Positions 1-64,000 of a DNA stretch of 64,000 bases are shown one piece after another; the first letter of the stretch is position 1; each line of letters starts with the position of its first letter. The position numbers were made by a program, and so were the translations under genes. A model generated the notes under the pieces. The model ran no database searches. It saw nothing but the letters and a program-made list of their open reading frames with translations, and had not been told where the DNA came from. This DNA comes from Hyphomonadaceae bacterium ML37 (lineage in GTDB: Bacteria > Pseudomonadota > Alphaproteobacteria > Caulobacterales > Maricaulaceae), in contig CP091241.1 of assembly GCA_027627685.1 (NCBI GenBank), positions 891,149-955,148 on the forward strand, given 5' to 3'.

Positions 1-2277
<2,277 letters not shown>

Positions 2278-2281
2278 GGTC

Positions 2282-5200
2282 CTATTCCGGCTCGCCCCAC
2301 CCGCCCCCGCCGGGGGTTTCGATCTCCAGAATATCGCCCGCTTCCACGTCGACGCGGAACAGGGCCGGCAGGGTCTCCACCGCTCCGCTTTGGCGGATCA
2401 GGCGCTGGGCGCCGGGCAGGGCCGGGTCGCCGCCCTTGAGGCCTGGCGGTGCGATGGTGCGCCTGCCGGACAGGAGCGCGGCCTCCATGGGTTCCAGGAA
2501 CTGGATACGGCGCAGCGTGCCGTCGCCGCCGCGCCAGCGTCCCGCGCCGCCCGAGCCGGGGCGCAGGCGGTGGGCCAGGATGCGCACGGGATAGCGCAAT
2601 TCCAGCACTTCCGGGTCGGTCATGCGTGAATTGGTCATGTGGGTGTGGACGCCCGACGCGCCGTCAAACCCTTGGCCATCGCTCAGCACGCCCGCCCCGG
2701 CGCCGCCGCAGATCGTCTCATAATACTGGCGCCGGTCATCGCCGAAGGTGAGATTGTTCATGGTGCCCTGGCTGGGCGCCAGGCGCCCCGTGGCGGCGAA
2801 GAGGGCGTCCACGATCAACTGGCTGGTCTCCACATTGCCCGCAACGACGGCGGCCGGCGGCTGCGGCGCGATCAGGCTGCCCTCGGGGATGATCAGCTTG
2901 ATGGGTTTCAGGCAGCCTTCATTGAGCGGGATCACGTCCTGTACGAGGCAGCGCAGCACATAGAGCACGGCGGCGCGGGCCACGGCGCTGGGGGCGTTGA
3001 AATTATCGCTCAGCTGGGCGCTGGTGCCGGTGAAATCGATCACCGCCTCGCGCGCCGCCCGGTCAACGCGGATGGCGACACGGATCACGCCGCCGCCATC
3101 CATGTGCATCTGCGCCTGACCATCTTCCAGCGCGCCGATCACCCGGCGTACGGCGCGTTCGGCATTGTCCTGCACATGGCCCATATAGGCGCGCACCTTG
3201 GCCAGACCCTCGCGCGCGACCATGTCAGTGAGCGCCCGCCCACCGGCGGCGCAGGCGGCGAGCTGGGCCTTGAGATCAGCGATATTCTGGTCGGGATTGC
3301 GCGCGGGATACTGTCCTGCGCCAAGCGCCGCGCGCACGCCGCTGGCGTCAAACTTTCCGTCTTTCAGGATCCGCACGGCGTCCAGCACCACGCCTTCTTC
3401 CTCGATCGAGCGGGAGAAGGGCGGCATGGAGCCCGGCGCGATCCCGCCCACATCGGCGTGATGGCCGCGCGCGGCCACGAAGAACAGGCGCGTCCCGTCC
3501 TCATCGCAAACCGGCTGGATGACGGTGATATCGGGCAGATGCGTGCCGCCATTCCACGGCGCGTTGAGGGCGATGGCGTCCCGGGGGCCGAGATCGGGAT
3601 GGGCGTCCAGCGCCGCACGCACGCTGGCCGACATGGAGCCCAGATGCACCGGCATGTGCGGCGCGTTGGCCACCAGGGCGCCGTCTGCGTCGAACACCGC
3701 GCAGGAGAAATCCAGGCGTTCCTTGATGTTCACAGAATGGGCCGTGCGTTCGAGCACGGCGCCCATCTGCTCGGCCACCGCCATGAAGCGCCGGTTGAAG
3801 AGTTCCAGCGTCACCGGGTCGGCTTGCGTCGTGTCATCACCGGGCCGGGCCGCAGCGTCCGCTTGCCGCGTGAGGACCAGCATGCCGTCTGAACTGCGCG
3901 CCGCGCTCCAGCCGGGATCGACCATAATGGTCTGGTGATCGTCCACGATCAGGGCGGGGCCGGTGATGGCGTGGCCGGGCGCGATGTCAGAGAGGCGATG
4001 CACCGGCGCCGCCTGCCAGCGCCCGCCATGATAGACATCCGCCTCGCCTGCCTGCACCAGCGGGCCGTCAGCCTGCGCCAGCTCTGCCGCCACCGCGTCG
4101 GCGCCCGGCGGTGCGCCTTCCGCTGCGGCGGCGGCCGATTCCAGGATCAGCGCGGCGTCAGCCTCCGGCGCAAAACCGAACAGGCGCCGGTGCGCCTCGC
4201 CAAAGGCGGCGCGGATATCGTCCTCGTCACCGGCTGGAACCGGGATCGCGGTGTCGGACCCGGCGGCCCGCAGGCGCAATTCAGTTCGCATACGAATGTT
4301 GTCGCCCCCCTGATCGGCGACGCTGGCGCGCGCCTGATCCGACAGCGTATCCAGCAAGCCCCTCGCGGCCTTGAGGCCCGCCGCGTCGAACGCCCGCTCC
4401 AGCCCCGCCTCGTGCAAGGCCCGGATGGGCGCGAGCCCGATGCCATAGGCGGACAACAGACCCGCCTGCAGGTGGATCAGCGCCGTGGTCATCCCAAGCG
4501 CATCTGCGACCAGACAGGCATGCTGCCCCCCGGCGCCGCCGAACGCGTTGAGGGCATAGCCACGCGGGTCCACGCCCTCGGCGGTGGTGATCTGGCGGAT
4601 CGCGCCGGCCATCGCTTCCACGGCCACTGCCAGGAAACCTTCCGCAGCCGCTTCGGGACTGGCCAGGCCCATGGCGTCAGCGAGTTTGGAGAGGGCGGCG
4701 CGGGCGGCGTCCGCGTCCAGGCCCTGATCCTGATCGGGGCCGAACACGCGCGGGAACCAGTCCGGCTGGATGCGGCCGAGCACCAGATTGGCGTCGGTCA
4801 CCGCCGCCGGTCCCCCGCGGCCATAGCAGGCCGGTCCCGGATCCGCCCCGGCGCTGTGCGGACCGACACGGGCGCGCTCGCCGTCAAAGCTCAGGATCGA
4901 TCCGCCGCCCGCCGCCACGGTGTGCACCGCCAGCATGGGCGCGCGCAGGACGCGGCCATCCAGGCGGGCGAGGTCGGTGCGGGCGTAATCGCCGCCATCA
5001 TGGCGCGACACGTCGGTGGAGGTGCCGCCCATGTCAAACCCGATGACCTTGTCGAACCCGGCGGCCTTGGCCGTCACCGCCATGCCCACCACCCCGCCGG
5101 CCGGGCCGGACAGGACGGCGTTGCGCGCCGCAAACATATTCGCATCCGAAAGACCACCGCCCGACTGCATGAAATAGAGCGGCGCGCCGTCGAGGCCTTT

Positions 5201-5884
5201 GGCCACGCGCGCCACATAATCCTGCAAAACGGGCTGGAGATAGGCGTCGATCACGGCGGTGGAGGCGCGCGGGATGAGGCGGATGAGCGGGCTGGCGGCG
5301 CTGGACAGCGTCACATGCTCAAAACCGGCCTCGCGGGCGAGCTCCGCGAGGCGTTGCTCCTGCTGGTCGTTCGCATATGAATTGATGAGCGCGATGGCCA
5401 CGGACTGGAACCCGTCAGCGCGGGCCTCTTCCAGAGCCGTGCGGGCGGCGGCCTCGTCCGGTTCATCGGCGATCTGGCCATTGGGCGTCATGCGCCCAGA
5501 AAGACCACACACGCGCGCCGCCAGCGGGGCGGGGCGGTCAATGCGCAGGGCGAAAATGTCCGGCCGGGTCTGGTCGGCGATGGTCAGCGCATCTTCAAAG
5601 CCCTCGGTCACCAGAAACAGCGTGCGCGCGCCCTTGAGCTCCAGCAGGGCGTTGGTGGCCACCGTGGTGCCCATCTTCACTGCCGACAGCGCGCCGGCCG
5701 GGATGGGCGCATCTGGGGCCAGACCTAGCGCGCGGCGCACACCCGCGCTGGCGGCGTCCTCATAGGCGGGCGACTGGGACAGAAGTTTGAAGGCCTCCAG
5801 ACGGCCATCGCCGTGGCGGGCGAGAATGTCGGTGAACGTGCCGCCCCGGTCGATCCAGATCTCCAGAGCCTTGGTCACGCGCAT
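2282..5884 (-). CDS. 5-oxoprolinase (ATP-hydrolysing), fused HyuA-HyuB type
   Basis: Predicted to hydrolyse 5-oxo-L-proline to glutamate with ATP, or a related hydantoin. The 1200 residues match the length of fused enzymes. The HyuA half starts with DRGGTFTD (about residue 12) and carries the phosphate-loop-like GFDMGGTSTDVSR near residue 283. The HyuB half starts around residue 688 (DPVTLELFNRRF). The first ATG directly abuts an AGGAG Shine-Dalgarno, leaving no spacing; the GTG two codons in (5878) has 6 nt spacing and is the likelier start. Substrate specificity cannot be fixed from sequence alone. It is convergent with metH. Confidence 0.92.
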   Translation of the reverse strand: MRVTKALEIWIDRGGTFTDILARHGDGRLEAFKLLSQSPAYEDAASAGVRRALGLAPDAPIPAGALSAVKMGTTVATNALLELKGARTLFLVTEGFEDALTIADQTRPDIFALRIDRPAPLAARVCGLSGRMTPNGQIADEPDEAAARTALEEARADGFQSVAIALINSYANDQQEQRLAELAREAGFEHVTLSSAASPLIRLIPRASTAVIDAYLQPVLQDYVARVAKGLDGAPLYFMQSGGGLSDANMFAARNAVLSGPAGGVVGMAVTAKAAGFDKVIGFDMGGTSTDVSRHDGGDYARTDLARLDGRVLRAPMLAVHTVAAGGGSILSFDGERARVGPHSAGADPGPACYGRGGPAAVTDANLVLGRIQPDWFPRVFGPDQDQGLDADAARAALSKLADAMGLASPEAAAEGFLAVAVEAMAGAIRQITTAEGVDPRGYALNAFGGAGGQHACLVADALGMTTALIHLQAGLLSAYGIGLAPIRALHEAGLERAFDAAGLKAARGLLDTLSDQARASVADQGGDNIRMRTELRLRAAGSDTAIPVPAGDEDDIRAAFGEAHRRLFGFAPEADAALILESAAAAAEGAPPGADAVAAELAQADGPLVQAGEADVYHGGRWQAAPVHRLSDIAPGHAITGPALIVDDHQTIMVDPGWSAARSSDGMLVLTRQADAAARPGDDTTQADPVTLELFNRRFMAVAEQMGAVLERTAHSVNIKERLDFSCAVFDADGALVANAPHMPVHLGSMSASVRAALDAHPDLGPRDAIALNAPWNGGTHLPDITVIQPVCDEDGTRLFFVAARGHHADVGGIAPGSMPPFSRSIEEEGVVLDAVRILKDGKFDASGVRAALGAGQYPARNPDQNIADLKAQLAACAAGGRALTDMVAREGLAKVRAYMGHVQDNAERAVRRVIGALEDGQAQMHMDGGGVIRVAIRVDRAAREAVIDFTGTSAQLSDNFNAPSAVARAAVLYVLRCLVQDVIPLNEGCLKPIKLIIPEGSLIAPQPPAAVVAGNVETSQLIVDALFAATGRLAPSQGTMNNLTFGDDRRQYYETICGGAGAGVLSDGQGFDGASGVHTHMTNSRMTDPEVLELRYPVRILAHRLRPGSGGAGRWRGGDGTLRRIQFLEPMEAALLSGRRTIAPPGLKGGDPALPGAQRLIRQSGAVETLPALFRVDVEAGDILEIETPGGGGWGEPE

Positions 5885-6075
5885 CTCCTGCGTCTATTGG
5901 GGGGAGGAGTTATGCAGCATAGCATGCGCAGTCCCGCAAGGTCGCTCACGAGGCGCTCACGGGGCGCCCACGGTCCCTGAGCGGCTTGACGCGACCCCAT
6001 CCGGGCGTCAATCAGGATGGCCGCGCACACCGGACGCATCGGGTGGCGCCTCTTTAAAGACCCCACGGACCCGCC

Positions 6076-6786
6076 ATGGAATTCTGGCGCAAGCTCGCCG
6101 CCCTTCTGACCGGATCGCAAGACCCGTTCGACTGCGCGGAGGAGGACTGCCCGCCGGGCCGGCGCGTAGATGATGCCGAGTTCGCCATGGCGCTGATCGG
6201 GCTGGGCGCCAAGATGGCCAAGGCCGATGGCGAGGTCAGCCGCGAGGAGGTGGCCGCCTTCGCCCAGGTGTTCCGTGCGCCGCCGGGCTTCGAGGCGCCG
6301 CTGGCGCGCGCGTTCGATCTGGCCAAGCAGACCACGCTGGGCTTTGACGGCTATGCAAGACGCCTCGCCCGCCGCTTCCAGCATCACCCGGCGGTGCTGG
6401 AGGATGTGCTGGACGGATTGTTCCACATCGCCAAGGCCGACGGGCGCGTGACCGCACAGGAGGAGGCGTATCTCGAAGCCGTGGCGGAGATTTTCGGCTT
6501 TGACGCCCACGGCTTCGAACGGATCAAATACACCCATATCGCCGCGCCCCATGATGACCCCTACGTGATCTTGGGCGTGAGCCGCGCCGCCAGCGACGCA
6601 GAGGTGAAGACCGCCTACCGCGCCATCGCCTCGCAAAACCATCCTGACCGCCTGATGGCGCGAGGCGCCCCGGCGGAGCTGCAGCGCATCGCGGTGGACA
6701 AGATGGCGGTCATCAATGCGGCCTATGACGCCGTGATGCAGGCGCGCGGCGTCCGCCCGCGACGGCTGGAGGCGCAGCCGGGGTGA
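6076..6786 (+). CDS. TerB/DjlA-like J-domain co-chaperone
   Basis: A 236-residue protein with an N-terminal TerB-like helical domain (about residues 35-150, acidic and Ala-rich) and a C-terminal J-domain. The J-domain contains DPYVILGV and the HPD tripeptide at residues 189-191, which stimulates DnaK ATPase in this family. The order TerB then J is that of DjlA, but the N-terminal membrane anchor of E. coli DjlA is absent, so this should be cytosolic. It stands alone between two convergent genes. Only a weak ribosome-binding site precedes the ATG. The DnaK partner and clients are inferred. Confidence 0.85.
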   Translation: MEFWRKLAALLTGSQDPFDCAEEDCPPGRRVDDAEFAMALIGLGAKMAKADGEVSREEVAAFAQVFRAPPGFEAPLARAFDLAKQTTLGFDGYARRLARRFQHHPAVLEDVLDGLFHIAKADGRVTAQEEAYLEAVAEIFGFDAHGFERIKYTHIAAPHDDPYVILGVSRAASDAEVKTAYRAIASQNHPDRLMARGAPAELQRIAVDKMAVINAAYDAVMQARGVRPRRLEAQPG

Positions 6787-6788
6787 CG

Positions 6789-6806
6789 GGGTCTGCCCGC
6801 AGACCC
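6789..6806. terminator. GC-rich hairpin between convergent genes
   Basis: GGGTCTGC and GCAGACCC form a perfect 8-bp stem with almost no loop between the J-domain gene and the clpA stop codon. There is no T-run on either side, so intrinsic termination is doubtful. Confidence 0.3.
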
Positions 6807-9157
6807 TACTCCACCGGCGCCTGCTCGGGCGCTTTCTTCGGCGTCTTCTTCGGCTTCGCGGCCTTCAGCCTGTCGGCGGGGATAATCTCGAAGTCGAGGC
6901 GCTCGGCGTCGGCCGGGTCGATATCGACCTTGACCACGCCGCCCTTTTTCAGCTGACCGAACAGGATCTCGTCAGCCAGGGGCTTCTTGATGTGCTCCTG
7001 GATGACGCGGCCCAGCGGACGGGCGCCGAAATTCTCGTCATAGCCCTTGCGCGCCAGCCAGAGCGTGGCGGCCTCAGACAGCTCGAACGTGACGCCGCGC
7101 TCGGCCAGCTGGGCTTCCAGCTGGAGCACGAATTTCTCCACGACGCGGCCGACCACTTCGGGCTTCAGGCCGGAGAAGGCGATGGTGGCGTCGAGGCGGT
7201 TGCGGAATTCCGGCGTGAACAGGCGTTCGATGGCCGCCGTGTCCTCGCCCTCGCGCTTGCCGCGCCCGAAGCCGATGGATTCCTTGGCCGCATCCGACGC
7301 GCCGGCATTGGTGGTCATGATCAGGATGATGTTGCGGCAGTCGATCTTCTTGCCGTTGGCGTCTGTCAGCTGGCCGTTATCCATCACCTGCAGGAGGATG
7401 TTAAAAATGTCCGGGTGGGCCTTCTCGATCTCGTCGAGCAGCAGCACCGAATGGGGGTGCTGGTCCACCGCGTCGGTCAGCTGGCCGCCCTGGTCATAGC
7501 CGACATAGCCCGGAGGCGCGCCGAGCAGGCGGCTCACCGTGTGGCGCTCCATGTATTCGCTCATGTCAAAGCGCAGCAGCTCCACTCCCAGCGAGGAGGC
7601 GAGCTGGCGGGCCACCTCGGTCTTGCCTACGCCCGTGGGTCCGGAGAACAGATAGCAGCCGATGGGCTTGTGCGGTTCGCGAAGGCCGGCGCGCGCCAGC
7701 TTGATGGCGCTGGCCAGCTTGGCGATAGCCTCGTCCTGACCGAACACCACCCGCTTGAGCGTGGCGTCGAGGTCCTTGAGGACCGTCTCGTCGGATTTCG
7801 ACACCGACTTGGCCGGGATGCGCGCGATCTTGGCGACCACGGCTTCCACGTCCTTGACCCCGATGGTCTTCTTCCGGCGGGACTGCGGCAGCAGGCGCAT
7901 TGAGGCCCCGGCCTCGTCGATCACGTCGATGGCTTTGTCGGGCAGCTTGCGGTCGCCGATATAGCGGTCGGACAGCTCCACGGCGGTTTTCAGCGCTTCA
8001 TTGGTGAAGCGGATATCGTGGAAATCCTCGAAATACGGGCGCAGGCCCTGCAGGATCTTGATGGAATCGGCCACGGACGGTTCGACCACATCAATCTTCT
8101 GGAAGCGGCGGGCGAGCGCGCGGTCTTTCTCGAAGTGCTGGCGGTATTCCTTGTAAGTGGTCGAGCCCATGCAGCGCAGGGAGCCTGACTGCAGCGCCGG
8201 CTTCAAAAGGTTGGACGCGTCCATCGCGCCGCCCGACGTGGCGCCGGCGCCGATGACGGTGTGAATCTCGTCGATGAACAGGATGGCGTGGGGGCGTTGC
8301 TCCAGCGCCTTGACCACCTGCTTGACGCGCTCTTCGAAGTCGCCGCGATAGCGCGTGCCCGCCAGCAGTGTGCCCATGTCGAGCGAATAGATGACGGCTT
8401 TTTCCAGCACATCAGGCACATCGTGCTCGATGATCTTGCGGGCCAAGCCTTCGGCGATGGCGGTTTTGCCCACGCCCGGATCGCCCACCAGAAGCGGGTT
8501 GTTCTTGCGGCGGCGGCACAGCACCTGGATGCAGCGCTCCACCTCGTGGTCGCGCCCGATCAGCGGGTCCACATCGCCGGCGCGGGCCTTGGCGTTGAGA
8601 TCGACGCAATACGCCGCCAGCGCATCATCCTTGTCCTTGTCGTCGGCCGCGGCGGGCGCGGCTTCGTCCTCGTCTTCATCGTCCGCGCCGCGGGCCGGGA
8701 GCGCCTCGCTGGCGCCGGGGCGCTTGGCAATGCCATGGGAGATGAAGTTGACCGCGTCGTACCGGGTCATGTCGCGCTCGGCCAGGAAATAGGCCGCATG
8801 GCTTTCGCGCTCGGCGAACAGGGCGACCAGGACATTGGCGCCGGTCACCTCGTCACGGCCGGAATTCTGCACATGGATCACGGCGCGCTGGATCACGCGC
8901 TGGAAACCGGCCGTCGGCTTGGCGTCCTCGCCGGTCTCGATCACCAGGCTCGCCAGCTCGCGCTCGACATAATCGAGAAGGGTCTCGCGCAGCTCATCCA
9001 CATCCACGTCGCAGGCGCGCATGACGGCGGCCGCGTCCTCATCCTCGCACAGGATCAGCAGCAAGTGCTCGAGCGTGGCGTACTCGTGCTTGCGCTCCTT
9101 GGCGGCGGCCAGGGCGCGGGTGAGGCTGTGCTCAAGGGCGGATGAAAATGAGGGCAA
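6806..9157 (-). CDS. clpA: ATP-dependent Clp protease ATP-binding subunit ClpA
   Basis: AAA+ unfoldase that feeds substrates to ClpP. The 783 residues contain a Clp_N double repeat (1-140), an acidic linker rich in Asp/Glu (about 150-175), D1 Walker A GDPGVGKT (about 225-232) with FIDEIH, D2 Walker A GPTGVGKT (about 505-512), and an IGF-type ClpP-docking loop (ESIGFGRGKRE). A Lys/Pro-rich tail follows D2. The start is a TTG: the AAAAGGA ribosome-binding site overlaps the end of clpS and sits about 8 nt before it, and no ATG offers the family N-terminus. It is 4 bp downstream of clpS and surely co-transcribed. Confidence 0.97.
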   Translation of the reverse strand: MPSFSSALEHSLTRALAAAKERKHEYATLEHLLLILCEDEDAAAVMRACDVDVDELRETLLDYVERELASLVIETGEDAKPTAGFQRVIQRAVIHVQNSGRDEVTGANVLVALFAERESHAAYFLAERDMTRYDAVNFISHGIAKRPGASEALPARGADDEDEDEAAPAAADDKDKDDALAAYCVDLNAKARAGDVDPLIGRDHEVERCIQVLCRRRKNNPLLVGDPGVGKTAIAEGLARKIIEHDVPDVLEKAVIYSLDMGTLLAGTRYRGDFEERVKQVVKALEQRPHAILFIDEIHTVIGAGATSGGAMDASNLLKPALQSGSLRCMGSTTYKEYRQHFEKDRALARRFQKIDVVEPSVADSIKILQGLRPYFEDFHDIRFTNEALKTAVELSDRYIGDRKLPDKAIDVIDEAGASMRLLPQSRRKKTIGVKDVEAVVAKIARIPAKSVSKSDETVLKDLDATLKRVVFGQDEAIAKLASAIKLARAGLREPHKPIGCYLFSGPTGVGKTEVARQLASSLGVELLRFDMSEYMERHTVSRLLGAPPGYVGYDQGGQLTDAVDQHPHSVLLLDEIEKAHPDIFNILLQVMDNGQLTDANGKKIDCRNIILIMTTNAGASDAAKESIGFGRGKREGEDTAAIERLFTPEFRNRLDATIAFSGLKPEVVGRVVEKFVLQLEAQLAERGVTFELSEAATLWLARKGYDENFGARPLGRVIQEHIKKPLADEILFGQLKKGGVVKVDIDPADAERLDFEIIPADRLKAAKPKKTPKKAPEQAPVE

Positions 9158-9161
9158 GCGC

Positions 9162-9491
9162 CTAATCCTTTTCCATGGTGCACTGCAGAGGGTGCTGCGA
9201 GCGCCGTGCGGCGTCCATCACCTGGGCTACTTTGGTCTCGGCCACTTCAAACGTAAACACGCCGCAGACCCCCACTCCATGTTGGTGCACATGGAGCATG
9301 ATGCGAGTCGCTTCCTCAGCGTTCTTGTGAAAAATCGTCATCAGAACGCCCACGACGAACTCCATCGGGGTGTAATCGTCGTTTAACAGCAGGACCTTGT
9401 ACATTGACGGGCGCTTAGTGCGCGTGCGCGTTTCGAGCGCGACGCCTGCGCCGCGTCCGGCGTCCTCGTCATCCTTGCGCCGTTCAGTCAT
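9162..9491 (-). CDS. clpS: ClpS adaptor (N-degron recognition)
   Basis: Adaptor that binds N-end-rule substrates and docks on the ClpA N-domain. The 109-residue protein carries the hallmark [13 protein letters not shown] and the [13 protein letters not shown] helix/strand. A disordered, charged N-terminus of about 30 residues precedes the core, as usual for ClpS. The ATG at 9491 has a GAGG at 9 nt; a GTG two codons earlier is possible but too close to the same site. It is the first gene of the clpS-clpA unit. Confidence 0.96.
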
Positions 9492-9612
9492 GCCCACGGG
9501 CCTCGGGTCAGCGCTGACACAGTTTCCATACCCTGATTAGATAGGCATCCATGGCCGCGTGGGAAGCCCCTGTCTCAGCCAGCCGCGTGGATTGCAGCGC
9601 CCGGTTGGAGAT

Positions 9613-9643
9613 AAAAAAAGTCCGGCGCTTTGGGGCGCCGGAC
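9613..9643 (-). terminator. Rho-independent terminator of the phasin gene
   Basis: On the minus strand GTCCGGCGC pairs perfectly with GCGCCGGAC (9 bp, 6-nt loop) and is followed directly by seven T residues. It lies about 65 bp after the phasin stop codon. Confidence 0.9.
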
Positions 9644-9706
9644 CAGTCAGGGAGGATCCGTGGGCGCGCCCGGCAAGCCGCGCGCGCCGATGGGGTAGCG
9701 TCGCGT

Positions 9707-10354
9707 CTAGCGCTGCGACTGCATCAGCTCGACAGCCGCGGCGGCGCGGTCGTTGAGCGGCTTGAACGATTGCTTGACCAGGCCCGACATCAGCTCGGAC
9801 TGGCGGGTGATTTCGGCCAGATAGGCCTCCATCGCCGACTTGGCGTAGTCGGCCTGGACCTCGATGAGCTCCTGGACGGACTTGGCGCTGGCCATGGTTT
9901 TGGCCGCAGCGGCGGAGTCTTCCATCGACTTCTTGGCGTAGGCGACCGCGGCGGTGTTGATCTCTTCGATCGACTTGGCGGTGGTGGTGGCCGACGCGAT
10001 CATGGCGTCAACGGTGTCTTTCTGGAACGCAGTGAACTCGTTCAGCGCGTTCACGGACTTTTCAAAGCCGTCCTTGATTGCGTCGTTCGACGCGGCGGTG
10101 ACGGTTTCGAAGGCTTCCTTGGCGGGATCTTTTTTGGCGGCGGCGGCCATGGTGATGACTCCTGTCATTTTGCGGGGAGGCGAGGGCGCACGCGCAGCTT
10201 TGCCGGATGATGTCCGTGCGGTCGCGGGGCGGGCCTCGGTCTTGGGGGACAGCTGGACGGCGGCCGTATCGGGCGCGACATATCCGGACGCATCGGCGTT
10301 GCCGCCCGTCGTCTGGTCGATGGTCGTGCTCATTGTTCCGGTCTCGGTCGTCAT
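9707..10354 (-). CDS. Phasin family protein
   Basis: Phasins coat polyhydroxyalkanoate granules. The C-terminal ~145 residues are Ala/Lys-rich amphipathic helix with the phasin pattern (KDGFEKSVNALNEF, ELIEVQADYAKSAMEAYL). Two in-frame starts are credible. The upstream ATG (10354) has TGAGG at 5 nt and adds a Thr/Ala/Pro-rich, probably disordered 68-residue leader. The ATG at 10151 has an excellent AGGAG at 8 nt and gives a protein of about 147 residues beginning MAAAAKKDP. Both may be used. A strong terminator follows. No PHA synthase or depolymerase is nearby. Confidence 0.85.
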   Translation of the reverse strand: MTTETGTMSTTIDQTTGGNADASGYVAPDTAAVQLSPKTEARPATARTSSGKAARAPSPPRKMTGVITMAAAAKKDPAKEAFETVTAASNDAIKDGFEKSVNALNEFTAFQKDTVDAMIASATTTAKSIEEINTAAVAYAKKSMEDSAAAAKTMASAKSVQELIEVQADYAKSAMEAYLAEITRQSELMSGLVKQSFKPLNDRAAAAVELMQSQR

Positions 10355-10378
10355 GGCGTCCTCATTTTATCTCGCTCG

Positions 10379-10392
10379 GGGCGGATCCGCCC
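10379..10392. promoter_or_regulatory. 14-bp perfect palindrome upstream of phasin
   Basis: GGGCGGATCCGCCC lies 25-38 bp before the long phasin start, where an operator or a 5'UTR hairpin could sit. The function is unknown. Confidence 0.3.
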
Positions 10393-10445
10393 TTCGCAAG
10401 TGCAGCAAATCTCTCAAAACCGGCGACGCAAGTCAAGAAAAATGT

Positions 10446-10454
10446 TGCGCTGCA
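10446..10454. promoter_or_regulatory. Candidate PhaR-type operator (TGC-N3-GCA)
   Basis: TGCGCTGCA, inside TGTTGCGCTGCACA, resembles the TGC-N3/4-GCA core bound by PhaR repressors in front of phasin genes. It sits in the divergent region between the phasin and carboxypeptidase genes, about 90 bp before the phasin start. This rests on a short match only. Confidence 0.35.
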
Positions 10455-10518
10455 CAAAAGCCGAAGTGCGTCATGCGGTTAACGGCCCGGCAACAGCTCG
10501 GCGCCAGTGTGTCAGGCT

Positions 10519-11790
10519 ATGGCGCACGCACTCATTCGATGGATGGCTTCGGTTCTCGCCGTGCTGGCGTTCGCCAGCGCGGGGGCTGCGGCGCAGTCGG
10601 AACGCTACGCGGCCTTCGTGGCCGACATGGAAAGCGGCGAGGTGCTGCATGCGCGCAGGGCCGACGCCATGCGCTTTCCCGCCTCGCTGACCAAGATGAT
10701 GACGCTCTACATTCTGTTTGAAGCCGAGCGTGACGGGCGGGTTTCGCTGAGCGACGAGCTGGTTGTGTCGGCGGAAGCCGCGTCGCGTCCGGCCTCGAGG
10801 CTGGGGCTGGCTGAAGGCGCCACCATCGCGGTGGAAGATGCCGTGCGGGCGCTGATCATCGCCAGCGCCAATGATGTCGCCGTCGTGGTCGCCGAGCATC
10901 TGGGCGGCACAGAAACCGCCTTTGCGCAGGCCATGACCGAGCGCGCCCGCCGTCTGGGCCTCACCTCCACCACCTTCCGCAATGCCTCGGGCCTGCCCGA
11001 TCCGCTGCAGCGCACGACGGCGCGCGACATGGCGCGTCTTGCGTATGCCCTGCGCCGCGATTTTCCTGAGCGCTACGCCTATTTCTCCGAGACGCGCTTT
11101 GTCTGGAACGGCCGAACCATCAACAGCCACAACACGCTGGTCAACACCATGCCGGGCGTGGACGGACTGAAGACCGGCTATATCCGCGCGTCAGGATTCA
11201 ATGTGGCGCTGACGGCGCAGCGCGACGGGCGCCAGCTGGTGGCCATTATCATGGGCGGGGCTTCGCCTGCGGTGCGCGACGCCCATGCCAGAGAGCTGAT
11301 CGACGCAGCTTTCATCACGCTGGACGCGCGCGATCAGGGCCGGTTGCTCGCGACATTGGAGGCGCCGCGCCTCAACCCCATACGCGAACAGGAAATTCTG
11401 ACCGCCGAGCTGGCAGACATGCCCGCCCAGACCGCCCAGGGCTCCGCTGGCGCCGCCCCGCCCGTGCGGGTGACTTTGGCCGATGTGGACGAGCTGGCCG
11501 AGCCGGCGCGCGCCGCAGAGCCTGCGCTGGCGCTGCCGCGGGGCTGGTCCATTCAGGTTGGCGCCTATGGCTCTGAAGCGGCGGCGCGGGCGCGGCTGGA
11601 AACCGTGTCAGCATTGGGGATCAGCGATCTGGTGGCGCAGGCGCATCACGCCCCGGAGCCCTTGTTGCGCGGCGAGACCCGGCTGTGGCGCGCCCGGTTT
11701 GCGGGGCTGGACGCAGACATCGCCCGGGCGGCCTGCGCCCGGCTGCAGGCGCGCGGCGAGGCGTGTTTCACGGTGGCGCCGGACGCCTGA
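10519..11790 (+). CDS. D-alanyl-D-alanine carboxypeptidase (S11) with SPOR domain
   Basis: Periplasmic low-molecular-weight penicillin-binding protein that trims the terminal D-Ala of peptidoglycan stem peptides. A signal peptide (about residues 1-26, ending AAAQS) precedes the S11 domain with all three motifs: SLTK (Ser56, Lys59), SAN (116-118) and KTG (218-220). From about residue 341 a SPOR domain begins (GWSIQVGAYGSEAAARARLE), which binds denuded septal glycan. The protein therefore probably acts at division sites. An upstream GTG (10507) is an alternative start; neither has a strong ribosome-binding site. Confidence 0.93.
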   Translation: MAHALIRWMASVLAVLAFASAGAAAQSERYAAFVADMESGEVLHARRADAMRFPASLTKMMTLYILFEAERDGRVSLSDELVVSAEAASRPASRLGLAEGATIAVEDAVRALIIASANDVAVVVAEHLGGTETAFAQAMTERARRLGLTSTTFRNASGLPDPLQRTTARDMARLAYALRRDFPERYAYFSETRFVWNGRTINSHNTLVNTMPGVDGLKTGYIRASGFNVALTAQRDGRQLVAIIMGGASPAVRDAHARELIDAAFITLDARDQGRLLATLEAPRLNPIREQEILTAELADMPAQTAQGSAGAAPPVRVTLADVDELAEPARAAEPALALPRGWSIQVGAYGSEAAARARLETVSALGISDLVAQAHHAPEPLLRGETRLWRARFAGLDADIARAACARLQARGEACFTVAPDA

Positions 11791-11799
11791 AACGAGGCC

Positions 11800-12231
11800 T
11801 CAGAGTTTTGCCCTTATCCGTTCGGCCAGCGCTTCGAGCGCCTTCACATCTGCCTGACCGGCCTGGCCATGGCCTGCGATCTGGCGGTCGGCCCAGCGCG
11901 GAATGACATGAAAATGCACGTGAAATACGGTCTGACCCGCCGCCGCGCCGCTGAACTGGGCGACCATGACGCCGTCGGGTTTCAGCGCCGCCTCCACCGC
12001 CCGGGCCACCTGCTGGACGCGCTCCATGGCGGCGGACGCGGCCTCGGCGGGAAGGTCGAGCAGATTGCGCGCCCGCGCCTTCGGGATGACCAGCACATGC
12101 CCCTCGCTTTGGGGAAAAACATCCATGATTGCAATAACTTGCTTGTCCTCAAACACTTTGACCGAAGGGGCGTCGCCGCGCAGGATCTTCGCGAAAATAT
12201 TCTGGTCGTCATAGGTCCCGTGCAGGCTCAT
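11800..12231 (-). CDS. HIT family nucleotide hydrolase/transferase
   Basis: A 143-residue histidine-triad protein. HVHFHVIP (His104, His106, His108) is the catalytic triad that forms a nucleotidyl intermediate. The N-terminal NIFAKILRGDAPSVKVFED is the typical HinT-branch opening, and the likely activity is phosphoramidase on purine nucleotides. CGGAG lies 7 nt before the ATG. It converges on the carboxypeptidase gene with a 9-bp gap. Confidence 0.93.
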   Translation of the reverse strand: MSLHGTYDDQNIFAKILRGDAPSVKVFEDKQVIAIMDVFPQSEGHVLVIPKARARNLLDLPAEAASAAMERVQQVARAVEAALKPDGVMVAQFSGAAAGQTVFHVHFHVIPRWADRQIAGHGQAGQADVKALEALAERIRAKL

Positions 12232-12294
12232 GGCGGGTCTCCGGTCTCGCTCGAGGAGCGCAAATCATAAGCAAAATCGAGGTGATGCGCCAAG

Positions 12295-13503
12295 TCAGGG
12301 CGCGGTCTTGAACGGCGACTCGGCGTCCATCGCCTCGCATTCGCGGATCATGGCGGGGCGTTCGGAGGCGAGATAGCGGGCGACGGCGGCGCGAAGGCCT
12401 TCATGTTCAATATGATGGGCTGAATGCACCAGGTGCGGGCGGTAGCCGCGGGCGAGCTTGTGGGCGCCCTGGGCGCCGGCTTCGACGCGGGTGAGGCCGT
12501 GGGACAGCGCGTACTCGATGGCCTGATGATAGCAGAGCTCGAAATGCAGGCTGTCATGGGAATCCAGCGCCCCCCAATAGCGGCCATAGAGCGTGTCAGA
12601 CCCGATAAAATTCAACGCGCTGGCGATATACCGGCCGTCGCGGGACGCCATCACCAGCAGGATTTTATCCGCCATGCTCTGGCCGATAAGCGAGAAGAAT
12701 TCCCGGTTGAGATAGGGCTGGCCCCATTTGCGCGCGCCGGTGTCGAGATAGCAGGCGAAGAACACGTCCCAATGGGCTTCGGTAATGTCCGATCCGGTCA
12801 AAAGTTCAATGTTGACATTGGCTTGGGCGATTTCGCGCTCTTTGCGCAGGGCCTTGCGTTTGCGTGATGCCAGGGCGTCGAGGAAGTCGGCATAATCGCG
12901 GTAGCCCTCGCTGGTGAAGATGAACTGGATGTCGTGCCGGGCGAGAAGCCCTTGAGAGTCAAGGGCCTGACGATCCGTCTCGTCGGGAAACAGGACATGC
13001 CAGCTCGACGCGCCCAGCTGGCGGGCCGCGGCGATACCGCCCTCGATGAGAGTATTACGGGTTTCAGGACAATGGGTTAGGATGCGCTGGCCGGTGGCGG
13101 GGGTAAAGGGAATGGCGGTGACCAGCTTGGGGTAATAACTCCCGCCCGCTCGCTCCAGCGCATCGGCCCAGGCATGGTCGAAGACATATTCGCCGTAGGA
13201 ATGTTCTTTTAGATACATCGGCATAGCGCCCACCAGCGCGCCGTCCGCATCGTGCGCCAGCAGGTGGCGGGGCGCCCAGCCGGTCCCTGCGCCGACGCTT
13301 CCGCTCGTTTCCAGCGCGTCCAGAAAGGCCCAGCTGGTGAAGGGGCTTGTCCCCCTTTTGGGTGACGAAACCACCCCTTCCTGGTGACGTGAATCGGGTT
13401 GAGGGGGACATGACTCGGGCTGAACGGTACATGACAGGGCGTCCCACGTCCGCTCGGGCGCGGCGCGCAAGGTTTCGGCGAGGGAGAGGCGCAGGGAGGT
13501 CAT
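12295..13503 (-). CDS. FemAB/GNAT-like peptidogalycan-type acyltransferase (DUF482 family), carrying an in-frame insert
   Basis: A 402-residue member of the PF04339/COG3146 family of GNAT-fold proteins with no firmly known substrate. The family pattern is clear: SWAFLDALETSGSVGAGTGW, PMYLKEHSYGEYVFDHAWADA, and the C-terminal ELCYHQAIEYALSHGL...GAQGAHKLARGY. Between WDALS and PFTSWAFL, where relatives have a short NPF-type connection, there are about 27 extra residues (about 25-51: CTVQPESCPPQPDSRHQEGV and on) that look like translated mobile DNA. The frame is kept, so the protein may still work. The start at 13503 is the first ATG before family homology; its ribosome-binding site is weak. Confidence 0.82.
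   Translation of the reverse strand: MTSLRLSLAETLRAAPERTWDALSCTVQPESCPPQPDSRHQEGVVSSPKRGTSPFTSWAFLDALETSGSVGAGTGWAPRHLLAHDADGALVGAMPMYLKEHSYGEYVFDHAWADALERAGGSYYPKLVTAIPFTPATGQRILTHCPETRNTLIEGGIAAARQLGASSWHVLFPDETDRQALDSQGLLARHDIQFIFTSEGYRDYADFLDALASRKRKALRKEREIAQANVNIELLTGSDITEAHWDVFFACYLDTGARKWGQPYLNREFFSLIGQSMADKILLVMASRDGRYIASALNFIGSDTLYGRYWGALDSHDSLHFELCYHQAIEYALSHGLTRVEAGAQGAHKLARGYRPHLVHSAHHIEHEGLRAAVARYLASERPAMIRECEAMDAESPFKTAP
13348..13431. mobile_element. Short mobile-element remnant inside the acyltransferase gene
   Basis: About 84 bp with a composition unlike the host gene. One side shows repeated TCATGT motifs (read on the minus strand: CTGTCATGTACCGTTCAG, then CGAGTCATGTCCCCCTC), as at IS21/IS481-type element ends. 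The other side reads CTTTTGGGTGACGAAACCAC. No transposase remains. The exact boundaries and the parent element are inferred. Confidence 0.5.
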
Positions 13504-13635
13504 ATCGCGGGCCGCCGGAGGTCGGATGAGGATGAACCCGGGGATATAGCGCCGCGACCCGGGAGGAGCGAGGCGCGCGGTGGCCGCGGCGGGCTGACGC
13601 TGCACTGCAACATGCTGCGCCGCGTCAAAACCATC

Positions 13636-14121
13636 TCACCCGATCTCAATCACCGCGTCCACCTCCACCGCGGCGCCCAGCGGCAGCACCGCCACCCCCA
13701 CCGCCGAGCGGGCGTGGCGCCCGGCCTCGCCGAACACCGCCACCATCAGGTCCGAGGCGCCGTTGATCACTTTGGGAATGTCGGTGAAGGCGGGGTCCGC
13801 ATTGACGAACCCGCCCAGCTTCACGATGCGCGCCACCTTGGTGAGGTCGCCGCCGCAGGCCGCCTTGAACTGGGCGATGAGATTGATGGCGCACAGGCGC
13901 GCCGCGGCCTGGCCGGCCTCCAGCTCCATCCCTGCGCCCAGGCGCCCGGCCACCAGCCCGTCCGGGCCCAGCGATATCTGGCCGGAAATGTGGACCAGCG
14001 CGCCCGAACGCACAAAGGGCACGTAATTGGCCACCGGCGCCACGGGCGCGGGCAGGGTGATCCCCAGATCGGCCAGGCGGGATTCGATCAGGTTCTGGGC
14101 GGGGGTCTGGGGAGCGGTCAC
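13636..14121 (-). CDS. RidA/YjgF/YER057c/UK114 family protein
   Basis: A 161-residue Rid-family protein; members hydrolyse reactive enamine/imine intermediates of amino-acid metabolism. The conserved pattern is present: SGALVHISGQISLGPDG, KVARIVKLGGFVNADPAF, and the C-terminal GRHARSAVGVAVLPLGAAVEVDAV, whose Arg is the usual substrate anchor. The start is a GTG with CCGGAGG at 8 nt. The frame stays open upstream, but that stretch is Pro/Arg-rich and not Rid-like. A nearby ATG is out of frame and stops at once. Confidence 0.92.
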   Translation of the reverse strand: MTAPQTPAQNLIESRLADLGITLPAPVAPVANYVPFVRSGALVHISGQISLGPDGLVAGRLGAGMELEAGQAAARLCAINLIAQFKAACGGDLTKVARIVKLGGFVNADPAFTDIPKVINGASDLMVAVFGEAGRHARSAVGVAVLPLGAAVEVDAVIEIG

Positions 14122-14298
14122 GGCATGGGCCTCCGGGGCGGCGGATCGGTTGGCTTGAGATAGACCGTGTTCGTGGCGCAATTGCAATCGGGTGGGGGGT
14201 GGGGGGAGCGGCGGGGCGGGTGATTCAGGGCGGGGCGTGTGTGGGCGATCACTGTCTGCGAGAGCGGGGGCGCAGGCCGATCTGCCGGGCGTGGATAT

Positions 14299-14360
14299 GC
14301 GCACCGGTTCTCTGCGGGAGGAATAGGGGTGTGTCCCGGGTTTCGGGTGTCTGTCCCCGG
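14299..14360 (+). repeat. REP-like repeat, copy A
   Basis: Starts GCGCACCGGTTC, then AATAGGGGTGTGTCCCGG, with a second TGTCTGTCCCCGG right after. It belongs to the family whose core is GCGCACCCGTTT...AATRGGTNTGTGTCCCCGG, seen six times between 14.3 and 19.3 kb. A trailing GTGCACCCGATTA lies at about 14385. It sits in the gap between the RidA gene and the three-gene cassette. Confidence 0.6.
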
Positions 14361-14422
14361 TCATCCTGCGGTTATCCGGGAGGTGTGCACCCGATTATCC
14401 TTCCACAGGATGACGCTCTACT

Positions 14423-15076
14423 TCAGCGCAGCGCCTCTCCTACTCGCTGAAAGCAACGAACCGCTTCTGCTGCAGGACAGCTGATCGATAGATGGTGACA
14501 GAAAAACGCTGGGATATCATTCCAAGTTGCGCGCGCAAATGTCATGTGGCCCTGACCATGGTTGCGTTCGATGTCCTTCCATTGCATACCGAACGCGTTC
14601 GACGCCTTTTCGCCGAAGAATATCAGAGCTTTTGGGGACTGGGCGCGCAAAAGCACCTCGTTCCAGTGGCTTGAAAACTCGACCCACCTCTTTCTGTCTG
14701 GGTCTCTGGGGTTAATCCACTTAGAAGCCTCACTGGTTGGGGCCTGGGGAAAAACTGCCGCGTGGGCTACCGTCGAGTTTTGTAGAATTGAGCTTAGTTT
14801 CGCGCTTGCCATATGCGCCCGGAGCGAAGTTCCAAACTTATACTGATCGGAGAGGTAGAGCAGCTCGCTAGGCGCGGAGGTTTGGACATGCCGATCCGCG
14901 CCTCCGCCTTGAAAGGAGATCAGCGCAAGATCGGGATTTTTCTTTAGCGGCCCATAAAGCGGATTCAATCCGAACTGAACTGCTTTGGACAGAGATTCGT
15001 CTTCTAGCATTCTTCTACATTCTTCGTAAAGCCTCTTTTCAAGCTCTACAAAATCAATTTCGCTGAACGATCTCAT
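14423..15076 (-). CDS. Uracil-DNA-glycosylase-superfamily-like protein
   Basis: A 217-residue protein, more AT-rich than its surroundings. Its pattern resembles UDG-fold proteins: an early strand plus glycine loop (NPDLALISFQGGGAD), a middle strand resembling the tN.vf region (TVAHAAVFPQAPTSEASKW), a late strand PKALIFFGEKASNAFG (compare the vviv.fG..A of UDGs), and a C-terminal CHHLSIS where UDGs have HPS. The superfamily call is tentative and the catalytic residue is not obvious. It is the last gene of a three-gene unit; its ATG overlaps the upstream stop by one base (TAATG), implying translational coupling. Confidence 0.55.
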   Translation of the reverse strand: MRSFSEIDFVELEKRLYEECRRMLEDESLSKAVQFGLNPLYGPLKKNPDLALISFQGGGADRHVQTSAPSELLYLSDQYKFGTSLRAHMASAKLSSILQNSTVAHAAVFPQAPTSEASKWINPRDPDRKRWVEFSSHWNEVLLRAQSPKALIFFGEKASNAFGMQWKDIERNHGQGHMTFARATWNDIPAFFCHHLSISCPAAEAVRCFQRVGEALR

Positions 15077-15357
15077 TATGTATTACTTTCATTTAGGTAT
15101 CCGATTTTTTTGTGATTGGCTCGGTAGGTTGTGATTGCGATTTCACCATCGGTTATCAATACCCGGCCCTTTAACTTTTCAAGTCTGCTGATTTTATTTC
15201 TCAAATCCGCAAGAGCCTCATCGACCGCTTCGGCTGTCATCAACAAGCCTCTTTCAATGGTTTCCCCATACTCGGCTATAAGCTCTATGTCTTTGGCCTT
15301 CAGGCCACGTTGTTGAAGGCGCGTACGTGCGTGCTTTGTCAAGGTCAGCTCAGTCAT
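15076..15357 (-). CDS. DUF4258-like small protein
   Basis: About 93 residues. The N-terminus LTKHARTRLQQRGLKAKDIELIAEYGE matches the HAR.R..qRgi...di pattern of DUF4258 proteins, some of which neighbour toxin genes. The C-terminus (GRVLITDGEIAITTYRANHK) has the usual pair of strands ending in T-Y-R. The ATG at 15357 overlaps the end of the upstream gene by 8 bp; a GTG at 15366 is the alternative. It is the middle gene of the cassette, low in GC. Activity is unknown. Confidence 0.6.
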   Translation of the reverse strand: MTELTLTKHARTRLQQRGLKAKDIELIAEYGETIERGLLMTAEAVDEALADLRNKISRLEKLKGRVLITDGEIAITTYRANHKKIGYLNESNT

Positions 15358-15952
15358 TTGACGCACCCCCAGTTTTGTCTACCCCGTTGAAATCTGCGAT
15401 CGCGTCAGCAAACGCATCAAGATGGTCGCGTTTGTAGGGCTCATTAGCTGGAGGGTCGTGCCTCAGTGTGTTGGCCTCCTTCCAAGTTTGGCCGGGAAAC
15501 TTGATGCTTAGGTCTCGCCAAGCATTTCGGATCGTGTTTCCAGCTGCGAGGTTCGCGAACTTAGAGGGCGTGAGTGTTTTACCTTCGTACCAAATTTCCG
15601 AGTGCCGAACCTGTGCGATATATGCCTTCCCCTTGTAAACAGACCTTAGCTGAGTGCCGTTTCTTAAGAGTAACCGATCCCAACGATATCCTTCGTCAAT
15701 ATCGCCAAAATGGGCGCTCCAAGCTTTCTCTTGCACCAGAAGATCTTCATGAGAGAATGCGCTGCTTTGAATGTGACCAAGGCTGTCTAGACGCTCGAAC
15801 CGCTGAGCCCAGAAGTCTTGTAGCAGCCGGTCGATAACTGCCACTGCGTGCTCGCTATCGTCAAGCATAGCTACGAATGCGTGATATGTGTCGCGTTGCA
15901 CGGGCACGTGAACGTAGTCGAACGGGTTTGTGCTTAGGTTCGTTTCGTGCAT
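15350..15952 (-). CDS. RAMA-like domain protein
   Basis: 200 residues. The C-terminal half looks like the RAMA (restriction enzyme adenine methylase associated) domain: LLLRNGTQLRSVYKGKAYIA, then EIWYEGKTLTPSKFANLAAG, then IRNAWRDLSIKFPGQTWKEA before TLR. These fit the familiar order G.y.A.v, dG..y.SpS..A, nGW..W, L..LR. RAMA domains are predicted readers of DNA modification. The N-terminal half (DYVHVPVQRDTYHAFVAMLD) is helical and unassigned. The start is chosen for GGAGG at 5 nt before ATG 15952. It is the first gene of the AT-richer cassette and overlaps the next gene. Confidence 0.6.
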   Translation of the reverse strand: MHETNLSTNPFDYVHVPVQRDTYHAFVAMLDDSEHAVAVIDRLLQDFWAQRFERLDSLGHIQSSAFSHEDLLVQEKAWSAHFGDIDEGYRWDRLLLRNGTQLRSVYKGKAYIAQVRHSEIWYEGKTLTPSKFANLAAGNTIRNAWRDLSIKFPGQTWKEANTLRHDPPANEPYKRDHLDAFADAIADFNGVDKTGGASND

Positions 15953-16168
15953 GGTTGCCTCCATCGCTAGAGGGAGCATAGCAGGTTATAGTACTTAAAC
16001 AATATGGAAAAGTACTCGAAGAGTGAAATTGGCTAACTATCAGAAATATATAAAGAAATAGAATGAAAGTCTCGACCGTGCAGCCATTCCCCACCCCTCG
16101 CCCGAACGACCCGGTGCTCAATCCTCCCCATCGTTCCATGCTGGAAGAAACCGCAAGGCGATCGCCGG

Positions 16169-16235
16169 CTGTCAAGGACGACCGGGCTTTGCCCGGTCGC
16201 CGCACGGCGGCGGCCCGAAGGGCCGTCCTTGACAG
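16169..16235. repeat. Cloverleaf palindrome
   Basis: An outer 12-bp perfect stem CTGTCAAGGACG/CGTCCTTGACAG encloses three small hairpins: GACCGGGC-TTT-GCCCGGTC (16180-16198), CGCCG-CA-CGGCG (16198-16209) and GGCCC-GAA-GGGCC (16212-16224). The four-way fold is nearly symmetric, so it reads the same on both strands. It looks like a dispersed intergenic palindromic unit; no second copy is seen in this window. Confidence 0.75.
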
Positions 16236-16364
16236 GCTGCGACGCTTGCGAAAATGGCTCGGCAAGGAATGACGGGAAGATAGGGTCGCACTGTGCGAAA
16301 GCCCGCGCTGTTTTCTACCCGCAGACTTGGTGTGCCTTCGCTGTTGACCATGCTCCAGCAGTAG

Positions 16365-16440
16365 CCGGGACACACACCCATTTACCGACAAGAGACACGC
16401 GCACCCGTTTCCCGTTGCCGAAATCGGCGTTTGCCCCCGG
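16365..16440. repeat. REP-like repeat, copy B (composite)
   Basis: An inverted half (CCGGGACACACACCCATTT, reverse of AAATGGGTGTGTGTCCCGG) is followed by a forward copy starting GCGCACCCGTTTCC and ending GCCCCCGG. Such head-to-head pairing is typical of BIME-like units. Confidence 0.6.
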
Positions 16441-16565
16441 TCTGGCGCGGCGACCCCCTCGCGCACCAATCGCCCCCGGGGTTGAAGGGCGCGGCCATGC
16501 GCGCCATGGTGCGCGGCATTGGGGGAGGCGGGCGTCCGGCCCAGGCGGGCGCGGCGCGACAGGCG

Positions 16566-17465
16566 ATGCGCATGGCGTTATGTGAACCCGTACACGCGCG
16601 CGAGACCGCGATAACCGCCGCCGATGGCCGGGTGCTGGCGGCGTGCCTGTACGCGCCGGCGCGGCCCCAGGCCGTGATGGTGATCAACCCGGCCACCGGC
16701 TACACGCAAGGCTTCTACCGCCCGTTTGCTGAGGCCGCCGCCGCGCGCGGCTGGGCGGCGCTGACGTTTGATTATCGCGGCCAGGGCGCCTCGCTGGACG
16801 GGCCGCCGCGCACCGATCCTGCCCGCATGCTCGACTGGGCGCGCTATGACGCGCCGGCCGCCGCCGCCCACGCCAGCGCGCTTTATCCTGGCCTGAAGGT
16901 GGATGTGGTGGGCCATTCGGTGGGGGGGCAATTTGCCGGCCTGATCGAGCCGCATGTGCCGGTGCGCGCGCTGGCGCTCCTGTCCTCCTCCGGCCCCTAT
17001 TGGGGCCATCATGCGCCATCGATGCGCGCGCAGGCGTGGGCGTTCTGGCGGCTGTACGGCCCGGCGGCGCTGGCCATGACCGGCCATGTGCCGCGCGGGG
17101 CGCTGTGGCGCGGCGCGCCCCTGCCGCCGGGCGTGTGGCGCGACTGGCGCCGGTTCGGCGTCAACCGCGAGGGATTGCGCGATGTGTTCGCCGAGCACGG
17201 GCTGGACGCGCGCTGGCGCGCCTTCTCCGCCCCGGTGCGCGCCTGGGTCCCCGATGACGACCCCATCGCCACGCCGGGCGGCGTGCGCTGGCTGCTGGAG
17301 CGCTATGAGCGCGCCCCCAGCGACATGAAAATCGTGCGCCGCGACGATCTGCGCCGCGGCCCCATCGGCCATGACGGCCTGTTCCGTGAGCGCATGTCCG
17401 ACGTCTTCTGGCCGCAGGTTTTTGGGTGGCTCAGCCATGATCCGTTGAAGGTGGCGGCGGAGTAG
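16566..17465 (+). CDS. Alpha/beta hydrolase
   Basis: About 299 residues. The nucleophile elbow is GHSVGG (Ser118), after the strand LKVDVVGHS. An earlier TFDYRGQGAS fits the oxyanion-side loop of serine-aminopeptidase-like hydrolases (COG4757 type). A late His near IGHDGLFR is the likely catalytic base and WVPDDDPIATP the acid region. There is no signal peptide, so it should be cytosolic. The frame is open further upstream, but that part is low-complexity and overlaps repeat copy B; ATG 16566 is chosen because the domain begins soon after. The substrate is unknown. Confidence 0.8.
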   Translation: MRMALCEPVHARETAITAADGRVLAACLYAPARPQAVMVINPATGYTQGFYRPFAEAAAARGWAALTFDYRGQGASLDGPPRTDPARMLDWARYDAPAAAAHASALYPGLKVDVVGHSVGGQFAGLIEPHVPVRALALLSSSGPYWGHHAPSMRAQAWAFWRLYGPAALAMTGHVPRGALWRGAPLPPGVWRDWRRFGVNREGLRDVFAEHGLDARWRAFSAPVRAWVPDDDPIATPGGVRWLLERYERAPSDMKIVRRDDLRRGPIGHDGLFRERMSDVFWPQVFGWLSHDPLKVAAE

Positions 17466-17478
17466 GGGGGGCGCAAGA

Positions 17479-17530
17479 GCGCACCACTTCCCGGCGCGGG
17501 AAATAGGTGTCTGCCCCGCTTTTCCCCGGT
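17479..17530 (+). repeat. REP-like repeat, copy C
   Basis: GCGCACCACTTCCCGGCGCGGGAAATAGGTGTCTGCCCCG is the outline: the CCCGGCGCGGG part folds and AATAGGTGTCTG is the conserved tail. It lies just after the hydrolase stop codon and may also act as its transcript end. Confidence 0.6.
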
Positions 17531-17544
17531 TTCCCGGCCCGGCC

Positions 17545-18186
17545 CTATTCCGGCGGCGGCCCGATAAGCACCAGGACCCCAATATAGACCAGCGACAGAC
17601 CGAGGCCCGTCAGGGTGGCCGCATTGATCCTGCGCTCTTTGATCAGGTCGTAGGCAGGGAGTGCAAAAAGCTAGGCCAGCCACATCGGCAGGACGGTGAA
17701 TGGATTGAGGTCGAACACATAACCGATCCGCGCCAGCGCCGGGAACATGATCGACAGGCTGGCCAGGAGCATGAAGCGTTTGTGCAGCGAAGCCTTTTTG
17801 CGCCAGTTCAGCGCCATGAGATAGTAGAGCGTGAAAAAGGCCGTGTTGACGCAGTTTCCGTAGAAGATTTGCGGCGCGCCGGTCCGCATCATGTTGTCGT
17901 ACGACACCCAGATTGCGCTTGGCAGCATCACCGAGACAAGCAGAAGGCTCGCCACGCCGAGCGCCTTGTGTGCTGAAGCCCGGTTCTGTCCGATCAGCCA
18001 GGTTTGAAAAACGATCAGGGCGAACCAGCTTCCCGTCAGGATCGCGTGCAGGTGCAGCAGGGGCCGCATCGGGGGCAGTTTGTCGGCATTCAACAGCGCG
18101 TGCAGCGGAAAAAATACGGCTACAATCCCGAAAAGCACAAAACTGTAGTAAAAGAAGAAGCGCTCACCGCGTTGAGGCTCGCCCAT
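17545..18186 (-). pseudogene. Multi-TM membrane protein gene interrupted by an in-frame amber codon
   Basis: From ATG 18186 the frame encodes 171 residues with at least four hydrophobic segments (FFFYYSFVLFGIVAVFF, LHAILTGSWFALIVFQTWLI, ASLLLVSVMLPSAIWV, and others), resembling DUF2306-like membrane proteins. Codon 172 is TAG (17671-17673). Reading on in the same frame gives LFALPAYDLIKERRINAATL and another membrane segment (LGLSLVYIGVLVLIGPPPE) to a second TAG. The 41 residues after the amber are clearly membrane-protein-like and complete the fold, so a single recent nonsense change (or a sequencing error, or readthrough) is most likely. A truncated product may still be made. Confidence 0.72.
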
Positions 18187-18301
18187 TTTTCGTCCCCCTC
18201 CATTGCCCGGGAGCAGAGTAAGAACGACCAGCTGCCCTGTCGACGCGGAAATTGAGACTGGTCAAAAAGGGGATATACGCCGATTGACTGACCATCTGCA
18301 G

Positions 18302-18346
18302 GCGCACCCGTTCGGCTTTGAAACAGGTCTGTGTCCCCGGTTTTCC
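18302..18346 (+). repeat. REP-like repeat, copy D
   Basis: GCGCACCCGTTCGG, a short spacer, then AACAGGTCTGTGTCCCCGG and TTTTCCC. Same orientation as copy E. Confidence 0.65.
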
Positions 18347-18365
18347 CGAGGAGTTGATATGAAAA

Positions 18366-18390
18366 ACGCCCCGGCGGATAGCCGGGGCGT
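18366..18390. terminator. Strong hairpin with T-run on the minus strand
   Basis: ACGCCCCGGC and GCCGGGGCGT form a perfect 10-bp stem with a 5-nt loop. The minus strand continues into TTTTTC, the plus strand into CGATCTTTCC. No minus-strand gene ends just upstream, so it may be part of the repeat array rather than a gene terminator. Confidence 0.45.
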
Positions 18391-18443
18391 CGATCTTTCC
18401 ACGCTGCAAAACGGGGACGCGCCCATCTGACGGCCACGGCTCA

Positions 18444-18487
18444 GTGCACCCGTTTCGCGCAGGAATGGGTTTGTGTCCCCGGTTTTC
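18444..18487 (+). repeat. REP-like repeat, copy E
   Basis: GTGCACCCGTTTCGCGCAGG followed by AATGGGTTTGTGTCCCCGG and TTTTC. It is the best-preserved copy, with D lying about 140 bp upstream. Confidence 0.65.
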
Positions 18488-18600
18488 AGGATCATGCTCC
18501 AAGACCGGGTCAATTCGGGCAATGCTCCCCTGAACAGGGGGGTGCGCAGGACCCATTGCGCCTCCAGTCTGTCTGCGCGCGTTCGTGAACAGGGAGGTGA

Positions 18601-19134
18601 ATGATGCGGTCTTCAGGTCTGGTTCGTTGGATGCGGGCTGCACTCGCCGCTGCGACCCTATCCATTGCCCTGCCCTTCTGCGTTATGGCGCAACAGGCTG
18701 ACACGCCGGGGGGATGGGGCGTGACCTACACGCCGGATGAGCGCGTGTTATCGAATGGCGATCCTTGGATATTCTGTATGCTTTGGCACGGCCGATCGCC
18801 ACAGCCTCTATTGAATATAACGCTGACAGATCAAACGGTGCGTATGAACCTGGCGGCTGCAGAACTCGCCGGCGGAACCGGCGAGGAGCTTCAGGTATCG
18901 CTCCAATTTCCGCGCGGCCAGACCAGCTACATCCGTGCCAGACACTTGGATGGCGTGATTGCTGTATATCTGTCCGAACAGGCCCTGGAGACAGTATTGC
19001 ACGAGCTTTCGTTCGACGGCACATTCACGATCACCAGTGATCGCCACGGCAGCTATACGTTTCCTCCCGTGAACGGCCTGGGCGCTACCATGAACATCCT
19101 GCGCAGCTGCCGCAGGCAGTTGCCGGCTCAGTAA
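18601..19134 (+). CDS. Secreted protein of unknown function
   Basis: 177 residues with a clear signal peptide (RAALAAATLSIALPFCVMA, cleavage before QQADT). The mature part is about 145 residues, probably mostly beta (LLNITLTDQTVRMNLAA, ELQVSLQFPRGQTSYI) and with two cysteines (in WIFCMLW and RSCRR). I do not recognise the family. GGGAGG lies just before two tandem ATGs (18601 and 18604); the second has better spacing. It is single, between repeat-rich gaps, with codon use a little less GC-biased than the core genes around it. Confidence 0.7.
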   Translation: MMRSSGLVRWMRAALAAATLSIALPFCVMAQQADTPGGWGVTYTPDERVLSNGDPWIFCMLWHGRSPQPLLNITLTDQTVRMNLAAAELAGGTGEELQVSLQFPRGQTSYIRARHLDGVIAVYLSEQALETVLHELSFDGTFTITSDRHGSYTFPPVNGLGATMNILRSCRRQLPAQ

Positions 19135-19257
19135 GGTCCAGATCCGATCAGCCTGTCCATGGCCGGCTGCAAATCATGATGCCAATGGTTTGAGGCCGTC
19201 GCACCATGGTGGATGTTGTGCGTGTTCAGGCTGGGCGAAGCGCAAAAGGGAGGGCGA

Positions 19258-19334
19258 AACGGGGACACACCTGTTAGGTGACCTCAGGTCAGGGCAGCGC
19301 TTTCAGCGCAGGACAAACGGGTGCGAGTCCCCGG
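19258..19334 (-). repeat. REP-like repeat, copy F (minus orientation)
   Basis: Read on the minus strand: CCGGGGACTCGCACCCGTTT, an inner hairpin (GCGCTGAAAGCGC), then AACAGGTGTGTCCCCG. It lies just downstream of the DUF6491 gene stop. Confidence 0.6.
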
Positions 19335-19363
19335 CCTTCCGGCCTTTCGCCGTCGGGCATTAT

Positions 19364-19894
19364 TCAGTTTTCAGCGCCTTCCGCCGCCGCTGCGCGCCTA
19401 GCAATCAGCTCGTCGGCGTGCTCGCGGCTGTCGACTTCTTCGATGGTGTCGATCAGGCAGCGCCAGCCATCATCGGGGATGACGTATTCCATGTGGGGCT
19501 GGCAGATGCGCTGGTTGTCGCTGAAGCTGACGCCGATCTGCACGCCAAAGCGCATGCCCGAGCAGCGCTGGCGGGTGGTGACCAGATACTGGCGGCTCGG
19601 CCCGCCGCGGATCAGCAGATGGCGGTCGTCGATGACGGTATAGCCTGAAATGGTGCGGATGCGCACGCAGCGCGCGGCGTCTGCGTCGTCGTCTTCATCC
19701 CTGTCCAGGGCCTCGCCGGGATTGCCGTCTTCGTAACCCGGGGCGCTGTCCTGCAACGCCGCGCCGTTCACAGGCGCGGCGGCCAGCGCCAGCGCCAGGG
19801 CGCTGGCGGTCAGCAGCATGGCGGCCAGGATCGGGCCGTGTGCCGGACGGGTGGCCGGACGGGTCTGGGCTTCGGTTTTGGAGCGGGTCGCCAT
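19364..19894 (-). CDS. DUF6491 family exported protein
   Basis: 176 residues. An N-terminal hydrophobic segment (ILAAMLLTASALALALAAAP) serves as signal peptide or anchor. The mature part matches the DUF6491 layout: RCVRIRTISGYTVIDDRHLL, a TTRQRCSGMRFG strand, then RICQPHMEYV and GWRCLIDTI, with four conserved cysteines. Function is unknown for the family. The start is fixed by GAGGAGG 7 nt before ATG 19894. An acidic stretch (DRDEDDDADAA) follows the signal. Confidence 0.82.
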   Translation of the reverse strand: MATRSKTEAQTRPATRPAHGPILAAMLLTASALALALAAAPVNGAALQDSAPGYEDGNPGEALDRDEDDDADAARCVRIRTISGYTVIDDRHLLIRGGPSRQYLVTTRQRCSGMRFGVQIGVSFSDNQRICQPHMEYVIPDDGWRCLIDTIEEVDSREHADELIARRAAAAEGAEN

Positions 19895-20013
19895 GAGGGC
19901 GCCTCCTCTTGTTTTGACAGCGGCGATGCGCCGCCGGGCTGGGGGCTGACATTGAGCCTCAACCAATTGGTGTTTACAGGCTCACCATGGCCTGATTGAG
20001 GCGCCGCACCGCC

Positions 20014-21165
20014 ATGTTGTCCACCCCGAACCCCCATCCCCGCACCCGATTGCGCGTCGCCATCGCTGGCGCCGGCGCGGCGGGGCTGGCGTGCGCGCTG
20101 GCGCTGGCGCGGGCCGGGCATGAGGTGACCATCGCCGACGCCGGCGCGCCGGGGCGCGGCGCGCTCTGGGCGTCAGCGGGCATGCTCGCGCCGGGCTTCG
20201 AGACGCTGCTCGAGCTCGATCCCGCTCACCCTCTGGCGGACGGCTTCGCGGCGCTGGCCGCGCGCGGCGGGGCGCTGTGGGCGCAGTGGGCAGGGGTGGC
20301 GGCGGCGCTGGCGCCAGGCCATGCCCGGCCGGGCGTGGTGGTCCCGCTGCTGGACGAGACGGATGCCGCGCGTGCAGACGCGGCGCTGGCGCGGGCGGCC
20401 CGGTTTGGCGTGAGTGTGGAGCGGGTGAGCGCGCAGGCGATGCGGGCGGCCGAACCGGCGCTGGGGCTGACGCGCGGCGGCTTGCGCTTTCCTTCAGACG
20501 GCCAGATCGATAATCGCGCGCTGGGCCCAGCTTTGGTGGAGACGTTTCGTGCAGCCGGGGGCGTCGTGCTGGGCGAGGCGCCGGTGCGGGCGGTGGAGAG
20601 GGTTCAGGGCCGCGCCTGCGCGTTGGTGCTGAATGACGGACGGCGCCTTGAGGCGGACCTGATCGTGCTGGCCGTGGGCACGGGCAAGATCGAGGGCGCG
20701 CCGGTCTGGGCGCAGGCCGCGCCGGTGAAGGGCCAGATGATCGCCTGGGGGCCGCCTGCGCCGGTGCGGCTGACCCATGTGGTGCGTCATGTCTCGCTGT
20801 ATCTGGCCGCCAAACCGGACGGGCGGGTGATCGCGGGCGCCACCAGCGAGCCGGGCGTGGCGGGGCTGGACACCGATGACGCTGCGCTGGCGGGGCTGAG
20901 CGAACGGGCCGGGCGTCTGGTTCCGGCGCTGGCGGGGCGGGCGCCGGACGAGGGCTGGGCCGGGCTGCGCCCGCGGGCGCGCGACGGCATGCCGGTGATC
21001 GGCGAGGCGGCGCCCGGCCTGGTGCTGGCGGGCGGCGGTTACCGCAATGGCGTGCTGCTGGCGCCGGCGATCGCGCAGGCGGTCGAGACGCTGGTGCGCA
21101 CCGGATCGCTGCCCACGTGGGCGCGCGCCTTCACGCCGGACCGGGCGGGCCTGCGGGGCGGGTGA
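20014..21165 (+). CDS. thiO: Glycine oxidase ThiO-like FAD-dependent amine oxidase
   Basis: A 383-residue DAO-family flavoenzyme; ThiO oxidises glycine to the imine needed for the thiazole half of thiamine. The N-terminal Rossmann motif VAIAGAGAAGLACALALARAG binds FAD. Further signs are GALWASAGMLAPGFE, the DNRALGPAL substrate-site region, and a C-terminal WAGLRPRARDGMPVIGEAAP and GGYRNGVLLAP block that closes the FAD site. No other thi gene is nearby, so a different amine substrate is possible. The start is ATG 20014; a TTG at 19996 is less likely. Confidence 0.8.
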   Translation: MLSTPNPHPRTRLRVAIAGAGAAGLACALALARAGHEVTIADAGAPGRGALWASAGMLAPGFETLLELDPAHPLADGFAALAARGGALWAQWAGVAAALAPGHARPGVVVPLLDETDAARADAALARAARFGVSVERVSAQAMRAAEPALGLTRGGLRFPSDGQIDNRALGPALVETFRAAGGVVLGEAPVRAVERVQGRACALVLNDGRRLEADLIVLAVGTGKIEGAPVWAQAAPVKGQMIAWGPPAPVRLTHVVRHVSLYLAAKPDGRVIAGATSEPGVAGLDTDDAALAGLSERAGRLVPALAGRAPDEGWAGLRPRARDGMPVIGEAAPGLVLAGGGYRNGVLLAPAIAQAVETLVRTGSLPTWARAFTPDRAGLRGG

Positions 21166-21280
21166 CGGGGCCGGATTGTGCAGGCGCGGTTAACGAAAGC
21201 TTATGGCCTCTAACCCCAGGCTGGCGCGTGAACGGGCGAATCGCCCCCTCGCACGCCCTGGCGCCGCATCCGGAGTGGCC

Positions 21281-22141
21281 ATGTCCGATCCCCTGTCCAT
21301 GCTGGGCGACGCCCTGCCATCGCCCCGGCGCCTGATCGCCGACGCGGCGCGCGAGACGGGCGCCAGCTTCGACTTTCTGGTGCGCACGGCCCAGCGTGAG
21401 AGCAATTTCGATCCCGCCGCGCGCGCCCGCACCTCCAGCGCCGCGGGCCTGTTCCAGTTCATCGAGCAGACCTGGCTGGGCATGGTGTCGCGCCACGGCG
21501 CCAAGCATGGCTATGGCGAGCTGGCCGGGGCGGTGACGCGCGATGCGCAAGGCCGCTTCCAGGTCAGCGATCCCTCCCAGCGCGATGCGATCTTGAACCT
21601 GCGCTTTGATGCACGCGCGGCCAGCGTGATGGCCGGCGAGCTGGCGGCGGAGAACGCCTCTATCCTGCGCGCCGCGACAGGCCGCGAACCGACCGAAGGC
21701 GAGCTGTACGCGGCGCATTTTCTGGGCGCGCAGGGCGCCGCCCGCCTGATCGCCCACACGGCCGACAATCCGGCCCAGCGCGCCGATCAGCTCTTCCCCG
21801 CTGCGGCCGCCGCCAACCGGCCGATCTTCTTTGATCAGGGCCGCCCGCGCAGCGTCAGCGAAGTGCTCGCCCGCCTGACGGGTGAGAATAGCGGATCGGT
21901 GGAGGCGCCCTCGGCCTGGCGCGCTTCGGCGCGGGCGCCGCGTGAGGCTGCCGCCGCACCGGCTGAACCCCAGACCGCGGTGGCGCGCGCCGCCTCGGCG
22001 CTGGGCGTGGGCGAGAGCGGGCATCGCGGCGGCCTGGGCGGGCTCGCCGCCATGGGCCGTACGGGCAGCGTGCTGACCCCGGCGCTGGTGGAGCTTCTGG
22101 CCTCGCTGGACGCGCCGGCCCCGGCCAGGCGTAAAGGGTAA
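21281..22141 (+). CDS. Lytic transglycosylase (SLT domain)
   Basis: 286 residues. The SLT core is FLVRTAQRESNFDPAARARTSSAAGLFQFIEQTWL, with Glu40 in the QRES motif as general acid. It cleaves the MurNAc-GlcNAc bond, usually at cell-wall remodelling or secretion-system sites. No signal peptide is visible, as in several alphaproteobacterial family members. The C-terminal third is Ala/Pro-rich and probably disordered. ATG 21281 has GGAG at 5 nt and is preferred to an in-frame ATG 78 bp upstream. Confidence 0.85.
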   Translation: MSDPLSMLGDALPSPRRLIADAARETGASFDFLVRTAQRESNFDPAARARTSSAAGLFQFIEQTWLGMVSRHGAKHGYGELAGAVTRDAQGRFQVSDPSQRDAILNLRFDARAASVMAGELAAENASILRAATGREPTEGELYAAHFLGAQGAARLIAHTADNPAQRADQLFPAAAAANRPIFFDQGRPRSVSEVLARLTGENSGSVEAPSAWRASARAPREAAAAPAEPQTAVARAASALGVGESGHRGGLGGLAAMGRTGSVLTPALVELLASLDAPAPARRKG

Positions 22142-22229
22142 GTTACCCGTTCACCGCGTCTGACAAGCGGGCGTTAAGATTTGGCGCGCAGGCTGGATGC
22201 GTTCCTTTGCTGGGAGGCGTGTGGAGCCC

Positions 22230-23378
22230 ATGAGCGTGCATACCCTGAGAGCCCGCCTGACCCCGGATGATCTCGTCCGGCTCACCAATCGCGGCGATGA
22301 CGAGGCGCGTGCGCTGGCCGCCCGCAAGGTGTGCGCGCGCTACGCCGCGCCGGGCCTGAGCGAAGAAGAGCGCGTTCTGGGCGCGGAGATTGTCCGCGTG
22401 CTGGCCCGCGACGCCGCCGAGCTGGTGCGCCGGGCCCTGTCGGTGACGCTGCAGCGCTCGCCCCATCTGCCGCCCGACGTGGCGCGCCAGCTGGCCGCCG
22501 ACGTGGATTCCATCGCCATTCCGGTGATCGCCGGCTCGCCGGTGCTGACCGATGACGACCTGATCGACATTGTGCGCTCGGGCGCGGCCCGGCGCCAGGT
22601 GGCGGTGGCGACGCGCGAGCGCCTGTCCGAAGCCGTCACCGGCCAGATCGCCGAGCATGGCGTGACCGAGGCCGTGGGCGTGCTGGCGGGCAATAGCGGC
22701 GCCGCGTTCAATGCCGGCGCGTTTGCCAGCGTGTTCCGCCGGTTCGCGCAGACGCCCCAGGTGCTCGAACGCTTCATCGACCGCGATTCCCTGCCGCTGG
22801 AGATCACCGAGAAGCTGGTGGCGCGCATTTCCGATCAGGCCCTGCAGCGCCTGGTGTCGCGCCACGCCCTGCCGCCACAGCTGGCGGTGGAGCTGGCCGA
22901 GGGCGCGCGCGAACGCGCCACGGTGGATCTGGTCGACCAGGCGGGCCTCGCCCCTGATCCGCGCCGCTTCGCCCAGCAGCTCCAACTCAATAGCCGGCTG
23001 ACGCCCTCGCTCCTGCTGCGCGCCCTGTTCCGGGGCCATATGAGCTTTTTCGAGCATTGCGTGGCCGAGCTGGCGGGCCTTGAGCACTCCAAGGCCTGGG
23101 TGCTGATCCACGACGCCGGACCGCTGGGCCTGGAGGCGATCTTCCGCCGCGCCGGCCTGCCCGAGCGCATATTGCCCGCCGTGCGCGCGGCGCTGCAGGC
23201 CTGGCACTCGCTGGAGATGGGCCCGGGCGGCGCGCGCGACATGATCCGCTTCCGCAAACACCTCGTCGAACGCGTCTTCACCCAGTTCCAGGGCGCACCC
23301 CTGTCAGAACTGGACTACTGCCTCGACCGCCTGGACGCCGACATCGCCGCAGCAGGCTATGCGCAGCGGGCGGGGTAG
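22230..23378 (+). CDS. DUF2336 domain protein (first copy)
   Basis: A 382-residue all-helical protein of the DUF2336 family, which is almost confined to Alphaproteobacteria and is often found near signalling genes. Visible features are a HEAT-like start (LVRLTNRGDDEARALAARKV), LVRRALSVTLQRSPHLPPDVARQLAAD, IVRSGAARRQVAVATRERLS and FIDRDSLPLEITEKLVARISD. Members often hang together with receivers and HPt proteins, as here. Function is unknown. ATG 22230 has GGAG just upstream. Confidence 0.85.
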   Translation: MSVHTLRARLTPDDLVRLTNRGDDEARALAARKVCARYAAPGLSEEERVLGAEIVRVLARDAAELVRRALSVTLQRSPHLPPDVARQLAADVDSIAIPVIAGSPVLTDDDLIDIVRSGAARRQVAVATRERLSEAVTGQIAEHGVTEAVGVLAGNSGAAFNAGAFASVFRRFAQTPQVLERFIDRDSLPLEITEKLVARISDQALQRLVSRHALPPQLAVELAEGARERATVDLVDQAGLAPDPRRFAQQLQLNSRLTPSLLLRALFRGHMSFFEHCVAELAGLEHSKAWVLIHDAGPLGLEAIFRRAGLPERILPAVRAALQAWHSLEMGPGGARDMIRFRKHLVERVFTQFQGAPLSELDYCLDRLDADIAAAGYAQRAG

Positions 23379-23432
23379 GGGCATTCGAAACAGCAAGCCA
23401 TTGGCCTCAATGATAAAAATGTATCGTTGATG

Positions 23433-23571
23433 CCTCCTCTCCCCCATTTATGGGGGAGAGGGTAGGGTGAGGGGGCGGTCTTTTCCGCCTCACCTTGCGC
23501 CGCCGCGTTGTATTGGACCGTCCGTGCACCCCTCACCCCACCCTCTCCCCTGAAGGAGGGGAGAGGGGGCT
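23433..23571. repeat. Inverted pair of CTCTCCCCC-type intergenic repeats
   Basis: First unit: CTCTCCCCC-ATTTAT-GGGGGAGAG hairpin (23437-23460) followed by GGTAGGGTGAGGGGG. Second unit, inverted: CCCCTCACCCCACCCTCTCCCC with hairpin CCTCTCCCC-TGAAGGA-GGGGAGAGG (23542-23566). The pair forms a large inverted repeat between convergent genes and could stop transcription from both sides. It resembles intergenic repeats widespread in proteobacteria. Confidence 0.75.
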
Positions 23572-23655
23572 GGACCAGGGCGTGTTTTCAAGGAATAGCT
23601 GGCGGCTGGCTCAACTCCAAAAGTGCAGCGCTTGGAGGCTCCTCTCCGAAACCCT

Positions 23656-24150
23656 CTAACCCCGCTCGCCCACCAGTTTCGTCACGCGGGTTTCGAGCTC
23701 TTCGGCGAGGGCTTTGCCGATGGGGTCGGTGTCGTCGCGCACGTTTTGCAGGATGGCGGCGCGGATGGCGCCGACATGGGCGTCGACCAGGGCCACGGGC
23801 GCGGCGGCGCGCTGCTCGGGCGTCTCGATGAGCTTGGACAGCGAGGCGGCGATGCGGGTGATGATGGGAAACTCGTAGGTGGCGCCCAGCCCGCGCAGAT
23901 CATGGGCGCTGGTGAACAGCGCCTCGCCGGTCTCGCCGTCCAGGCCTTGCGTACGCGCGGTGCGCATCAGGGCTTCGAGCTTGGCGACTTCTTCTTCCAG
24001 CCAGGCTTTGAAATTCTGGCGCAGATCGCCCACGGCGGCCTCGGCGCGCGCCATCATGGCTTCATTGGCGGCGGGCAGGGCGCCGCCCACCTTGGCTTTC
24101 AGCATGTTGGGCGGGGTGATGATCTCGATGGGGCGTTCGCGCTGGGTCAT
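23656..24150 (-). CDS. HPt (histidine phosphotransfer) domain protein
   Basis: 164 residues. FTSAHDLRGLGATYEFPIITRIAASL is the HPt signature, with His83 as the phospho-accepting residue. A long helix precedes it (NFKAWLEEEVAKLEALMRTA). It would shuttle phosphate between receivers. It follows the response regulator by 26 bp on the same strand, so the two are probably co-expressed partners. The N-terminal 30 residues are unassigned. Confidence 0.85.
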   Translation of the reverse strand: MTQRERPIEIITPPNMLKAKVGGALPAANEAMMARAEAAVGDLRQNFKAWLEEEVAKLEALMRTARTQGLDGETGEALFTSAHDLRGLGATYEFPIITRIAASLSKLIETPEQRAAAPVALVDAHVGAIRAAILQNVRDDTDPIGKALAEELETRVTKLVGERG

Positions 24151-24176
24151 GGGTCAGGCGTCTCCGCTGGGGTGTT

Positions 24177-24692
24177 TCAGGACAGGGGGGCCGCGTCGTC
24201 GCGGCGCTCCGGTCCCTGATAGCCGCTGGCCAGTCGGCGCCGGTCGGGTCCGAAAAACACCTTGGTGCGCACGAAGGGGCGGGGCCGGTTCACGATCATT
24301 TGCAGGCGCTTGTACAGGCCTTCGGCGGCGAAGGGCTTGACCAGGAACTCGGTCACGCCGGCGTCGCGGGCCTCTTTCACCTTGGACGGCTCGGCATAGG
24401 CGGTCAGCATGATGATGGGCAGAAGCGGGCAGGGGCTTTCTTCGGGGTCACGCAGGGTGCGCACCAGGGCCAGCCCGTCCACCGGCTTCATCTTCCAGTC
24501 GCAGATCAGGATGTCGATCTTTTCGCCGCGCAGGATATGCAGCGCCGCTTCGACGTCGGAGGCTTCATAGACATTGATGATGCCGAACGCGCCCAGCACC
24601 GAGCGCACGATCCCGCGCATGGCGGCGTTGTCATCCACCACGGCGATGCGCAGCTTGCCCAGCCCGTCCGGGGCAGACCCGTTTGCGATCAT
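24177..24692 (-). CDS. CheY-like response regulator
   Basis: 171 residues, a single receiver. The acidic pair Asp20-Asp21, phospho-acceptor Asp65 (ILICDWKMKPVDG), LTAYAE and the KPF lysine loop are all present. After the receiver comes a tail (VFFGPDRRR, YQGPERR) common in alphaproteobacterial single-domain receivers, with no DNA-binding domain. Output is therefore probably by protein contact or by phosphate transfer through the HPt encoded next to it. AGGGG lies about 9 nt before the ATG. Confidence 0.92.
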   Translation of the reverse strand: MIANGSAPDGLGKLRIAVVDDNAAMRGIVRSVLGAFGIINVYEASDVEAALHILRGEKIDILICDWKMKPVDGLALVRTLRDPEESPCPLLPIIMLTAYAEPSKVKEARDAGVTEFLVKPFAAEGLYKRLQMIVNRPRPFVRTKVFFGPDRRRLASGYQGPERRDDAAPLS

Positions 24693-24793
24693 GTCGTGCG
24701 CCCCTTGTCCGCCGCACAGGCTTTCCCAACCGGGGTAGATGAATTTGTTTAATGGCGCGCTAAGCGCCCGCGCCCGGGGGCCGGCGGGCGCGT

Positions 24794-25555
24794 TCAGTCG
24801 GCGGCGAATTGCTCCATCAGGATGCGCTCGCCCAGCGCCTTGCCCTCGTCAAACAGAAGCGTCAGCGAGATGGAGCGCGCCTCGTTGATGGTGACGGTGG
24901 CGGCGTCGCGAAATTCCTGATTGTCGGCCACCACCGAGACCGGGCGCTTTTCCGGCTCCAGCACGTCAAAGCGCACCCGGCTGCCATGGCGCAGCAGCGC
25001 GCCGCGCCAGCGGCGGGGGCGGAAGGCGCTGATCGGGGTCAGGGCCAGAAGCTGGGCGTCCAGCGGCAGGATGGGGCCGTGGGCAGACAGGTTATAGGCG
25101 GTGGATCCGGCGGGCGTGGCCACCAGGACGCCATCGGCGGCCAACTCCTGCAGGCGCATGCGGCCATCGACGCTGATGCGGATCTTCGCCGTCTGGCGCG
25201 TTTCGCGCAGCAGCGACACCTCGTTGATGGCCAGCGCTTCAAACGTGCGCCCGTCCACATGGCGCCCCACCGCGCGCAAGGGATGGATGGCGGCGCGCTC
25301 GGCCACGGCGAGCCGTTCTGGCAGACCGTCCTCGCGCGGTTCGTTCATCAAAAAGCCCACCGAGCCGAAATTCATGCCGTAGACCGGGATATTGCGCCCC
25401 ATCACGGCGTGCAGGGCGTCCAGCATCACGCCATCGCCGCCCAGCGCGATCAGGCAGTCCGCCTCGTCCAGCGCCACCTCGCCATAGCGCTTGGCCAGCC
25501 GCTCACGCGCGGCGCGGGCGTCGGCGCGGTCAGCGGCGTGATAGGCGAGACGCAT
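24794..25555 (-). CDS. nadK: NAD kinase
   Basis: 253-residue enzyme making NADP from NAD and ATP or polyphosphate. [16 protein letters not shown] holds the GGDG motif, and [20 protein letters not shown] is the NAD-binding loop. [10 protein letters not shown] is also typical. The short N-terminus ([13 protein letters not shown]) agrees with compact alphaproteobacterial NadK, so the start is set at 25555 and not at the open frame upstream. The ribosome-binding site is weak. Confidence 0.93.
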
Positions 25556-25589
25556 GGGGCATTCCGTGCTGATGAAGGGCGGGCGCGGG

Positions 25590-26639
25590 CTAGTGGATTG
25601 AACCGCCCGCGCCCATCCGGTGCAAGGCCCGGCGCGCATCATCACGGGTGAAGGCGCCATAGATGTCGGTGCGGGCGCGCGCCAGCGCATCGGGCGCCAT
25701 GGCGTGGGCTCGGCCCGATGCGGCCATGGAATCGATGAGATCGGCCGCCTCGCCCGGCGTCATGGCCATGGCCCGCGCCGCCAGGAGGCAGGCGCGCAGC
25801 GGCGAGCGGCGCATGGCCTGGCGCCAGTCGGCGGCCTCCATCCCGGTCAGGCGGGCAATGGCGTGGTCGGCGATTTCCGCGCGCCCGTTGCGCGCCGCGC
25901 GCAGCACGTCAGCGGCTGTGAGGGCACGGTCGGACATGAGCTTGCGAGTCACTTCGTCGGCGTCGCGGTCGGCGTCGGCGTCCACGTCCGGAAGCGGCGC
26001 GTCCGGCTTGGGTGCGGCGATGTCGGCCAGTTCCGGGTAACGCTCCACCAGTAGCGTGCGCACGCGCTGCGCGGCGATGGCGTGGAGCGAGCGCACGAAG
26101 CCGGCGCTGAGATCGCCGCGACCGGCCAGCGCGTCCTGCAGGATTTCATGGCTGCGCGCCACCGCCATGAAATCGCCCGCCGAGGTTTCGGCCAGGATCG
26201 CCCCTTCATGGGCGGCCAGCGCCATCAGGCAGTCGCGCTCGCGGTGGCGGGCCATGGCGGCGGTGACGGGTGCGCTCAGGTGAATACGCCCGATCAGCGC
26301 CATGCGGTGATCATGGCCCAGATCAGCCAGTGCGATCAGGTCACGCTCGTCCAGCGCCAGCGAGCGCTCCACGATGGGCCGGGCGATGTCGAGTGGCTCG
26401 AAGGCCAAAAGGCGCACCGCCTCGCGCGGGGCCCAGTCGCAGCGCGCCAGACGCACGGCGGCGTGGGCGCGCGCGCCGGATTCGGCGATGCGCAACAGAT
26501 CGGTGAGCACCGGATCGATCTCGGCGATGATGGTATCGGGCAGAGGCCGTATGGCGCACAGATCGCTGAGCTGGACAGCCTTGCGCCCGGCCGCGTGGTG
26601 GCGGCCGTCGGGGTCTGGCGATAAACTGACGTGCGGCAT
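25590..26639 (-). CDS. DUF2336 domain protein (second copy)
   Basis: 349 residues, all helical. The DUF2336 pattern is seen in [48 protein letters not shown] and [26 protein letters not shown]. It diverges from the first copy (22230-23378) and is no recent duplicate. An acidic, Asp-rich linker ([10 protein letters not shown]) sits near residue 220. It lies 34 bp upstream of nadK on the same strand. Function is unknown. Confidence 0.75.
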
Positions 26640-26723
26640 GATACCGGTCCGTACTGTCCCTCTGGCGGAACATGCTGACTGCGCTATGGTTAGGAATGCG
26701 TTAGTGCAGCCAGGATCAAGCGC

Positions 26724-28016
26724 ATGGCCCGGGATATGGAAGAGACTGCCGCTGCATGCCTGCGGGCGCGATTTGACGCGGTGCGCGGGCGCACCCTGGC
26801 GCTGGCCGCGCCTTTCTCACCTGAGGATATGGGCGCCCAGGCGATGGCGGACGCCTCGCCCGGCAAATGGCATCTGGGCCACACGACCTGGTTCTGGGAG
26901 ACGTTTCTCCTCAAGGCGTTCGATGGCGGCTATGAGCCCGCAGACGCCCGGTTCAACTATCTGTTCAACTCCTATTACGAGGCCATTGGCGCGCGTCAGG
27001 CGCGGTCCGAACGCGGGCTGATCACCCGTCCGGGGCTCGACGCGGTGCTGGCCTATCGCCAGCATGTGGACGCGGCGGTGGGGCGCTGGTTCGACCGCGC
27101 GGACCCGGCGGCGCTGGACGCGGCGCGCGGCGTGATCGAGACGGGCCTCGCCCATGAGGAGCAGCATCAGGAGCTGTTCCTGACCGACATCAAATATCTG
27201 TTATCGCGCGCGGCGTTCCGCGAAGCGGGGTTCGCGCAGCCCGCGCGGCCCGTCATCAGTGAGGCGGCGCAGCCGCTGGAGTGGATCGCGTTCGAGGGCG
27301 GGGTGCATCGCTTCGGCCATGAGGGCGATGCGTTCGCCTTCGACAATGAAGGCCCGGCCCATGACGGCGTGCTGACGCCCTTCGCCCTGGCCTCCCGCCC
27401 GGTGACCAATGGCGAGTTTCTGGCCTTCATCGAGGATGGCGGCTATCGCGAGCCGCGCCACTGGCTGTCGGACGGCTGGGCGCTGATCCAGGCGGAAGGG
27501 CGCGACGCGCCGCTCTACTGGACCAGGGACGAGACGCGCTGGCGCGAGTTCACCCTGCATGGCGATCAGGCCCTGGACCTCAACGCCCCGGTCAGCCATG
27601 TCGATTATTTCGAGGCGTCGGCCTATGCCGCCTGGACCGGCGCGCGCCTGCCCGAAGAGCGCGAATGGGAGCATGCGGCGCGCGGCGTCGATCCGGTTGA
27701 GGGGCGCTGGGCGCAGCCTGATGGCTGGCTGCAGGCTTGCCAGGTTAATGGGCCGATGAGCGGGCCGGCAGGGCTGGCGGGAATGTTCGGCGAGGTGTGG
27801 GAGTGGACGCGCTCGGCCTATGCGCCCTATCCCGGCTACCGCGCCGATGCGGGGGCCATCGGCGAGTACAACGCCAAATTCATGTGCGGCCAATATGTGC
27901 TCAAGGGCGGCTCCGCCTTGACGTCGCCGGGTCATGTGCGCGCCAGCTACCGCAATTTCTTCCCGCCTGCCGCGCAATGGCAGATGACGGGGCTGAGGCT
28001 CGCCCGGGACATCTGA
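26724..28016 (+). CDS. egtB: EgtB-like sulfoxide synthase
   Basis: A 430-residue non-haem iron enzyme that joins hercynine to a cysteine-type thiol with O2 in ergothioneine synthesis. An N-terminal DinB-like domain supplies the iron ligands: HLGH at residue 50 and HEEQHQE (His144, His148). The C-terminal FGE-sulfatase-like domain runs from about residue 190 (VTNGEFLAFIEDGGY, YAAWTGARLPEEREWEHAAR, GEVWEWTRSAY). No egtD methyltransferase is in the window, so hercynine must come from elsewhere or the substrate differs. AGGA at 8 nt supports the start. Confidence 0.87.
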   Translation: MARDMEETAAACLRARFDAVRGRTLALAAPFSPEDMGAQAMADASPGKWHLGHTTWFWETFLLKAFDGGYEPADARFNYLFNSYYEAIGARQARSERGLITRPGLDAVLAYRQHVDAAVGRWFDRADPAALDAARGVIETGLAHEEQHQELFLTDIKYLLSRAAFREAGFAQPARPVISEAAQPLEWIAFEGGVHRFGHEGDAFAFDNEGPAHDGVLTPFALASRPVTNGEFLAFIEDGGYREPRHWLSDGWALIQAEGRDAPLYWTRDETRWREFTLHGDQALDLNAPVSHVDYFEASAYAAWTGARLPEEREWEHAARGVDPVEGRWAQPDGWLQACQVNGPMSGPAGLAGMFGEVWEWTRSAYAPYPGYRADAGAIGEYNAKFMCGQYVLKGGSALTSPGHVRASYRNFFPPAAQWQMTGLRLARDI

Positions 28017-28099
28017 CCGGTTTGACGCCTGCGCCGGGGCGCGCGATCATGGGATAAAGGCGGGCGGCTCGACCCGTTCGCCGCGTCAGGGAGGCGATT

Positions 28100-28864
28100 A
28101 TGGACGATCAGGCCCGCATCAGCGTCAAGGATCAGGTTTCGCCTGAGGAGTGGAAGGCGCGCTGCGATCTGGCCGCGCTGTACCGGCTCATTTTCATGCA
28201 TGGCTGGGATGATCTGTTCTTCACCCATATCTCCATGCGCGTGCCGGGGCCGGAGGAGCATTTCCTGCTCAATCCGTTCGGATTGCTGTTCGAGGATGTG
28301 ACGGCGTCCAACCTGGTCAAGGTGGACATTGAGGGCAATGTCCTGCCGCCCAGCCAGTACGGCATCAACCCGGCGGGATTCACTATCCATTCTGCCATCC
28401 ACCACGCGCGCCCGGACGTGAAGGTGATCATGCATCTGCACACCGATCAGGGCGTGGCGGTGTCAGCGCAGAAGCGTGGGCTTCTGCCCATCTCCCAGAG
28501 CGCCATGACGGTGATGAAGGACGTGGTCTATCACGGCTATGAAGGCATCGCGCTGGACGCCGACGAGAAGACCCGCCTGGTGGCCGATCTGGGCCAGCAC
28601 AATCTGATGATCCTCAATAATCACGGCACGCTGACCACCGGCGATCACCCGTTCTCGTGCTACGTGCGCATGTACATGCTCGAGCGCGCCTGCAAGATGC
28701 AGGTCATGGCCCAGGGCGCCGAGCTGGTGGAGTGGGACAAGGCCATGCAGGACCGGGTCTACGCCCAGGGCGAACAGGCCTTCACCAATGAATTCTTCAA
28801 GGAAATCGCCTGGGCGGCCCTGCGCGCGCGGGTGGACCGGCAATGCCCGGGCTATGATATCTGA
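28100..28864 (+). CDS. Class II aldolase/adducin family protein
   Basis: 254 residues. The zinc-binding histidines are HLHT (His112, His114) and NNHG (His175). HGWDDLFFTHISMRVPG and LLNPFGLLFEDVTASNLVKV are family hallmarks. Members are aldolases, epimerases or, in this longer branch, proteins of unclear activity often called class II aldolase. The usual acidic catalytic residue near position 75 cannot be assigned safely. It is 83 bp after egtB, possibly a separate transcript. Confidence 0.88.
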   Translation: MDDQARISVKDQVSPEEWKARCDLAALYRLIFMHGWDDLFFTHISMRVPGPEEHFLLNPFGLLFEDVTASNLVKVDIEGNVLPPSQYGINPAGFTIHSAIHHARPDVKVIMHLHTDQGVAVSAQKRGLLPISQSAMTVMKDVVYHGYEGIALDADEKTRLVADLGQHNLMILNNHGTLTTGDHPFSCYVRMYMLERACKMQVMAQGAELVEWDKAMQDRVYAQGEQAFTNEFFKEIAWAALRARVDRQCPGYDI

Positions 28865-28944
28865 TCGCGTGTAGGGCGAAAACGGACTCGACTCAACGCT
28901 TCTGACGTGTGCGTAATGCGCCCTCCCGGACAGGGGAGGCGGGC

Positions 28945-29718
28945 ATGGCGCGGCGGACCGGCCGGATGGCGGGATGCAGTGCGATTGCATTGGTCCTGTT
29001 GTTGCTGTCATGCGCTCCGGCCCACGCCGGAGCGTGGACCAAGCCGCGTGGCGAACTGCTGATGATCACCACGCAGAGCGTGCACTATCTCGACCGCGCG
29101 CCGGGCGGGATATCCCAGTCCAAGCAGGAGACCGCGCTTTATGCCGAATATGGCTGGCGCGACCATGTCACGCTGGTGGGCCGCGCCGCGCTGCAATCCA
29201 TCGACCGCAGCGGGATCGAACCCTGGCGCGGCGTGGGCGGGGTCGAGGCGGGCGCGCGGCTGCGCCTGTATCGCGGCGGGCCGTGGGCGGCGTCCGTTCA
29301 GGCCACTGTCAGCGCGCGCACGGGCGGGGAGAACCGCAACCATGCTGCGCTGGGTGAGGGCGGGGGTGATCTGGATGTGCGTCTGATGGCGGGGCGGTCA
29401 TTCGGGCGCAGCACATTTGTCGACGTCCAGGCCGGCTGGCGGCGCCGGCCGGGCGGAGCGGCGGATGAGGTGCGGCTCGATGTGACGGCGGGAACCCATG
29501 CCTGGCGCGGCATGCGCGTGATGGGGCAAAGCTTTTCGGTGTGGTCGGCGGGCGGCGCGGCGGGCTTTGACGGCTATGCCAGCCACCGCGCGCAGGGCTC
29601 GCTGATCTGGCCGGTGACCAGCCGTTTGCACCTGCAGGCTGGCGTTATGCGTACGACGGGCGGGCGCAATACCGGCCATGAGCGCAGCGCGTTTGTGGCG
29701 GTCTGGCGCACATTCTAG
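28945..29718 (+). CDS. Probable outer-membrane beta-barrel protein
   Basis: 257 residues with a signal peptide (MAGCSAIALVLLLLSCAPAHA, cleavage before GAWTK). The mature part is a series of short amphipathic strands (QETALYAEYGWRDHVTLVGR, EAGARLRLYRGGPWAASVQA, STFVDVQAGWRRR) ending in a terminal aromatic residue (VWRTF), as expected for a barrel inserted by BamA. GGGAGG at 5 nt fixes ATG 28945. I cannot name the family. It is followed by an efflux pump, perhaps by chance. Confidence 0.65.
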   Translation: MARRTGRMAGCSAIALVLLLLSCAPAHAGAWTKPRGELLMITTQSVHYLDRAPGGISQSKQETALYAEYGWRDHVTLVGRAALQSIDRSGIEPWRGVGGVEAGARLRLYRGGPWAASVQATVSARTGGENRNHAALGEGGGDLDVRLMAGRSFGRSTFVDVQAGWRRRPGGAADEVRLDVTAGTHAWRGMRVMGQSFSVWSAGGAAGFDGYASHRAQGSLIWPVTSRLHLQAGVMRTTGGRNTGHERSAFVAVWRTF

Positions 29719-29805
29719 ACTGAGCTAACTAATTTGTGACTGCCAAACGCTTTGATTTTATGCCGATCCGGCGCATATCCCCTCCCAACCCCGCAGGAGA
29801 CCGGA

Positions 29806-30927
29806 ATGAAGCGCATCGCCTTTTTGATCGTTGTGGCCGTCGTGTTTGCCTTGATGGCAGGCGCGGTGGGCATTCGTGCGCTGATGACCGGCGATGCGGG
29901 CGCCGGCGCGGAGATGCGCGGCGGACGCGCGGTGCCGGTCGCCGTGATACCGGTGGCGCCGCGTGAGTTTTCCGAACTGGTCGAGGCGCTGGGTACGGCG
30001 AACGCGAACGAGTCCGTCGTGATCACCGCCACGGTGGCCGACCGCATCTCCCGTGTCGGCTTTGATTCCGGCGATCAGGTGAGCGCGGGCGATATTCTGG
30101 TCGAGTTGACCGATACCGAGGCGGCGGCGGGGCTGACAGAGTCGCGCGCGGCTCTGCGCGAAGCCCAGCGCGAACTGGACCGCACCCGCGAGCTGGCCGA
30201 GCGCGGCATCGCCTCGCGCGCCCGGCTGGACGAGCTGACTTCCGGCATGGAGCGCGCCCGCGCGCGTGTCGCCGGGCTGGAGGCGCGTGTCGCCGAACGC
30301 ATTATCCGCGCGCCGTTTGATGGCGTGGTGGGCCTGCGCAATGTCAGCCTGGGCGAGCTGGTGCGGCCCGGCGATGTGGTCGCGCAGCTCGATGATGTGA
30401 GCATCATCAAGCTCGATTTCACTCTGCCCGAACGCTTCCTGTCGGTGCTGTCCGCGGGGATGATCATCCAGGCGCGCGCGGCGGCCTTTCCCGAAACCGA
30501 GTTCACCGGCCAGATTGTCAATATCAGCAGCCGCATCGACCCGGTGACGCGCACCGTCACCGTGCGCGCCGAGATCGACAATGAAGACCGCCGCCTGCTG
30601 CCGGGCATGCTGATGACGGTTCAGCTGCGCCGCGATGTGCGCGAGCGCCTGGCTGCACCGGAAACCGCCATCACCCGCTCGGGCGACCGGGTGACGGTGT
30701 TCGTCCTGCGCGAAGCGGGCGAAGCGGTGACGGTGGAGCAGCGCCGCGTGGAGCTGGGCCAGCGCCAGTCGGGGTATTTTGAGGTTCTCGACGGGCTGCA
30801 GCCGGGCGAGCGCATCGTGATGCACGGCGTGCACCGCCTGCGCGACGGGATGCCGGTGCGCGTACAGGCGAGCGCGGAGCCGTCAACGCCGCGCATCGCG
30901 GCTGCTGTCCAGAGCGCAGCACGATGA
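29806..30927 (+). CDS. RND efflux membrane-fusion (adaptor) protein
   Basis: 373 residues. The N-terminal membrane anchor (RIAFLIVVAVVFALMAGAVG) has no lipobox. Lipoyl half-motifs flank the alpha-hairpin (VDRISRVGFDSGDQVSAGD-type and RAPFDGVVGLRNVSLGELV), with a coiled hairpin from about 105 to 165, a beta-barrel (LDFTLPERFLSVL) and a membrane-proximal domain (RLRDGMPVRV). It bridges the permease and an outer-membrane channel. AGGAG at 6 nt supports ATG 29806. Its last 4 bp overlap the permease start. Confidence 0.93.
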   Translation: MKRIAFLIVVAVVFALMAGAVGIRALMTGDAGAGAEMRGGRAVPVAVIPVAPREFSELVEALGTANANESVVITATVADRISRVGFDSGDQVSAGDILVELTDTEAAAGLTESRAALREAQRELDRTRELAERGIASRARLDELTSGMERARARVAGLEARVAERIIRAPFDGVVGLRNVSLGELVRPGDVVAQLDDVSIIKLDFTLPERFLSVLSAGMIIQARAAAFPETEFTGQIVNISSRIDPVTRTVTVRAEIDNEDRRLLPGMLMTVQLRRDVRERLAAPETAITRSGDRVTVFVLREAGEAVTVEQRRVELGQRQSGYFEVLDGLQPGERIVMHGVHRLRDGMPVRVQASAEPSTPRIAAAVQSAAR

Positions 30928-33900
30928 CCCTGTCCGATATCGCCGTACGCCGTCCCATGGTCGCCTTCGTGGCGAGCGCGCTGATCATCGTGTTCGGCAT
31001 TCTGGGGCTGCGCGACCTGCCGCTGCGCGAGCTGCCGGACGTGGACCGGCCGGTGGTGTCGATCAATGCCGATTTCCCCGGCGCCAATGCCGAGATCGTG
31101 GAGAACCGGGTCACCGAACCGCTGGAGGCCCAGCTGTCGGGCATTGACGGGATCGAGGAAATTTCCTCACGCACCGAGGATGGCGACTCTCGCATCACCG
31201 TGACATTCGGCCTGTCGCGCGATCTGGAAGCGGCCGCCAATGATGTGCGCGACGCCGTCAGCCAGGCGCGCCGCCAGCTGCCTCAGGATGTCGAGGAAGT
31301 CCGCGTCAGCAAGCAGGATTCCGATGCCCGTCCGTTCATGTGGTACAACCTCATGTCCGAGACGATGACGGCCGAGGAGCTGACCGACTACGCCAACCGC
31401 TTCCTGCTCGACCGGCTGACCATTATTGACGGCGTGACCAATGTGAATATCGGCGGCAATCGCCGTTACGCCATGCGCATCTGGCTCAATCCCGCCGCCA
31501 TGGCGGCGCGCCAGGTGACGGCGTCGGACATTGAAAACGCCATCCGCACCGAGAACATCGAAGTGCCCGGCGGCTCGCTGGAAACCAGCGGCTCCCAGAT
31601 CGCCGTGCGCGTAGAGCGCCTGTTCACCAATCCGGACAGCTTTGCGCGCCTGCCGGTGCGCACCCTGCCGGATGGTCAGGTGATCCGCCTCGCCGAGGTG
31701 GCCGATGTGGAGCTGTCGGCCGAAGAGCCGCGCGCCATGTTCCGCGGCAACCAGCAAAACATGATCGGGCTGGGCTTTATCCGCCAGAGCCAGTCCAACG
31801 CCGTCGAGGTCGCCTCGGCCATCCATGCCGAGATGGACCTGATCCGCGCCCAGCTGCCCGACGACATGGATCTGATCGTCGCCAATGACGAAACGGTGTT
31901 CATCCGCGAGTCCATCCGTGAAGTCTGGATGACACTGGCCGTGGCCGCGACGCTGGTCGTGCTGGTGATCTATCTGTTCCTGGGCAGCTTCCGTTCGGCC
32001 ATCGTGCCCGCCGCGGTGGTGCCAGTATGCCTGATCGGCACCTTCGCGGTGCTGTCCATGTTCGGGTTTTCGCTCAACATTCTGACCTTGCTGGCGCTGG
32101 TTCTGGCCATCGGACTGGTGGTGGACGATTCCATCGTCGTCATCGAGAACATCCAGAGACGGGTGGATCTGGGCGAGCCGCCCCTCACCGCCGCGCTCAA
32201 TGGCGGGCGTCAGGTGTTCTTTGCGGTGGTGGCCACCACGGCGACACTGGTGGCGGTGTTCACGCCACTGGTCTTCCTGCCCGGACTGATCGGGCGATTG
32301 TTTACCGAGCTGGCCGTGGCCATTGCCGGCGCGGTGATCCTGTCGAGCTTCGTGGCGCTGACCCTGTCGCCGATGATGGCGTCCAAGCTGGCGCGTCCCA
32401 GCATCAATCTGCGCGGCCCGGCGCGCTGGGTGGACAATCTGACCAACAAGGCGCGGGCGAACTATATCTCCTCGCTGAAAGTCGTGGTGAAGGCGCCCTG
32501 GCTGGTGATCCCGCTGGTCCTTTTGTCGGTCGGCGGCTCGGTCTTCATGTTCGCCCAATTGCCCGGCGAGCTGACCCCGGACGAGGATCGCGGCAGCTTC
32601 TTTGGCCGGTTCTCGGCCCAGGAAGGCGCCAGCTTCGAGTTCACGTCCGAGCAGGCTCTGATCGTGGAAGACACGATCATGGATTATGTCGAGGGCGGGG
32701 AGCTGCGCCGGCTTCTGGTGGCGGTGCCCGGCTTTGGCGGCGGCGGCGGTGATTTCTCCAGCGGTATTGTGGTGGGCACCATGGTTCCCCAGGCTGAGCG
32801 CCGCGCGGGCCAGGAAATCGTCAACGAGATCAACGGGCGTCTGGGCGAGCTGACGGGGGTGCGCGCGTTCGTGACCATGCGCGGCGGCCTGGGCGGCGGC
32901 GGCGGCGGTGATGACGTGTCCATCGTCATCCTGGGCCCCGAATACGACCAGCTCAACGCCGAAGCCGAGGCGATGGTCGAGGCGATCCAGGCGGGCAATC
33001 CGAACCTGCAGCGCCCGCGCAAGGATTTCGAACCCAACTCGCCGCGCCTGGTCGTGGAGATCGACCGCGAGCGCGCCGGCGCGCTGGGCGTGTCGGTGGC
33101 CGAGGTCGGCCGCACGCTGCAGACCCATCTGGGCGCGCGCCGGGTCGGCCAGTTCATCGACCGGGGCGAAGCCTATAACGTGATCATGGAGAATCGCTCT
33201 GCGGACCGGTCCGGCGGCGGCGATCTGGAATCGCTCTATGTGCGGGCGCGCGGCGGCGAGCTGATTGCGCTGTCCAACCTGGTGTCCTTGCGTGAAACCG
33301 GCGAATCCGCCACCCGCAACCGCCTGAACCGCCAGCGCGCGGTGTCGGTGTCGGCGACGCTGGCCGAAGGTTACACGCTGGGCGAGGCGGTGGCCTGGCT
33401 GGACGCCTACGCCAATGACAACCTGCCCAATGACATGAGCACGCAATACACCGGCTCGGCGCGCGATTTCCTGGATTCCAACAACGCCATCCTGTTCGCC
33501 TTCGCCATGGCGCTGCTGATCGTGTTCCTGGTGCTGGCCGCGCAGTTTGAAAGCTTCATCCAGCCAGCGGTGATCATGCTGACCGTGCCGCTGGCCGTGG
33601 CGGGCGGATTATTCGGCCTGTACATGGCCGGGTCGTCGCTGAACATCTATTCCCAGATCGGATTGATCATCCTGATCGGTCTGGCCGCCAAGAACGGCAT
33701 TCTGATCGTCGAGTTCGCCAATCAGGTGCGCGATGAGGGCAAGAGCGTGCTGGACGCGACGCTGGAGTCGGCGGGCACGCGCTTCCGCCCGATCCTGATG
33801 ACCGGCATCTCCACCGCTATCGGCGCCCTGCCGCTGATGCTGGCCAGCGGGCCGGGATCGGAGAACCGGGTGACCATCGGCGTGGTGATTTTCACCGGCG

Positions 33901-34052
33901 TGATGGTGGCGACCCTGTTCACCCTGTTCGTGGTGCCGGCCGTCTATGCCTCGGTGGGCCGCTACACCAAGACCCCTAACTGGGTGTCGCGCCAGCTGGC
34001 CAAGGAAGAGACCAAGGCGCTGCCTCCGGGCAGCGTGGCGCCGGCGGAATAG
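30924..34052 (+). CDS. RND efflux permease, HAE-1 type
   Basis: A 1042-residue inner-membrane proton/drug antiporter of the AcrB class. It opens MTLSDIAVRRPMVA with TM1. TM4 carries the proton-relay pair Asp401-Asp402 (GLVVDDSIVVIENIQRR), and TM10 has Lys923 (GLAAKNGILIVEFANQVRDEG). The two large periplasmic loops contain the docking and pore subdomains. Gly-rich stretches (GFGGGGGDF, GGLGGGGGGDD) in the second loop are longer than usual. The start overlaps the adaptor stop as ATGA. No outer-membrane factor gene follows, so a TolC-like protein from elsewhere is needed. Confidence 0.96.
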   Translation: MTLSDIAVRRPMVAFVASALIIVFGILGLRDLPLRELPDVDRPVVSINADFPGANAEIVENRVTEPLEAQLSGIDGIEEISSRTEDGDSRITVTFGLSRDLEAAANDVRDAVSQARRQLPQDVEEVRVSKQDSDARPFMWYNLMSETMTAEELTDYANRFLLDRLTIIDGVTNVNIGGNRRYAMRIWLNPAAMAARQVTASDIENAIRTENIEVPGGSLETSGSQIAVRVERLFTNPDSFARLPVRTLPDGQVIRLAEVADVELSAEEPRAMFRGNQQNMIGLGFIRQSQSNAVEVASAIHAEMDLIRAQLPDDMDLIVANDETVFIRESIREVWMTLAVAATLVVLVIYLFLGSFRSAIVPAAVVPVCLIGTFAVLSMFGFSLNILTLLALVLAIGLVVDDSIVVIENIQRRVDLGEPPLTAALNGGRQVFFAVVATTATLVAVFTPLVFLPGLIGRLFTELAVAIAGAVILSSFVALTLSPMMASKLARPSINLRGPARWVDNLTNKARANYISSLKVVVKAPWLVIPLVLLSVGGSVFMFAQLPGELTPDEDRGSFFGRFSAQEGASFEFTSEQALIVEDTIMDYVEGGELRRLLVAVPGFGGGGGDFSSGIVVGTMVPQAERRAGQEIVNEINGRLGELTGVRAFVTMRGGLGGGGGGDDVSIVILGPEYDQLNAEAEAMVEAIQAGNPNLQRPRKDFEPNSPRLVVEIDRERAGALGVSVAEVGRTLQTHLGARRVGQFIDRGEAYNVIMENRSADRSGGGDLESLYVRARGGELIALSNLVSLRETGESATRNRLNRQRAVSVSATLAEGYTLGEAVAWLDAYANDNLPNDMSTQYTGSARDFLDSNNAILFAFAMALLIVFLVLAAQFESFIQPAVIMLTVPLAVAGGLFGLYMAGSSLNIYSQIGLIILIGLAAKNGILIVEFANQVRDEGKSVLDATLESAGTRFRPILMTGISTAIGALPLMLASGPGSENRVTIGVVIFTGVMVATLFTLFVVPAVYASVGRYTKTPNWVSRQLAKEETKALPPGSVAPAE

Positions 34053-34062
34053 GGCCGGCGTC

Positions 34063-34389
34063 CTAACCGAAGGCCTGCCGCCACAGGAAGATCACCACCA
34101 CGCCCTGGAACAGGAGCGGGATGGCGACGCCCAGAGCGCCCGCGGCGGCGGCCATCAGCATCAGCACGCTGCGCGGCAGGCGCATGGCGTTGGCCTTCAG
34201 GCGCTCGGCCGGGGTGGCGTAGGGCGAGCGTACGATCTCGTCGAGATCCTCAAACCCGCCGCGCGTCAGCAAAAAGGCGATCCACACCAGCGCCAGCACG
34301 GCGAGCCCGGCGCAGATCATCAGCCAGGTGCGGTATGCGCCTGCTTGGGTGAACTCATTCCAGTCAACTTCGATGCCCCAGAGGTCCAT
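34063..34389 (-). CDS. Small membrane protein, two TM segments
   Basis: 108 residues with two hydrophobic segments (WLMICAGLAVLALVWIAFLL and VLMLMAAAAGALGVAIPLLF), a charged loop between (EDLDEIVRSPYATPAERLKAN) and short ends. AAGGA at 6 nt supports the start. It follows the aminotransferase gene by 27 bp and is probably the last gene of the tetR-aminotransferase unit. Not recognised. Confidence 0.7.
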   Translation of the reverse strand: MDLWGIEVDWNEFTQAGAYRTWLMICAGLAVLALVWIAFLLTRGGFEDLDEIVRSPYATPAERLKANAMRLPRSVLMLMAAAAGALGVAIPLLFQGVVVIFLWRQAFG

Positions 34390-34416
34390 CGCGCGTCCTT
34401 TTTCAGGCGCGGCGCG

Positions 34417-35727
34417 TCAGCCTTCGGCCCAGCGCGCCATCGCCTCGATCCCCGCCACCACGCGCGGAGCATGGCGCGTCACGAAGTCCGCGTCGAGGCT
34501 CTCGCCAGCGGCCAGCGCATTCAGCGCCGACTCGCCATCAAAATCCACGAACGCGAGGCGCAGCGACAGCTCAGCTTCCGGCCGGCCAAAGGCGGAGCCG
34601 GGCAGGGTGGCGGTCCCGGTCTCCTCCAGCAGGCGCTCGCACAGGGCCTCGCTGGTGGTGATGCCGCGCGCGGCGAGCTTGTCGCGCAGCGCGTCAAAAT
34701 TGGGGAAGGCGTAGAAGCCGCCGCGGATCGGGTTCACCGCTGCGCCGGCCCGGGTCAGGCGCTCGGACACATACCCGGCCAGCGCGCCGAGGATGGCGCG
34801 GGAGCGTTCGAGATAGAGCTCGATCTCCGGCCCGCCCTCGAACCCGGCGATGGCGGCGTGCTGGATGGGGGCAGAGACCGAGGTGTAGGTTTCGCTTGCC
34901 GCCGCCGACATGCCCTTGCGCAGCCAGGCTAGCGCCTTGGGAAAGGCGAAGAACCCCAGGCGCCAGCCGCCCGCGCCGGCCCATTTGGACAGGCCGTCGG
35001 AAATGATCGTGCCGCCGCGATACTCGCGCGCCATGGAATGGTGCTGGCCGTCGAACTGAACCCCGCCATAGATCTCGTCCAACAGGAGGAGCAGGCGGTG
35101 ATCATGGGCGGCCGCCGCGATCTCGCGCAGCGCCTCGCGGGTATAGGCCGTGCCGGTGGGATTGCCGGGCGAGTTGAGGATCAGGAGGCGCGGGCGTTCG
35201 GGGTCTGAGGCGCACAGGGCGCGCAAGGATTTGGCCGTGACGCCGAGCCCGGTTTCGGGATCGGTGGGCAGCCAGGTGATCGGCCGGCCCAGAATCCGCG
35301 CTTGGGGCGCATAGCTCACCCAGCTGGGCGTGGGGATCACCAGATCGCCGTAATAGACCATCTGCAGCAGGAACATGAGCTCCTTGGTGCCCGGTCCGAT
35401 GAGGATGTCTTCGGGGTCGAAATCGAGGCCTTGCGTGCGCTTGAGATAGCCGCAGATCGATTTGCGCAGGGCGGGCAGGCCCTGGACGGGCAGATAGTCT
35501 TTCTGGTGGGCGTGGGCGCGCAGGGCGCGCTGCATCACGTCCGGCACGGGGAAGGGCGACTGACCCAGACCCAGGCGGGATATCTGGCGGCCTTCCGCCT
35601 GCAGCGCGGCGGAGCGCTCATTGATCGCCAGCGTGGCCGACAGGCCAAGCCCGCGGACATTGAGATTGAGCTGGACGCTGGGCGACACCGTCTCAAGTCC
35701 GGGGGCGGCAGAGATCGTGTCGGGCAT
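34417..35727 (-). CDS. PLP-dependent aminotransferase, class I/II
   Basis: 436-residue fold-type I aminotransferase. Lys248 in SDGLSKWAGAGGWRLG binds PLP. LNSPGNPTGTAYT and LLLDEIYGGVQFDG supply the Asn and Asp contacts, and RLAFVDFDGE carries the carboxylate-binding Arg. The N-terminus LNLNVRGLGLSATLAINERS is typical of a subgroup annotated as aspartate- or aromatic-type aminotransferases; the substrate cannot be set. It lies 8 bp after the tetR stop, so it is probably under that regulator. Confidence 0.9.
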   Translation of the reverse strand: MPDTISAAPGLETVSPSVQLNLNVRGLGLSATLAINERSAALQAEGRQISRLGLGQSPFPVPDVMQRALRAHAHQKDYLPVQGLPALRKSICGYLKRTQGLDFDPEDILIGPGTKELMFLLQMVYYGDLVIPTPSWVSYAPQARILGRPITWLPTDPETGLGVTAKSLRALCASDPERPRLLILNSPGNPTGTAYTREALREIAAAAHDHRLLLLLDEIYGGVQFDGQHHSMAREYRGGTIISDGLSKWAGAGGWRLGFFAFPKALAWLRKGMSAAASETYTSVSAPIQHAAIAGFEGGPEIELYLERSRAILGALAGYVSERLTRAGAAVNPIRGGFYAFPNFDALRDKLAARGITTSEALCERLLEETGTATLPGSAFGRPEAELSLRLAFVDFDGESALNALAAGESLDADFVTRHAPRVVAGIEAMARWAEG

Positions 35728-35735
35728 GGGAGGGG

Positions 35736-36362
35736 TCAGTCCGGCTGCTTCAGGCCATGGGCGAAGAGTTGGGCGAGGTCGGAAAAGAAGGCGCCCATGT
35801 CCAGCGGACGCGCCTCGGCGCCTTTCAGGAGGCGCTGGTGCAGCACCGCGATCAGCACCGGCGCATAGAGCGCCAGCGCGGCGTGGCGCACCGCATCGCC
35901 GCGCGCGCCCTCGGGGTCGAGGCTGGGCGCCAGGCGCGCTTCGATGGCCTTGAGTGAGGGCTCAACAATGGTGTCGAGATAGGCGCGCGCCACCAGCGGA
36001 TCATGGATGGACTCCACCAGGGCGAAGGCATGGGCCTGGGCGAACTGGTCGGTGTCCGCGCCCTCCAGCGCCATGTCGCCATAGCCGCTGACCGCCGCTT
36101 CCAGGCTCGCCTGCGGCTGGGCGCAGCGCACCAGCCAGTCGCGCGCGCCGTCAGCAAAGAGGGCCAGAATGGCGATGACCACGCCCTGACGGTCATTGAA
36201 ATAATGGCGCAGGGTGGGTTCCGAGACCCCGGCGCGGATGGCGAACTGGCGCAGGCTCACCGGCGCAGACCTGTCGGCCACGGCGGTGCGCGCGAGGATG
36301 TGGAGCAGTTCGGTTTTGCGATCGCTGACGCCGCGTTCGGCGCGCGCTGCAGTAGCTGCCAT
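35736..36362 (-). CDS. TetR/AcrR family transcriptional regulator
   Basis: 208 residues. The N-terminal helix-turn-helix (VSLRQFAIRAGVSEPTLRHYFNDRQGVV) is followed by an all-helical ligand domain. AGGGGG at 5 nt before ATG 36362 sets the start; the open frame upstream is not family-like. It is divergent from the outer-membrane protein gene, with a palindrome overlapping that gene's best promoter, and first in an operon with an aminotransferase. It therefore probably represses both directions. Confidence 0.88.
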   Translation of the reverse strand: MAATAARAERGVSDRKTELLHILARTAVADRSAPVSLRQFAIRAGVSEPTLRHYFNDRQGVVIAILALFADGARDWLVRCAQPQASLEAAVSGYGDMALEGADTDQFAQAHAFALVESIHDPLVARAYLDTIVEPSLKAIEARLAPSLDPEGARGDAVRHAALALYAPVLIAVLHQRLLKGAEARPLDMGAFFSDLAQLFAHGLKQPD

Positions 36363-36514
36363 GACGGCCCCCTGATGTGTCGTTTGCGCGCCGCCCGCCG
36401 CCCCGGAGGCGGAATCAGCGCGAGGTCGATTGCTTACCTTAGGCATCACAGGCCCCGAGGTCACCTTTCAGGGGCGGTTCGGCTGCCCCGGCGCAAAAAC
36501 CGCATGCGCCTGCC

Positions 36515-36548
36515 TTGTCATTCGTAACGAGTATTGCATATACAATAC
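36515..36548 (+). promoter_or_regulatory. Promoter overlapped by a palindromic operator
   Basis: TTGTCA (36515-36520) and TATACA (36539-36544) with 18-nt spacing form a good sigma70-like promoter for the outer-membrane protein gene. The inverted repeat GTATTG-CATATA-CAATAC (36531-36548) covers the -10 box, as TetR-type operators often do. Binding by the divergent TetR is inferred. Confidence 0.55.
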
Positions 36549-36608
36549 AAGAGCCGCGATGACGTGGCGCATCCGCCCGGATCCGGGCTTCAAACAGGGA
36601 GGATCCCG

Positions 36609-37400
36609 ATGAGCATTGTCACCCGACTGGCCAGCGCGCTCGCCTTGAGCGCCGGACTGGCCGGCGCCAGCGCCGCCCCGGCGCTGGCCCAGGCCTATGT
36701 TTCAGGCTCGGCTGGCTTCAATTTCCAGACCGACAGCAAGAATTCCGGCGCGTTCACGCGCGATTTTGTCACCGGGGACGGCGTGGCCGTGCCGCCGGGC
36801 GTGACCCTGCCGTCTGGCACCGACGTGGGTTGGACCACCGAGTTTGACACCGGCCTGTTCGTGGCGGGGGCCGCTGGCTACCGGTTCAGCGAAAACCTGC
36901 GCCTCGAGGCCGAGATTTCCTGGCTGGGCGCGGATGTGGATACCCACCGCGACGTGCAGGCGGGCGGCAATGCGCTGGGCGCCGCCGACGCCGCCGTGCT
37001 GATCACCGGCTCTGCGCCGCTGGGCGTAACGGTGGCCGATCTGGTCGCCGACGGGCAGGGCGATGTGCGCTCGCTGGGCTATGCCATCAACGGCTACTAC
37101 GACTTCCCGATCCCGGACACGGATTTTGCGCTCTATGGCGGGATCGGGCTGGGCGTGGCCGAGCTGCAGGTCGACTACCGTCCGTCTGATGTCGGAATTG
37201 TCGACGACACCAAGATGGTCGCCTTCTGGCAGGTGATGGCGGGCGGATCGTTCGATATCGCGCCCAACACCGCGCTGTTCGCCGGCTACCGCTATCGCCG
37301 TCACAACGAGGCGGATGTGCAGTCCTCGCTGATCCCCGCCAATCTGAACGTCGAGGCGCGAAGCCACATCCTCGAAGCCGGGGTGCGGTTCACCTTCTAG
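36609..37400 (+). CDS. Outer-membrane beta-barrel protein (OmpA/porin-like fold)
   Basis: 263 residues with a signal peptide (ALALSAGLAGASAAPALAQA). The mature part begins YVSGSAGFNFQTDS and continues as alternating strands (FVAGAAGYRFSENLRLEAEI, LYGGIGLGVAELQVDY, FAGYRYRRHNEADV), ending SHILEAGVRFTF with a C-terminal Phe. This is the eight-strand small-barrel pattern. The strong GGGAGG lies 7 nt before the start. A terminator follows. Divergent TetR and the palindrome suggest regulated expression. Confidence 0.82.
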   Translation: MSIVTRLASALALSAGLAGASAAPALAQAYVSGSAGFNFQTDSKNSGAFTRDFVTGDGVAVPPGVTLPSGTDVGWTTEFDTGLFVAGAAGYRFSENLRLEAEISWLGADVDTHRDVQAGGNALGAADAAVLITGSAPLGVTVADLVADGQGDVRSLGYAINGYYDFPIPDTDFALYGGIGLGVAELQVDYRPSDVGIVDDTKMVAFWQVMAGGSFDIAPNTALFAGYRYRRHNEADVQSSLIPANLNVEARSHILEAGVRFTF

Positions 37401-37439
37401 CCCCCTGTCCCCAGTGAACCGGACGACCGGCCTGGAGAG

Positions 37440-37476
37440 CGCCCTGCAGATGCCCCCATCTGCAGGGCGTTTTCTT
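37440..37476 (+). terminator. Rho-independent terminator
   Basis: GCCCTGCAGATG pairs perfectly with CATCTGCAGGGC (12 bp, loop CCCC), extended by one C-G pair, then GTTTTCTT. It lies 40 bp after the outer-membrane protein stop. Confidence 0.93.
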
Positions 37477-37547
37477 GTGCTGGGGCGCAAAGCGCGCCTA
37501 TCGTGCGCCGCAACGCACACGATGCTCACACCATGAGGAGACCGCCC

Positions 37548-38522
37548 ATGCGCGCCCTGGTCTGCAAGGACTTCGCCCCCTACCAGCAGCTGAGCGTGGA
37601 GGAGGTGGCCGACCCTGCCCTGCCCGCCGGCTTCGTCATGCTGGACGTGAAGGCGGCCGGGGTGAACTTCCCCGACATCCTTCTGGTGGAGGGCAAGTAT
37701 CAGATGAAGCCCGAACGGCCCTTCATTCCCGGCATGGAGGCGGCGGGCGTGGTCAGCGCCGTGGGAGAGGGCGTCACCGGCATCAAGACCGGCGACCGGG
37801 TGATCGCGGCGACCATGCTGGGCGCGTTTGCAGAAAAAGTCCCCGTTCACGCCAGCCAGGTGGTGCCCATGCCCGCCTCCATGAGCTTTGACGAGGGCGC
37901 AGCGCTGACCACCATCTATGGCACGAGCTGGCATGCCCTCAAGGACCGCGCGAAACTGAAAGCCGGTGAAAGCGTGCTGGTGCTGGGCGCGGCAGGAGGC
38001 GTGGGCATCGCCACGGTTCAGCTGGCCAAGGCGGCGGGCGCGCGGGTGATTGCGGCGGCGAGCTCTGACGAAAAGCTCGCCTTCTGCCGCGAGAACGGCG
38101 CGGACGAGACGATCAATTACTCAACCGAGGACCTGAAGGCCCGGGTCAAGGAGCTGACCGGCGGCAAGGGCGTGGATGTGGTCTATGATCCCGTCGGCGG
38201 CGATCTGGCCGAGGCGGCGCTGCGGGCGTCGGGCTGGGATGCGCGTTATCTGGTGATCGGGTTTGCGTCCGGGCCAATCCCGAAAATCCCGCTCAATCTG
38301 GCCCTCCTGAACAGCCGCAATATTCTGGGCGTGTTCTGGGGCGCCTGGGCCGGGCGGTTCCCGCGCGAAAACGCGGGCAATATCAAGGAAATCTTCGACA
38401 TGTTCGAAGTGGGCAAGGTGCGCCCGCCCGTGTCGGCGAGCTATCCGCTCGCTGAATACGCCAAGGCGTTCGAGGATTTGCTGGAGCGCCGGGTGCGGGG
38501 CAAGGTGGTGCTGAACCCCTGA
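37548..38522 (+). CDS. NADPH:quinone oxidoreductase (zinc-free MDR family)
   Basis: 324 residues. It has a GroES-like N-terminal half and a Rossmann half with LVLGAAGGVGIATVQLAKAAGARVIAAASS. FPDILLVEGKYQMKPERPFIPGMEAAG is typical of quinone oxidoreductases that lack the zinc ligands of alcohol dehydrogenases. GAGGAG at 7 nt fixes ATG 37548. Likely one- or two-electron reduction of quinones or enones. It is convergent with the LysR gene. Confidence 0.9.
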   Translation: MRALVCKDFAPYQQLSVEEVADPALPAGFVMLDVKAAGVNFPDILLVEGKYQMKPERPFIPGMEAAGVVSAVGEGVTGIKTGDRVIAATMLGAFAEKVPVHASQVVPMPASMSFDEGAALTTIYGTSWHALKDRAKLKAGESVLVLGAAGGVGIATVQLAKAAGARVIAAASSDEKLAFCRENGADETINYSTEDLKARVKELTGGKGVDVVYDPVGGDLAEAALRASGWDARYLVIGFASGPIPKIPLNLALLNSRNILGVFWGAWAGRFPRENAGNIKEIFDMFEVGKVRPPVSASYPLAEYAKAFEDLLERRVRGKVVLNP

Positions 38523-38549
38523 GGCGCTCCACCCCGCCCTGCGAGCAAT

Positions 38550-39536
38550 CTAGAGCAAGCGGGGGCGGGGGCGCTCGCCGCGGATATGGACGGTCTCCAC
38601 GTCGGAGAACTCTGACGGCGGGACATAGTCGCGGCGGAACCAGGGATATTGCGCGGAATCGAAAATCTCGCGCAGCCAGTCGATGACCTTGCGCGTGCGC
38701 GTCACCCGGCGCTGGTCGGGGTGGTAGACCATCCACAGCGTGATCGGCACCTGCAGCTCCAGATCCAGGTGGATCAGGGTGGGTTCAACACGCGCGGCAT
38801 AGGTCGGCAGGAGCGAGATCACCGCGCCGGACTTGACCGCCTCGATCAGCACGATGGCGCTGTCGGTGGTCAAGGACGGGTCCATCATCTGCTTGATGGC
38901 CGCAGCCTCGCGCGGCCAGTGTGTTTGTTGCTCGCGGTAGCTGACAATATCGGCTGTGCGGTGATTGAGCACATCCGCCAGTCCTTTAGGTGGTCCGTAA
39001 ATATCAAGATAATGGCGTGAAGCAAACGGAACATAGTGCAATGTGGCCAATTCTGTGGCCACATGGCTCATGCGTTTCGATTCGGACATCTGCAGGACGA
39101 TGTCGGACTGGTCGATAGAGGACTCGCCCTCCGTGCGCGTGCTGATCTCGAGAGATATATTCGGGTTGGCTTCGACAAAGCTGGTGAGATGGCGCGCGAC
39201 CCAGTAGCCCGCCACGCCTTCCGGGGCGGTCAGCCGCACCCGGCCGGCGTCTGCGCGGTCAGCCTGGTGGGCGATGCGTTCAATGTCTCCGGCGGTGCTC
39301 TGCATGATCTGGACCTGGGTCCAGATGCGCTCGCCCACATCGGTGAGCTCGATGCCCTCGGCCAGACGCGTGACCAGCTTGGCGCCGATGCGGGTTTCCA
39401 GCTGGTCGAGCCGGCGGCTGACCGTGGGCTGGCCGATGCCCAGCCGGCGCGCTGCGCCGCTCATGGAGCCGGCCGCCACCAGCGCATGGAATATGCGCAG
39501 GTCGTCCCAGTCGAACAGAGGCGCTTTGCCGGTCAT
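38550..39536 (-). CDS. LysR family transcriptional regulator
   Basis: 328 residues. The N-terminal winged helix (DLRIFHALVAAGSMSGAARRLGIGQPTVSRRLDQLE) is followed by a periplasmic-binding-like effector domain (VRLTAPEGVAGYWVARHL). The C-terminus is longer than in most relatives (about 25 residues, PPSEFSDVETVHIRGERPRPR). It is divergent from the 39640 operon with about 100 bp between, so it may control it. Confidence 0.92.
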   Translation of the reverse strand: MTGKAPLFDWDDLRIFHALVAAGSMSGAARRLGIGQPTVSRRLDQLETRIGAKLVTRLAEGIELTDVGERIWTQVQIMQSTAGDIERIAHQADRADAGRVRLTAPEGVAGYWVARHLTSFVEANPNISLEISTRTEGESSIDQSDIVLQMSESKRMSHVATELATLHYVPFASRHYLDIYGPPKGLADVLNHRTADIVSYREQQTHWPREAAAIKQMMDPSLTTDSAIVLIEAVKSGAVISLLPTYAARVEPTLIHLDLELQVPITLWMVYHPDQRRVTRTRKVIDWLREIFDSAQYPWFRRDYVPPSEFSDVETVHIRGERPRPRLL

Positions 39537-39639
39537 TGGATCAACCTAAACGTTTTTCGCATGGGGGGCATTCCATAATCGCAGAGGCGCAATCGCCGCC
39601 GAATTCGTAAACAAACCCTTAACGCTGACCGGGGATGAG

Positions 39640-40227
39640 ATGCGAGACGAGTGTATGCTCTCCAATGCTGAAGGGCCAGACGCCCTTCGGACCAGACGGC
39701 TGCTTGCCGTGCTGGAGAGGCATGCCTTCTCGCCATCGGATTCCATACGCGATATTCGCGCAGCGCTTGAACTGGGCGCCAGCGCGCTGGGCGGCGAGCT
39801 GGTGGCGGCTGAAACCGTCGCGGCCTGCGAGGCGCACACCCGGCGCTGCTTTTTCATCCGCCGGGGTGAACATACCGCAGCGGACGGGTTCATTGCCCTG
39901 CTCTACCTCAACGATGCCGGCTATCAGGCGCTGATGTATGGCCGGTTCCGGCCTGAACAGCCTGATCTGGCTCATCTGGCGGCGCCGCATGAGCGCGCCC
40001 AGGCCATCTATGTCTGGTGCCTGGCGGGCCGCGAAGCCGAAGACAAGCGCGCGGTGGTGCGCGCGGTCACCGAGGCGCGCCGCGACGCCTTCCCCGACAT
40101 TGCCCTGTTCGCCCGCCCGGTCAGCCGCGAAGGCCGGATGATGACGGCTGCGCTGGACGCGCCGTCCGCCGGTCTGGCGTGGCTTGGCTGGGTGCCCGCC
40201 GCCGCTCAAACGGCGCAGGGGGGCTGA
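39640..40227 (+). CDS. Unknown protein, first gene of a three-gene unit
   Basis: 195 residues, not recognised. N-terminal helices (RTRRLLAVLERHAFSPSDSI) are followed by a mixed part with CEAHTRRCFFIRRGEHTAADGFIALLYLN and a C-terminal strand pair (RMMTAALDAP, AGLAWLGWVPA). The FIALLYLNDAGYQALMYGRF part could be a degenerate GNAT-like core, which would fit with the GNAT encoded 1 bp downstream, but key motifs are absent. GGGG just before ATG supports the start; ATG 39655 is an alternative. Confidence 0.6.
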   Translation: MRDECMLSNAEGPDALRTRRLLAVLERHAFSPSDSIRDIRAALELGASALGGELVAAETVAACEAHTRRCFFIRRGEHTAADGFIALLYLNDAGYQALMYGRFRPEQPDLAHLAAPHERAQAIYVWCLAGREAEDKRAVVRAVTEARRDAFPDIALFARPVSREGRMMTAALDAPSAGLAWLGWVPAAAQTAQGG

Positions 40228-40228
40228 G

Positions 40229-40897
40229 ATGGACGGCACGCCCCTCTCCGAGTTTGAACTTCCCGTGGTGGTGCGCGTGGCGCGCACCATGGATGATTTG
40301 CAGCGCGTCGCCGTGGTGCGGGCGCTGGTCTACATGTCCGAACAGGCCTGTCCCTATGATGAAGAGTTCGACGGCAATGATCTGGCCGGCGCCACCCACC
40401 TGATCGCCGAGGCCGGGACCGAGCCGCTGGGCTGCCTGCGCCTGCGCTGGTTCGCCGACTTTGCGAAGGTGGAGCGCGTATGCGTGCGTCCGGGCCATCG
40501 TCAGGGCCGGGTGGCGCGCACGCTGATGACCGACGCCATCCAGCTCATCCGCCGGAAAGGTTACCGGCGTTTTGTCGGTCACGTGCAGCAGCATCTGATC
40601 CCTTACTGGAAGCGGTACGGCTTTATTCACAGGGCTGAACGCGGCGTGTTCGTATTTTCAGATAGGGCCTATGCCGAAATGGAAGGGCGTTATGAGCCGC
40701 TTTCCAATGCGCTGAATATTGACAGCGACCCGCTGGTTCTGGATCGTCCCGAGGGGGCGTGGGACCGGCCGGGGCCGCTGGACAAATCGGTGCAGCGCGG
40801 CGTGGCGCCCGACCAGTTCAACCGGCGGCCCGCGCCGGCGCCGCGGACTGCGGAGGACGGCGCAGCTCCGCAGAAGGCGGAAGAAAAGGCGGATTGA
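40229..40897 (+). CDS. GNAT family N-acetyltransferase
   Basis: 222 residues. The acetyl-CoA loop region is VERVCVRPGHRQGRVARTLMTDAIQLIRRKG (R/Q-x-x-G-x-A variant: RQGRVA), with FVGHVQQHLIPYWKRYGF as the following strand and helix. The C-terminal 60 residues are Pro/Arg-rich and disordered-looking (PDQFNRRPAPAPRTAED). GGGGG stands 5 nt before the ATG, just after the upstream stop. The substrate is unknown. Confidence 0.85.
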   Translation: MDGTPLSEFELPVVVRVARTMDDLQRVAVVRALVYMSEQACPYDEEFDGNDLAGATHLIAEAGTEPLGCLRLRWFADFAKVERVCVRPGHRQGRVARTLMTDAIQLIRRKGYRRFVGHVQQHLIPYWKRYGFIHRAERGVFVFSDRAYAEMEGRYEPLSNALNIDSDPLVLDRPEGAWDRPGPLDKSVQRGVAPDQFNRRPAPAPRTAEDGAAPQKAEEKAD

Positions 40898-40898
40898 C

Positions 40899-41471
40899 AT
40901 GATGCCAGGCACCCCGGTTTTGCTGTGCCTTGACCTGCAGCAGGAGTTTGTGACGCCCGGCCGCCCCTGGTCCGACCCGGATGGCGAAGATATCGCGCTG
41001 ACCTGCGCGCGCATCATCGAGGCGGCCCGTAAAGCAGGCTGGTCGCTGGTGCATTCCCATCTCCATCAGGGCGCGCCGATGATCGCCGGCCACGGCCTGA
41101 CACAGCCCATTCCCGGCTGCGAACCGCGCCCGGGCGAGGTGCTGCTGCGCCGCGCGGGCGTCTCGGCCTACGCGCACCCGGACCTTGACGGCATTCTGGA
41201 GGGCGGCGACGCGGCCTCGGCCTTCGTGATCGGCTTCTCGGCGCCCATGTCGATGACCGCGACCCTGTTTGATGCGGCCGATCGCGTCCATGCGCTCAGC
41301 CTGATCGAAGAAGCCATCGGCGCGGCCGATGTGGGCGAATGGGGCGCCGAGCACACCCGCGCCCTGTGCCTGGACACCGCCCGCAAGATGCACCGCGCGG
41401 TGCGGCTCGCCGATGTGAAGGGGCTGGACATGCCCGCCGTCACAGCGCCGGGCGGGCGCCGCATCGCCTGA
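40899..41471 (+). CDS. Isochorismatase-fold protein lacking the catalytic cysteine
   Basis: 190 residues of the cysteine-hydrolase (isochorismatase/nicotinamidase) fold: LLCLDLQQEFV with the usual catalytic Asp, EVLLRRAGVSAYAHPDLDGIL and AFVIGFSAPMSMTATLFDAADR. In active thiol members the last segment reads vGv....C(V)..Ta; here Ser or Met stands where Cys belongs. True isochorismatases also lack that Cys, but the rest is not isochorismatase-like. The activity is therefore open. The start is one of two tandem ATGs, 1 bp after the GNAT stop. Confidence 0.8.
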   Translation: MMPGTPVLLCLDLQQEFVTPGRPWSDPDGEDIALTCARIIEAARKAGWSLVHSHLHQGAPMIAGHGLTQPIPGCEPRPGEVLLRRAGVSAYAHPDLDGILEGGDAASAFVIGFSAPMSMTATLFDAADRVHALSLIEEAIGAADVGEWGAEHTRALCLDTARKMHRAVRLADVKGLDMPAVTAPGGRRIA

Positions 41472-41572
41472 TGCCTGTTCGCCTGGGATCGTCCCGCCGG
41501 ACGGCAGGCGCGCCTTGCCTTGGCGCTCCGGGAGTGGTGGTCTGACGGGAACAGGAATCTCGGGAGCCCGCC

Positions 41573-42667
41573 ATGATCCGCCGCCATCTGACCACAGCCA
41601 TCACCTGCGCCGTCACCGCCGCCGCCAGCCTTCTGGGGGCCGCCGGCGCATACGCGCAGGACGCAGAGGGTCCCATTGATGCCCGTCCCGACTGGGCGCT
41701 GGTGCTGCATGGCGGGGCCGGTGTCATCGAGCGCGGCGACATGGATGAGGCGACTGAAGCGGCCTATCGCAGCGCGCTGGGTGATGCGCTGGCGCTGGGC
41801 GCGTCCATGCTGGAGGCCGGCGCCCCGGCGATGGACGTGGTGGAGGCCATGATCCAGTCGCTGGAAGATGATCCGCTGTTCAATGCCGGGCGCGGCGCCG
41901 TGTTCACGTCAGAAGGCCGCATCGAGCACGACGCGTCTGTGATGCGCGCCTCTGACATGCAGGCCGGCGCTGTCGCGGGCGTGCGCGGCGTGCGCCACCC
42001 GATCTCGCTGGCGCGCGCGGTGATGGAGGACAGCCCCCATGTGATGCTGCAGGGCGCCGGCGCGGAAAGCTTCGCCGACGATCAGGGTCTGGAGCGTATC
42101 GAAGAGAGCTATTTCTTCACCGAGCGCCGCTGGCGCGCCATGGAGCGTCAGGTCCAGTCCATGGGCCTGCCCGTACCACCGCGCCCTGACGGCGCGCCGG
42201 AGCCCGAGCCGGTGCGCGAGGGATTGTTGGAGCAGATGGACCGCGAGCACCGCTTCGGCACCGTGGGCGTGGTGGCGCTGGACCGCTCCGGCGAGATGGT
42301 GGCGGGCACCTCCACCGGCGGCACCACCGCCAAACGCTGGGGCCGGGTGGGCGATTCGCCGGTGATCGGCGCGGGCACGTATGCGGGCGGCGATTGCGGC
42401 GTGTCGGCCACGGGCACCGGCGAGTATTTCATCCGCCTGTCGGTGGCCGCGCGCATCTGCGCGCGCATCGAACTGGCGGGCGAGGACGGTCAGACGGCGG
42501 CCGATACAGTCATCCGCGACGAGCTCACCGCCATGGGCGGTGATGGCGGGGTGGTGATGCTCCATGCCGGCGCGCCGCTTTGGAGTTTCAACACCTCAGG
42601 CATGTACCGCGCCGCGCAAGTGGCCGACGGCGAGCCGGTGGTGGCGATCTTTGAGGACGAGGGCTAG
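41573..42667 (+). CDS. Isoaspartyl peptidase/L-asparaginase (Ntn-hydrolase)
   Basis: 364 residues with a signal peptide (ITCAVTAAASLLGAAGAYA), so exported. Type-2 asparaginase features are WALVLHGGAGVIERG, NAGRGAVFTSEGRIEHDASVM, and autocleavage before Thr230 in HRFGTVGVVALDRSGEMVAG, which becomes the nucleophile. GGTTAKRWGRVGDSPVIGAGTYA follows. It frees aspartate from isoaspartyl dipeptides or asparagine in the periplasm. A Pro-rich loop (PVPPRPDGAPEPEP) precedes the cleavage site. It stands alone, convergent with the next gene. Confidence 0.94.
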   Translation: MIRRHLTTAITCAVTAAASLLGAAGAYAQDAEGPIDARPDWALVLHGGAGVIERGDMDEATEAAYRSALGDALALGASMLEAGAPAMDVVEAMIQSLEDDPLFNAGRGAVFTSEGRIEHDASVMRASDMQAGAVAGVRGVRHPISLARAVMEDSPHVMLQGAGAESFADDQGLERIEESYFFTERRWRAMERQVQSMGLPVPPRPDGAPEPEPVREGLLEQMDREHRFGTVGVVALDRSGEMVAGTSTGGTTAKRWGRVGDSPVIGAGTYAGGDCGVSATGTGEYFIRLSVAARICARIELAGEDGQTAADTVIRDELTAMGGDGGVVMLHAGAPLWSFNTSGMYRAAQVADGEPVVAIFEDEG

Positions 42668-42682
42668 GGGGCAGCCCGCCCC

Positions 42683-43630
42683 TCAGCGCCTGCGGCGGGT
42701 GTTCGGATCCTGAGCCAGCGCCGTGACGTGCTCCAGAAAGGCATGGGTCGGGGTCACGCCGAACAGGGGGTGGAAGTCGGTGTCATACGGCACCAGGCGC
42801 ACACCGGGCACGTCCGCCAGATTTGTGGCGTGCAGAATGTCGACCGGGTGCTGGGCGGGGTAGTGCAGATGGGCGGCGCCCTGCCAGCCTTCGAACATGG
42901 GCCGCACGTCCAGCGGCCGGCCCGGAATGCGCGAATTCATGCGGTCGCGCATCAGCGCCACGCGCGTCTCCTCGGGCGGATGGTGGGTGCCGGCTGAATA
43001 GGTCAGCGCATTGGCGACCCGCGACGTGGCGGCGAATTGCAGGGCTGGAAAGCCGGACGCTGAATTGCCCACGTAAAAGGCGAAATCATAGGGTTCCGCC
43101 TGCGACTCGATCCAGTCGAGGCCTTCGCGCAGGCGGCCATAGAAGGAGCCAAAGCCGCGCTGGAAGATGAGATTCTGCCGGTCGCCCAGCAGCAGCATGG
43201 ACATGTCCAGCTGGCGCAGCGCGCGCCAGATGAAGAACTCGCCCCATTGCACGCTGCGTGACGCGCCCGCAGACCGCGTGAGCATGATCGCCAGGCCGGT
43301 GGCGCCGCTGCGGAACATGCGCGCGCCGTCATGGGGCTGGAGCACCTCGCCCGAGCGGGCGAACAGGCGCAGCTCGGCCATGTCGGTGCGTTCCTCGCGC
43401 TCTCGAAAAGAGCCTTCGAAAACCAGGTCGTCGGGCAGGCGCGCCGTGAAACTTTCGCAGGCGCTCAGGAAGGAGGGGATGCCAAACGGCGCGCGTTGCT
43501 TCCACAAAGTCTGCAGCAACATGTGAAGACGTGAGAACGCCGCAGAGCCATGCACCTCATAGGACTTCATCAGCCCATCGACATGGGCCTCGATCGCCTC
43601 CCTCGGCGCGTCTTCTGCCAGTGTAGCCAT
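42683..43630 (-). CDS. Probable serine hydrolase of alpha/beta fold, unknown
   Basis: 315 residues. The segment DFAFYVGNSASGFPALQFAA looks like a nucleophile elbow with Ser190, although it reads G-N-S-A-S, not the common GxSxG. A late DTDFHPLFG may carry the base. The N-terminal part (EAHVDGLMKSYEVHGSAAF) is helical. I do not recognise the family. ATG 43630 has AAGGG at 7 nt. No signal peptide is seen. Confidence 0.6.
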   Translation of the reverse strand: MATLAEDAPREAIEAHVDGLMKSYEVHGSAAFSRLHMLLQTLWKQRAPFGIPSFLSACESFTARLPDDLVFEGSFREREERTDMAELRLFARSGEVLQPHDGARMFRSGATGLAIMLTRSAGASRSVQWGEFFIWRALRQLDMSMLLLGDRQNLIFQRGFGSFYGRLREGLDWIESQAEPYDFAFYVGNSASGFPALQFAATSRVANALTYSAGTHHPPEETRVALMRDRMNSRIPGRPLDVRPMFEGWQGAAHLHYPAQHPVDILHATNLADVPGVRLVPYDTDFHPLFGVTPTHAFLEHVTALAQDPNTRRRR

Positions 43631-43753
43631 CGAATTACCCTTCCGCCGCCAATCAGGCTTTGACCGCCGGTTGTAACTCGAATCAGGCTCCCCCGCCAAT
43701 TGGTGCGATGTCAACTTTGAAGGGCGCGGCCTCGCGCACCGCGTGCCCGCGCG

Positions 43754-45247
43754 TCAGCGCACAAACGCCCGCACATCGCGCGCCAGCGCCTCGATGGAGG
43801 GCTGGTGCAGATACATCATGTGGCCAGCCTCGTAATAGGTCAGCGTCACCCGCTCCCGGTCAAAGCCGGGACGGTTGAACACCAGCTCCACCGGATAGAA
43901 GGGCGTGGCCTGATCATAGAGGCCGTTGGCGGCAAGGACGCGCAGATCATCGTTCTGGCGCATCGCGCGCTCCAGCCAGGGCGCGACATTGACGAAGGAA
44001 TTGCGTCCGCCGGCCTCGCCCGCATCCCAGTTCCAGGTGGGAACCCCGCCCAGCGTCACGTAGGGCGTGGTGATCTCGACACCCAGATTGCGGGTGAAGT
44101 GATCCAGCATGGCGGCGGTATAGGCGCCGTCAATGCCATAGCCGGACGGGTCGCCTTCCGGCCCCTCGCTGACCGCGTCCGGCTCAACGCCGGTAAAGCG
44201 GGAATCAAACCGGCCCACCGACAGGCCCTGATCGCGAAGGAGCTCGGTGCGGAAGCGGGTGAGGTTCACGCGCAGATTGGCGCGCGTCACATAATCAGCC
44301 GAGAGGCCGGTGAACGCGGCGTAGCGTGCGGCGATCTCGCGCTGGCGGGCCTCGGGCAGGGACTGGCCGCGCAGGATGGCGGGCAGGTATTCATCGCTGG
44401 CGAAGCTGCGCGCCTCGTCGAGGAAGCGCGCCCGGTCGCCGCCCCAGGCGGCCTGGTCGACCCGGTCATGATACCAGGCGGTGGCGGCAAAGCCGGGAAT
44501 CGCGGCGGCGAAGGCGATCTCGTTTCCCGCACTGGTCCGGTTCAGCGAGAAGTCCAGAATGGTGGACACCAGCACCACGCCATTGATGGATACATCATTC
44601 CAGCCCAGCTCCATCTGGCGCATCAGCGCGCCGATGCGGGTCGTGCCATAGCTTTCGCCGATCAGGTATTTGGGCGAGTTCCAGCGGCGGTGCTCGGCGA
44701 GCCAGCGGCGGATGAACTGGCTGATCGCCTCGGCGTCTTCATTGACTCCCCAGAATGTCGAGCCTTCGGTCTCGCCCAGCGTGCGGCTCCAGCCGGTCCC
44801 GACCGGATCGATGAACACCAGATCAGCCCGGTCCAGCAGGGTTTCGGGGTTCTCGCGCACATCAAACGGCGCGGCGCCATCGTCTTCAGCGTCCGAGGGC
44901 AGCACCACGCGCTGGGGCCCGAACACGCCCATGTGCAGCCAGAGCGAAGCCGAGCCGGGCCCGCCATTGAAGATGAAGGCGACAGGGCGCGTGCGCGGAT
45001 CAGTGACGCCCTCGCGCAGATAGGTGGTGTGGAAGATCGCCGCGGTCGGCTTGTTCTCTGCGTCGCGCAGGAACATCTCGCCCGCGATGGCGCGGTAGCG
45101 GATGCGCTGGCCATTGGCGGTGACCTGACCTTGAGTTTCCCAAATGCGCGGCTCGCTCTGCTGCGGCGTGCCCGAATCGTCTGCAACGGCGGCGGGCGCG
45201 GCGGCGAGCAGCACGGCGCCCAGCGCCAGAATGGCCAAACGGATCAT
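43754..45247 (-). CDS. Secreted serine carboxypeptidase, peptidase family S10
   Basis: 497 residues with a signal peptide (LAILALGAVLLAAAPAAVA). S10 landmarks are FIFNGGPGSASLWLHMGVFGP (oxyanion hole), FIDPVGTGWSR, and the nucleophile Ser199 in YLIGESYGTTRIGAL. The C-terminal ANGLYDQATPFYP and YYEAGHMMYLHQPS bring Asp and His. It removes C-terminal residues from peptides in the periplasm or outside. It probably helps use peptides, as may the nearby asparaginase. A single gene. Confidence 0.94.
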   Translation of the reverse strand: MIRLAILALGAVLLAAAPAAVADDSGTPQQSEPRIWETQGQVTANGQRIRYRAIAGEMFLRDAENKPTAAIFHTTYLREGVTDPRTRPVAFIFNGGPGSASLWLHMGVFGPQRVVLPSDAEDDGAAPFDVRENPETLLDRADLVFIDPVGTGWSRTLGETEGSTFWGVNEDAEAISQFIRRWLAEHRRWNSPKYLIGESYGTTRIGALMRQMELGWNDVSINGVVLVSTILDFSLNRTSAGNEIAFAAAIPGFAATAWYHDRVDQAAWGGDRARFLDEARSFASDEYLPAILRGQSLPEARQREIAARYAAFTGLSADYVTRANLRVNLTRFRTELLRDQGLSVGRFDSRFTGVEPDAVSEGPEGDPSGYGIDGAYTAAMLDHFTRNLGVEITTPYVTLGGVPTWNWDAGEAGGRNSFVNVAPWLERAMRQNDDLRVLAANGLYDQATPFYPVELVFNRPGFDRERVTLTYYEAGHMMYLHQPSIEALARDVRAFVR

Positions 45248-45385
45248 GGTCTTCCTCCCCGGGAGCTATCGAATGTTCCAGGGCGCAATGGAGACGCGAT
45301 GGCCGGTCGGGTCAAGCGCGCGGCGGTCACGCTGGCGTGATGGCGGCCGGCGGACAATCCGCCAGCCGCGCCACCACAGACTCCG

Positions 45386-46642
45386 CTAGTTCAGGCGCTC
45401 CGTCACGCCAGGCACGCCGGCCTGCGCGGCCAGACCGGTCAGGTCATGGACCTCGCCCGACCAGGGGGTAAGCGGCGCCGAGCCGGCGATGGCGATGTAG
45501 TAGTCGGTGATTTCGGCCGCCGGCCCGCCATAGAAGAAGGGCAGAATGGGCGTGAGATAGCCGCTGACCGCGCTCAGCCGCGGGCCATCCACGTAGGGGC
45601 TGCCTTCGCCCGATATGCGGAAGGCCGCCACCCGCGCCTCGCCCATCGACGCTTTGAGATCATTGATGCCGCGCATGCGATAGAGCAGCGGGACGTCATA
45701 ATTGATCGGCAGGCCCACATAATTGGCGCCGCTATCGCCCTGCATGGGCTCGGGCAGGGCCTGCGCGGGCAGCATGTTGACGCACTCATCGATGCACAGC
45801 GTGTTGAGCGCGGCGACCGAGCCTTCGAAAGCCCCGCCCTCGCCGTTGAGATACATGGCCAGGGTTGGCGCATCGTTCACGCTTGTCTTGCTGGAATGTC
45901 CGAGGCCCCAGAGGCCGTAGAAATGACGCTCCGGGTCCAGCGCCGCGACGGTGAGGGCGTGATTGACCATGTGGGTGTAGCGCGAGGCGCCTGCCTCGAA
46001 TTCCAGCGCCCGGGCGCCCAGCTGCGCATTAAGCGCCTGAACCGCGCCGAAGCTGCCAAAGCCCGGCTCCGCACCTTCGGGGCGCTCGGCGCTGAGGGCG
46101 GCGAGGCGGTCAACATCGCCCAGCCGGTCAATGCCGACAAACCAGATCCGGCGCGCCTCGGGCAGGGCGGCGTTGAGGTCGCGCAGCCGCTGAAGCTTGG
46201 CGAAAAATTCCTGATTGGCCCATTGGGCGTCGATCTGGGCCCAGGCGTCGAACACGCCGCGCGCCGCCGTCTCGTCGCCGGTTTCAAGATAGAGATTGAA
46301 CGCCATGGCCTGATCGGGACCCAGCTCTGCCAGATAGGTGCGCGCCGGGCCTTCGCTGGCGAAATACTCCACAAGCGCCAGATCAAGGGCCTGCACCGCG
46401 CGGAAGCCATGCATCTCGCCGAGCATCACGAAGCGGGCTCCATGGATGCTGTCATCAAACTGGAAACCGGGCGCCTCGGCGGTGAGATCGATCCCGGTGC
46501 GGTTCGCGTCCAGCCAGGCGCGATGGTCGCCGCCGCCGAACCGGTCCTGCACGACCGGCCAGAAGGGAAGGGCGATGACGCCCGCAATGAGCAGAAGAAT
46601 GAGCAGGAAGATCGCGCCCAGCACTTTCAGGATTAACTTCAT
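45386..46642 (-). CDS. Membrane-anchored EreA/ChaN-like protein
   Basis: 418 residues. The N-terminal helix (LILKVLGAIFLLILLLIAGVIALPFW) anchors a periplasmic domain. FVMLGEMHGFRAVQALDLALVEYF has the LGE-x-HG motif (Glu76, His78) shared by erythromycin-esterase, ChaN and TraB-type folds, where Glu and His act in catalysis or metal binding. RHFYGLWGLGHSSKT is a second family-like block. GGGAGG just before ATG 46642 sets the start. The substrate is unknown. Confidence 0.65.
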   Translation of the reverse strand: MKLILKVLGAIFLLILLLIAGVIALPFWPVVQDRFGGGDHRAWLDANRTGIDLTAEAPGFQFDDSIHGARFVMLGEMHGFRAVQALDLALVEYFASEGPARTYLAELGPDQAMAFNLYLETGDETAARGVFDAWAQIDAQWANQEFFAKLQRLRDLNAALPEARRIWFVGIDRLGDVDRLAALSAERPEGAEPGFGSFGAVQALNAQLGARALEFEAGASRYTHMVNHALTVAALDPERHFYGLWGLGHSSKTSVNDAPTLAMYLNGEGGAFEGSVAALNTLCIDECVNMLPAQALPEPMQGDSGANYVGLPINYDVPLLYRMRGINDLKASMGEARVAAFRISGEGSPYVDGPRLSAVSGYLTPILPFFYGGPAAEITDYYIAIAGSAPLTPWSGEVHDLTGLAAQAGVPGVTERLN

Positions 46643-46791
46643 CGTCCCCTCCCCAGGCGTCGCTGGCGCATCCCCTCGACGCACCGCAGCATACGATGAT
46701 GCAGGCAAGCGCTGGCGCGTTGCAAACGAAAGGTGGCGCGGCTAAGCCGGAATTGCAGTCCTGCGTTCACCCAGCCAATCTCTGAAGCGCC

Positions 46792-48075
46792 ATGACCCTG
46801 ACTCTCGCTGATCCCGCCAAGACGCCCTTTCTCGCCGATCTTGAGGCGCGCGGGCTGCTGCATCAGAAGACGCCAGAACTCACCGATGCGCTGATCGCGG
46901 CCGAACGACCACCGCTCTATGTCGGGTTTGACCCCAGCGCGCCGAGCCTGCATGCCGGCAACCTCATTCCGCTGCTGGGGATGGACCGGTACCGGCGCCG
47001 GGGCGGGCAGGTGATCGTGCTGCTGGGCGGGGCCACCGGCATGATCGGCGATCCGTCCGGCAAGGACGCCGAGCGCAATCTGCAGGCCGAAGAGGCGGTG
47101 CTGGCCAATATCGCCAGCCAGCGCAAACAGTTCGAAGCCCTGTTCGCCGCGACGGACGGCCAGGCGCCGATCTTCGTGAACAATGCCGACTGGTATCGCG
47201 GCATGGATGTGATCGCCTTCCTGCGCGAGGTGGGCAAGCATTTCTCGGTCAATGCGATGCTGCAAAAGGACTCGGTGAAGAACCGCATCGAGAATCGCGA
47301 GCAAGGCATCAGCTTCACCGAGTTCACCTATGCGCTTTTGCAGGGGTATGACTTCGTACACCTGCACCGCGCTTATGGCTGCCGCATCCAGATGGGCGGG
47401 TCGGATCAGTGGGGTAATATTGTCGGCGGGGTTGATCTGATGCGCCGCATGGAAGGCGTGCAGGGCCACGCCCTGACCTATTCCCTGCTGACCAATTCCG
47501 AAGGCAAGAAATACGGCAAGAGCGAAAAGGGCGCGGTCTGGCTCGATCCCGATCTGACCAGCCCGTACGAGTTCTACCAGTTCTGGCTCAACTCCGCCGA
47601 CGCCGACACGCCCAAATTCCTGGCCTGGCTAACCGATATTGATCTGGGTTATCTGGAAGCGCTCAAAGCCTCCCCGGCCCATGAGCGCCGCCCGCAAAAG
47701 GCGCTGGCCGAGCTGTTGACCGCGCGTGTGCATGGCGCGCGCGCAGCTGCCCTGGCCGAAGAGGCGAGTGCGGTGATCTTCTCTGGCAAGTCAGACAGTC
47801 TGAGCGCGGAGCTGACTGCCATGATCGCGCGCGCCGTGCCGACGCTGGAAGCGGGCGAGGGCCCGTGCGTGCTGATCGATGCGATGGTGGCGCTGGGGGC
47901 TGCAGCCTCAAAGGGCGAGGCGCGGCGGCTTATCCAGCAAAATGCGGTGTCGGCCAATGGCGCGAAACTGAACGAGGAAGGCGCTGACCTGCGTGATCAC
48001 CGGGCTGGCGCGGGCGCCGTGGTGCTCTCGGTGGGCAAGGCCAAACGCTTCCTCGTCCGGTTCGATCGTCAGTAG
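46792..48075 (+). CDS. tyrS: Tyrosyl-tRNA synthetase
   Basis: 427-residue class I synthetase of the TyrS type. YVGFDPSAPSLHAGNLIPLL holds the HIGH variant HAGN (His54). KKYGKSEKGAVW (240-244 KYGKS) is the KMSKS-type loop. FTYALLQGYDF and GCRIQMGGSDQWGNI are tyrosine-site blocks. The C-terminal S4-like domain starts around residue 365 (KGEARRLIQQNAVSANGAKL). It is divergent from the EreA-like gene. Confidence 0.97.
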   Translation: MTLTLADPAKTPFLADLEARGLLHQKTPELTDALIAAERPPLYVGFDPSAPSLHAGNLIPLLGMDRYRRRGGQVIVLLGGATGMIGDPSGKDAERNLQAEEAVLANIASQRKQFEALFAATDGQAPIFVNNADWYRGMDVIAFLREVGKHFSVNAMLQKDSVKNRIENREQGISFTEFTYALLQGYDFVHLHRAYGCRIQMGGSDQWGNIVGGVDLMRRMEGVQGHALTYSLLTNSEGKKYGKSEKGAVWLDPDLTSPYEFYQFWLNSADADTPKFLAWLTDIDLGYLEALKASPAHERRPQKALAELLTARVHGARAAALAEEASAVIFSGKSDSLSAELTAMIARAVPTLEAGEGPCVLIDAMVALGAAASKGEARRLIQQNAVSANGAKLNEEGADLRDHRAGAGAVVLSVGKAKRFLVRFDRQ

Positions 48076-48096
48076 GCGGATACGGGTTGGCGCAGC

Positions 48097-48927
48097 CTAG
48101 TAGGCCGGGCGCCAGACGCCGTCAGCGCCTTCGCACATCAGGACCTGAGCGCCATTGCCAGCGCCCATGTGGCGGCAGTTGGAGCCATAGGCCGGGGCAT
48201 AGCCCGCGCCGGCGGTCTGGACATGGGCCTGGGACTGGTGCGGCGTCTGATAGCCGTAGTCCTCGCCGCCCAGAAGCCCGCCGGACTGCGAGCCGGCATA
48301 GGCGTCATAGCCATAGCCATAGCCGTCATCCTGGCCCGCATAGGCGTCATAGCCGTAGCCCTGCTGGCTGTAGGTTTGCTGGTGGCCATAGGACTGCTGC
48401 TGGTAGGCGCCCTGGCTGTAAGGCTGTTGATAGGGCTGCTGGTAACCGCCCTGATAGCCGCTCTGGTAGCGGCCGCCGGCCTGGCCGTAGCCGCCGCGCT
48501 GGCGCGGGAACTGGTTGCAGTCGGTGTTGCCGGTGATGGCCGCGCCGGCCAGGGCGCCGATGGCGCCGCCGGCGATCACGGCGCCGGAGTTCGACCGGTT
48601 GGAGCTCTGCGGCTGCGGCTGGTGATAGCGCCCGCGATATCCGCCATGGCGTCCGCCGCGGTATCCACGGTGGTTATAGCGCGGGGGCGGCGCGGTGTTG
48701 CGCGGTTCGGTCGCGTTATGCACCTGCGCACCCACAACGGCGCCCAGCAACCCGCCGACCACCGCGCCCGTCACCGAGCGGTTCTGCTGCTGGCGCACGC
48801 ACTGTTCGTAGGTCATCGTCGAGGTCTGATAACCATAGGACTGCGACTGGTAGTGCTGGGCCGAAGCGTGCGGCGCTGCAAAGGCGGCGGCGGACACGGC
48901 GGCGAGGGATACGAGGGCGTATTTCAT
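48097..48927 (-). CDS. Glycine-zipper envelope protein, Tyr/Gln-rich
   Basis: 276 residues with a signal peptide (MKYALVSLAAVSAAAFAAPHASA). Two glycine-zipper segments, VTGAVVGGLLGAVVGAQVHN and SGAVIAGGAIGALAGAAITG, may insert in a membrane. Between and after them are Tyr/Gln/Gly-rich repeats (YQGGYQQPYQQPYSQGAYQQ, YGYDAYAGQDDGYGYGYDAY). The C-terminus GSNCRHMGAGNGAQVLMCEG is Cys-containing and typical of small envelope domains. AAGGAG at 6 nt. It is probably structural in the envelope, paired with the next protein. Confidence 0.78.
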   Translation of the reverse strand: MKYALVSLAAVSAAAFAAPHASAQHYQSQSYGYQTSTMTYEQCVRQQQNRSVTGAVVGGLLGAVVGAQVHNATEPRNTAPPPRYNHRGYRGGRHGGYRGRYHQPQPQSSNRSNSGAVIAGGAIGALAGAAITGNTDCNQFPRQRGGYGQAGGRYQSGYQGGYQQPYQQPYSQGAYQQQSYGHQQTYSQQGYGYDAYAGQDDGYGYGYDAYAGSQSGGLLGGEDYGYQTPHQSQAHVQTAGAGYAPAYGSNCRHMGAGNGAQVLMCEGADGVWRPAY

Positions 48928-49044
48928 ATCGGTCTCCTTGGCTGACCGGGCGGAGGCGGGACCTCCATCCGAAATCTTACGCAAATCCTAAGCCTTTGGC
49001 GATGAGCCTGAGATGAACGGCGCATGGACCTCTCATTCATCCCG

Positions 49045-49086
49045 GAAAAAAGCAGAAGCGGGCCCGGCGAAAAGCCGGACCCGCTT
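49045..49086 (-). terminator. Rho-independent terminator
   Basis: AAGCGGGTCCGGC and GCCGGGCCCGCTT (minus strand, 13 bp with one G-T pair, 5-nt loop) are followed by CTGCTTTTTT. It lies 41 bp after the stop of the Arg/His-rich glycine-zipper gene. Confidence 0.85.
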
Positions 49087-49126
49087 GCCCTGTCCCCGGT
49101 CATGTCCCCCCGGACTGCCCGAGCCG

Positions 49127-50386
49127 TTATTGCAGGCGGGCGACCTGCCACTGGCCGTAACCGTCGCGGCACATGCGCACCCGGTCATAGGCGACCTGAC
49201 CGTTGGGCATGAAGATCTCCGCGTCGCCCCAGCGGCACTGGCGCGAGTTCCAGGTGTGGTAGTCGCGGGCATAGACCACGCCGCGCACGCCTGAATGCGG
49301 GTTGTGCCAGTAAAACGGGTTGCCCGAACTGAACGACTGGTGGACGCCATAGGTGTAGTGGCCCCGGTCGCAATCGTTCAGCGAGGCGCCGATGCCCGCG
49401 CCCAGCAGGCCGCCGCCCAGATAGCCGTAGGCGTCGCCATCACTGACCACAGCCCCGAACAGGGCGCCGATCAGCGCGCCTGCGATCACCGAGTCGCCGC
49501 TCGGACGGCAGAAGCTGTCCACATAGTTGAAAGTGCGGCTGGAGTAATGCGTCTGGTAGCGGGTGTGGTAGCGCCAGTTATTGCGCACCGGGTAGTGGTT
49601 GATGTGCCGGTAGACGACCCGGGTGCGCGGCGCGTGGTGGAGGTGCACCGTGCGGTGGCGCTGCGGCTGATATCGCTGATGGCGCGGCGGCGTATAGTGA
49701 CGCGGCGGCTGGCGGTGTTGCTGATACTGGCGGCGCGGCGGATGCGCGCCGGGATGGGCGCCGCGATTACGGTGCTCCACGTGCGGACGGCGCGGCTGGT
49801 GGCCGGCCTGCGGCCCGCGCTGCGGGTGTCCGCCACGGGCGTGGGGCGGACGATTGCGGTCCGGCTGAACGCCGGGCCGGTGGCCGCGCTGGGGTCCGCG
49901 GCTTTCAGGACCGCGCGGTTGATTTTCGACAGCGGGATGGACGCCGCGCCGGTTTTGCCACTGGCCGCGGGGATTTTGCGCGCCGCGCGGATCCTGCCGC
50001 ATGTCGCGGTGATCGGGACGCCGTGCGCCTTCAAGCTGGCGGCGGGGCACCGGATCGCTGTGCTGGCGCCGGGGCGGCGGGGCGGCGTTCTGGCGGTGCT
50101 GGGGCGGGGGCGCGCCGCGCTGCTGCTGGCGGGGAGGGGCGGCGCGTTCGGGACGGCGGTCCGGGCGGCCGGCGGCTTCACGGCGAGGTTCCTGACGGGC
50201 GCCGCGGCGATCACCGCTCTGCTGGCGCCGGTGTTCCTGACGGGCGCCGCGGCGCTCGCCGCGATCACGCTCCTGGGCCGTTTCGGCGGCGTGGGCGGAC
50301 AGGGCGGCGGTCGGGACCGCCAGAAGCTCGGGCGCCGTGGCGAGTACCGCCGCCAGCGCCGTGGCTGCGAGGAGCTTGGTCATCAT
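49127..50386 (-). CDS. Glycine-zipper protein with Arg/Pro/His-rich region
   Basis: 419 residues. After a signal peptide comes a very basic, low-complexity part of about 230 residues (RRGARQEHRRQQSGD, HPPRRQYQQHRQPPRHYTPP). DNA coding for its first repeats shows a 45-bp period (50189-50209 and 50234-50254 share 21 bp). The C-terminal domain has two glycine-zipper helices (VIAGALIGALFGAVVSDGDA, LGGGLLGAGIGASLND) and a Trp/Cys-rich end (WNSRQCRWGDAEIFMPNGQV). The basic part may bind anionic envelope polymers. A strong terminator follows. Confidence 0.75.
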   Translation of the reverse strand: MMTKLLAATALAAVLATAPELLAVPTAALSAHAAETAQERDRGERRGARQEHRRQQSGDRRGARQEPRREAAGRPDRRPERAAPPRQQQRGAPPPQHRQNAAPPPRRQHSDPVPRRQLEGARRPDHRDMRQDPRGAQNPRGQWQNRRGVHPAVENQPRGPESRGPQRGHRPGVQPDRNRPPHARGGHPQRGPQAGHQPRRPHVEHRNRGAHPGAHPPRRQYQQHRQPPRHYTPPRHQRYQPQRHRTVHLHHAPRTRVVYRHINHYPVRNNWRYHTRYQTHYSSRTFNYVDSFCRPSGDSVIAGALIGALFGAVVSDGDAYGYLGGGLLGAGIGASLNDCDRGHYTYGVHQSFSSGNPFYWHNPHSGVRGVVYARDYHTWNSRQCRWGDAEIFMPNGQVAYDRVRMCRDGYGQWQVARLQ

Positions 50387-50536
50387 CGCGCAGGGCCTTT
50401 CTGTTCAGGCGCCGGGACAAGGTCCGGCTGATTAACACACGTTAAGGATCGCGACCTGACCCGAACATGAACGCGACAGTCATGTGACGTGTTCCATGGC
50501 TTGACCGGCGCGCCCGCCAGCGTCAGACACCGCGCC

Positions 50537-51799
50537 ATGACCCGCAGACGCAAACCCGCTCCCCCGCCCCGGCGCCTGACCCTGACCGCGCAGTCGCTGG
50601 GCGCGCGCGGCGATGCGGTTTTGCCCGGTCCTGTCTATGCACCCGGGCTTCTGCCCGGCGAGAGCGCCGAGCTGGAGGTGCGCGGCGAGCGCGGGCGGGT
50701 GCTGCGCCGGCTGAGCGACTCCCCGGACCGCGTGACGCCGTTCTGCCCGGTGGCCGAACGCTGCGGCGGCTGCTCTGTGCAGCACATGGAGCTTGGCGCC
50801 TATCGCGCGTGGAAGCGGGGCCTGGTGGTGGAGGCGCTGCAGCGCGCCGGGGTCAGGGCCGAGGTTGGCGAGCTGATCGACGCCCATGGCGAGGGGCGCC
50901 GGCGGGCGACCTTTCACGCCATGAATTCAGGCGGGCGGCTGGTGTTCGGCTTCATGGAGCGGGCGGGCGACCAGATCGTCGACCTTCATGACTGCCCGGT
51001 CTCCCATCCCGCTATCCGCGCCGCCATCCCCGCCCTGCGCAAGCTTGCGAAGGCCGCCGCTCACCCCAAGCGAAAGCTGGAGATCGCCGTGGCGGCCAGC
51101 GATAGCGGCCTGGATGTGGCGCTGACGGGGGCGGACAAGCTCGATCTGGCCATGCGGGAAAGCGCGGCGGACAGCGCGGGGGATAATGACTGGGCGCGGG
51201 TGACAATCAACGGCGATCCGGTGTTCAAAATCGCCGATCCGGTGTTCAAAATCGGCTCTGTGGTGTTGTCACCGCCGCCTGGCGGGTTCCTGCAGGCGAC
51301 GGCGGCGGGCGAGGCGGTGCTGGCGGGCATCGTGATGGATGCGGCGCAGGGCGCCACGCGGGTCATCGACCTCTATGCCGGATCCGGCGCCTTCGCCCTG
51401 CGCCTCGCTGCCCAGGCGCCGGTGCTGGCGGTGGAGGGCGATGACGGGCCGCTCAACGCCCTCAACCACGCCGCCCGGCGCACGCCGGGGCTGAAACCTG
51501 TCGAGGCCAAGGTGCGCGATCTGGCGCTGGAGCCGCTGAGCGTGAATGAGCTCGCCGGCGCCGATCTGGTCGTCCTCGACCCGCCGCGCGCGGGCGCCAA
51601 AACCCAGTGCGAGCGCCTGTCCGACAGCGCGGCGCCGGTGATCGTCTCGATCTCCTGCAACCCCGCCACCTTCGCCCGCGACGCCGCCATCCTGATCGAA
51701 GGCGGCTATCTCATGGGCCCCGTCACCCCCGTCGACCAGTTCGCCTGGACCGGCCATGTGGAAGTGGCGGCGGTGTTTCGGAGGCGGTCAGTCGTTTAG
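50537..51799 (+). CDS. Class I SAM-dependent RNA m5U methyltransferase (RumA/TrmA-like)
   Basis: 420 residues. An N-terminal TRAM-like part precedes an Fe-S cluster site made by Cys70, Cys76, Cys79 (FCPVAERCGGC) and Cys153. The SAM site is RVIDLYAGSGAFALRLA, and catalytic Cys374 lies in IVSISCNPATFARD. It methylates uridine in rRNA or tRNA; which target cannot be told. A 21-bp tandem duplication (51215-51256) gives the doubled DPVFKIA-DPVFKIG just before the SAM domain. Its end overlaps the convergent esterase gene by 12 bp. Confidence 0.9.
   Translation: MTRRRKPAPPPRRLTLTAQSLGARGDAVLPGPVYAPGLLPGESAELEVRGERGRVLRRLSDSPDRVTPFCPVAERCGGCSVQHMELGAYRAWKRGLVVEALQRAGVRAEVGELIDAHGEGRRRATFHAMNSGGRLVFGFMERAGDQIVDLHDCPVSHPAIRAAIPALRKLAKAAAHPKRKLEIAVAASDSGLDVALTGADKLDLAMRESAADSAGDNDWARVTINGDPVFKIADPVFKIGSVVLSPPPGGFLQATAAGEAVLAGIVMDAAQGATRVIDLYAGSGAFALRLAAQAPVLAVEGDDGPLNALNHAARRTPGLKPVEAKVRDLALEPLSVNELAGADLVVLDPPRAGAKTQCERLSDSAAPVIVSISCNPATFARDAAILIEGGYLMGPVTPVDQFAWTGHVEVAAVFRRRSVV
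51215..51256 (+). repeat. 21-bp in-frame tandem duplication
   Basis: GATCCGGTGTTCAAAATCG occurs twice back to back (51215-51235 and 51236-51256), the two units differing by one base near the end. It adds seven residues to the RNA methyltransferase in the loop before the SAM domain. Confidence 0.9.
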
Positions 51800-52795
51800 C
51801 ACCCCCACCAGATACGGCAAACTCACATCCATGCGGTAGTCGATGCCGGAATGGTCGTCGGGGAATTCGTGGTAGTCGTGGGGCACGCCCAGCGCGTCGA
51901 GGCGGCGGTGGAGGCGGCGGGCGCCGTAGACCAGGTCGTACTGGTCCACATCGCCGCAATCGATGAACAGGCCCTTGAGCTGTTTGAGGGCGCTGTGATG
52001 GCGTTCCACCAGGGTGAGGGGGTCGAAGGCGAGCCAGTTGGCCCAGAGATCATCGATCCGCTCGCACGTGTCGTGGGTGACGGGCAGGCGCACGCCGAAG
52101 GGCTGGGACGGGTCGGGGTCGTAGGTGGCGGCCATGGCCAGGGTCATCAGGACGTGGATGTCGCCGCCGGACGGTTTCACGCTAGCCTCGAACGCCTCCA
52201 TGAAGCCTTGCACCCCGCCCTTTTTGGCCAGCGCGCGCAGCACGGACGGGAACTCGCGCCCATAGCACAGCTCAAACGCCATATCGCCCGAATGGCAGGC
52301 GGCGGCGGCCCAGAAATCGGCGTGCAGCAGGGCGTGGGCGATGGCGCCATAGCCGCCCGAGCTTTTGCCGAACACCGCCCGGCGCCCGGCGCCGCCGCAA
52401 TTAAAGCGCGCCTCCACGGCCGGCGTGAATTCGGTGATCAGCACATCCTCCCACGGCCCCATGACCGAGGAGTTCACATACTGATTGCCGCCCAGCCGCG
52501 TGAAACAGTCAGGAAAGGCCACCACCGCCGGCGCCATCAGGCCCGTCCCGATCAGCCGGTCGAGGCGTTCGGGGACGTTTTCGCCGAAATTCTTCCAGGC
52601 GGTATGGGACAGCCCGCTGCCGGTATAGCCGGTGAGGTCCACCAGAAGCGGCAAGCCGGCCCCGTCATGGCCGTGGGGCGTATAGACATCGATGGCGCGC
52701 GACGTGGGATCGCCGAGAAAATTGTCTTTCAGGAGCGCGCTGTCCACATGGATGCGGGTGAGGGTTCCGGCGGGGTGATTGTGGCGGGCGGTCAT
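51788..52795 (-). CDS. Esterase (alpha/beta hydrolase, esterase D-like)
   Basis: 335 residues. AVFGKSSGGYGAIAHALLHADFWAAAACHS holds nucleophile Ser145 in GKSSGG. Early VYTPHGHDGAGLPLLVDLTGYTGSG fits the oxyanion side; DCGDVDQYDLVYG and HDYHEFPDDHSGIDYRMD bring Asp and His. This is the putative-esterase fold of formylglutathione hydrolase or ferric-enterobactin esterase, but the substrate is open. AAGGAGG at 4 nt supports the start. It is 10 bp after recR, so probably co-transcribed. Confidence 0.83.
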   Translation of the reverse strand: MTARHNHPAGTLTRIHVDSALLKDNFLGDPTSRAIDVYTPHGHDGAGLPLLVDLTGYTGSGLSHTAWKNFGENVPERLDRLIGTGLMAPAVVAFPDCFTRLGGNQYVNSSVMGPWEDVLITEFTPAVEARFNCGGAGRRAVFGKSSGGYGAIAHALLHADFWAAAACHSGDMAFELCYGREFPSVLRALAKKGGVQGFMEAFEASVKPSGGDIHVLMTLAMAATYDPDPSQPFGVRLPVTHDTCERIDDLWANWLAFDPLTLVERHHSALKQLKGLFIDCGDVDQYDLVYGARRLHRRLDALGVPHDYHEFPDDHSGIDYRMDVSLPYLVGVLND

Positions 52796-52805
52796 GAGGC
52801 CTCCT

Positions 52806-53405
52806 TCAGGCGGGACGGCGGCTGCGGAAGGCGGCGGCCAGCGTGCCATCGTCAAGGTAATCGAGCTCGCCGCCCACAGGAACGCCGCGCGCCAGCGAGG
52901 TAAGGGCGACGCCGGTTCCGGCCAGCTTGTCGGCGAGGAAATGGGCGGTGGTCTGGCCGTCCACCGTGGCGTTGAGGGCCAGAATGATCTCGCTGATCTC
53001 GTGGGAGCGCGCCCGCTCGATCAGGCGGGCGATGTTGAGTTCGTCCGGCCCGATGCCGTCAATCGCCGACAGGACCCCGCCCAGCACGTGATAGCGGCCC
53101 TTGAAGGCGCTGGCGCGCTCCAGCGCCCACAGATCGCTCACCGTCTCCACCACGCAGATCACCCCCGCCTCGCGGCGAGGATCGCGGCACACCGTGCACG
53201 GATCGGCCACATCGAGATTGCCGCACACCGAACAGGGCCGGACCTTGTCGGCGGTTTCGGCCAGGGCGTGAGCCAGCGGCAGCATCACCGTGTCGCGCTT
53301 TTGCAGCATTTGCAGCGCCGCGCGCCGCGCCGAGCGCGGGCCGAGCCCCGGCAGCTTGGCGAGCAGCTGGATCAGACGTTCAATCTCGGGTCCGGCCGCC
53401 GCCAT
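52806..53405 (-). CDS. recR: Recombination protein RecR
   Basis: 199 residues, full length for RecR. An N-terminal helix-hairpin-helix ([21 protein letters not shown]), a four-Cys zinc finger ([16 protein letters not shown]), a TOPRIM domain ([16 protein letters not shown]) and a Walker-B-like C-terminus ([14 protein letters not shown]) are all visible. It acts with RecF/RecO at gaps. Here it is not next to dnaX-ybaB as in many bacteria. The open frame upstream is repeat DNA, so the start is set at ATG 53405. Confidence 0.96.
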
Positions 53406-53510
53406 GGGGCTTGCTCTCCGCAGGGAGGATGATTCGGTTGATGGCACTGTAGCGCGGACGTATGCGACTTTTGCAGCTGGTTGCTTGATAAAAGCATCCC
53501 TTCCCAGCGT

Positions 53511-53572
53511 TTCCCCGGCGTAAGCCGGGGCCCAGTGCGGCCCTGAATCCGGGTCACGGCTTTCGCCGGGAA
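53511..53572. repeat. Palindromic repeat, left of the GIY-YIG gene
   Basis: A composite of CCCCGGC-GTAA-GCCGGGG then CCCAG (53513-53535) and, inverted, CCGGGTCACGGCTTTCGCCG then GGAA. The two halves are inverted relatives. It lies 17 bp after the GIY-YIG stop codon and may also stop its transcript. Confidence 0.75.
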
Positions 53573-53588
53573 CACCCAAGGTGGGCGA

Positions 53589-53888
53589 TCAAAACCAGTC
53601 CTCGTAGAGATCGCGCCAGTCCGGATTGGCCGCTTCGATAAGCTCCAGTTTCCAGCGCCGGCGCCATTCCTTGATCTGGAGCTCACGTTTGAGCGCGGCG
53701 CTCATCTGGCCGTGAAACTCATACCAGACCAGCCGGGTCACACGGTATTTTCGGGTGAACACCGAGCCCACGCCTTCGCGGTGCTGCCAGATGCGCCGAA
53801 GCGGAGATGAGGTGGAGCCGCAATAGAGCGTGCCATTGCGCCTGCTGGCCATCAGATACACGGAAGGCTGAAAGGGCTCTTCGCGCAT
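53589..53888 (-). CDS. Small GIY-YIG nuclease-domain protein
   Basis: 99 residues. The GIY-YIG core is VYLMASRRNGTLYCGSTSSPLRRIWQHREG, with Tyr of YLMA and LYCG, Arg of LRRIWQH, and Glu in ALKRELQIKEW as metal ligand. This is the single-domain UvrC-like/YhbQ group, which is multi-copy in many Alphaproteobacteria. The gene has a palindromic repeat unit on each side (53511-53572 and 53954-54014). No strong ribosome-binding site is visible for ATG 53888. Confidence 0.85.
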   Translation of the reverse strand: MREEPFQPSVYLMASRRNGTLYCGSTSSPLRRIWQHREGVGSVFTRKYRVTRLVWYEFHGQMSAALKRELQIKEWRRRWKLELIEAANPDWRDLYEDWF

Positions 53889-53953
53889 GAGGCGAATGTA
53901 GCAGGGCTGCGCGCGTTTGCGAGCCAAATAATCCGTGTCGCCCTCATTGCGTG

Positions 53954-54014
53954 CCCCGGCGAACGCCTGGCTTTAGTGGTGCCGGTGATTCTGGGTCCCG
54001 GCTTGCGCCGGGAA
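53954..54014. repeat. Palindromic repeat, right of the GIY-YIG gene
   Basis: CCCCGGCGAACGCC, a spacer, then CTGGGTCCCGGCTTGCGCCG and GGAA. Same two-arm layout as the left unit, though the first arm is more decayed. It lies about 65 bp before the GIY-YIG start and about 180 bp before the E1alpha start. Confidence 0.7.
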
Positions 54015-54194
54015 AACGCAAGATTTGGAAACGCATGGAGGATCGATGGACGCCTGTGCCGCCCCCTCTGCTTCCCCCCTTCGCAGACGCAGCATGCGCT
54101 TCGCACCGGCCCGCGCGGTTGCCAAATCCGCTGCGTAGGGCTACCTCGCCCGCGCAAACGCCTTGCGGGGCAAGAAGAAACGTACGGACAATCC

Positions 54195-55424
54195 ATGTCG
54201 AACGGACAGTCGCGCTTTCATGTGCCCACGCCGCCCTTTCGTCCCGGGGATGCGCCCGATTTCAGCTATCTGAACCTGCCCAAGGCGGGGACGGCCAAGC
54301 GCCCCGAGGCGCTGGCGTCCTGGCGCGAGACCAGCGATCTCGCGACAGGTCTGGTAGGTGTGCTGGACCATAACCACCAGGCGGTGGGCGACTGGGACCC
54401 GAAGCTGAGCCCGGAGCTGATGCGCGAGGGCTTGTCGCACATGGTGCTGACGCGCATTTATGACGAGCGCATGCTCAAGCTCCAGCGCCAGGGCAAGATG
54501 AGCTTCTACATGAAGTCCACCGGCGAGGAGGCCGTCGCCGTGGCCGCCGCCATGGCGCTGCGCCCCAATGACATGGTGTTCCCCAGCTATCGCCAGCAGG
54601 GGATTTTGTTCGCGCGCGGGCGCAATATCGTGGACATGATGTGCCACTGCATCTCCAACAGCCGCGATAATCTCAAAGGCCGCCAGCTACCGGTTCACTA
54701 TGCGTGGGCGGAGGGGCATTTCTTCACCGTCTCGGGCAATCTGGGCACGCAGTTTCCGCAAGCCGTCGGCTATGCCATGGCCTGCGCCTACAAGGGCGAG
54801 GACCGGGTGGCGGCCAGCTGGATCGGCGACGGCACCACGGCTGAAGGAGATTTCCATGGCGCGCTGACGCTGGCGTCCACCTATCGCGCGCCGGTGATCC
54901 TGAATGTGGTCAATAACCAGTGGGCCATTTCCAGCCATCAGAATATCGCGCTGGGCGATGCGCCGACCTTCGCGTCCAAGGGGCTGGGCTATGGGCTGGC
55001 GTCCTTGCGCGTGGACGGCAATGACTTCCTGGCGGTGTATGCGGCCACGCAATGGGCCGCCGAGCGGGCGCGCAAGGGCGGCGGGGCGACGCTGATCGAG
55101 ATGTTCACCTATCGCGCCGACGCGCACTCCACCTCCGATGATCCGTCCAAATACCGGCCCAAGACCGAAGCCGGCGTCTGGCCGCTGGGCGATCCGCTGG
55201 AGCGGCTCAAACAGCACCTGATCGGCAAGGGCGAGTGGGACGAGGCCCGCCACGACACGCTGGTGGAAGCGATGACCACGCTGGTGGTGAAATCCTATAA
55301 AGAGGCTGAAAGCCACGGCACGCTGCATGACGGCCCGCTCTCGCCCACGGAAAGCATTTTCGAGGACGTGTACGCGCGCCCCGACTGGCGCCTGCGCCGC
55401 CAGCGCCAGGATCTGGGGGTCTAG
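54195..55424 (+). CDS. bkdA1: Branched-chain 2-oxoacid dehydrogenase E1 alpha
   Basis: A 409-residue TPP-dependent E1 alpha; length and the long N-terminal arm (FHVPTPPFRPGDAPDFSYLN) match bacterial BCKDH and not pyruvate dehydrogenase. RIYDERMLKLQRQGKMSFYM and SYRQQGILFARG are typical. The TPP motif is GDG (211-213) with NN at 240-241. SDDPSKYRP is the phosphorylation-loop counterpart. It is first of E1alpha-E1beta-E2-lipoprotein-E3. The open frame upstream runs through repeat DNA; ATG 54195 matches the family N-terminus though its ribosome-binding site is weak. Confidence 0.95.
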   Translation: MSNGQSRFHVPTPPFRPGDAPDFSYLNLPKAGTAKRPEALASWRETSDLATGLVGVLDHNHQAVGDWDPKLSPELMREGLSHMVLTRIYDERMLKLQRQGKMSFYMKSTGEEAVAVAAAMALRPNDMVFPSYRQQGILFARGRNIVDMMCHCISNSRDNLKGRQLPVHYAWAEGHFFTVSGNLGTQFPQAVGYAMACAYKGEDRVAASWIGDGTTAEGDFHGALTLASTYRAPVILNVVNNQWAISSHQNIALGDAPTFASKGLGYGLASLRVDGNDFLAVYAATQWAAERARKGGGATLIEMFTYRADAHSTSDDPSKYRPKTEAGVWPLGDPLERLKQHLIGKGEWDEARHDTLVEAMTTLVVKSYKEAESHGTLHDGPLSPTESIFEDVYARPDWRLRRQRQDLGV

Positions 55425-55426
55425 TC

Positions 55427-56440
55427 ATGCCAGCGATGAACATTATTCAGGCGCTGAACTCGGCGATGGACGTGCTTCTGGACACCGACCCGGACGTCAT
55501 CATCTTCGGCGAGGATGCCGGCTATTTCGGCGGTGTGTTCAAGGCCACGGACGGGCTGCAGGCGAAATACGGCCTCGACCGGGTGTTTGATGCGCCCATC
55601 AACGAGGCGGCCATCGCGGCCATGGCCATCGGCATGGCGGCGCGGGGGCTCAAACCCATCGCGGAGATCCAGTTCGCCGATTATATCTTTCCCGCCATTG
55701 ACCAGATCGTGTCGGAGATGAGCCGCATCCGCTACCGCTCGGCGGGCCAGTTCACGTCCGGGTGCGTGGTGCGCAGCCCCTGGGGCGGCGGCATCCGTGG
55801 CGGCCAGACCCACTCCATGAGCCCGGAAGCCTTCTTCACCCATGTGCCCGGCCTGCAGGTGGTGGTGCCGTCCAACCCCTATGACGCCAAGGGCATGCTA
55901 ATCGCGGCGGTGGAGAGCGGTGATCCGGTGATCTTTTTTGAACCCAAGCGCATCTATAATGGCCCGTTCGACGGCGTGCCCGACAAGCCGCTCGCCTCCT
56001 GGGCGCGCCATCCCAAGGGCGAGGTGCCCGAGGGTCGCTACACGGTGGAGCTGGGCAAGGCCGAAGTGGTGCGCGAAGGCTCGGCCTGCACGCTCATCAC
56101 CTATGGCACGCTGGTGCATGTGGCCGAGGCCGCAGCCGAGCATTCGGGCCTTGATGTGGAGATCATCGATCTCAAATCGCTGGTCCCCTACGATATCGAG
56201 ACCATCGCCGCATCGGTGAACAAGACCGGACGGGTGGTGGTCGCCCAGGAGGCGCCGCGCACGTCCGGCTTTGCCGCCGAGCTGGCCGCCCAGATCCAGG
56301 AAGAATGCTTCTACGCGCTGGAAGCGCCGATCTTCCGCCTGACAGGATGGGACACGCCCTATCCCCACGCCCATGAATGGGCCTATTTCCCGACGCGCGA
56401 CCGCATGATCCGCGCGCTGAAAACCGTCACGGAGGCCTGA
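55427..56440 (+). CDS. bkdA2: Branched-chain 2-oxoacid dehydrogenase E1 beta
   Basis: 337 residues. MNIIQALNSAMDVLLDTDPDVIIFGEDAGYFGGVF and GLDRVFDAPINEAAIAAMAIG belong to E1 beta, which helps bind TPP and joins E1 alpha in an alpha2beta2 tetramer. GGGIRGGQTHSMSPEAFFTHVPGLQVVVPS and the C-terminal LTGWDTPYPHAHEWAYFPTRD are BCKDH-like. It is 2 bp after E1 alpha and clearly co-transcribed. Confidence 0.96.
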   Translation: MPAMNIIQALNSAMDVLLDTDPDVIIFGEDAGYFGGVFKATDGLQAKYGLDRVFDAPINEAAIAAMAIGMAARGLKPIAEIQFADYIFPAIDQIVSEMSRIRYRSAGQFTSGCVVRSPWGGGIRGGQTHSMSPEAFFTHVPGLQVVVPSNPYDAKGMLIAAVESGDPVIFFEPKRIYNGPFDGVPDKPLASWARHPKGEVPEGRYTVELGKAEVVREGSACTLITYGTLVHVAEAAAEHSGLDVEIIDLKSLVPYDIETIAASVNKTGRVVVAQEAPRTSGFAAELAAQIQEECFYALEAPIFRLTGWDTPYPHAHEWAYFPTRDRMIRALKTVTEA

Positions 56441-56444
56441 AGCC

Positions 56445-57815
56445 ATGGCCGAATACACCTACAAGCTTCCCGATGTCGGCGAGGGCGTGGTCGAGGCCGA
56501 GATCGTCGAATGGCACATCAAGGAAGGTGACAAGGTCGTTGAGGACCAGCACATCCTGGATGTGATGACCGACAAGGCGACGGTAGAAATCCCCTGCGCG
56601 GTCAATGGCGTGGTGAAAAAGATCGTTGGCGAGCCCGGCGAGGTGCTGGCCGTGGGCACGGTCATCCTGGTGATCGAGATCGATGGGACGGCTCCGACGG
56701 AAGATGACGCGCCGGCCCCGGCTAAGGGTGAGGCCAAAGCGGATTCGTCACCTCCCCCGCCTGCGGAGGAGGTGTCCGCGAAGCGGACGGAGGGGGGAAG
56801 CGCCGCTTCCGAAAAACCCGACGCGCCCAAAGCCTCAGCTGCCCCCTCCGTCCCGGGTCAAGTCCGGGACACCTCCCCCGCAAGCGGGGGAGGAAAGGGT
56901 GCTGCGCCTGCCCCGTCACGCCCCTCCGGCGAGCGTCCGCTGGCGAGCCCCGCCGTGCGTCAGCGCGCGCTGGAGGCGGATATCGATCTGTCCGCCGTGC
57001 CGGGCTCCGGTCCGGCGGGACGGGTGACCCATGATGATCTGGATGATTTCATCGCCTCGGGCGGGCGGCTGGCGTCGCGTGCGGGCGCCACTGCACCGGG
57101 CCGTGCGCCGCGCACCGGGACCGAGACGATCAAGATCATCGGCCTGCGCCGCAAGATCGCCGAGAACATGGCGCTGGCCAAGCGCACCATCCCCCACATC
57201 GCCTATGTGGAGGAGATCGACCTCACCGCGCTGGAAGACCTGCGCGCCCATCTCAATGCTTCGCGTAAAGAGCGCCGCGAGAAGCTGACCATCATCCCCT
57301 TCCTGGTCACGGCGCTGACCAAAGCGGTCGTGGACGTGCCCCAGGCCAACGCCCATTACGACACCGAGAACGCGGTGCTCACTCAGTATCAGGGCGTGCA
57401 TTGCGGCATCGCCGCGGCCACGCCCAAGGGCCTGATGGTGCCAGTGATCCGCCACGCCGAGGCGATGGACATCTGGCAGATCGCCGCCGAGGTCAAACGC
57501 CTGGCCGAAGCTGCGCGCACCGGCAAGGCGACCAAGGAGGAGCTGTCAGGCTCCACGATCACGATCACCTCGCTGGGCGCCATGGGCGGCATCGTCACCA
57601 CGCCGGTGATCAACCATCCCGAGACGGCGATCATCGGCGTCAACAAGCTGCAGGTCCTGCCGCGCTATAACGCCGAGGGCCAGATCACGCCGCGCAAGAT
57701 CATGAATCTCTCCTCCAGCTTTGATCACCGCATCGTGGACGGCTACGAAGCCGCCCGCCTGATCCAGGCGGTGAAAGCCTATCTGGAGCATCCCGCGACG
57801 CTTTTCATGGAGTAG
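56445..57815 (+). CDS. bkdB: Dihydrolipoyl acyltransferase E2 of the branched-chain complex
   Basis: 456 residues. One lipoyl domain (1-78; lipoylated Lys44 in VMTDKATVEIP), a long linker (about 80-160), a peripheral subunit-binding domain (about 165-203, LASPAVRQRALEADIDLSAV) and the acyltransferase core with His428 and Asp432 (HRIVDG). The linker DNA holds two inverted palindromic repeats translated in frame (about residues 102-118 and 133-150), ending up as Pro/Ala/Gly-rich peptide. The start is 4 bp after E1 beta. Confidence 0.96.
   Translation: MAEYTYKLPDVGEGVVEAEIVEWHIKEGDKVVEDQHILDVMTDKATVEIPCAVNGVVKKIVGEPGEVLAVGTVILVIEIDGTAPTEDDAPAPAKGEAKADSSPPPPAEEVSAKRTEGGSAASEKPDAPKASAAPSVPGQVRDTSPASGGGKGAAPAPSRPSGERPLASPAVRQRALEADIDLSAVPGSGPAGRVTHDDLDDFIASGGRLASRAGATAPGRAPRTGTETIKIIGLRRKIAENMALAKRTIPHIAYVEEIDLTALEDLRAHLNASRKERREKLTIIPFLVTALTKAVVDVPQANAHYDTENAVLTQYQGVHCGIAAATPKGLMVPVIRHAEAMDIWQIAAEVKRLAEAARTGKATKEELSGSTITITSLGAMGGIVTTPVINHPETAIIGVNKLQVLPRYNAEGQITPRKIMNLSSSFDHRIVDGYEAARLIQAVKAYLEHPATLFME
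56749..56796 (+). repeat. Palindromic repeat inside bkdB, unit 1
   Basis: CACCTCC...GGAGGTG (56749-56774) followed by GTCCGC-GAA-GCGGAC (56774-56788) and GGAGGGGG. Read in frame it encodes SPPPPAEEVSAKRTEGG. It is the inverted counterpart of unit 2. Confidence 0.8.
56841..56893 (-). repeat. Palindromic repeat inside bkdB, unit 2 (inverted)
   Basis: CCCCCTCC then GTCCCGG-GTCAAGT-CCGGGAC (56850-56870) and CCTCCCCCGC-AA-GCGGGGGAGG (56872-56893). The layout is that of unit 1 read backwards. Translated it gives APSVPGQVRDTSPASGGG. Confidence 0.8.
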
Positions 57816-57841
57816 GGGGGCCTAAAGCCCTTCATCCTTAT

Positions 57842-57960
57842 TTGTTTTCCCGGGCGAGCGGAGCGAGACCCGGGATCCATCCACCAAGCCTCTCCAAAGC
57901 ACAGGCGGTCCAAACCTGACGGGATGGGTCCCGGATCGGCTACGCCGTCCGGGAAAACAA
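57842..57960. repeat. Inverted pair of GTTTTCCCGG palindromic repeats
   Basis: TTGTTTTCCCGG (57842-57853) and CCGGGAAAACAA (57949-57960) are perfect inverted copies. Inside, CCCGGGATCCATCC and GGGATGGGTCCCGGATC mirror each other, so two full units face each other. It lies between bkdB and the lipoprotein gene and may reduce transcription into lpd. Confidence 0.75.
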
Positions 57961-58053
57961 GTTTGGTGGAGCGGAGTCTTGTGCCCCCGCTTCCCCTTCG
58001 CCCCGCAAACCCTCATGATCAAGCCGCGTCAACCAGCCCCAGGAGCACCCCCC

Positions 58054-58317
58054 ATGCGTATCGCGCTCGCCGTTCTCGTGATCCTGCTGGCCCTGACCGG
58101 CTGCGCCGAGCCTGTGGCGGGCGGGGTGCAGGCGGGGGCGCCGGGCTTCCTGTATGGTCTGGCCCATGGATTCCTTCTGCCCTTCACCTTCATCGCCGGG
58201 TTTTTCATGGAGGTGGCGGTCTACGCCTCGCCCAATAATGGCTGGCCCTATGATCTGGGCTTTCTGATCGGGGTGATGGTGTTCTTTGGCGGCTCGGCCG
58301 GGTCGGCGCGGCGGTAG
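58054..58317 (+). CDS. Small lipoprotein/membrane protein
   Basis: 87 residues. MRIALAVLVILLALTGCAEP is a type II signal peptide with lipobox LTGC, so the mature protein starts at Cys17. Two further hydrophobic segments (FLYGLAHGFLLPFTFIAGFF and LGFLIGVMVFFGGSAGS) follow. AGGAG at 8 nt. It sits between E2 and E3 but has no known link to the complex. Not recognised by name. Confidence 0.75.
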   Translation: MRIALAVLVILLALTGCAEPVAGGVQAGAPGFLYGLAHGFLLPFTFIAGFFMEVAVYASPNNGWPYDLGFLIGVMVFFGGSAGSARR

Positions 58318-58398
58318 GGAAGGCGCTGCCGGGTTCCCCTCGGAGCGCTGACCGGTTAGATCGGGCGCGATATCCTCTTGAGCCAAAAGGACGCCCCC

Positions 58399-59826
58399 AT
58401 GCCCCAGCGCCAAACCCGCCAATGTCAGGTTCTCGTCGTGGGTGGCGGGCCGGGCGGATACCCGGCTGCGATCCGCGCGGGGCAGCTGGGGCTGGACACG
58501 GTGATCGTGGACAAGGCGGGGCTGGGTGGCACATGCCTTAATCGCGGCTGCATCCCGTCGAAAGCCTTCATCCACGCCGCGTCGAAGTTCGAGGAGATGC
58601 GCCATCTGGCGGATAAGGCCGACATGGGCCTGTCGCTCAGCGCGGCGCCGCAGCTCGACATGGCGGGGCTGACGGCTTGGAAGGACACCATCGTCAACAA
58701 GCTCACCAAGGGCGTGGGCCAGCTTCTCAAAGCCGCCAGGGTCGAAGCGGTCAATGGCTGGGCGGTGTTTAGAAACGCCAAAACCTGCGTGGTGACGCTG
58801 GCCGATGGCGGCGAGCTGGAGATCACCGCCGAGCACGTGATCCTGGCCACGGGGTCGAAGGAAACCGAACTGCCCTTCATGAAGTTCGGCGGCGCGGTGA
58901 TCGGATCGACCCAGGCGCTGGAGCTGACCGAGCTGCCGCAAAAACTGGTGGTGGTCGGCGGCGGCTATATCGGGCTGGAGCTGGGCATCGCGTTCCGCAA
59001 GCTCGGCAGTGCGGTGACGATGGTCGAAGCGCTCGACCGCATCGTGCCGCTCTATGATTCCGAGCTGACGCGCCCGGTCACCATGTGGCTGAAGAAGAAC
59101 AAGGTCGATCTCCACCTCAAATCCAAGGCCAAGGGCGTGGTGGAGGAGGGCGGAAAGACCTTCCTGGAGTTCGAGACCGCAAACGGCGAGACCCAGCGTA
59201 TCGAAGCGGACAAAATCCTGGTTTCGGTGGGCCGCAAGCCGGTCACCGAGGGCTGGGGGCTGGAAACCATGGGCGTCGATATGGACGGGCCGTTTGTGAA
59301 GATCGACGGCCAGTGCCGCACCGCCATGCGCGGCGTCTACGCCATTGGCGATCTGACCGGCGAGCCGTTGCTGGCGCACAAGGCGACCGCGCAAGGCGAA
59401 GCCGTGGCCGAGATCATCGCCGGGAAGAAGCGCCGCTTTGATCCCGCCGCCATCGCCGCGGTGTGCTTTACCGAGCCCGAACTGGTGGGCGCCGGGCTGA
59501 CGCCGGATGAAGCGAAAGCCAAAGGCGAAGAGGTGATCACCGGCAAATTCCCGCTGGCGGCGTCAGGCCGGGCGCTGACCATGGAGGGCGGCGCCGATGG
59601 CGGCTTTGTGCGCGTCACCGCGCGCAAGAGCGATCATGTGATCCTGGGCATTCACGCCGTGGGCAAGCATGTGTCCGAGCTGTCGGGCGAGTTCGCCCTG
59701 GCGCTGGAAATGGGCGCGCGTCTGGAAGACATCGCGGGCACGATCCACGTGCACCCGACGTTGACCGAAGCCTTCGCCGAAAGCGCGCTGGCCGCCCTGG
59801 GCCACCCGATCCACATCTCCGCCTGA
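58399..59826 (+). CDS. lpd: Dihydrolipoyl dehydrogenase (E3)
   Basis: 475-residue flavoprotein that reoxidises E2 dihydrolipoamide with NAD. FAD motif VLVVGGGPGGYPAA, redox disulfide Cys46/Cys51 (GGTCLNRGCIPSK), NAD motif LVVVGGGYIGLELGIAF, the second FAD block GVYAIGDLTGEPLLAHKA, and the C-terminal HVHPTLTEA with the catalytic His. AAGGA at 7 nt supports ATG 58399; a TTG upstream is less likely. It is last in the bkd cluster. Confidence 0.96.
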   Translation: MPQRQTRQCQVLVVGGGPGGYPAAIRAGQLGLDTVIVDKAGLGGTCLNRGCIPSKAFIHAASKFEEMRHLADKADMGLSLSAAPQLDMAGLTAWKDTIVNKLTKGVGQLLKAARVEAVNGWAVFRNAKTCVVTLADGGELEITAEHVILATGSKETELPFMKFGGAVIGSTQALELTELPQKLVVVGGGYIGLELGIAFRKLGSAVTMVEALDRIVPLYDSELTRPVTMWLKKNKVDLHLKSKAKGVVEEGGKTFLEFETANGETQRIEADKILVSVGRKPVTEGWGLETMGVDMDGPFVKIDGQCRTAMRGVYAIGDLTGEPLLAHKATAQGEAVAEIIAGKKRRFDPAAIAAVCFTEPELVGAGLTPDEAKAKGEEVITGKFPLAASGRALTMEGGADGGFVRVTARKSDHVILGIHAVGKHVSELSGEFALALEMGARLEDIAGTIHVHPTLTEAFAESALAALGHPIHISA

Positions 59827-60043
59827 CACCGGCGATTCAACGCGCGGCACGCAGCGCCAAGCCGGGCTGCGCAACCGCACACTGCATACGCGTATTCATC
59901 GCCTGTGTTAAGTGAACGGCAACAGCTTCACATCATCCTTCCATGCGTCCGGACAGGCGAGGCGGCCGATCCCCCCCGCCTGTCCGGACGGACTTGCTCA
60001 GGCCGCCAACGGGGGCGGCTTTACGGACACCGGGAGGGGTGTG

Positions 60044-60379
60044 ATGGCGAAACATCTGTCTGCAATGGCGCTTGCCTTGAGTCTGGCTGCGGGCCTTGGC
60101 GCCGCGCCGGCGCTGGCCGCCGATGAGGCTCGGGAACTGGTGAGCTTTGAGGCGCCGGAATTTCCGCGCGCGGCGCACCGGCGCAATCTCGAGGGGCATG
60201 TCACCGTGCGCTACACCGTGACCGAAGACGGCGCGGTCACCGATGTGGAAGTGGTCGAGGCCACCCCGGCCGGCGTGTTCGAGCGCGCTGTGCTGCGCGC
60301 GCTGGAAGCCTGGCGCTACGCCGCCGCCGAGCGCACCGACACGCTGGAGCGCCGGTTCGATTTTGCTCTGGCCGGCTAG
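60044..60379 (+). CDS. Periplasmic TonB C-terminal-domain protein
   Basis: 111 residues. A signal peptide (AMALALSLAAGLGAAPALAA) is followed by a TonB CTD: EFPRAAHRRNLEGHVTVRYTVTEDGAVTDVEVVEATPAGVFERAVLRALEAWRY. It lacks the TM anchor plus Pro-rich arm of a true TonB, so it cannot transduce energy alone; it is a stand-alone CTD. GGAGG at 6 nt fixes ATG 60044. A terminator-like hairpin follows. Confidence 0.83.
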   Translation: MAKHLSAMALALSLAAGLGAAPALAADEARELVSFEAPEFPRAAHRRNLEGHVTVRYTVTEDGAVTDVEVVEATPAGVFERAVLRALEAWRYAAAERTDTLERRFDFALAG

Positions 60380-60388
60380 ACACTGACA

Positions 60389-60425
60389 CGGCGCGGCGCG
60401 GCCTTAATGGCTGCGCCGGGCTTTT
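60389..60425 (+). terminator. Probable rho-independent terminator
   Basis: CGGCGCGGC and GCTGCGCCG make a 9-bp stem with one G-T pair and a 12-nt loop, followed by GGCTTTTC. It lies just after the TonB-CTD gene. Confidence 0.5.
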
Positions 60426-60461
60426 CGCGCCTTGCGCCATTAACCTTAACGGGGTTTCGCC

Positions 60462-62501
60462 ATGACACTCGCACTCCAATCGGTCCAGACGCGCCTGATC
60501 GCCGCCTTTTGCGGGGTGACGGCCCTGACCCTGGCGGTGATCGCCGCGGGCATGCTGGCGTTCAACGCGGCGGGCGGGGCGCTGGATGAGGTGGTGGAGC
60601 GCACTGCGCCGCGCGCGGCGGCGGCCCAGCGCCTGCAGGCGGCGTCGGCGGCGCTGACCGGAGAGTTCGCGGCGTTCTCGCGCGCCCGCGACGGGCATGA
60701 CCGCACGGTGTCCGCCTCGCGGTTGGACGCGCTGCTGCAACAGGCGGCGTCCGGCGTGGCTGACTTGCGCGCCGCCGGTCTGGACGCGCAGGAGGCGGAA
60801 CGCCTGGAACAGGCTGTGAGCGATGTGCGCGAGGCGGTGAACGCGGCCGCTGGTCCGGTGGGCCAGCGCCTGGAGGCGCAGGCCGCGCGCGAGCGGGCGC
60901 TGGAGGCGGCCCTGCGTGACCGGGCGCAGGCGGCCGACGCGCTGGAAAGCGTGCTGGACGCCACCACGGAGCCCGGCGCCATCGAAACCCTGCTGCGCGC
61001 CGCCATGGCGGTGAATCTGGCTGCGACGCGCTATGCCGAGCTGGGCGCCGCGGCGGCCCCTGGTGATGTGGACGCCATCGAGGACGCATTTGAGATCGCC
61101 GCAGACGAAGTACGCATCAATCTGGCCATTCTGGACGGGGCGGTGGACGCCAGCGTGACGGCGCCGGCCAACGCCCTGCTGGCCCGCGCAGACGGGGCGG
61201 AGGGTCTGTTCGCGCTGCGCCGGGCGGAGCTGGCGGCGGGTGCGGCGGCCGAAGACCTGGTCGACGAGGCGCGCGCCGCCGATGCGGCGCTGGCCGAGCG
61301 GGTCCAGACTACGCGCGAGACGGCCCTGGCGTCTCAGGTCTCGGCCGGCGAGGCGGGGCGCGACGCCATCGCGGCGGGCGCGGTGATGATGATCGTCCTG
61401 GGCCTGATCAGCATGGCCATCGGGCTCGGCGTCGCCTGGTTTTATGTGAACCGCAATCTGCTGCGCCGGCTCACACGCATCAGCGCGTCCATGACGGATC
61501 TGGCCGGCGGCGAGATCGGCGAGGACATCGATGATGATGGACGCGACGAGATCGCTGGCATGGCGCGCGCCGTGGCGGTGTTCCGCGAGAACGCCATCGA
61601 GCGCCGCCGCCTCGCCTCCCAGACCGAAGCCGATCAGGCCGCGCGCGAGGCGCGCGCGAAGACCATCGAAGACCTGATAGCGCGCTTCGAGACCGTGTCC
61701 GGGCGCGCGCTCAGCGCGGTGTCGCAGGCGGCAGGCGGGATGGAGATCGCGGCCCGGGCGCTGGACGAATCCTCGCGCAGCGCTGGCGAGACCACGGCCG
61801 AGGTCAATCAGTCGGGCGCGCGCGCGGCGCAGAATGTCGACACCGTGGCCGCAGCCGCCGAGGAGATGACCGGCTCCATCGCCGAGATCGCCCAGCAGAT
61901 CGCGCGATCCAGCCAGATCGCGCAGACGGCGGCGGCGCGGGTGAACGAAACCAATGGCGATGTGGCCGCGCTCAACGAAGCGGCGTCGAAAATCGGCGAC
62001 ATTGTCCGCCTGATCAGGGATATCGCCGAGCAGACCAATCTCCTGGCCCTCAACGCCACCATCGAGGCCGCGCGCGCCGGCGATGCGGGGCGGGGCTTCG
62101 CGGTGGTGGCCAGCGAGGTCAAATCCCTCGCCGAGCAGACCGGACGGGCCACCGCCTCCATCTCCGACCAGATCGGCGGCATCCAGACCGCCACCGGCAA
62201 GGCGGTGGACGCCATGGCCAATATCGGCGCGGTGATCGACGAGATGAACGCCATCTCCGGCGCCATCGCCGCCGCCATGGAAGAACAGCGCGCCGCGGCC
62301 AGCGAAATCACCCGCGCCGCCCAGGAAGCCGCCGCCGGCGCGCGGGGCGTGTCGCAATCGATCTCGCGCGTGGACGCCGCGGCCAGCGAAACCGGCCAGT
62401 GCGCCGCCCAGGTGAGCGCCGCCTCGCAAGCGCTGAACCAGGAATCGGGCGCGCTCAAGGGCGCGGTGTCGGAGTTTCTGGCCGGGGTGCGCTCGGCCTG
62501 A
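60462..62501 (+). CDS. Methyl-accepting chemotaxis protein
   Basis: 679 residues. TM1 (about 10-34) and TM2 (about 303-325, [20 protein letters not shown]) bound a helical, Ala-rich periplasmic sensor of about 270 residues. HAMP follows (326-380, [20 protein letters not shown]), then the signalling hairpin with tip [21 protein letters not shown] (about 520). The C-terminus ends soon after the hairpin, with no CheR/CheB-tethering pentapeptide. The ligand is unknown. It is single, not near che genes. Confidence 0.94.
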
Positions 62502-62737
62502 TCCGCTGACACGCGCCGGGCCGGTGAAGGGGGCGGTGCAGCGGACCGCTCATCGGGCGCGTACTCCGCGCCTGTTGCGCGCCGCGCCACCTGTCAGCGG
62601 GCGCCTGCGGACCCTCGGGCATTGCCTGCGGACGTGACTTGCAGACACCCCCTCCATTCGGGCGCGCCGCACGCTTGCACGCCAAGGCGCGCACAGGTAT
62701 ACGCCTGCCTCCGGCCCACCGGGCCCGCATGACCCCT

Positions 62738-62814
62738 GGCGGGGTAGCTCAGCTGGTTAGAGCGCAGGACTCATAATCCTGAGGTCGAGGGTTCGAGTCC
62801 CTCCCCCGCTACCA
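62738..62814 (+). tRNA. tRNA-Met (anticodon CAT)
   Basis: 77 nt including the encoded CCA. Acceptor GGCGGGG/CCCCGCT (first pair G-T), D-arm AGCTCAGCTGGTTAGAGC, anticodon stem CAGGA/TCCTG with loop CTCATAA, T-arm GAGGGTTCGAGTCCCTC. The CAT anticodon fits elongator Met; a lysidine-modified Ile2 tRNA has the same gene anticodon and cannot be fully excluded. It is not the initiator, since the G-C triplet pattern of the anticodon stem is missing. Confidence 0.93.
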
Positions 62815-63071
62815 ATAATTCCAATTTAAAGTCAGTGATTTGATGGCTTCTATCCGGGTCGCCGCGTGGCTCTGAGACTCCGAGCGTGCTCATCGCAGGT
62901 GAGCGCGGAAGCTGGCGGGTGGCGTTGGAGCGGTAGGCGAAAGCGCGGATAGTTTGGATTCAGTATGGGGCGGCCCACAGGCAATGGCCTTTTGATCGAA
63001 AGCGCAGGTGATACGTCTGGCCAAAATGGTGATCTGGCCGCGTCGAGTTTCAAGCCCTTTCCGCGCGCGCG

Positions 63072-63077
63072 TATAAT
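63072..63077 (+). promoter_or_regulatory. TATAAT -10 box
   Basis: Perfect TATAAT 19 bp before the small ORF start. The -35 region (TTTCAA, 18 nt upstream) is poor. Confidence 0.35.
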
Positions 63078-63096
63078 CCTATTGAAATAGGTCCCT

Positions 63097-63273
63097 ATGA
63101 CCGGCCCGCTCCTGTCGCTCGCCAGCGATTCCCGGCGGTGCGGTCTGGCCTACAATATCCCCTTCCGAGAGATCAGGCCGCAAAGGATCAGCCACAAATC
63201 GATTGAACTTCTTGATGCCGGTCACAGCTTACGAGAGGAATACGCATTTTGGCTGCGGGCTTTTCTGTTTTAG
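63097..63273 (+). CDS. Possible small ORF, 58 residues
   Basis: ATG to TAG without interruption, 58 residues starting MTGPLLSLASDSRRCG and ending REEYAFWLRAFLF. TAGG before the ATG is a weak ribosome-binding site; TATAAT lies upstream. No family is recognised. It could be chance in a gene-poor stretch. Confidence 0.25.
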   Translation: MTGPLLSLASDSRRCGLAYNIPFREIRPQRISHKSIELLDAGHSLREEYAFWLRAFLF

Positions 63274-63335
63274 CTTTACTGCGAGACAGCCAAAGGTCAT
63301 TTTGTCCACATGAATGCGAAAAGTGGGGGTGTCCT

Positions 63336-64000
63336 ATGCGGGTTTTCCAACGGCGTCACTGGACAGCACTTTTCAAAATCCTTTCCAGTGCTTTCGTGAG
63401 CACGGTTCTTGTTGGGGCCGCAGCGGCGCAACCCGTTGCGGTGGATGATTTTATTAATTCAGACGTTGCAAATATAGAGCCAATTGACGGAGGCTTCTTG
63501 GTGAGCCGGATTTACAATGAATTTTCATTTCCTGTGGTTGCCGTGCTTTTGGATGCTGGATTTGTTATCGTTTGGCAGGATTACAGTGAGGCTCCTCCAG
63601 ATGAGTGGGGCTTGGCGATCCGCGCCCAGCGATATGGTGCTGACGGAACACCCGACGGCACCAAATTTCTTGTTAACACAACAACAGAGCGTGATCAGCG
63701 CCGCCCCAGTGTTGCGGCGCTCTCGGGCGGGGGCTTTGTCATCGCCTGGGAAGATGACAGCCGAACTGATGGCGATACGTCGGGATTGGCGATCCGCGCC
63801 CAGCGATATGGTGCTGACGGAACACCCGACGGTACCGAGTTTCTTGTTAACACAAGGACTGTGCGTGATCAGCGCCGCCCTAGTGTTGCGGCGCTCTCGG
63901 GCGGGGGCTTTGTCATCGCCTGGGAAGATGACAGCCGAACTGATGGCGATACGTCGGGATTGGCGATCCGCGCCCAGCGATATGGTGCTGACGGAACACC
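63336..64000 (+). CDS. Secreted repeat protein, 5' part (runs off the window)
   Basis: At least 221 residues. An N-terminal signal peptide (ALFKILSSAFVSTVLVGAAAA) is followed by a short lead, then tandem 58-residue repeats: LAIRAQRYGADGTPDGTEFL, VNT, RDQRRPSVAALSGGGFVIAW, EDDSRTDGDTSG. The QRY...G..P.G.EF.VNT...Q..PSVA.L..GGFV..W pattern is that of large RTX-like or adhesin-like surface proteins. DNA of the units is nearly identical. GGGGG at 6 nt precedes ATG 63336. AT-richer codon use than in the neighbours suggests transfer. Confidence 0.75.
   Translation, partial: MRVFQRRHWTALFKILSSAFVSTVLVGAAAAQPVAVDDFINSDVANIEPIDGGFLVSRIYNEFSFPVVAVLLDAGFVIVWQDYSEAPPDEWGLAIRAQRYGADGTPDGTKFLVNTTTERDQRRPSVAALSGGGFVIAWEDDSRTDGDTSGLAIRAQRYGADGTPDGTEFLVNTRTVRDQRRPSVAALSGGGFVIAWEDDSRTDGDTSGLAIRAQRYGADGT
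63612..64000 (+). repeat. 174-bp tandem repeat array
   Basis: Units start at 63612, 63786 and 63960 (period 174 bp = 58 codons). The first two are identical over long stretches and differ by about a dozen bases, mainly around TTGTTAACACA. The array continues past the window end. Confidence 0.92.

Follow-up and report, generated by a model that had tools for sequence, protein, structure and literature searches.

A palindromic element resembling REP doublets in frame in the E2 linker of a bkd-type 2-oxoacid dehydrogenase of Hyphomonadaceae bacterium ML37

The Pro/Ala-rich linker of a bkd-type E2 subunit in Hyphomonadaceae bacterium ML37 harbors, in frame, a REP-doublet-like and apparently non-autonomous palindromic element, which is predicted to be translated together with its host protein and probably has a history of entry, retention and replacement. 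The element was examined in a 64,000-nucleotide stretch of DNA (hereafter the window), in the complete genome of the strain and in the corresponding regions of related bacteria.

The gene for the E2 subunit (dihydrolipoamide acyltransferase, 456 aa) occupies positions 56445..57815 on the plus strand of the window, after an E1-beta-like ORF, and its product matched PF00364, PF02817 and PF00198. The Pfam matches delimit a lipoyl domain (Biotin_lipoyl, residues 7-77; 56463..56675, plus strand), an E3-binding domain (E3_binding, residues 165-199; 56937..57041, plus strand) and the acyltransferase catalytic domain (residues 226-455; 57120..57809, plus strand). The closest named matches of the protein belong to an alphaproteobacterial MAG and to Alkalicaulis, Oceanicaulis, Glycocaulis, Marinicauda and Maricaulis, which places the host among these bacteria. 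As the initial annotation had described, two inverted copies of the element lie in frame between the lipoyl and the subunit-binding domains, which the ORF, the alignment of the arms and the Pfam domains all support. Copy 1 (family A; 56751..56796, plus strand) has one stem mismatch and is read as about PPPPAEEVSAKRTEG, and copy 2 (family A with a longer second hairpin; 56842..56893, minus strand) is read as about PSVPGQVRDTSPASGGG, both being recovered by the hairpin pattern, BLAST and the covariance model. The 45-nt spacer separating them (56797..56841, plus strand) encodes K/E/P/A residues, resembles the host linker and differs from the intergenic spacers seen. The inverted arms (56751-56777 and 56867-56893) measure 27 nt and are 93% complementary, and the hairpin pattern matched four times, once per strand at each of two places, and had no match in any of 100 shuffles. 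The pair starts at 56751 and not at 56749, where the annotation had placed it; in place of its estimate of about 35 encoded residues, the pair together with its spacer spans ~48 codons, ~33 of them in the two units. Directly downstream of the E2 gene, a further inverted repeat with 15-nt arms (TTGTTTTCCCGGGCG / CGTCCGGGAAAACAA) extends over 57842-57960; its core has a single copy in the window, and a CCCGG-type stretch resembling it was seen by eye in the L372 region of a related genome (G001).

The same element is dispersed through the host genome (3.04 Mb, single contig). Each family A unit is composed of a hairpin CCTCCCCCGC-NN-GCGGGGGAGG, followed by a T, a second variable hairpin and GGAGGGGG. 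BLAST of the element against this genome returned 40 matches, the element pattern 22 (none for the reversed control pattern), and a covariance model built from 22 units yielded 39 matches at E<=0.05, with 31 at E<1e-4, which were grouped by hand into 18 A/B places. At 15 of these 18 places the units form pairs within ~210 bp, start to start, with opposite orientation in 15/15; the second unit is weaker in two pairs (E 3.9e-4 and 0.004), and the spacer reaches 164 nt in one. The other half of a pair is often a sister type B (CTCCCCCCGC..), and a third type C (CCCTCCCC-NNNN-GGGGAGGG) has 5 copies distributed over 4 places, with no match for its reversed control. Changes on both sides occurred in 7 of 15 stem pairs and 97.8% of the stem alignment cells pair, values that none of 500 shuffles attained, and one of the five covariation measures, further pair types, was matched by 83 of the 500. 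The element is therefore a short dispersed palindrome, with 18 A/B and 4 C places, predominantly intergenic and arranged in inverted pairs with a short spacer, as in REP doublets or BIME-like repeats. The expectation of the annotation that it would prove to be an intergenic repeat held, since 18 of the 22 places were classed as intergenic and 4 as in frame in recognised genes, a classification made by inspecting the ORFs and not with a gene caller, in which some places under long ORFs were judged to be shadows.

The means of dispersal was sought in several ways. A search of 55500-58500 against Rfam at gathering thresholds gave no match. Inspection of the element alignment by eye detected no GTAG end tag, a CGTC-like motif being present on the reverse strand of some rows only, and no target duplication was evident by eye, the pair-free linkers being too diverged for placing junctions. 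A RAYT (Y1_Tnp) gene was absent from 15/15 genus genomes and present in 5/41 of all genomes searched, with a search control that was positive in 5 of 14 known genomes, including E. coli and Caulobacter. Mobilisation by a RAYT was consequently rejected for the genus. The absence of this gene counts against the explanation that we favor, as does the lack of any exactly placed junction or target duplication.

Apart from the bkd E2 gene, which was the starting observation, three of the four in-frame places in the host genome fall in other recognisable genes. An A pair lies in the Pfam-confirmed gene of the PDH E1-beta subunit with an N-terminal lipoyl domain (pdhB; genome positions 1816147-1816282), a C pair in the adjoining PDH E2 gene, named by homology (aceF; 1814176-1814297), and an A/B pair in the Pfam-confirmed glyS (1033321-1033429). 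Lipoyl linkers account for three of the four in-frame places, and the glyS doublet is a case outside lipoyl proteins: its alignment with 7yse_C, a Gly-tRNA ligase beta subunit of solved structure, covers GlyS residues 1-256 and 298-367 and does not cross the insert. In both bkdB and glyS the element is in frame in a gene whose relatives lack it, a trait expected of Rickettsia palindromic elements.

Comparison of the 15 genus genomes (the host being G000) exposed a variable distribution. The BKD E2 linker bears an A pair in G000, G001, G009, G005 and G011, one full unit, at contig edges, in G006 and G003, and no element in G012, G013, G002, G010, G014, G008, G007 and G004. Insertion-free forms, which the annotation had proposed to seek among relatives, do exist, G012 and G013 among them, and its reading of a dispersed repeat standing in frame in a tolerant linker is upheld; its further claim, that the host gained sequence and kept function, may also apply. 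Over the E3-binding plus catalytic part, the DNA of G012 and G013 shares 92% identity with that of G000, which implies that gain and loss, or linker exchange, took place inside the clade. The frame used for copy 1 gives SPPPPA.. in G000, G001 and G009, and a different frame gives SSPASGGG in G005 and G011, pointing to separate insertions or to one insertion plus a later indel. The PdhB linker (seen in all 15) carries A in G000, G013 and G009 and C in G001 and G006. In the AceF linker, G000, G001, G012 and G011 have C pairs, G009 has an A pair that has decayed, and G010 has one C unit; the scoring leaves out G013 (apparently split between contigs) and G006 (not seen). Taken together, the BKD E2, PdhB and AceF linkers contain one or more units in 9/9 genomes with at least eight model matches (a single unit in G010), and in 1/6 genomes with three or fewer (G012, type C). 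The BKD E2 linker of G026, a genome from another family of the same order, has a similar pair with the order of its members reversed. The E2 gene of the cultured relative Alkalicaulis satelles (L082) likewise carries the pair. Neither an A nor a C unit was found in the SucB-like E2 linkers of 14/14 genomes (G004 left out), by which the notion that any flexible lipoyl linker will do was rejected.

Such occupancy bears on whether positive selection for linker length or flexibility led lipoyl linkers to recruit ready-made Pro/Ala/Gly-rich peptides, an explanation that we regard as unlikely. It would accommodate the occupation of three kinds of lipoyl linker (BKD E2, PDH E1-beta and PDH E2) and the longer linkers of carriers among the E2 loci L081-L105 (mostly Maricaulales), in which just 3 carriers with complete linkers measure 79, 86 and 90 aa and 20 non-carriers have a median of 66. 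However, the medians are nearly equal in L106-L160 (74 in 20 carriers, including two GC-repeat artefacts, vs 71 in 35 non-carriers), the glyS product is no lipoyl protein, and the SucB-like linkers are unoccupied. The lengths in L081-L105 suggest partial replacement of host linker over pure addition.

Elsewhere in the genomes, sites appear to be kept while their content changes. In glyS, a C pair of G001 stands at the site of the A/B pair of G000, and at the intergenic sites near 2480348 and 2174270 the site is kept and the content differs among G000, G001 and G009. Flanks are shared with an element place of the host genome in 5/10 G001 stretches with elements (L369, L371, L372, L373 and L377), of which L377 corresponds to the glyS site and L372 aligns by one flank only, with the G001 unit ~600 nt away; among the five without shared flanks, L374 gave weak matches only and was read as paralogous. 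The same holds for 3/8 stretches of G009 (L383 by one side) and 1/2 of G013. We infer from these comparisons that sites persist while the repeats in them are exchanged. Re-insertion and conversion are both candidate routes, which the sharing of flanks does not separate. The G001 glyS gene (L377, G001:C20:36700-39800) contains two separate in-frame doublets, the C pair and, further on, a B/A pair, and in the host GlyS (L006) the stretch after ALGVIKVVI is longer than in, and divergent from, the G001 protein. An avoidance of Arg-rich frames was considered and dropped, as the second G001 glyS insert uses an Arg-rich frame.

At the nucleotide level, synonymous sites in the coding arms show unusually high conservation. 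Corresponding coding pairs were compared in 12 genome pairs and three genes (the G005/G011 set gave no pair), and differences amounted to 26/504 nt in the arms, 343/864 in the stretch between arms and 301/1209 in the flanking linker. At fourfold sites they amounted to 3/114 in the arms, vs 105/358 in other linker and 617/2468 in the domains; as the arm comparisons share genomes, their p-values are overstated, and because units were located with at most three mismatches to the motif, decayed copies like that of G009 aceF are not covered. Between G000 and G001, the 54 insert codons show 3 synonymous and 6 nonsynonymous changes (dN 0.045, dS 0.092; vs dN 0.030 and dS 0.299 in the E3-binding plus catalytic part), a sample too small to support a conclusion. 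Such conservation at fourfold sites is not expected from passive translation unless the copies are homogenised. One rather unlikely explanation is that the hairpins are kept for a role as nucleic acid, for instance as paired mRNA hairpins that slow ribosomes for folding or lipoylation, or that tune mRNA stability. The low divergence of the arms would agree with it, as would the strong fold of the E2-linker repeat region (z = -7.0) and the gene-specific loop variants that recur across species (PdhB), which also argue that the most abundant genomic copy has not recently overwritten the others. Yet the hairpin can be lost, as in G009 aceF, where the peptide is kept and the hairpin decayed, bkdB of G012 and G013 has no element at all, and concerted evolution between copies would conserve the arms too, besides the sharing of genomes and the mismatch threshold already mentioned. 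Both hairpin selection and concerted evolution are possible causes of the conservation of the arms.

Linkers of more distant E2 genes were analyzed in 80 loci chosen by homology alone. Hairpins with stems of at least 9 numbered 28 in the 80 linkers (16.8 kb) vs 59 in the remaining 531 kb, and 50 synonymous shuffles of the linkers produced a mean of 2.5 and a maximum of 6. These figures weigh on the idea that chance palindromes or the codon bias of GC-rich Pro/Ala/Gly linkers account for the pattern with no mobile element. Some alanine/proline-rich linker hairpins do look so, namely L142 and L146, which resemble GC-repeat artefacts among the 18/80 hairpin-bearing linkers, and L341 of the class-wide survey below; but the shuffles fall far short of the 28 observed and the same sequences are dispersed in genomes, with reversed controls of 0, or 1 in one genome, so that this idea is barely credible and was rejected.

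Within the 55 loci of L106-L160, two of which are archaeal MAGs, the repeat S1 (CCCTCCCGC..GCGGGAGGG, at most two mismatches) was found in 6 linkers and S2 (CCCTCTCCCCT..AGGGGAGAGGG) in 5, the two occupying one site of the Sphingopyxis E2 linker, after AETPG... S1 has 20-81 copies in 13/13 genomes examined, including those with an S1-free linker, and S2 has 15-35 copies in the 5 genomes with S2 in the linker and 0-6 in the remaining 8; controls with the reversed pattern gave 0, except 1 for S1 in one genome. The abundance of S1 even where the linker is free of it counts against the favored explanation. Exact matches to A, S1, S2 and S3, the last of which we take to be a common sphingomonad repeat, numbered 26 inside the linkers of the 80 loci and 0 outside, a result partly by construction, as these patterns were read from the same linkers; type C gave 0 exact matches in linkers and 3 outside. 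The Sphingopyxis trees, whose DNA version omits 11/55 rows, require 6 (S1), 4 (S2) and 5 or 6 (S3) changes, and their starred branches force just 1-2, 1 and 3-4, respectively, leaving the number of insertions uncertain. The E2 linker of a Sphingomonas MAG (L128) has a possible weak inverted pair, CCTCCCCGGGACGGGGAGG / CCTCCCCGTCCCGGGGAGG, as a candidate repeat. Two MAGs titled Euryarchaeota (L107 and L111) encode E2 proteins 48-49% identical to that of the window, through either transfer or mislabelled bins.

A class-wide draw of 134 genomes, 111 of them with a PdhB match at E<=1e-90, allowed the loci of 110 to be read (G124, a distant match, was left out). Of these 110 genomes, 95 yielded at least one linker (76 PdhB and 78 AceF, 154 linkers) and 15 yielded none. 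The linkers contained 6 hairpins in 29 kb, 5 from the host genome and one of alanine/proline type in L341, and the loci outside linkers 21 in 402 kb; beyond the host genome, none of these PDH linkers carried a repeat pair. The possibility of a general alphaproteobacterial trait was rejected by this survey, and linker doublets are limited to some lineages. Taken with the empty SucB-like linkers, the empty class-wide PDH linkers indicate that tolerance alone may not suffice.

Under the favored explanation, the doublet would have entered as one unit, or two copies would have come to flank host linker, and it would have been retained because disordered lipoyl linkers presumably accept Pro/Ala/Gly/Ser-rich peptides. 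A site might later exchange an older copy for a newer one, through re-insertion or through conversion by a copy elsewhere in the genome, and the linker sites would then become lasting docking sites with a content varying from species to species. More tentatively, and with some doubt on our part, the BKD and PDH lipoyl-adjacent linkers could be recurrent REP-doublet docking sites in at least two alphaproteobacterial orders, where families replace one another and the hairpins are held at the nucleotide level, either through selection for a DNA or RNA role or because coding and noncoding copies evolve in concert. These linkers provide a replicated natural experiment on dispersed repeats becoming protein, with different families in the same linker of sister species and versions without any, and their variants make target preference, tolerance and selection separable. 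They also warn that 'disordered' linker stretches in core enzymes can be recycled repeats.

A REPIN consists of two short palindromes in inverted orientation, separated by a spacer. The element shares this arrangement with REPINs and RAYT-associated REPs, but it has two hairpins per unit, no Y1_Tnp in the 15 genus genomes and no GTAG end by eye. Like Rickettsia palindromic elements, as the main text of PMC3733652 presents them, it consists of palindromes translated in frame inside genes. Its membership in one of their families would fit the occurrence of in-frame palindromes in an alphaproteobacterium and the classing there of RPE-4 and RPE-6 with REPs; it is nevertheless very improbable, since a unit of two hairpins that is usually paired and usually intergenic is unlike RPE-1 as described in that text. 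With the bacterial MITEs mentioned there (ERIC, RUP and NEMIS; PMC3733652) it has in common a small size, inverted ends and no transposase gene, but no target duplication was seen by eye for the element. Overall, it resembles REP doublets. Di Nocera et al. (2013), in the main text of PMC3733652, report REP palindromes in dimers, mostly intergenic and some wholly inside ORFs, propose that intragenic REPs may be neutral where they fall in flexible linkers or loops, and describe recB as hit at about the same site in two Xanthomonas species; to that extent, repeats of this kind are already known. The terms 'lipoyl' and 'dihydrolipo' have no match in that main text, as distinct from its list of target ORFs (Additional file 3, S. 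alaskensis included), which lay outside the search and may hold an E2 entry, and small palindromic repeats joined to lipoyl linkers were not found in the literature searched, whose scope left out most subscription journals and the same gene list. The element thus has in common with the intragenic REP dimers of that main text the dimeric palindromes, mostly intergenic and in part inside ORFs, and differs from them, as described there, in the concentration on one linker class, with several families, in two orders, and with swaps between sister species.
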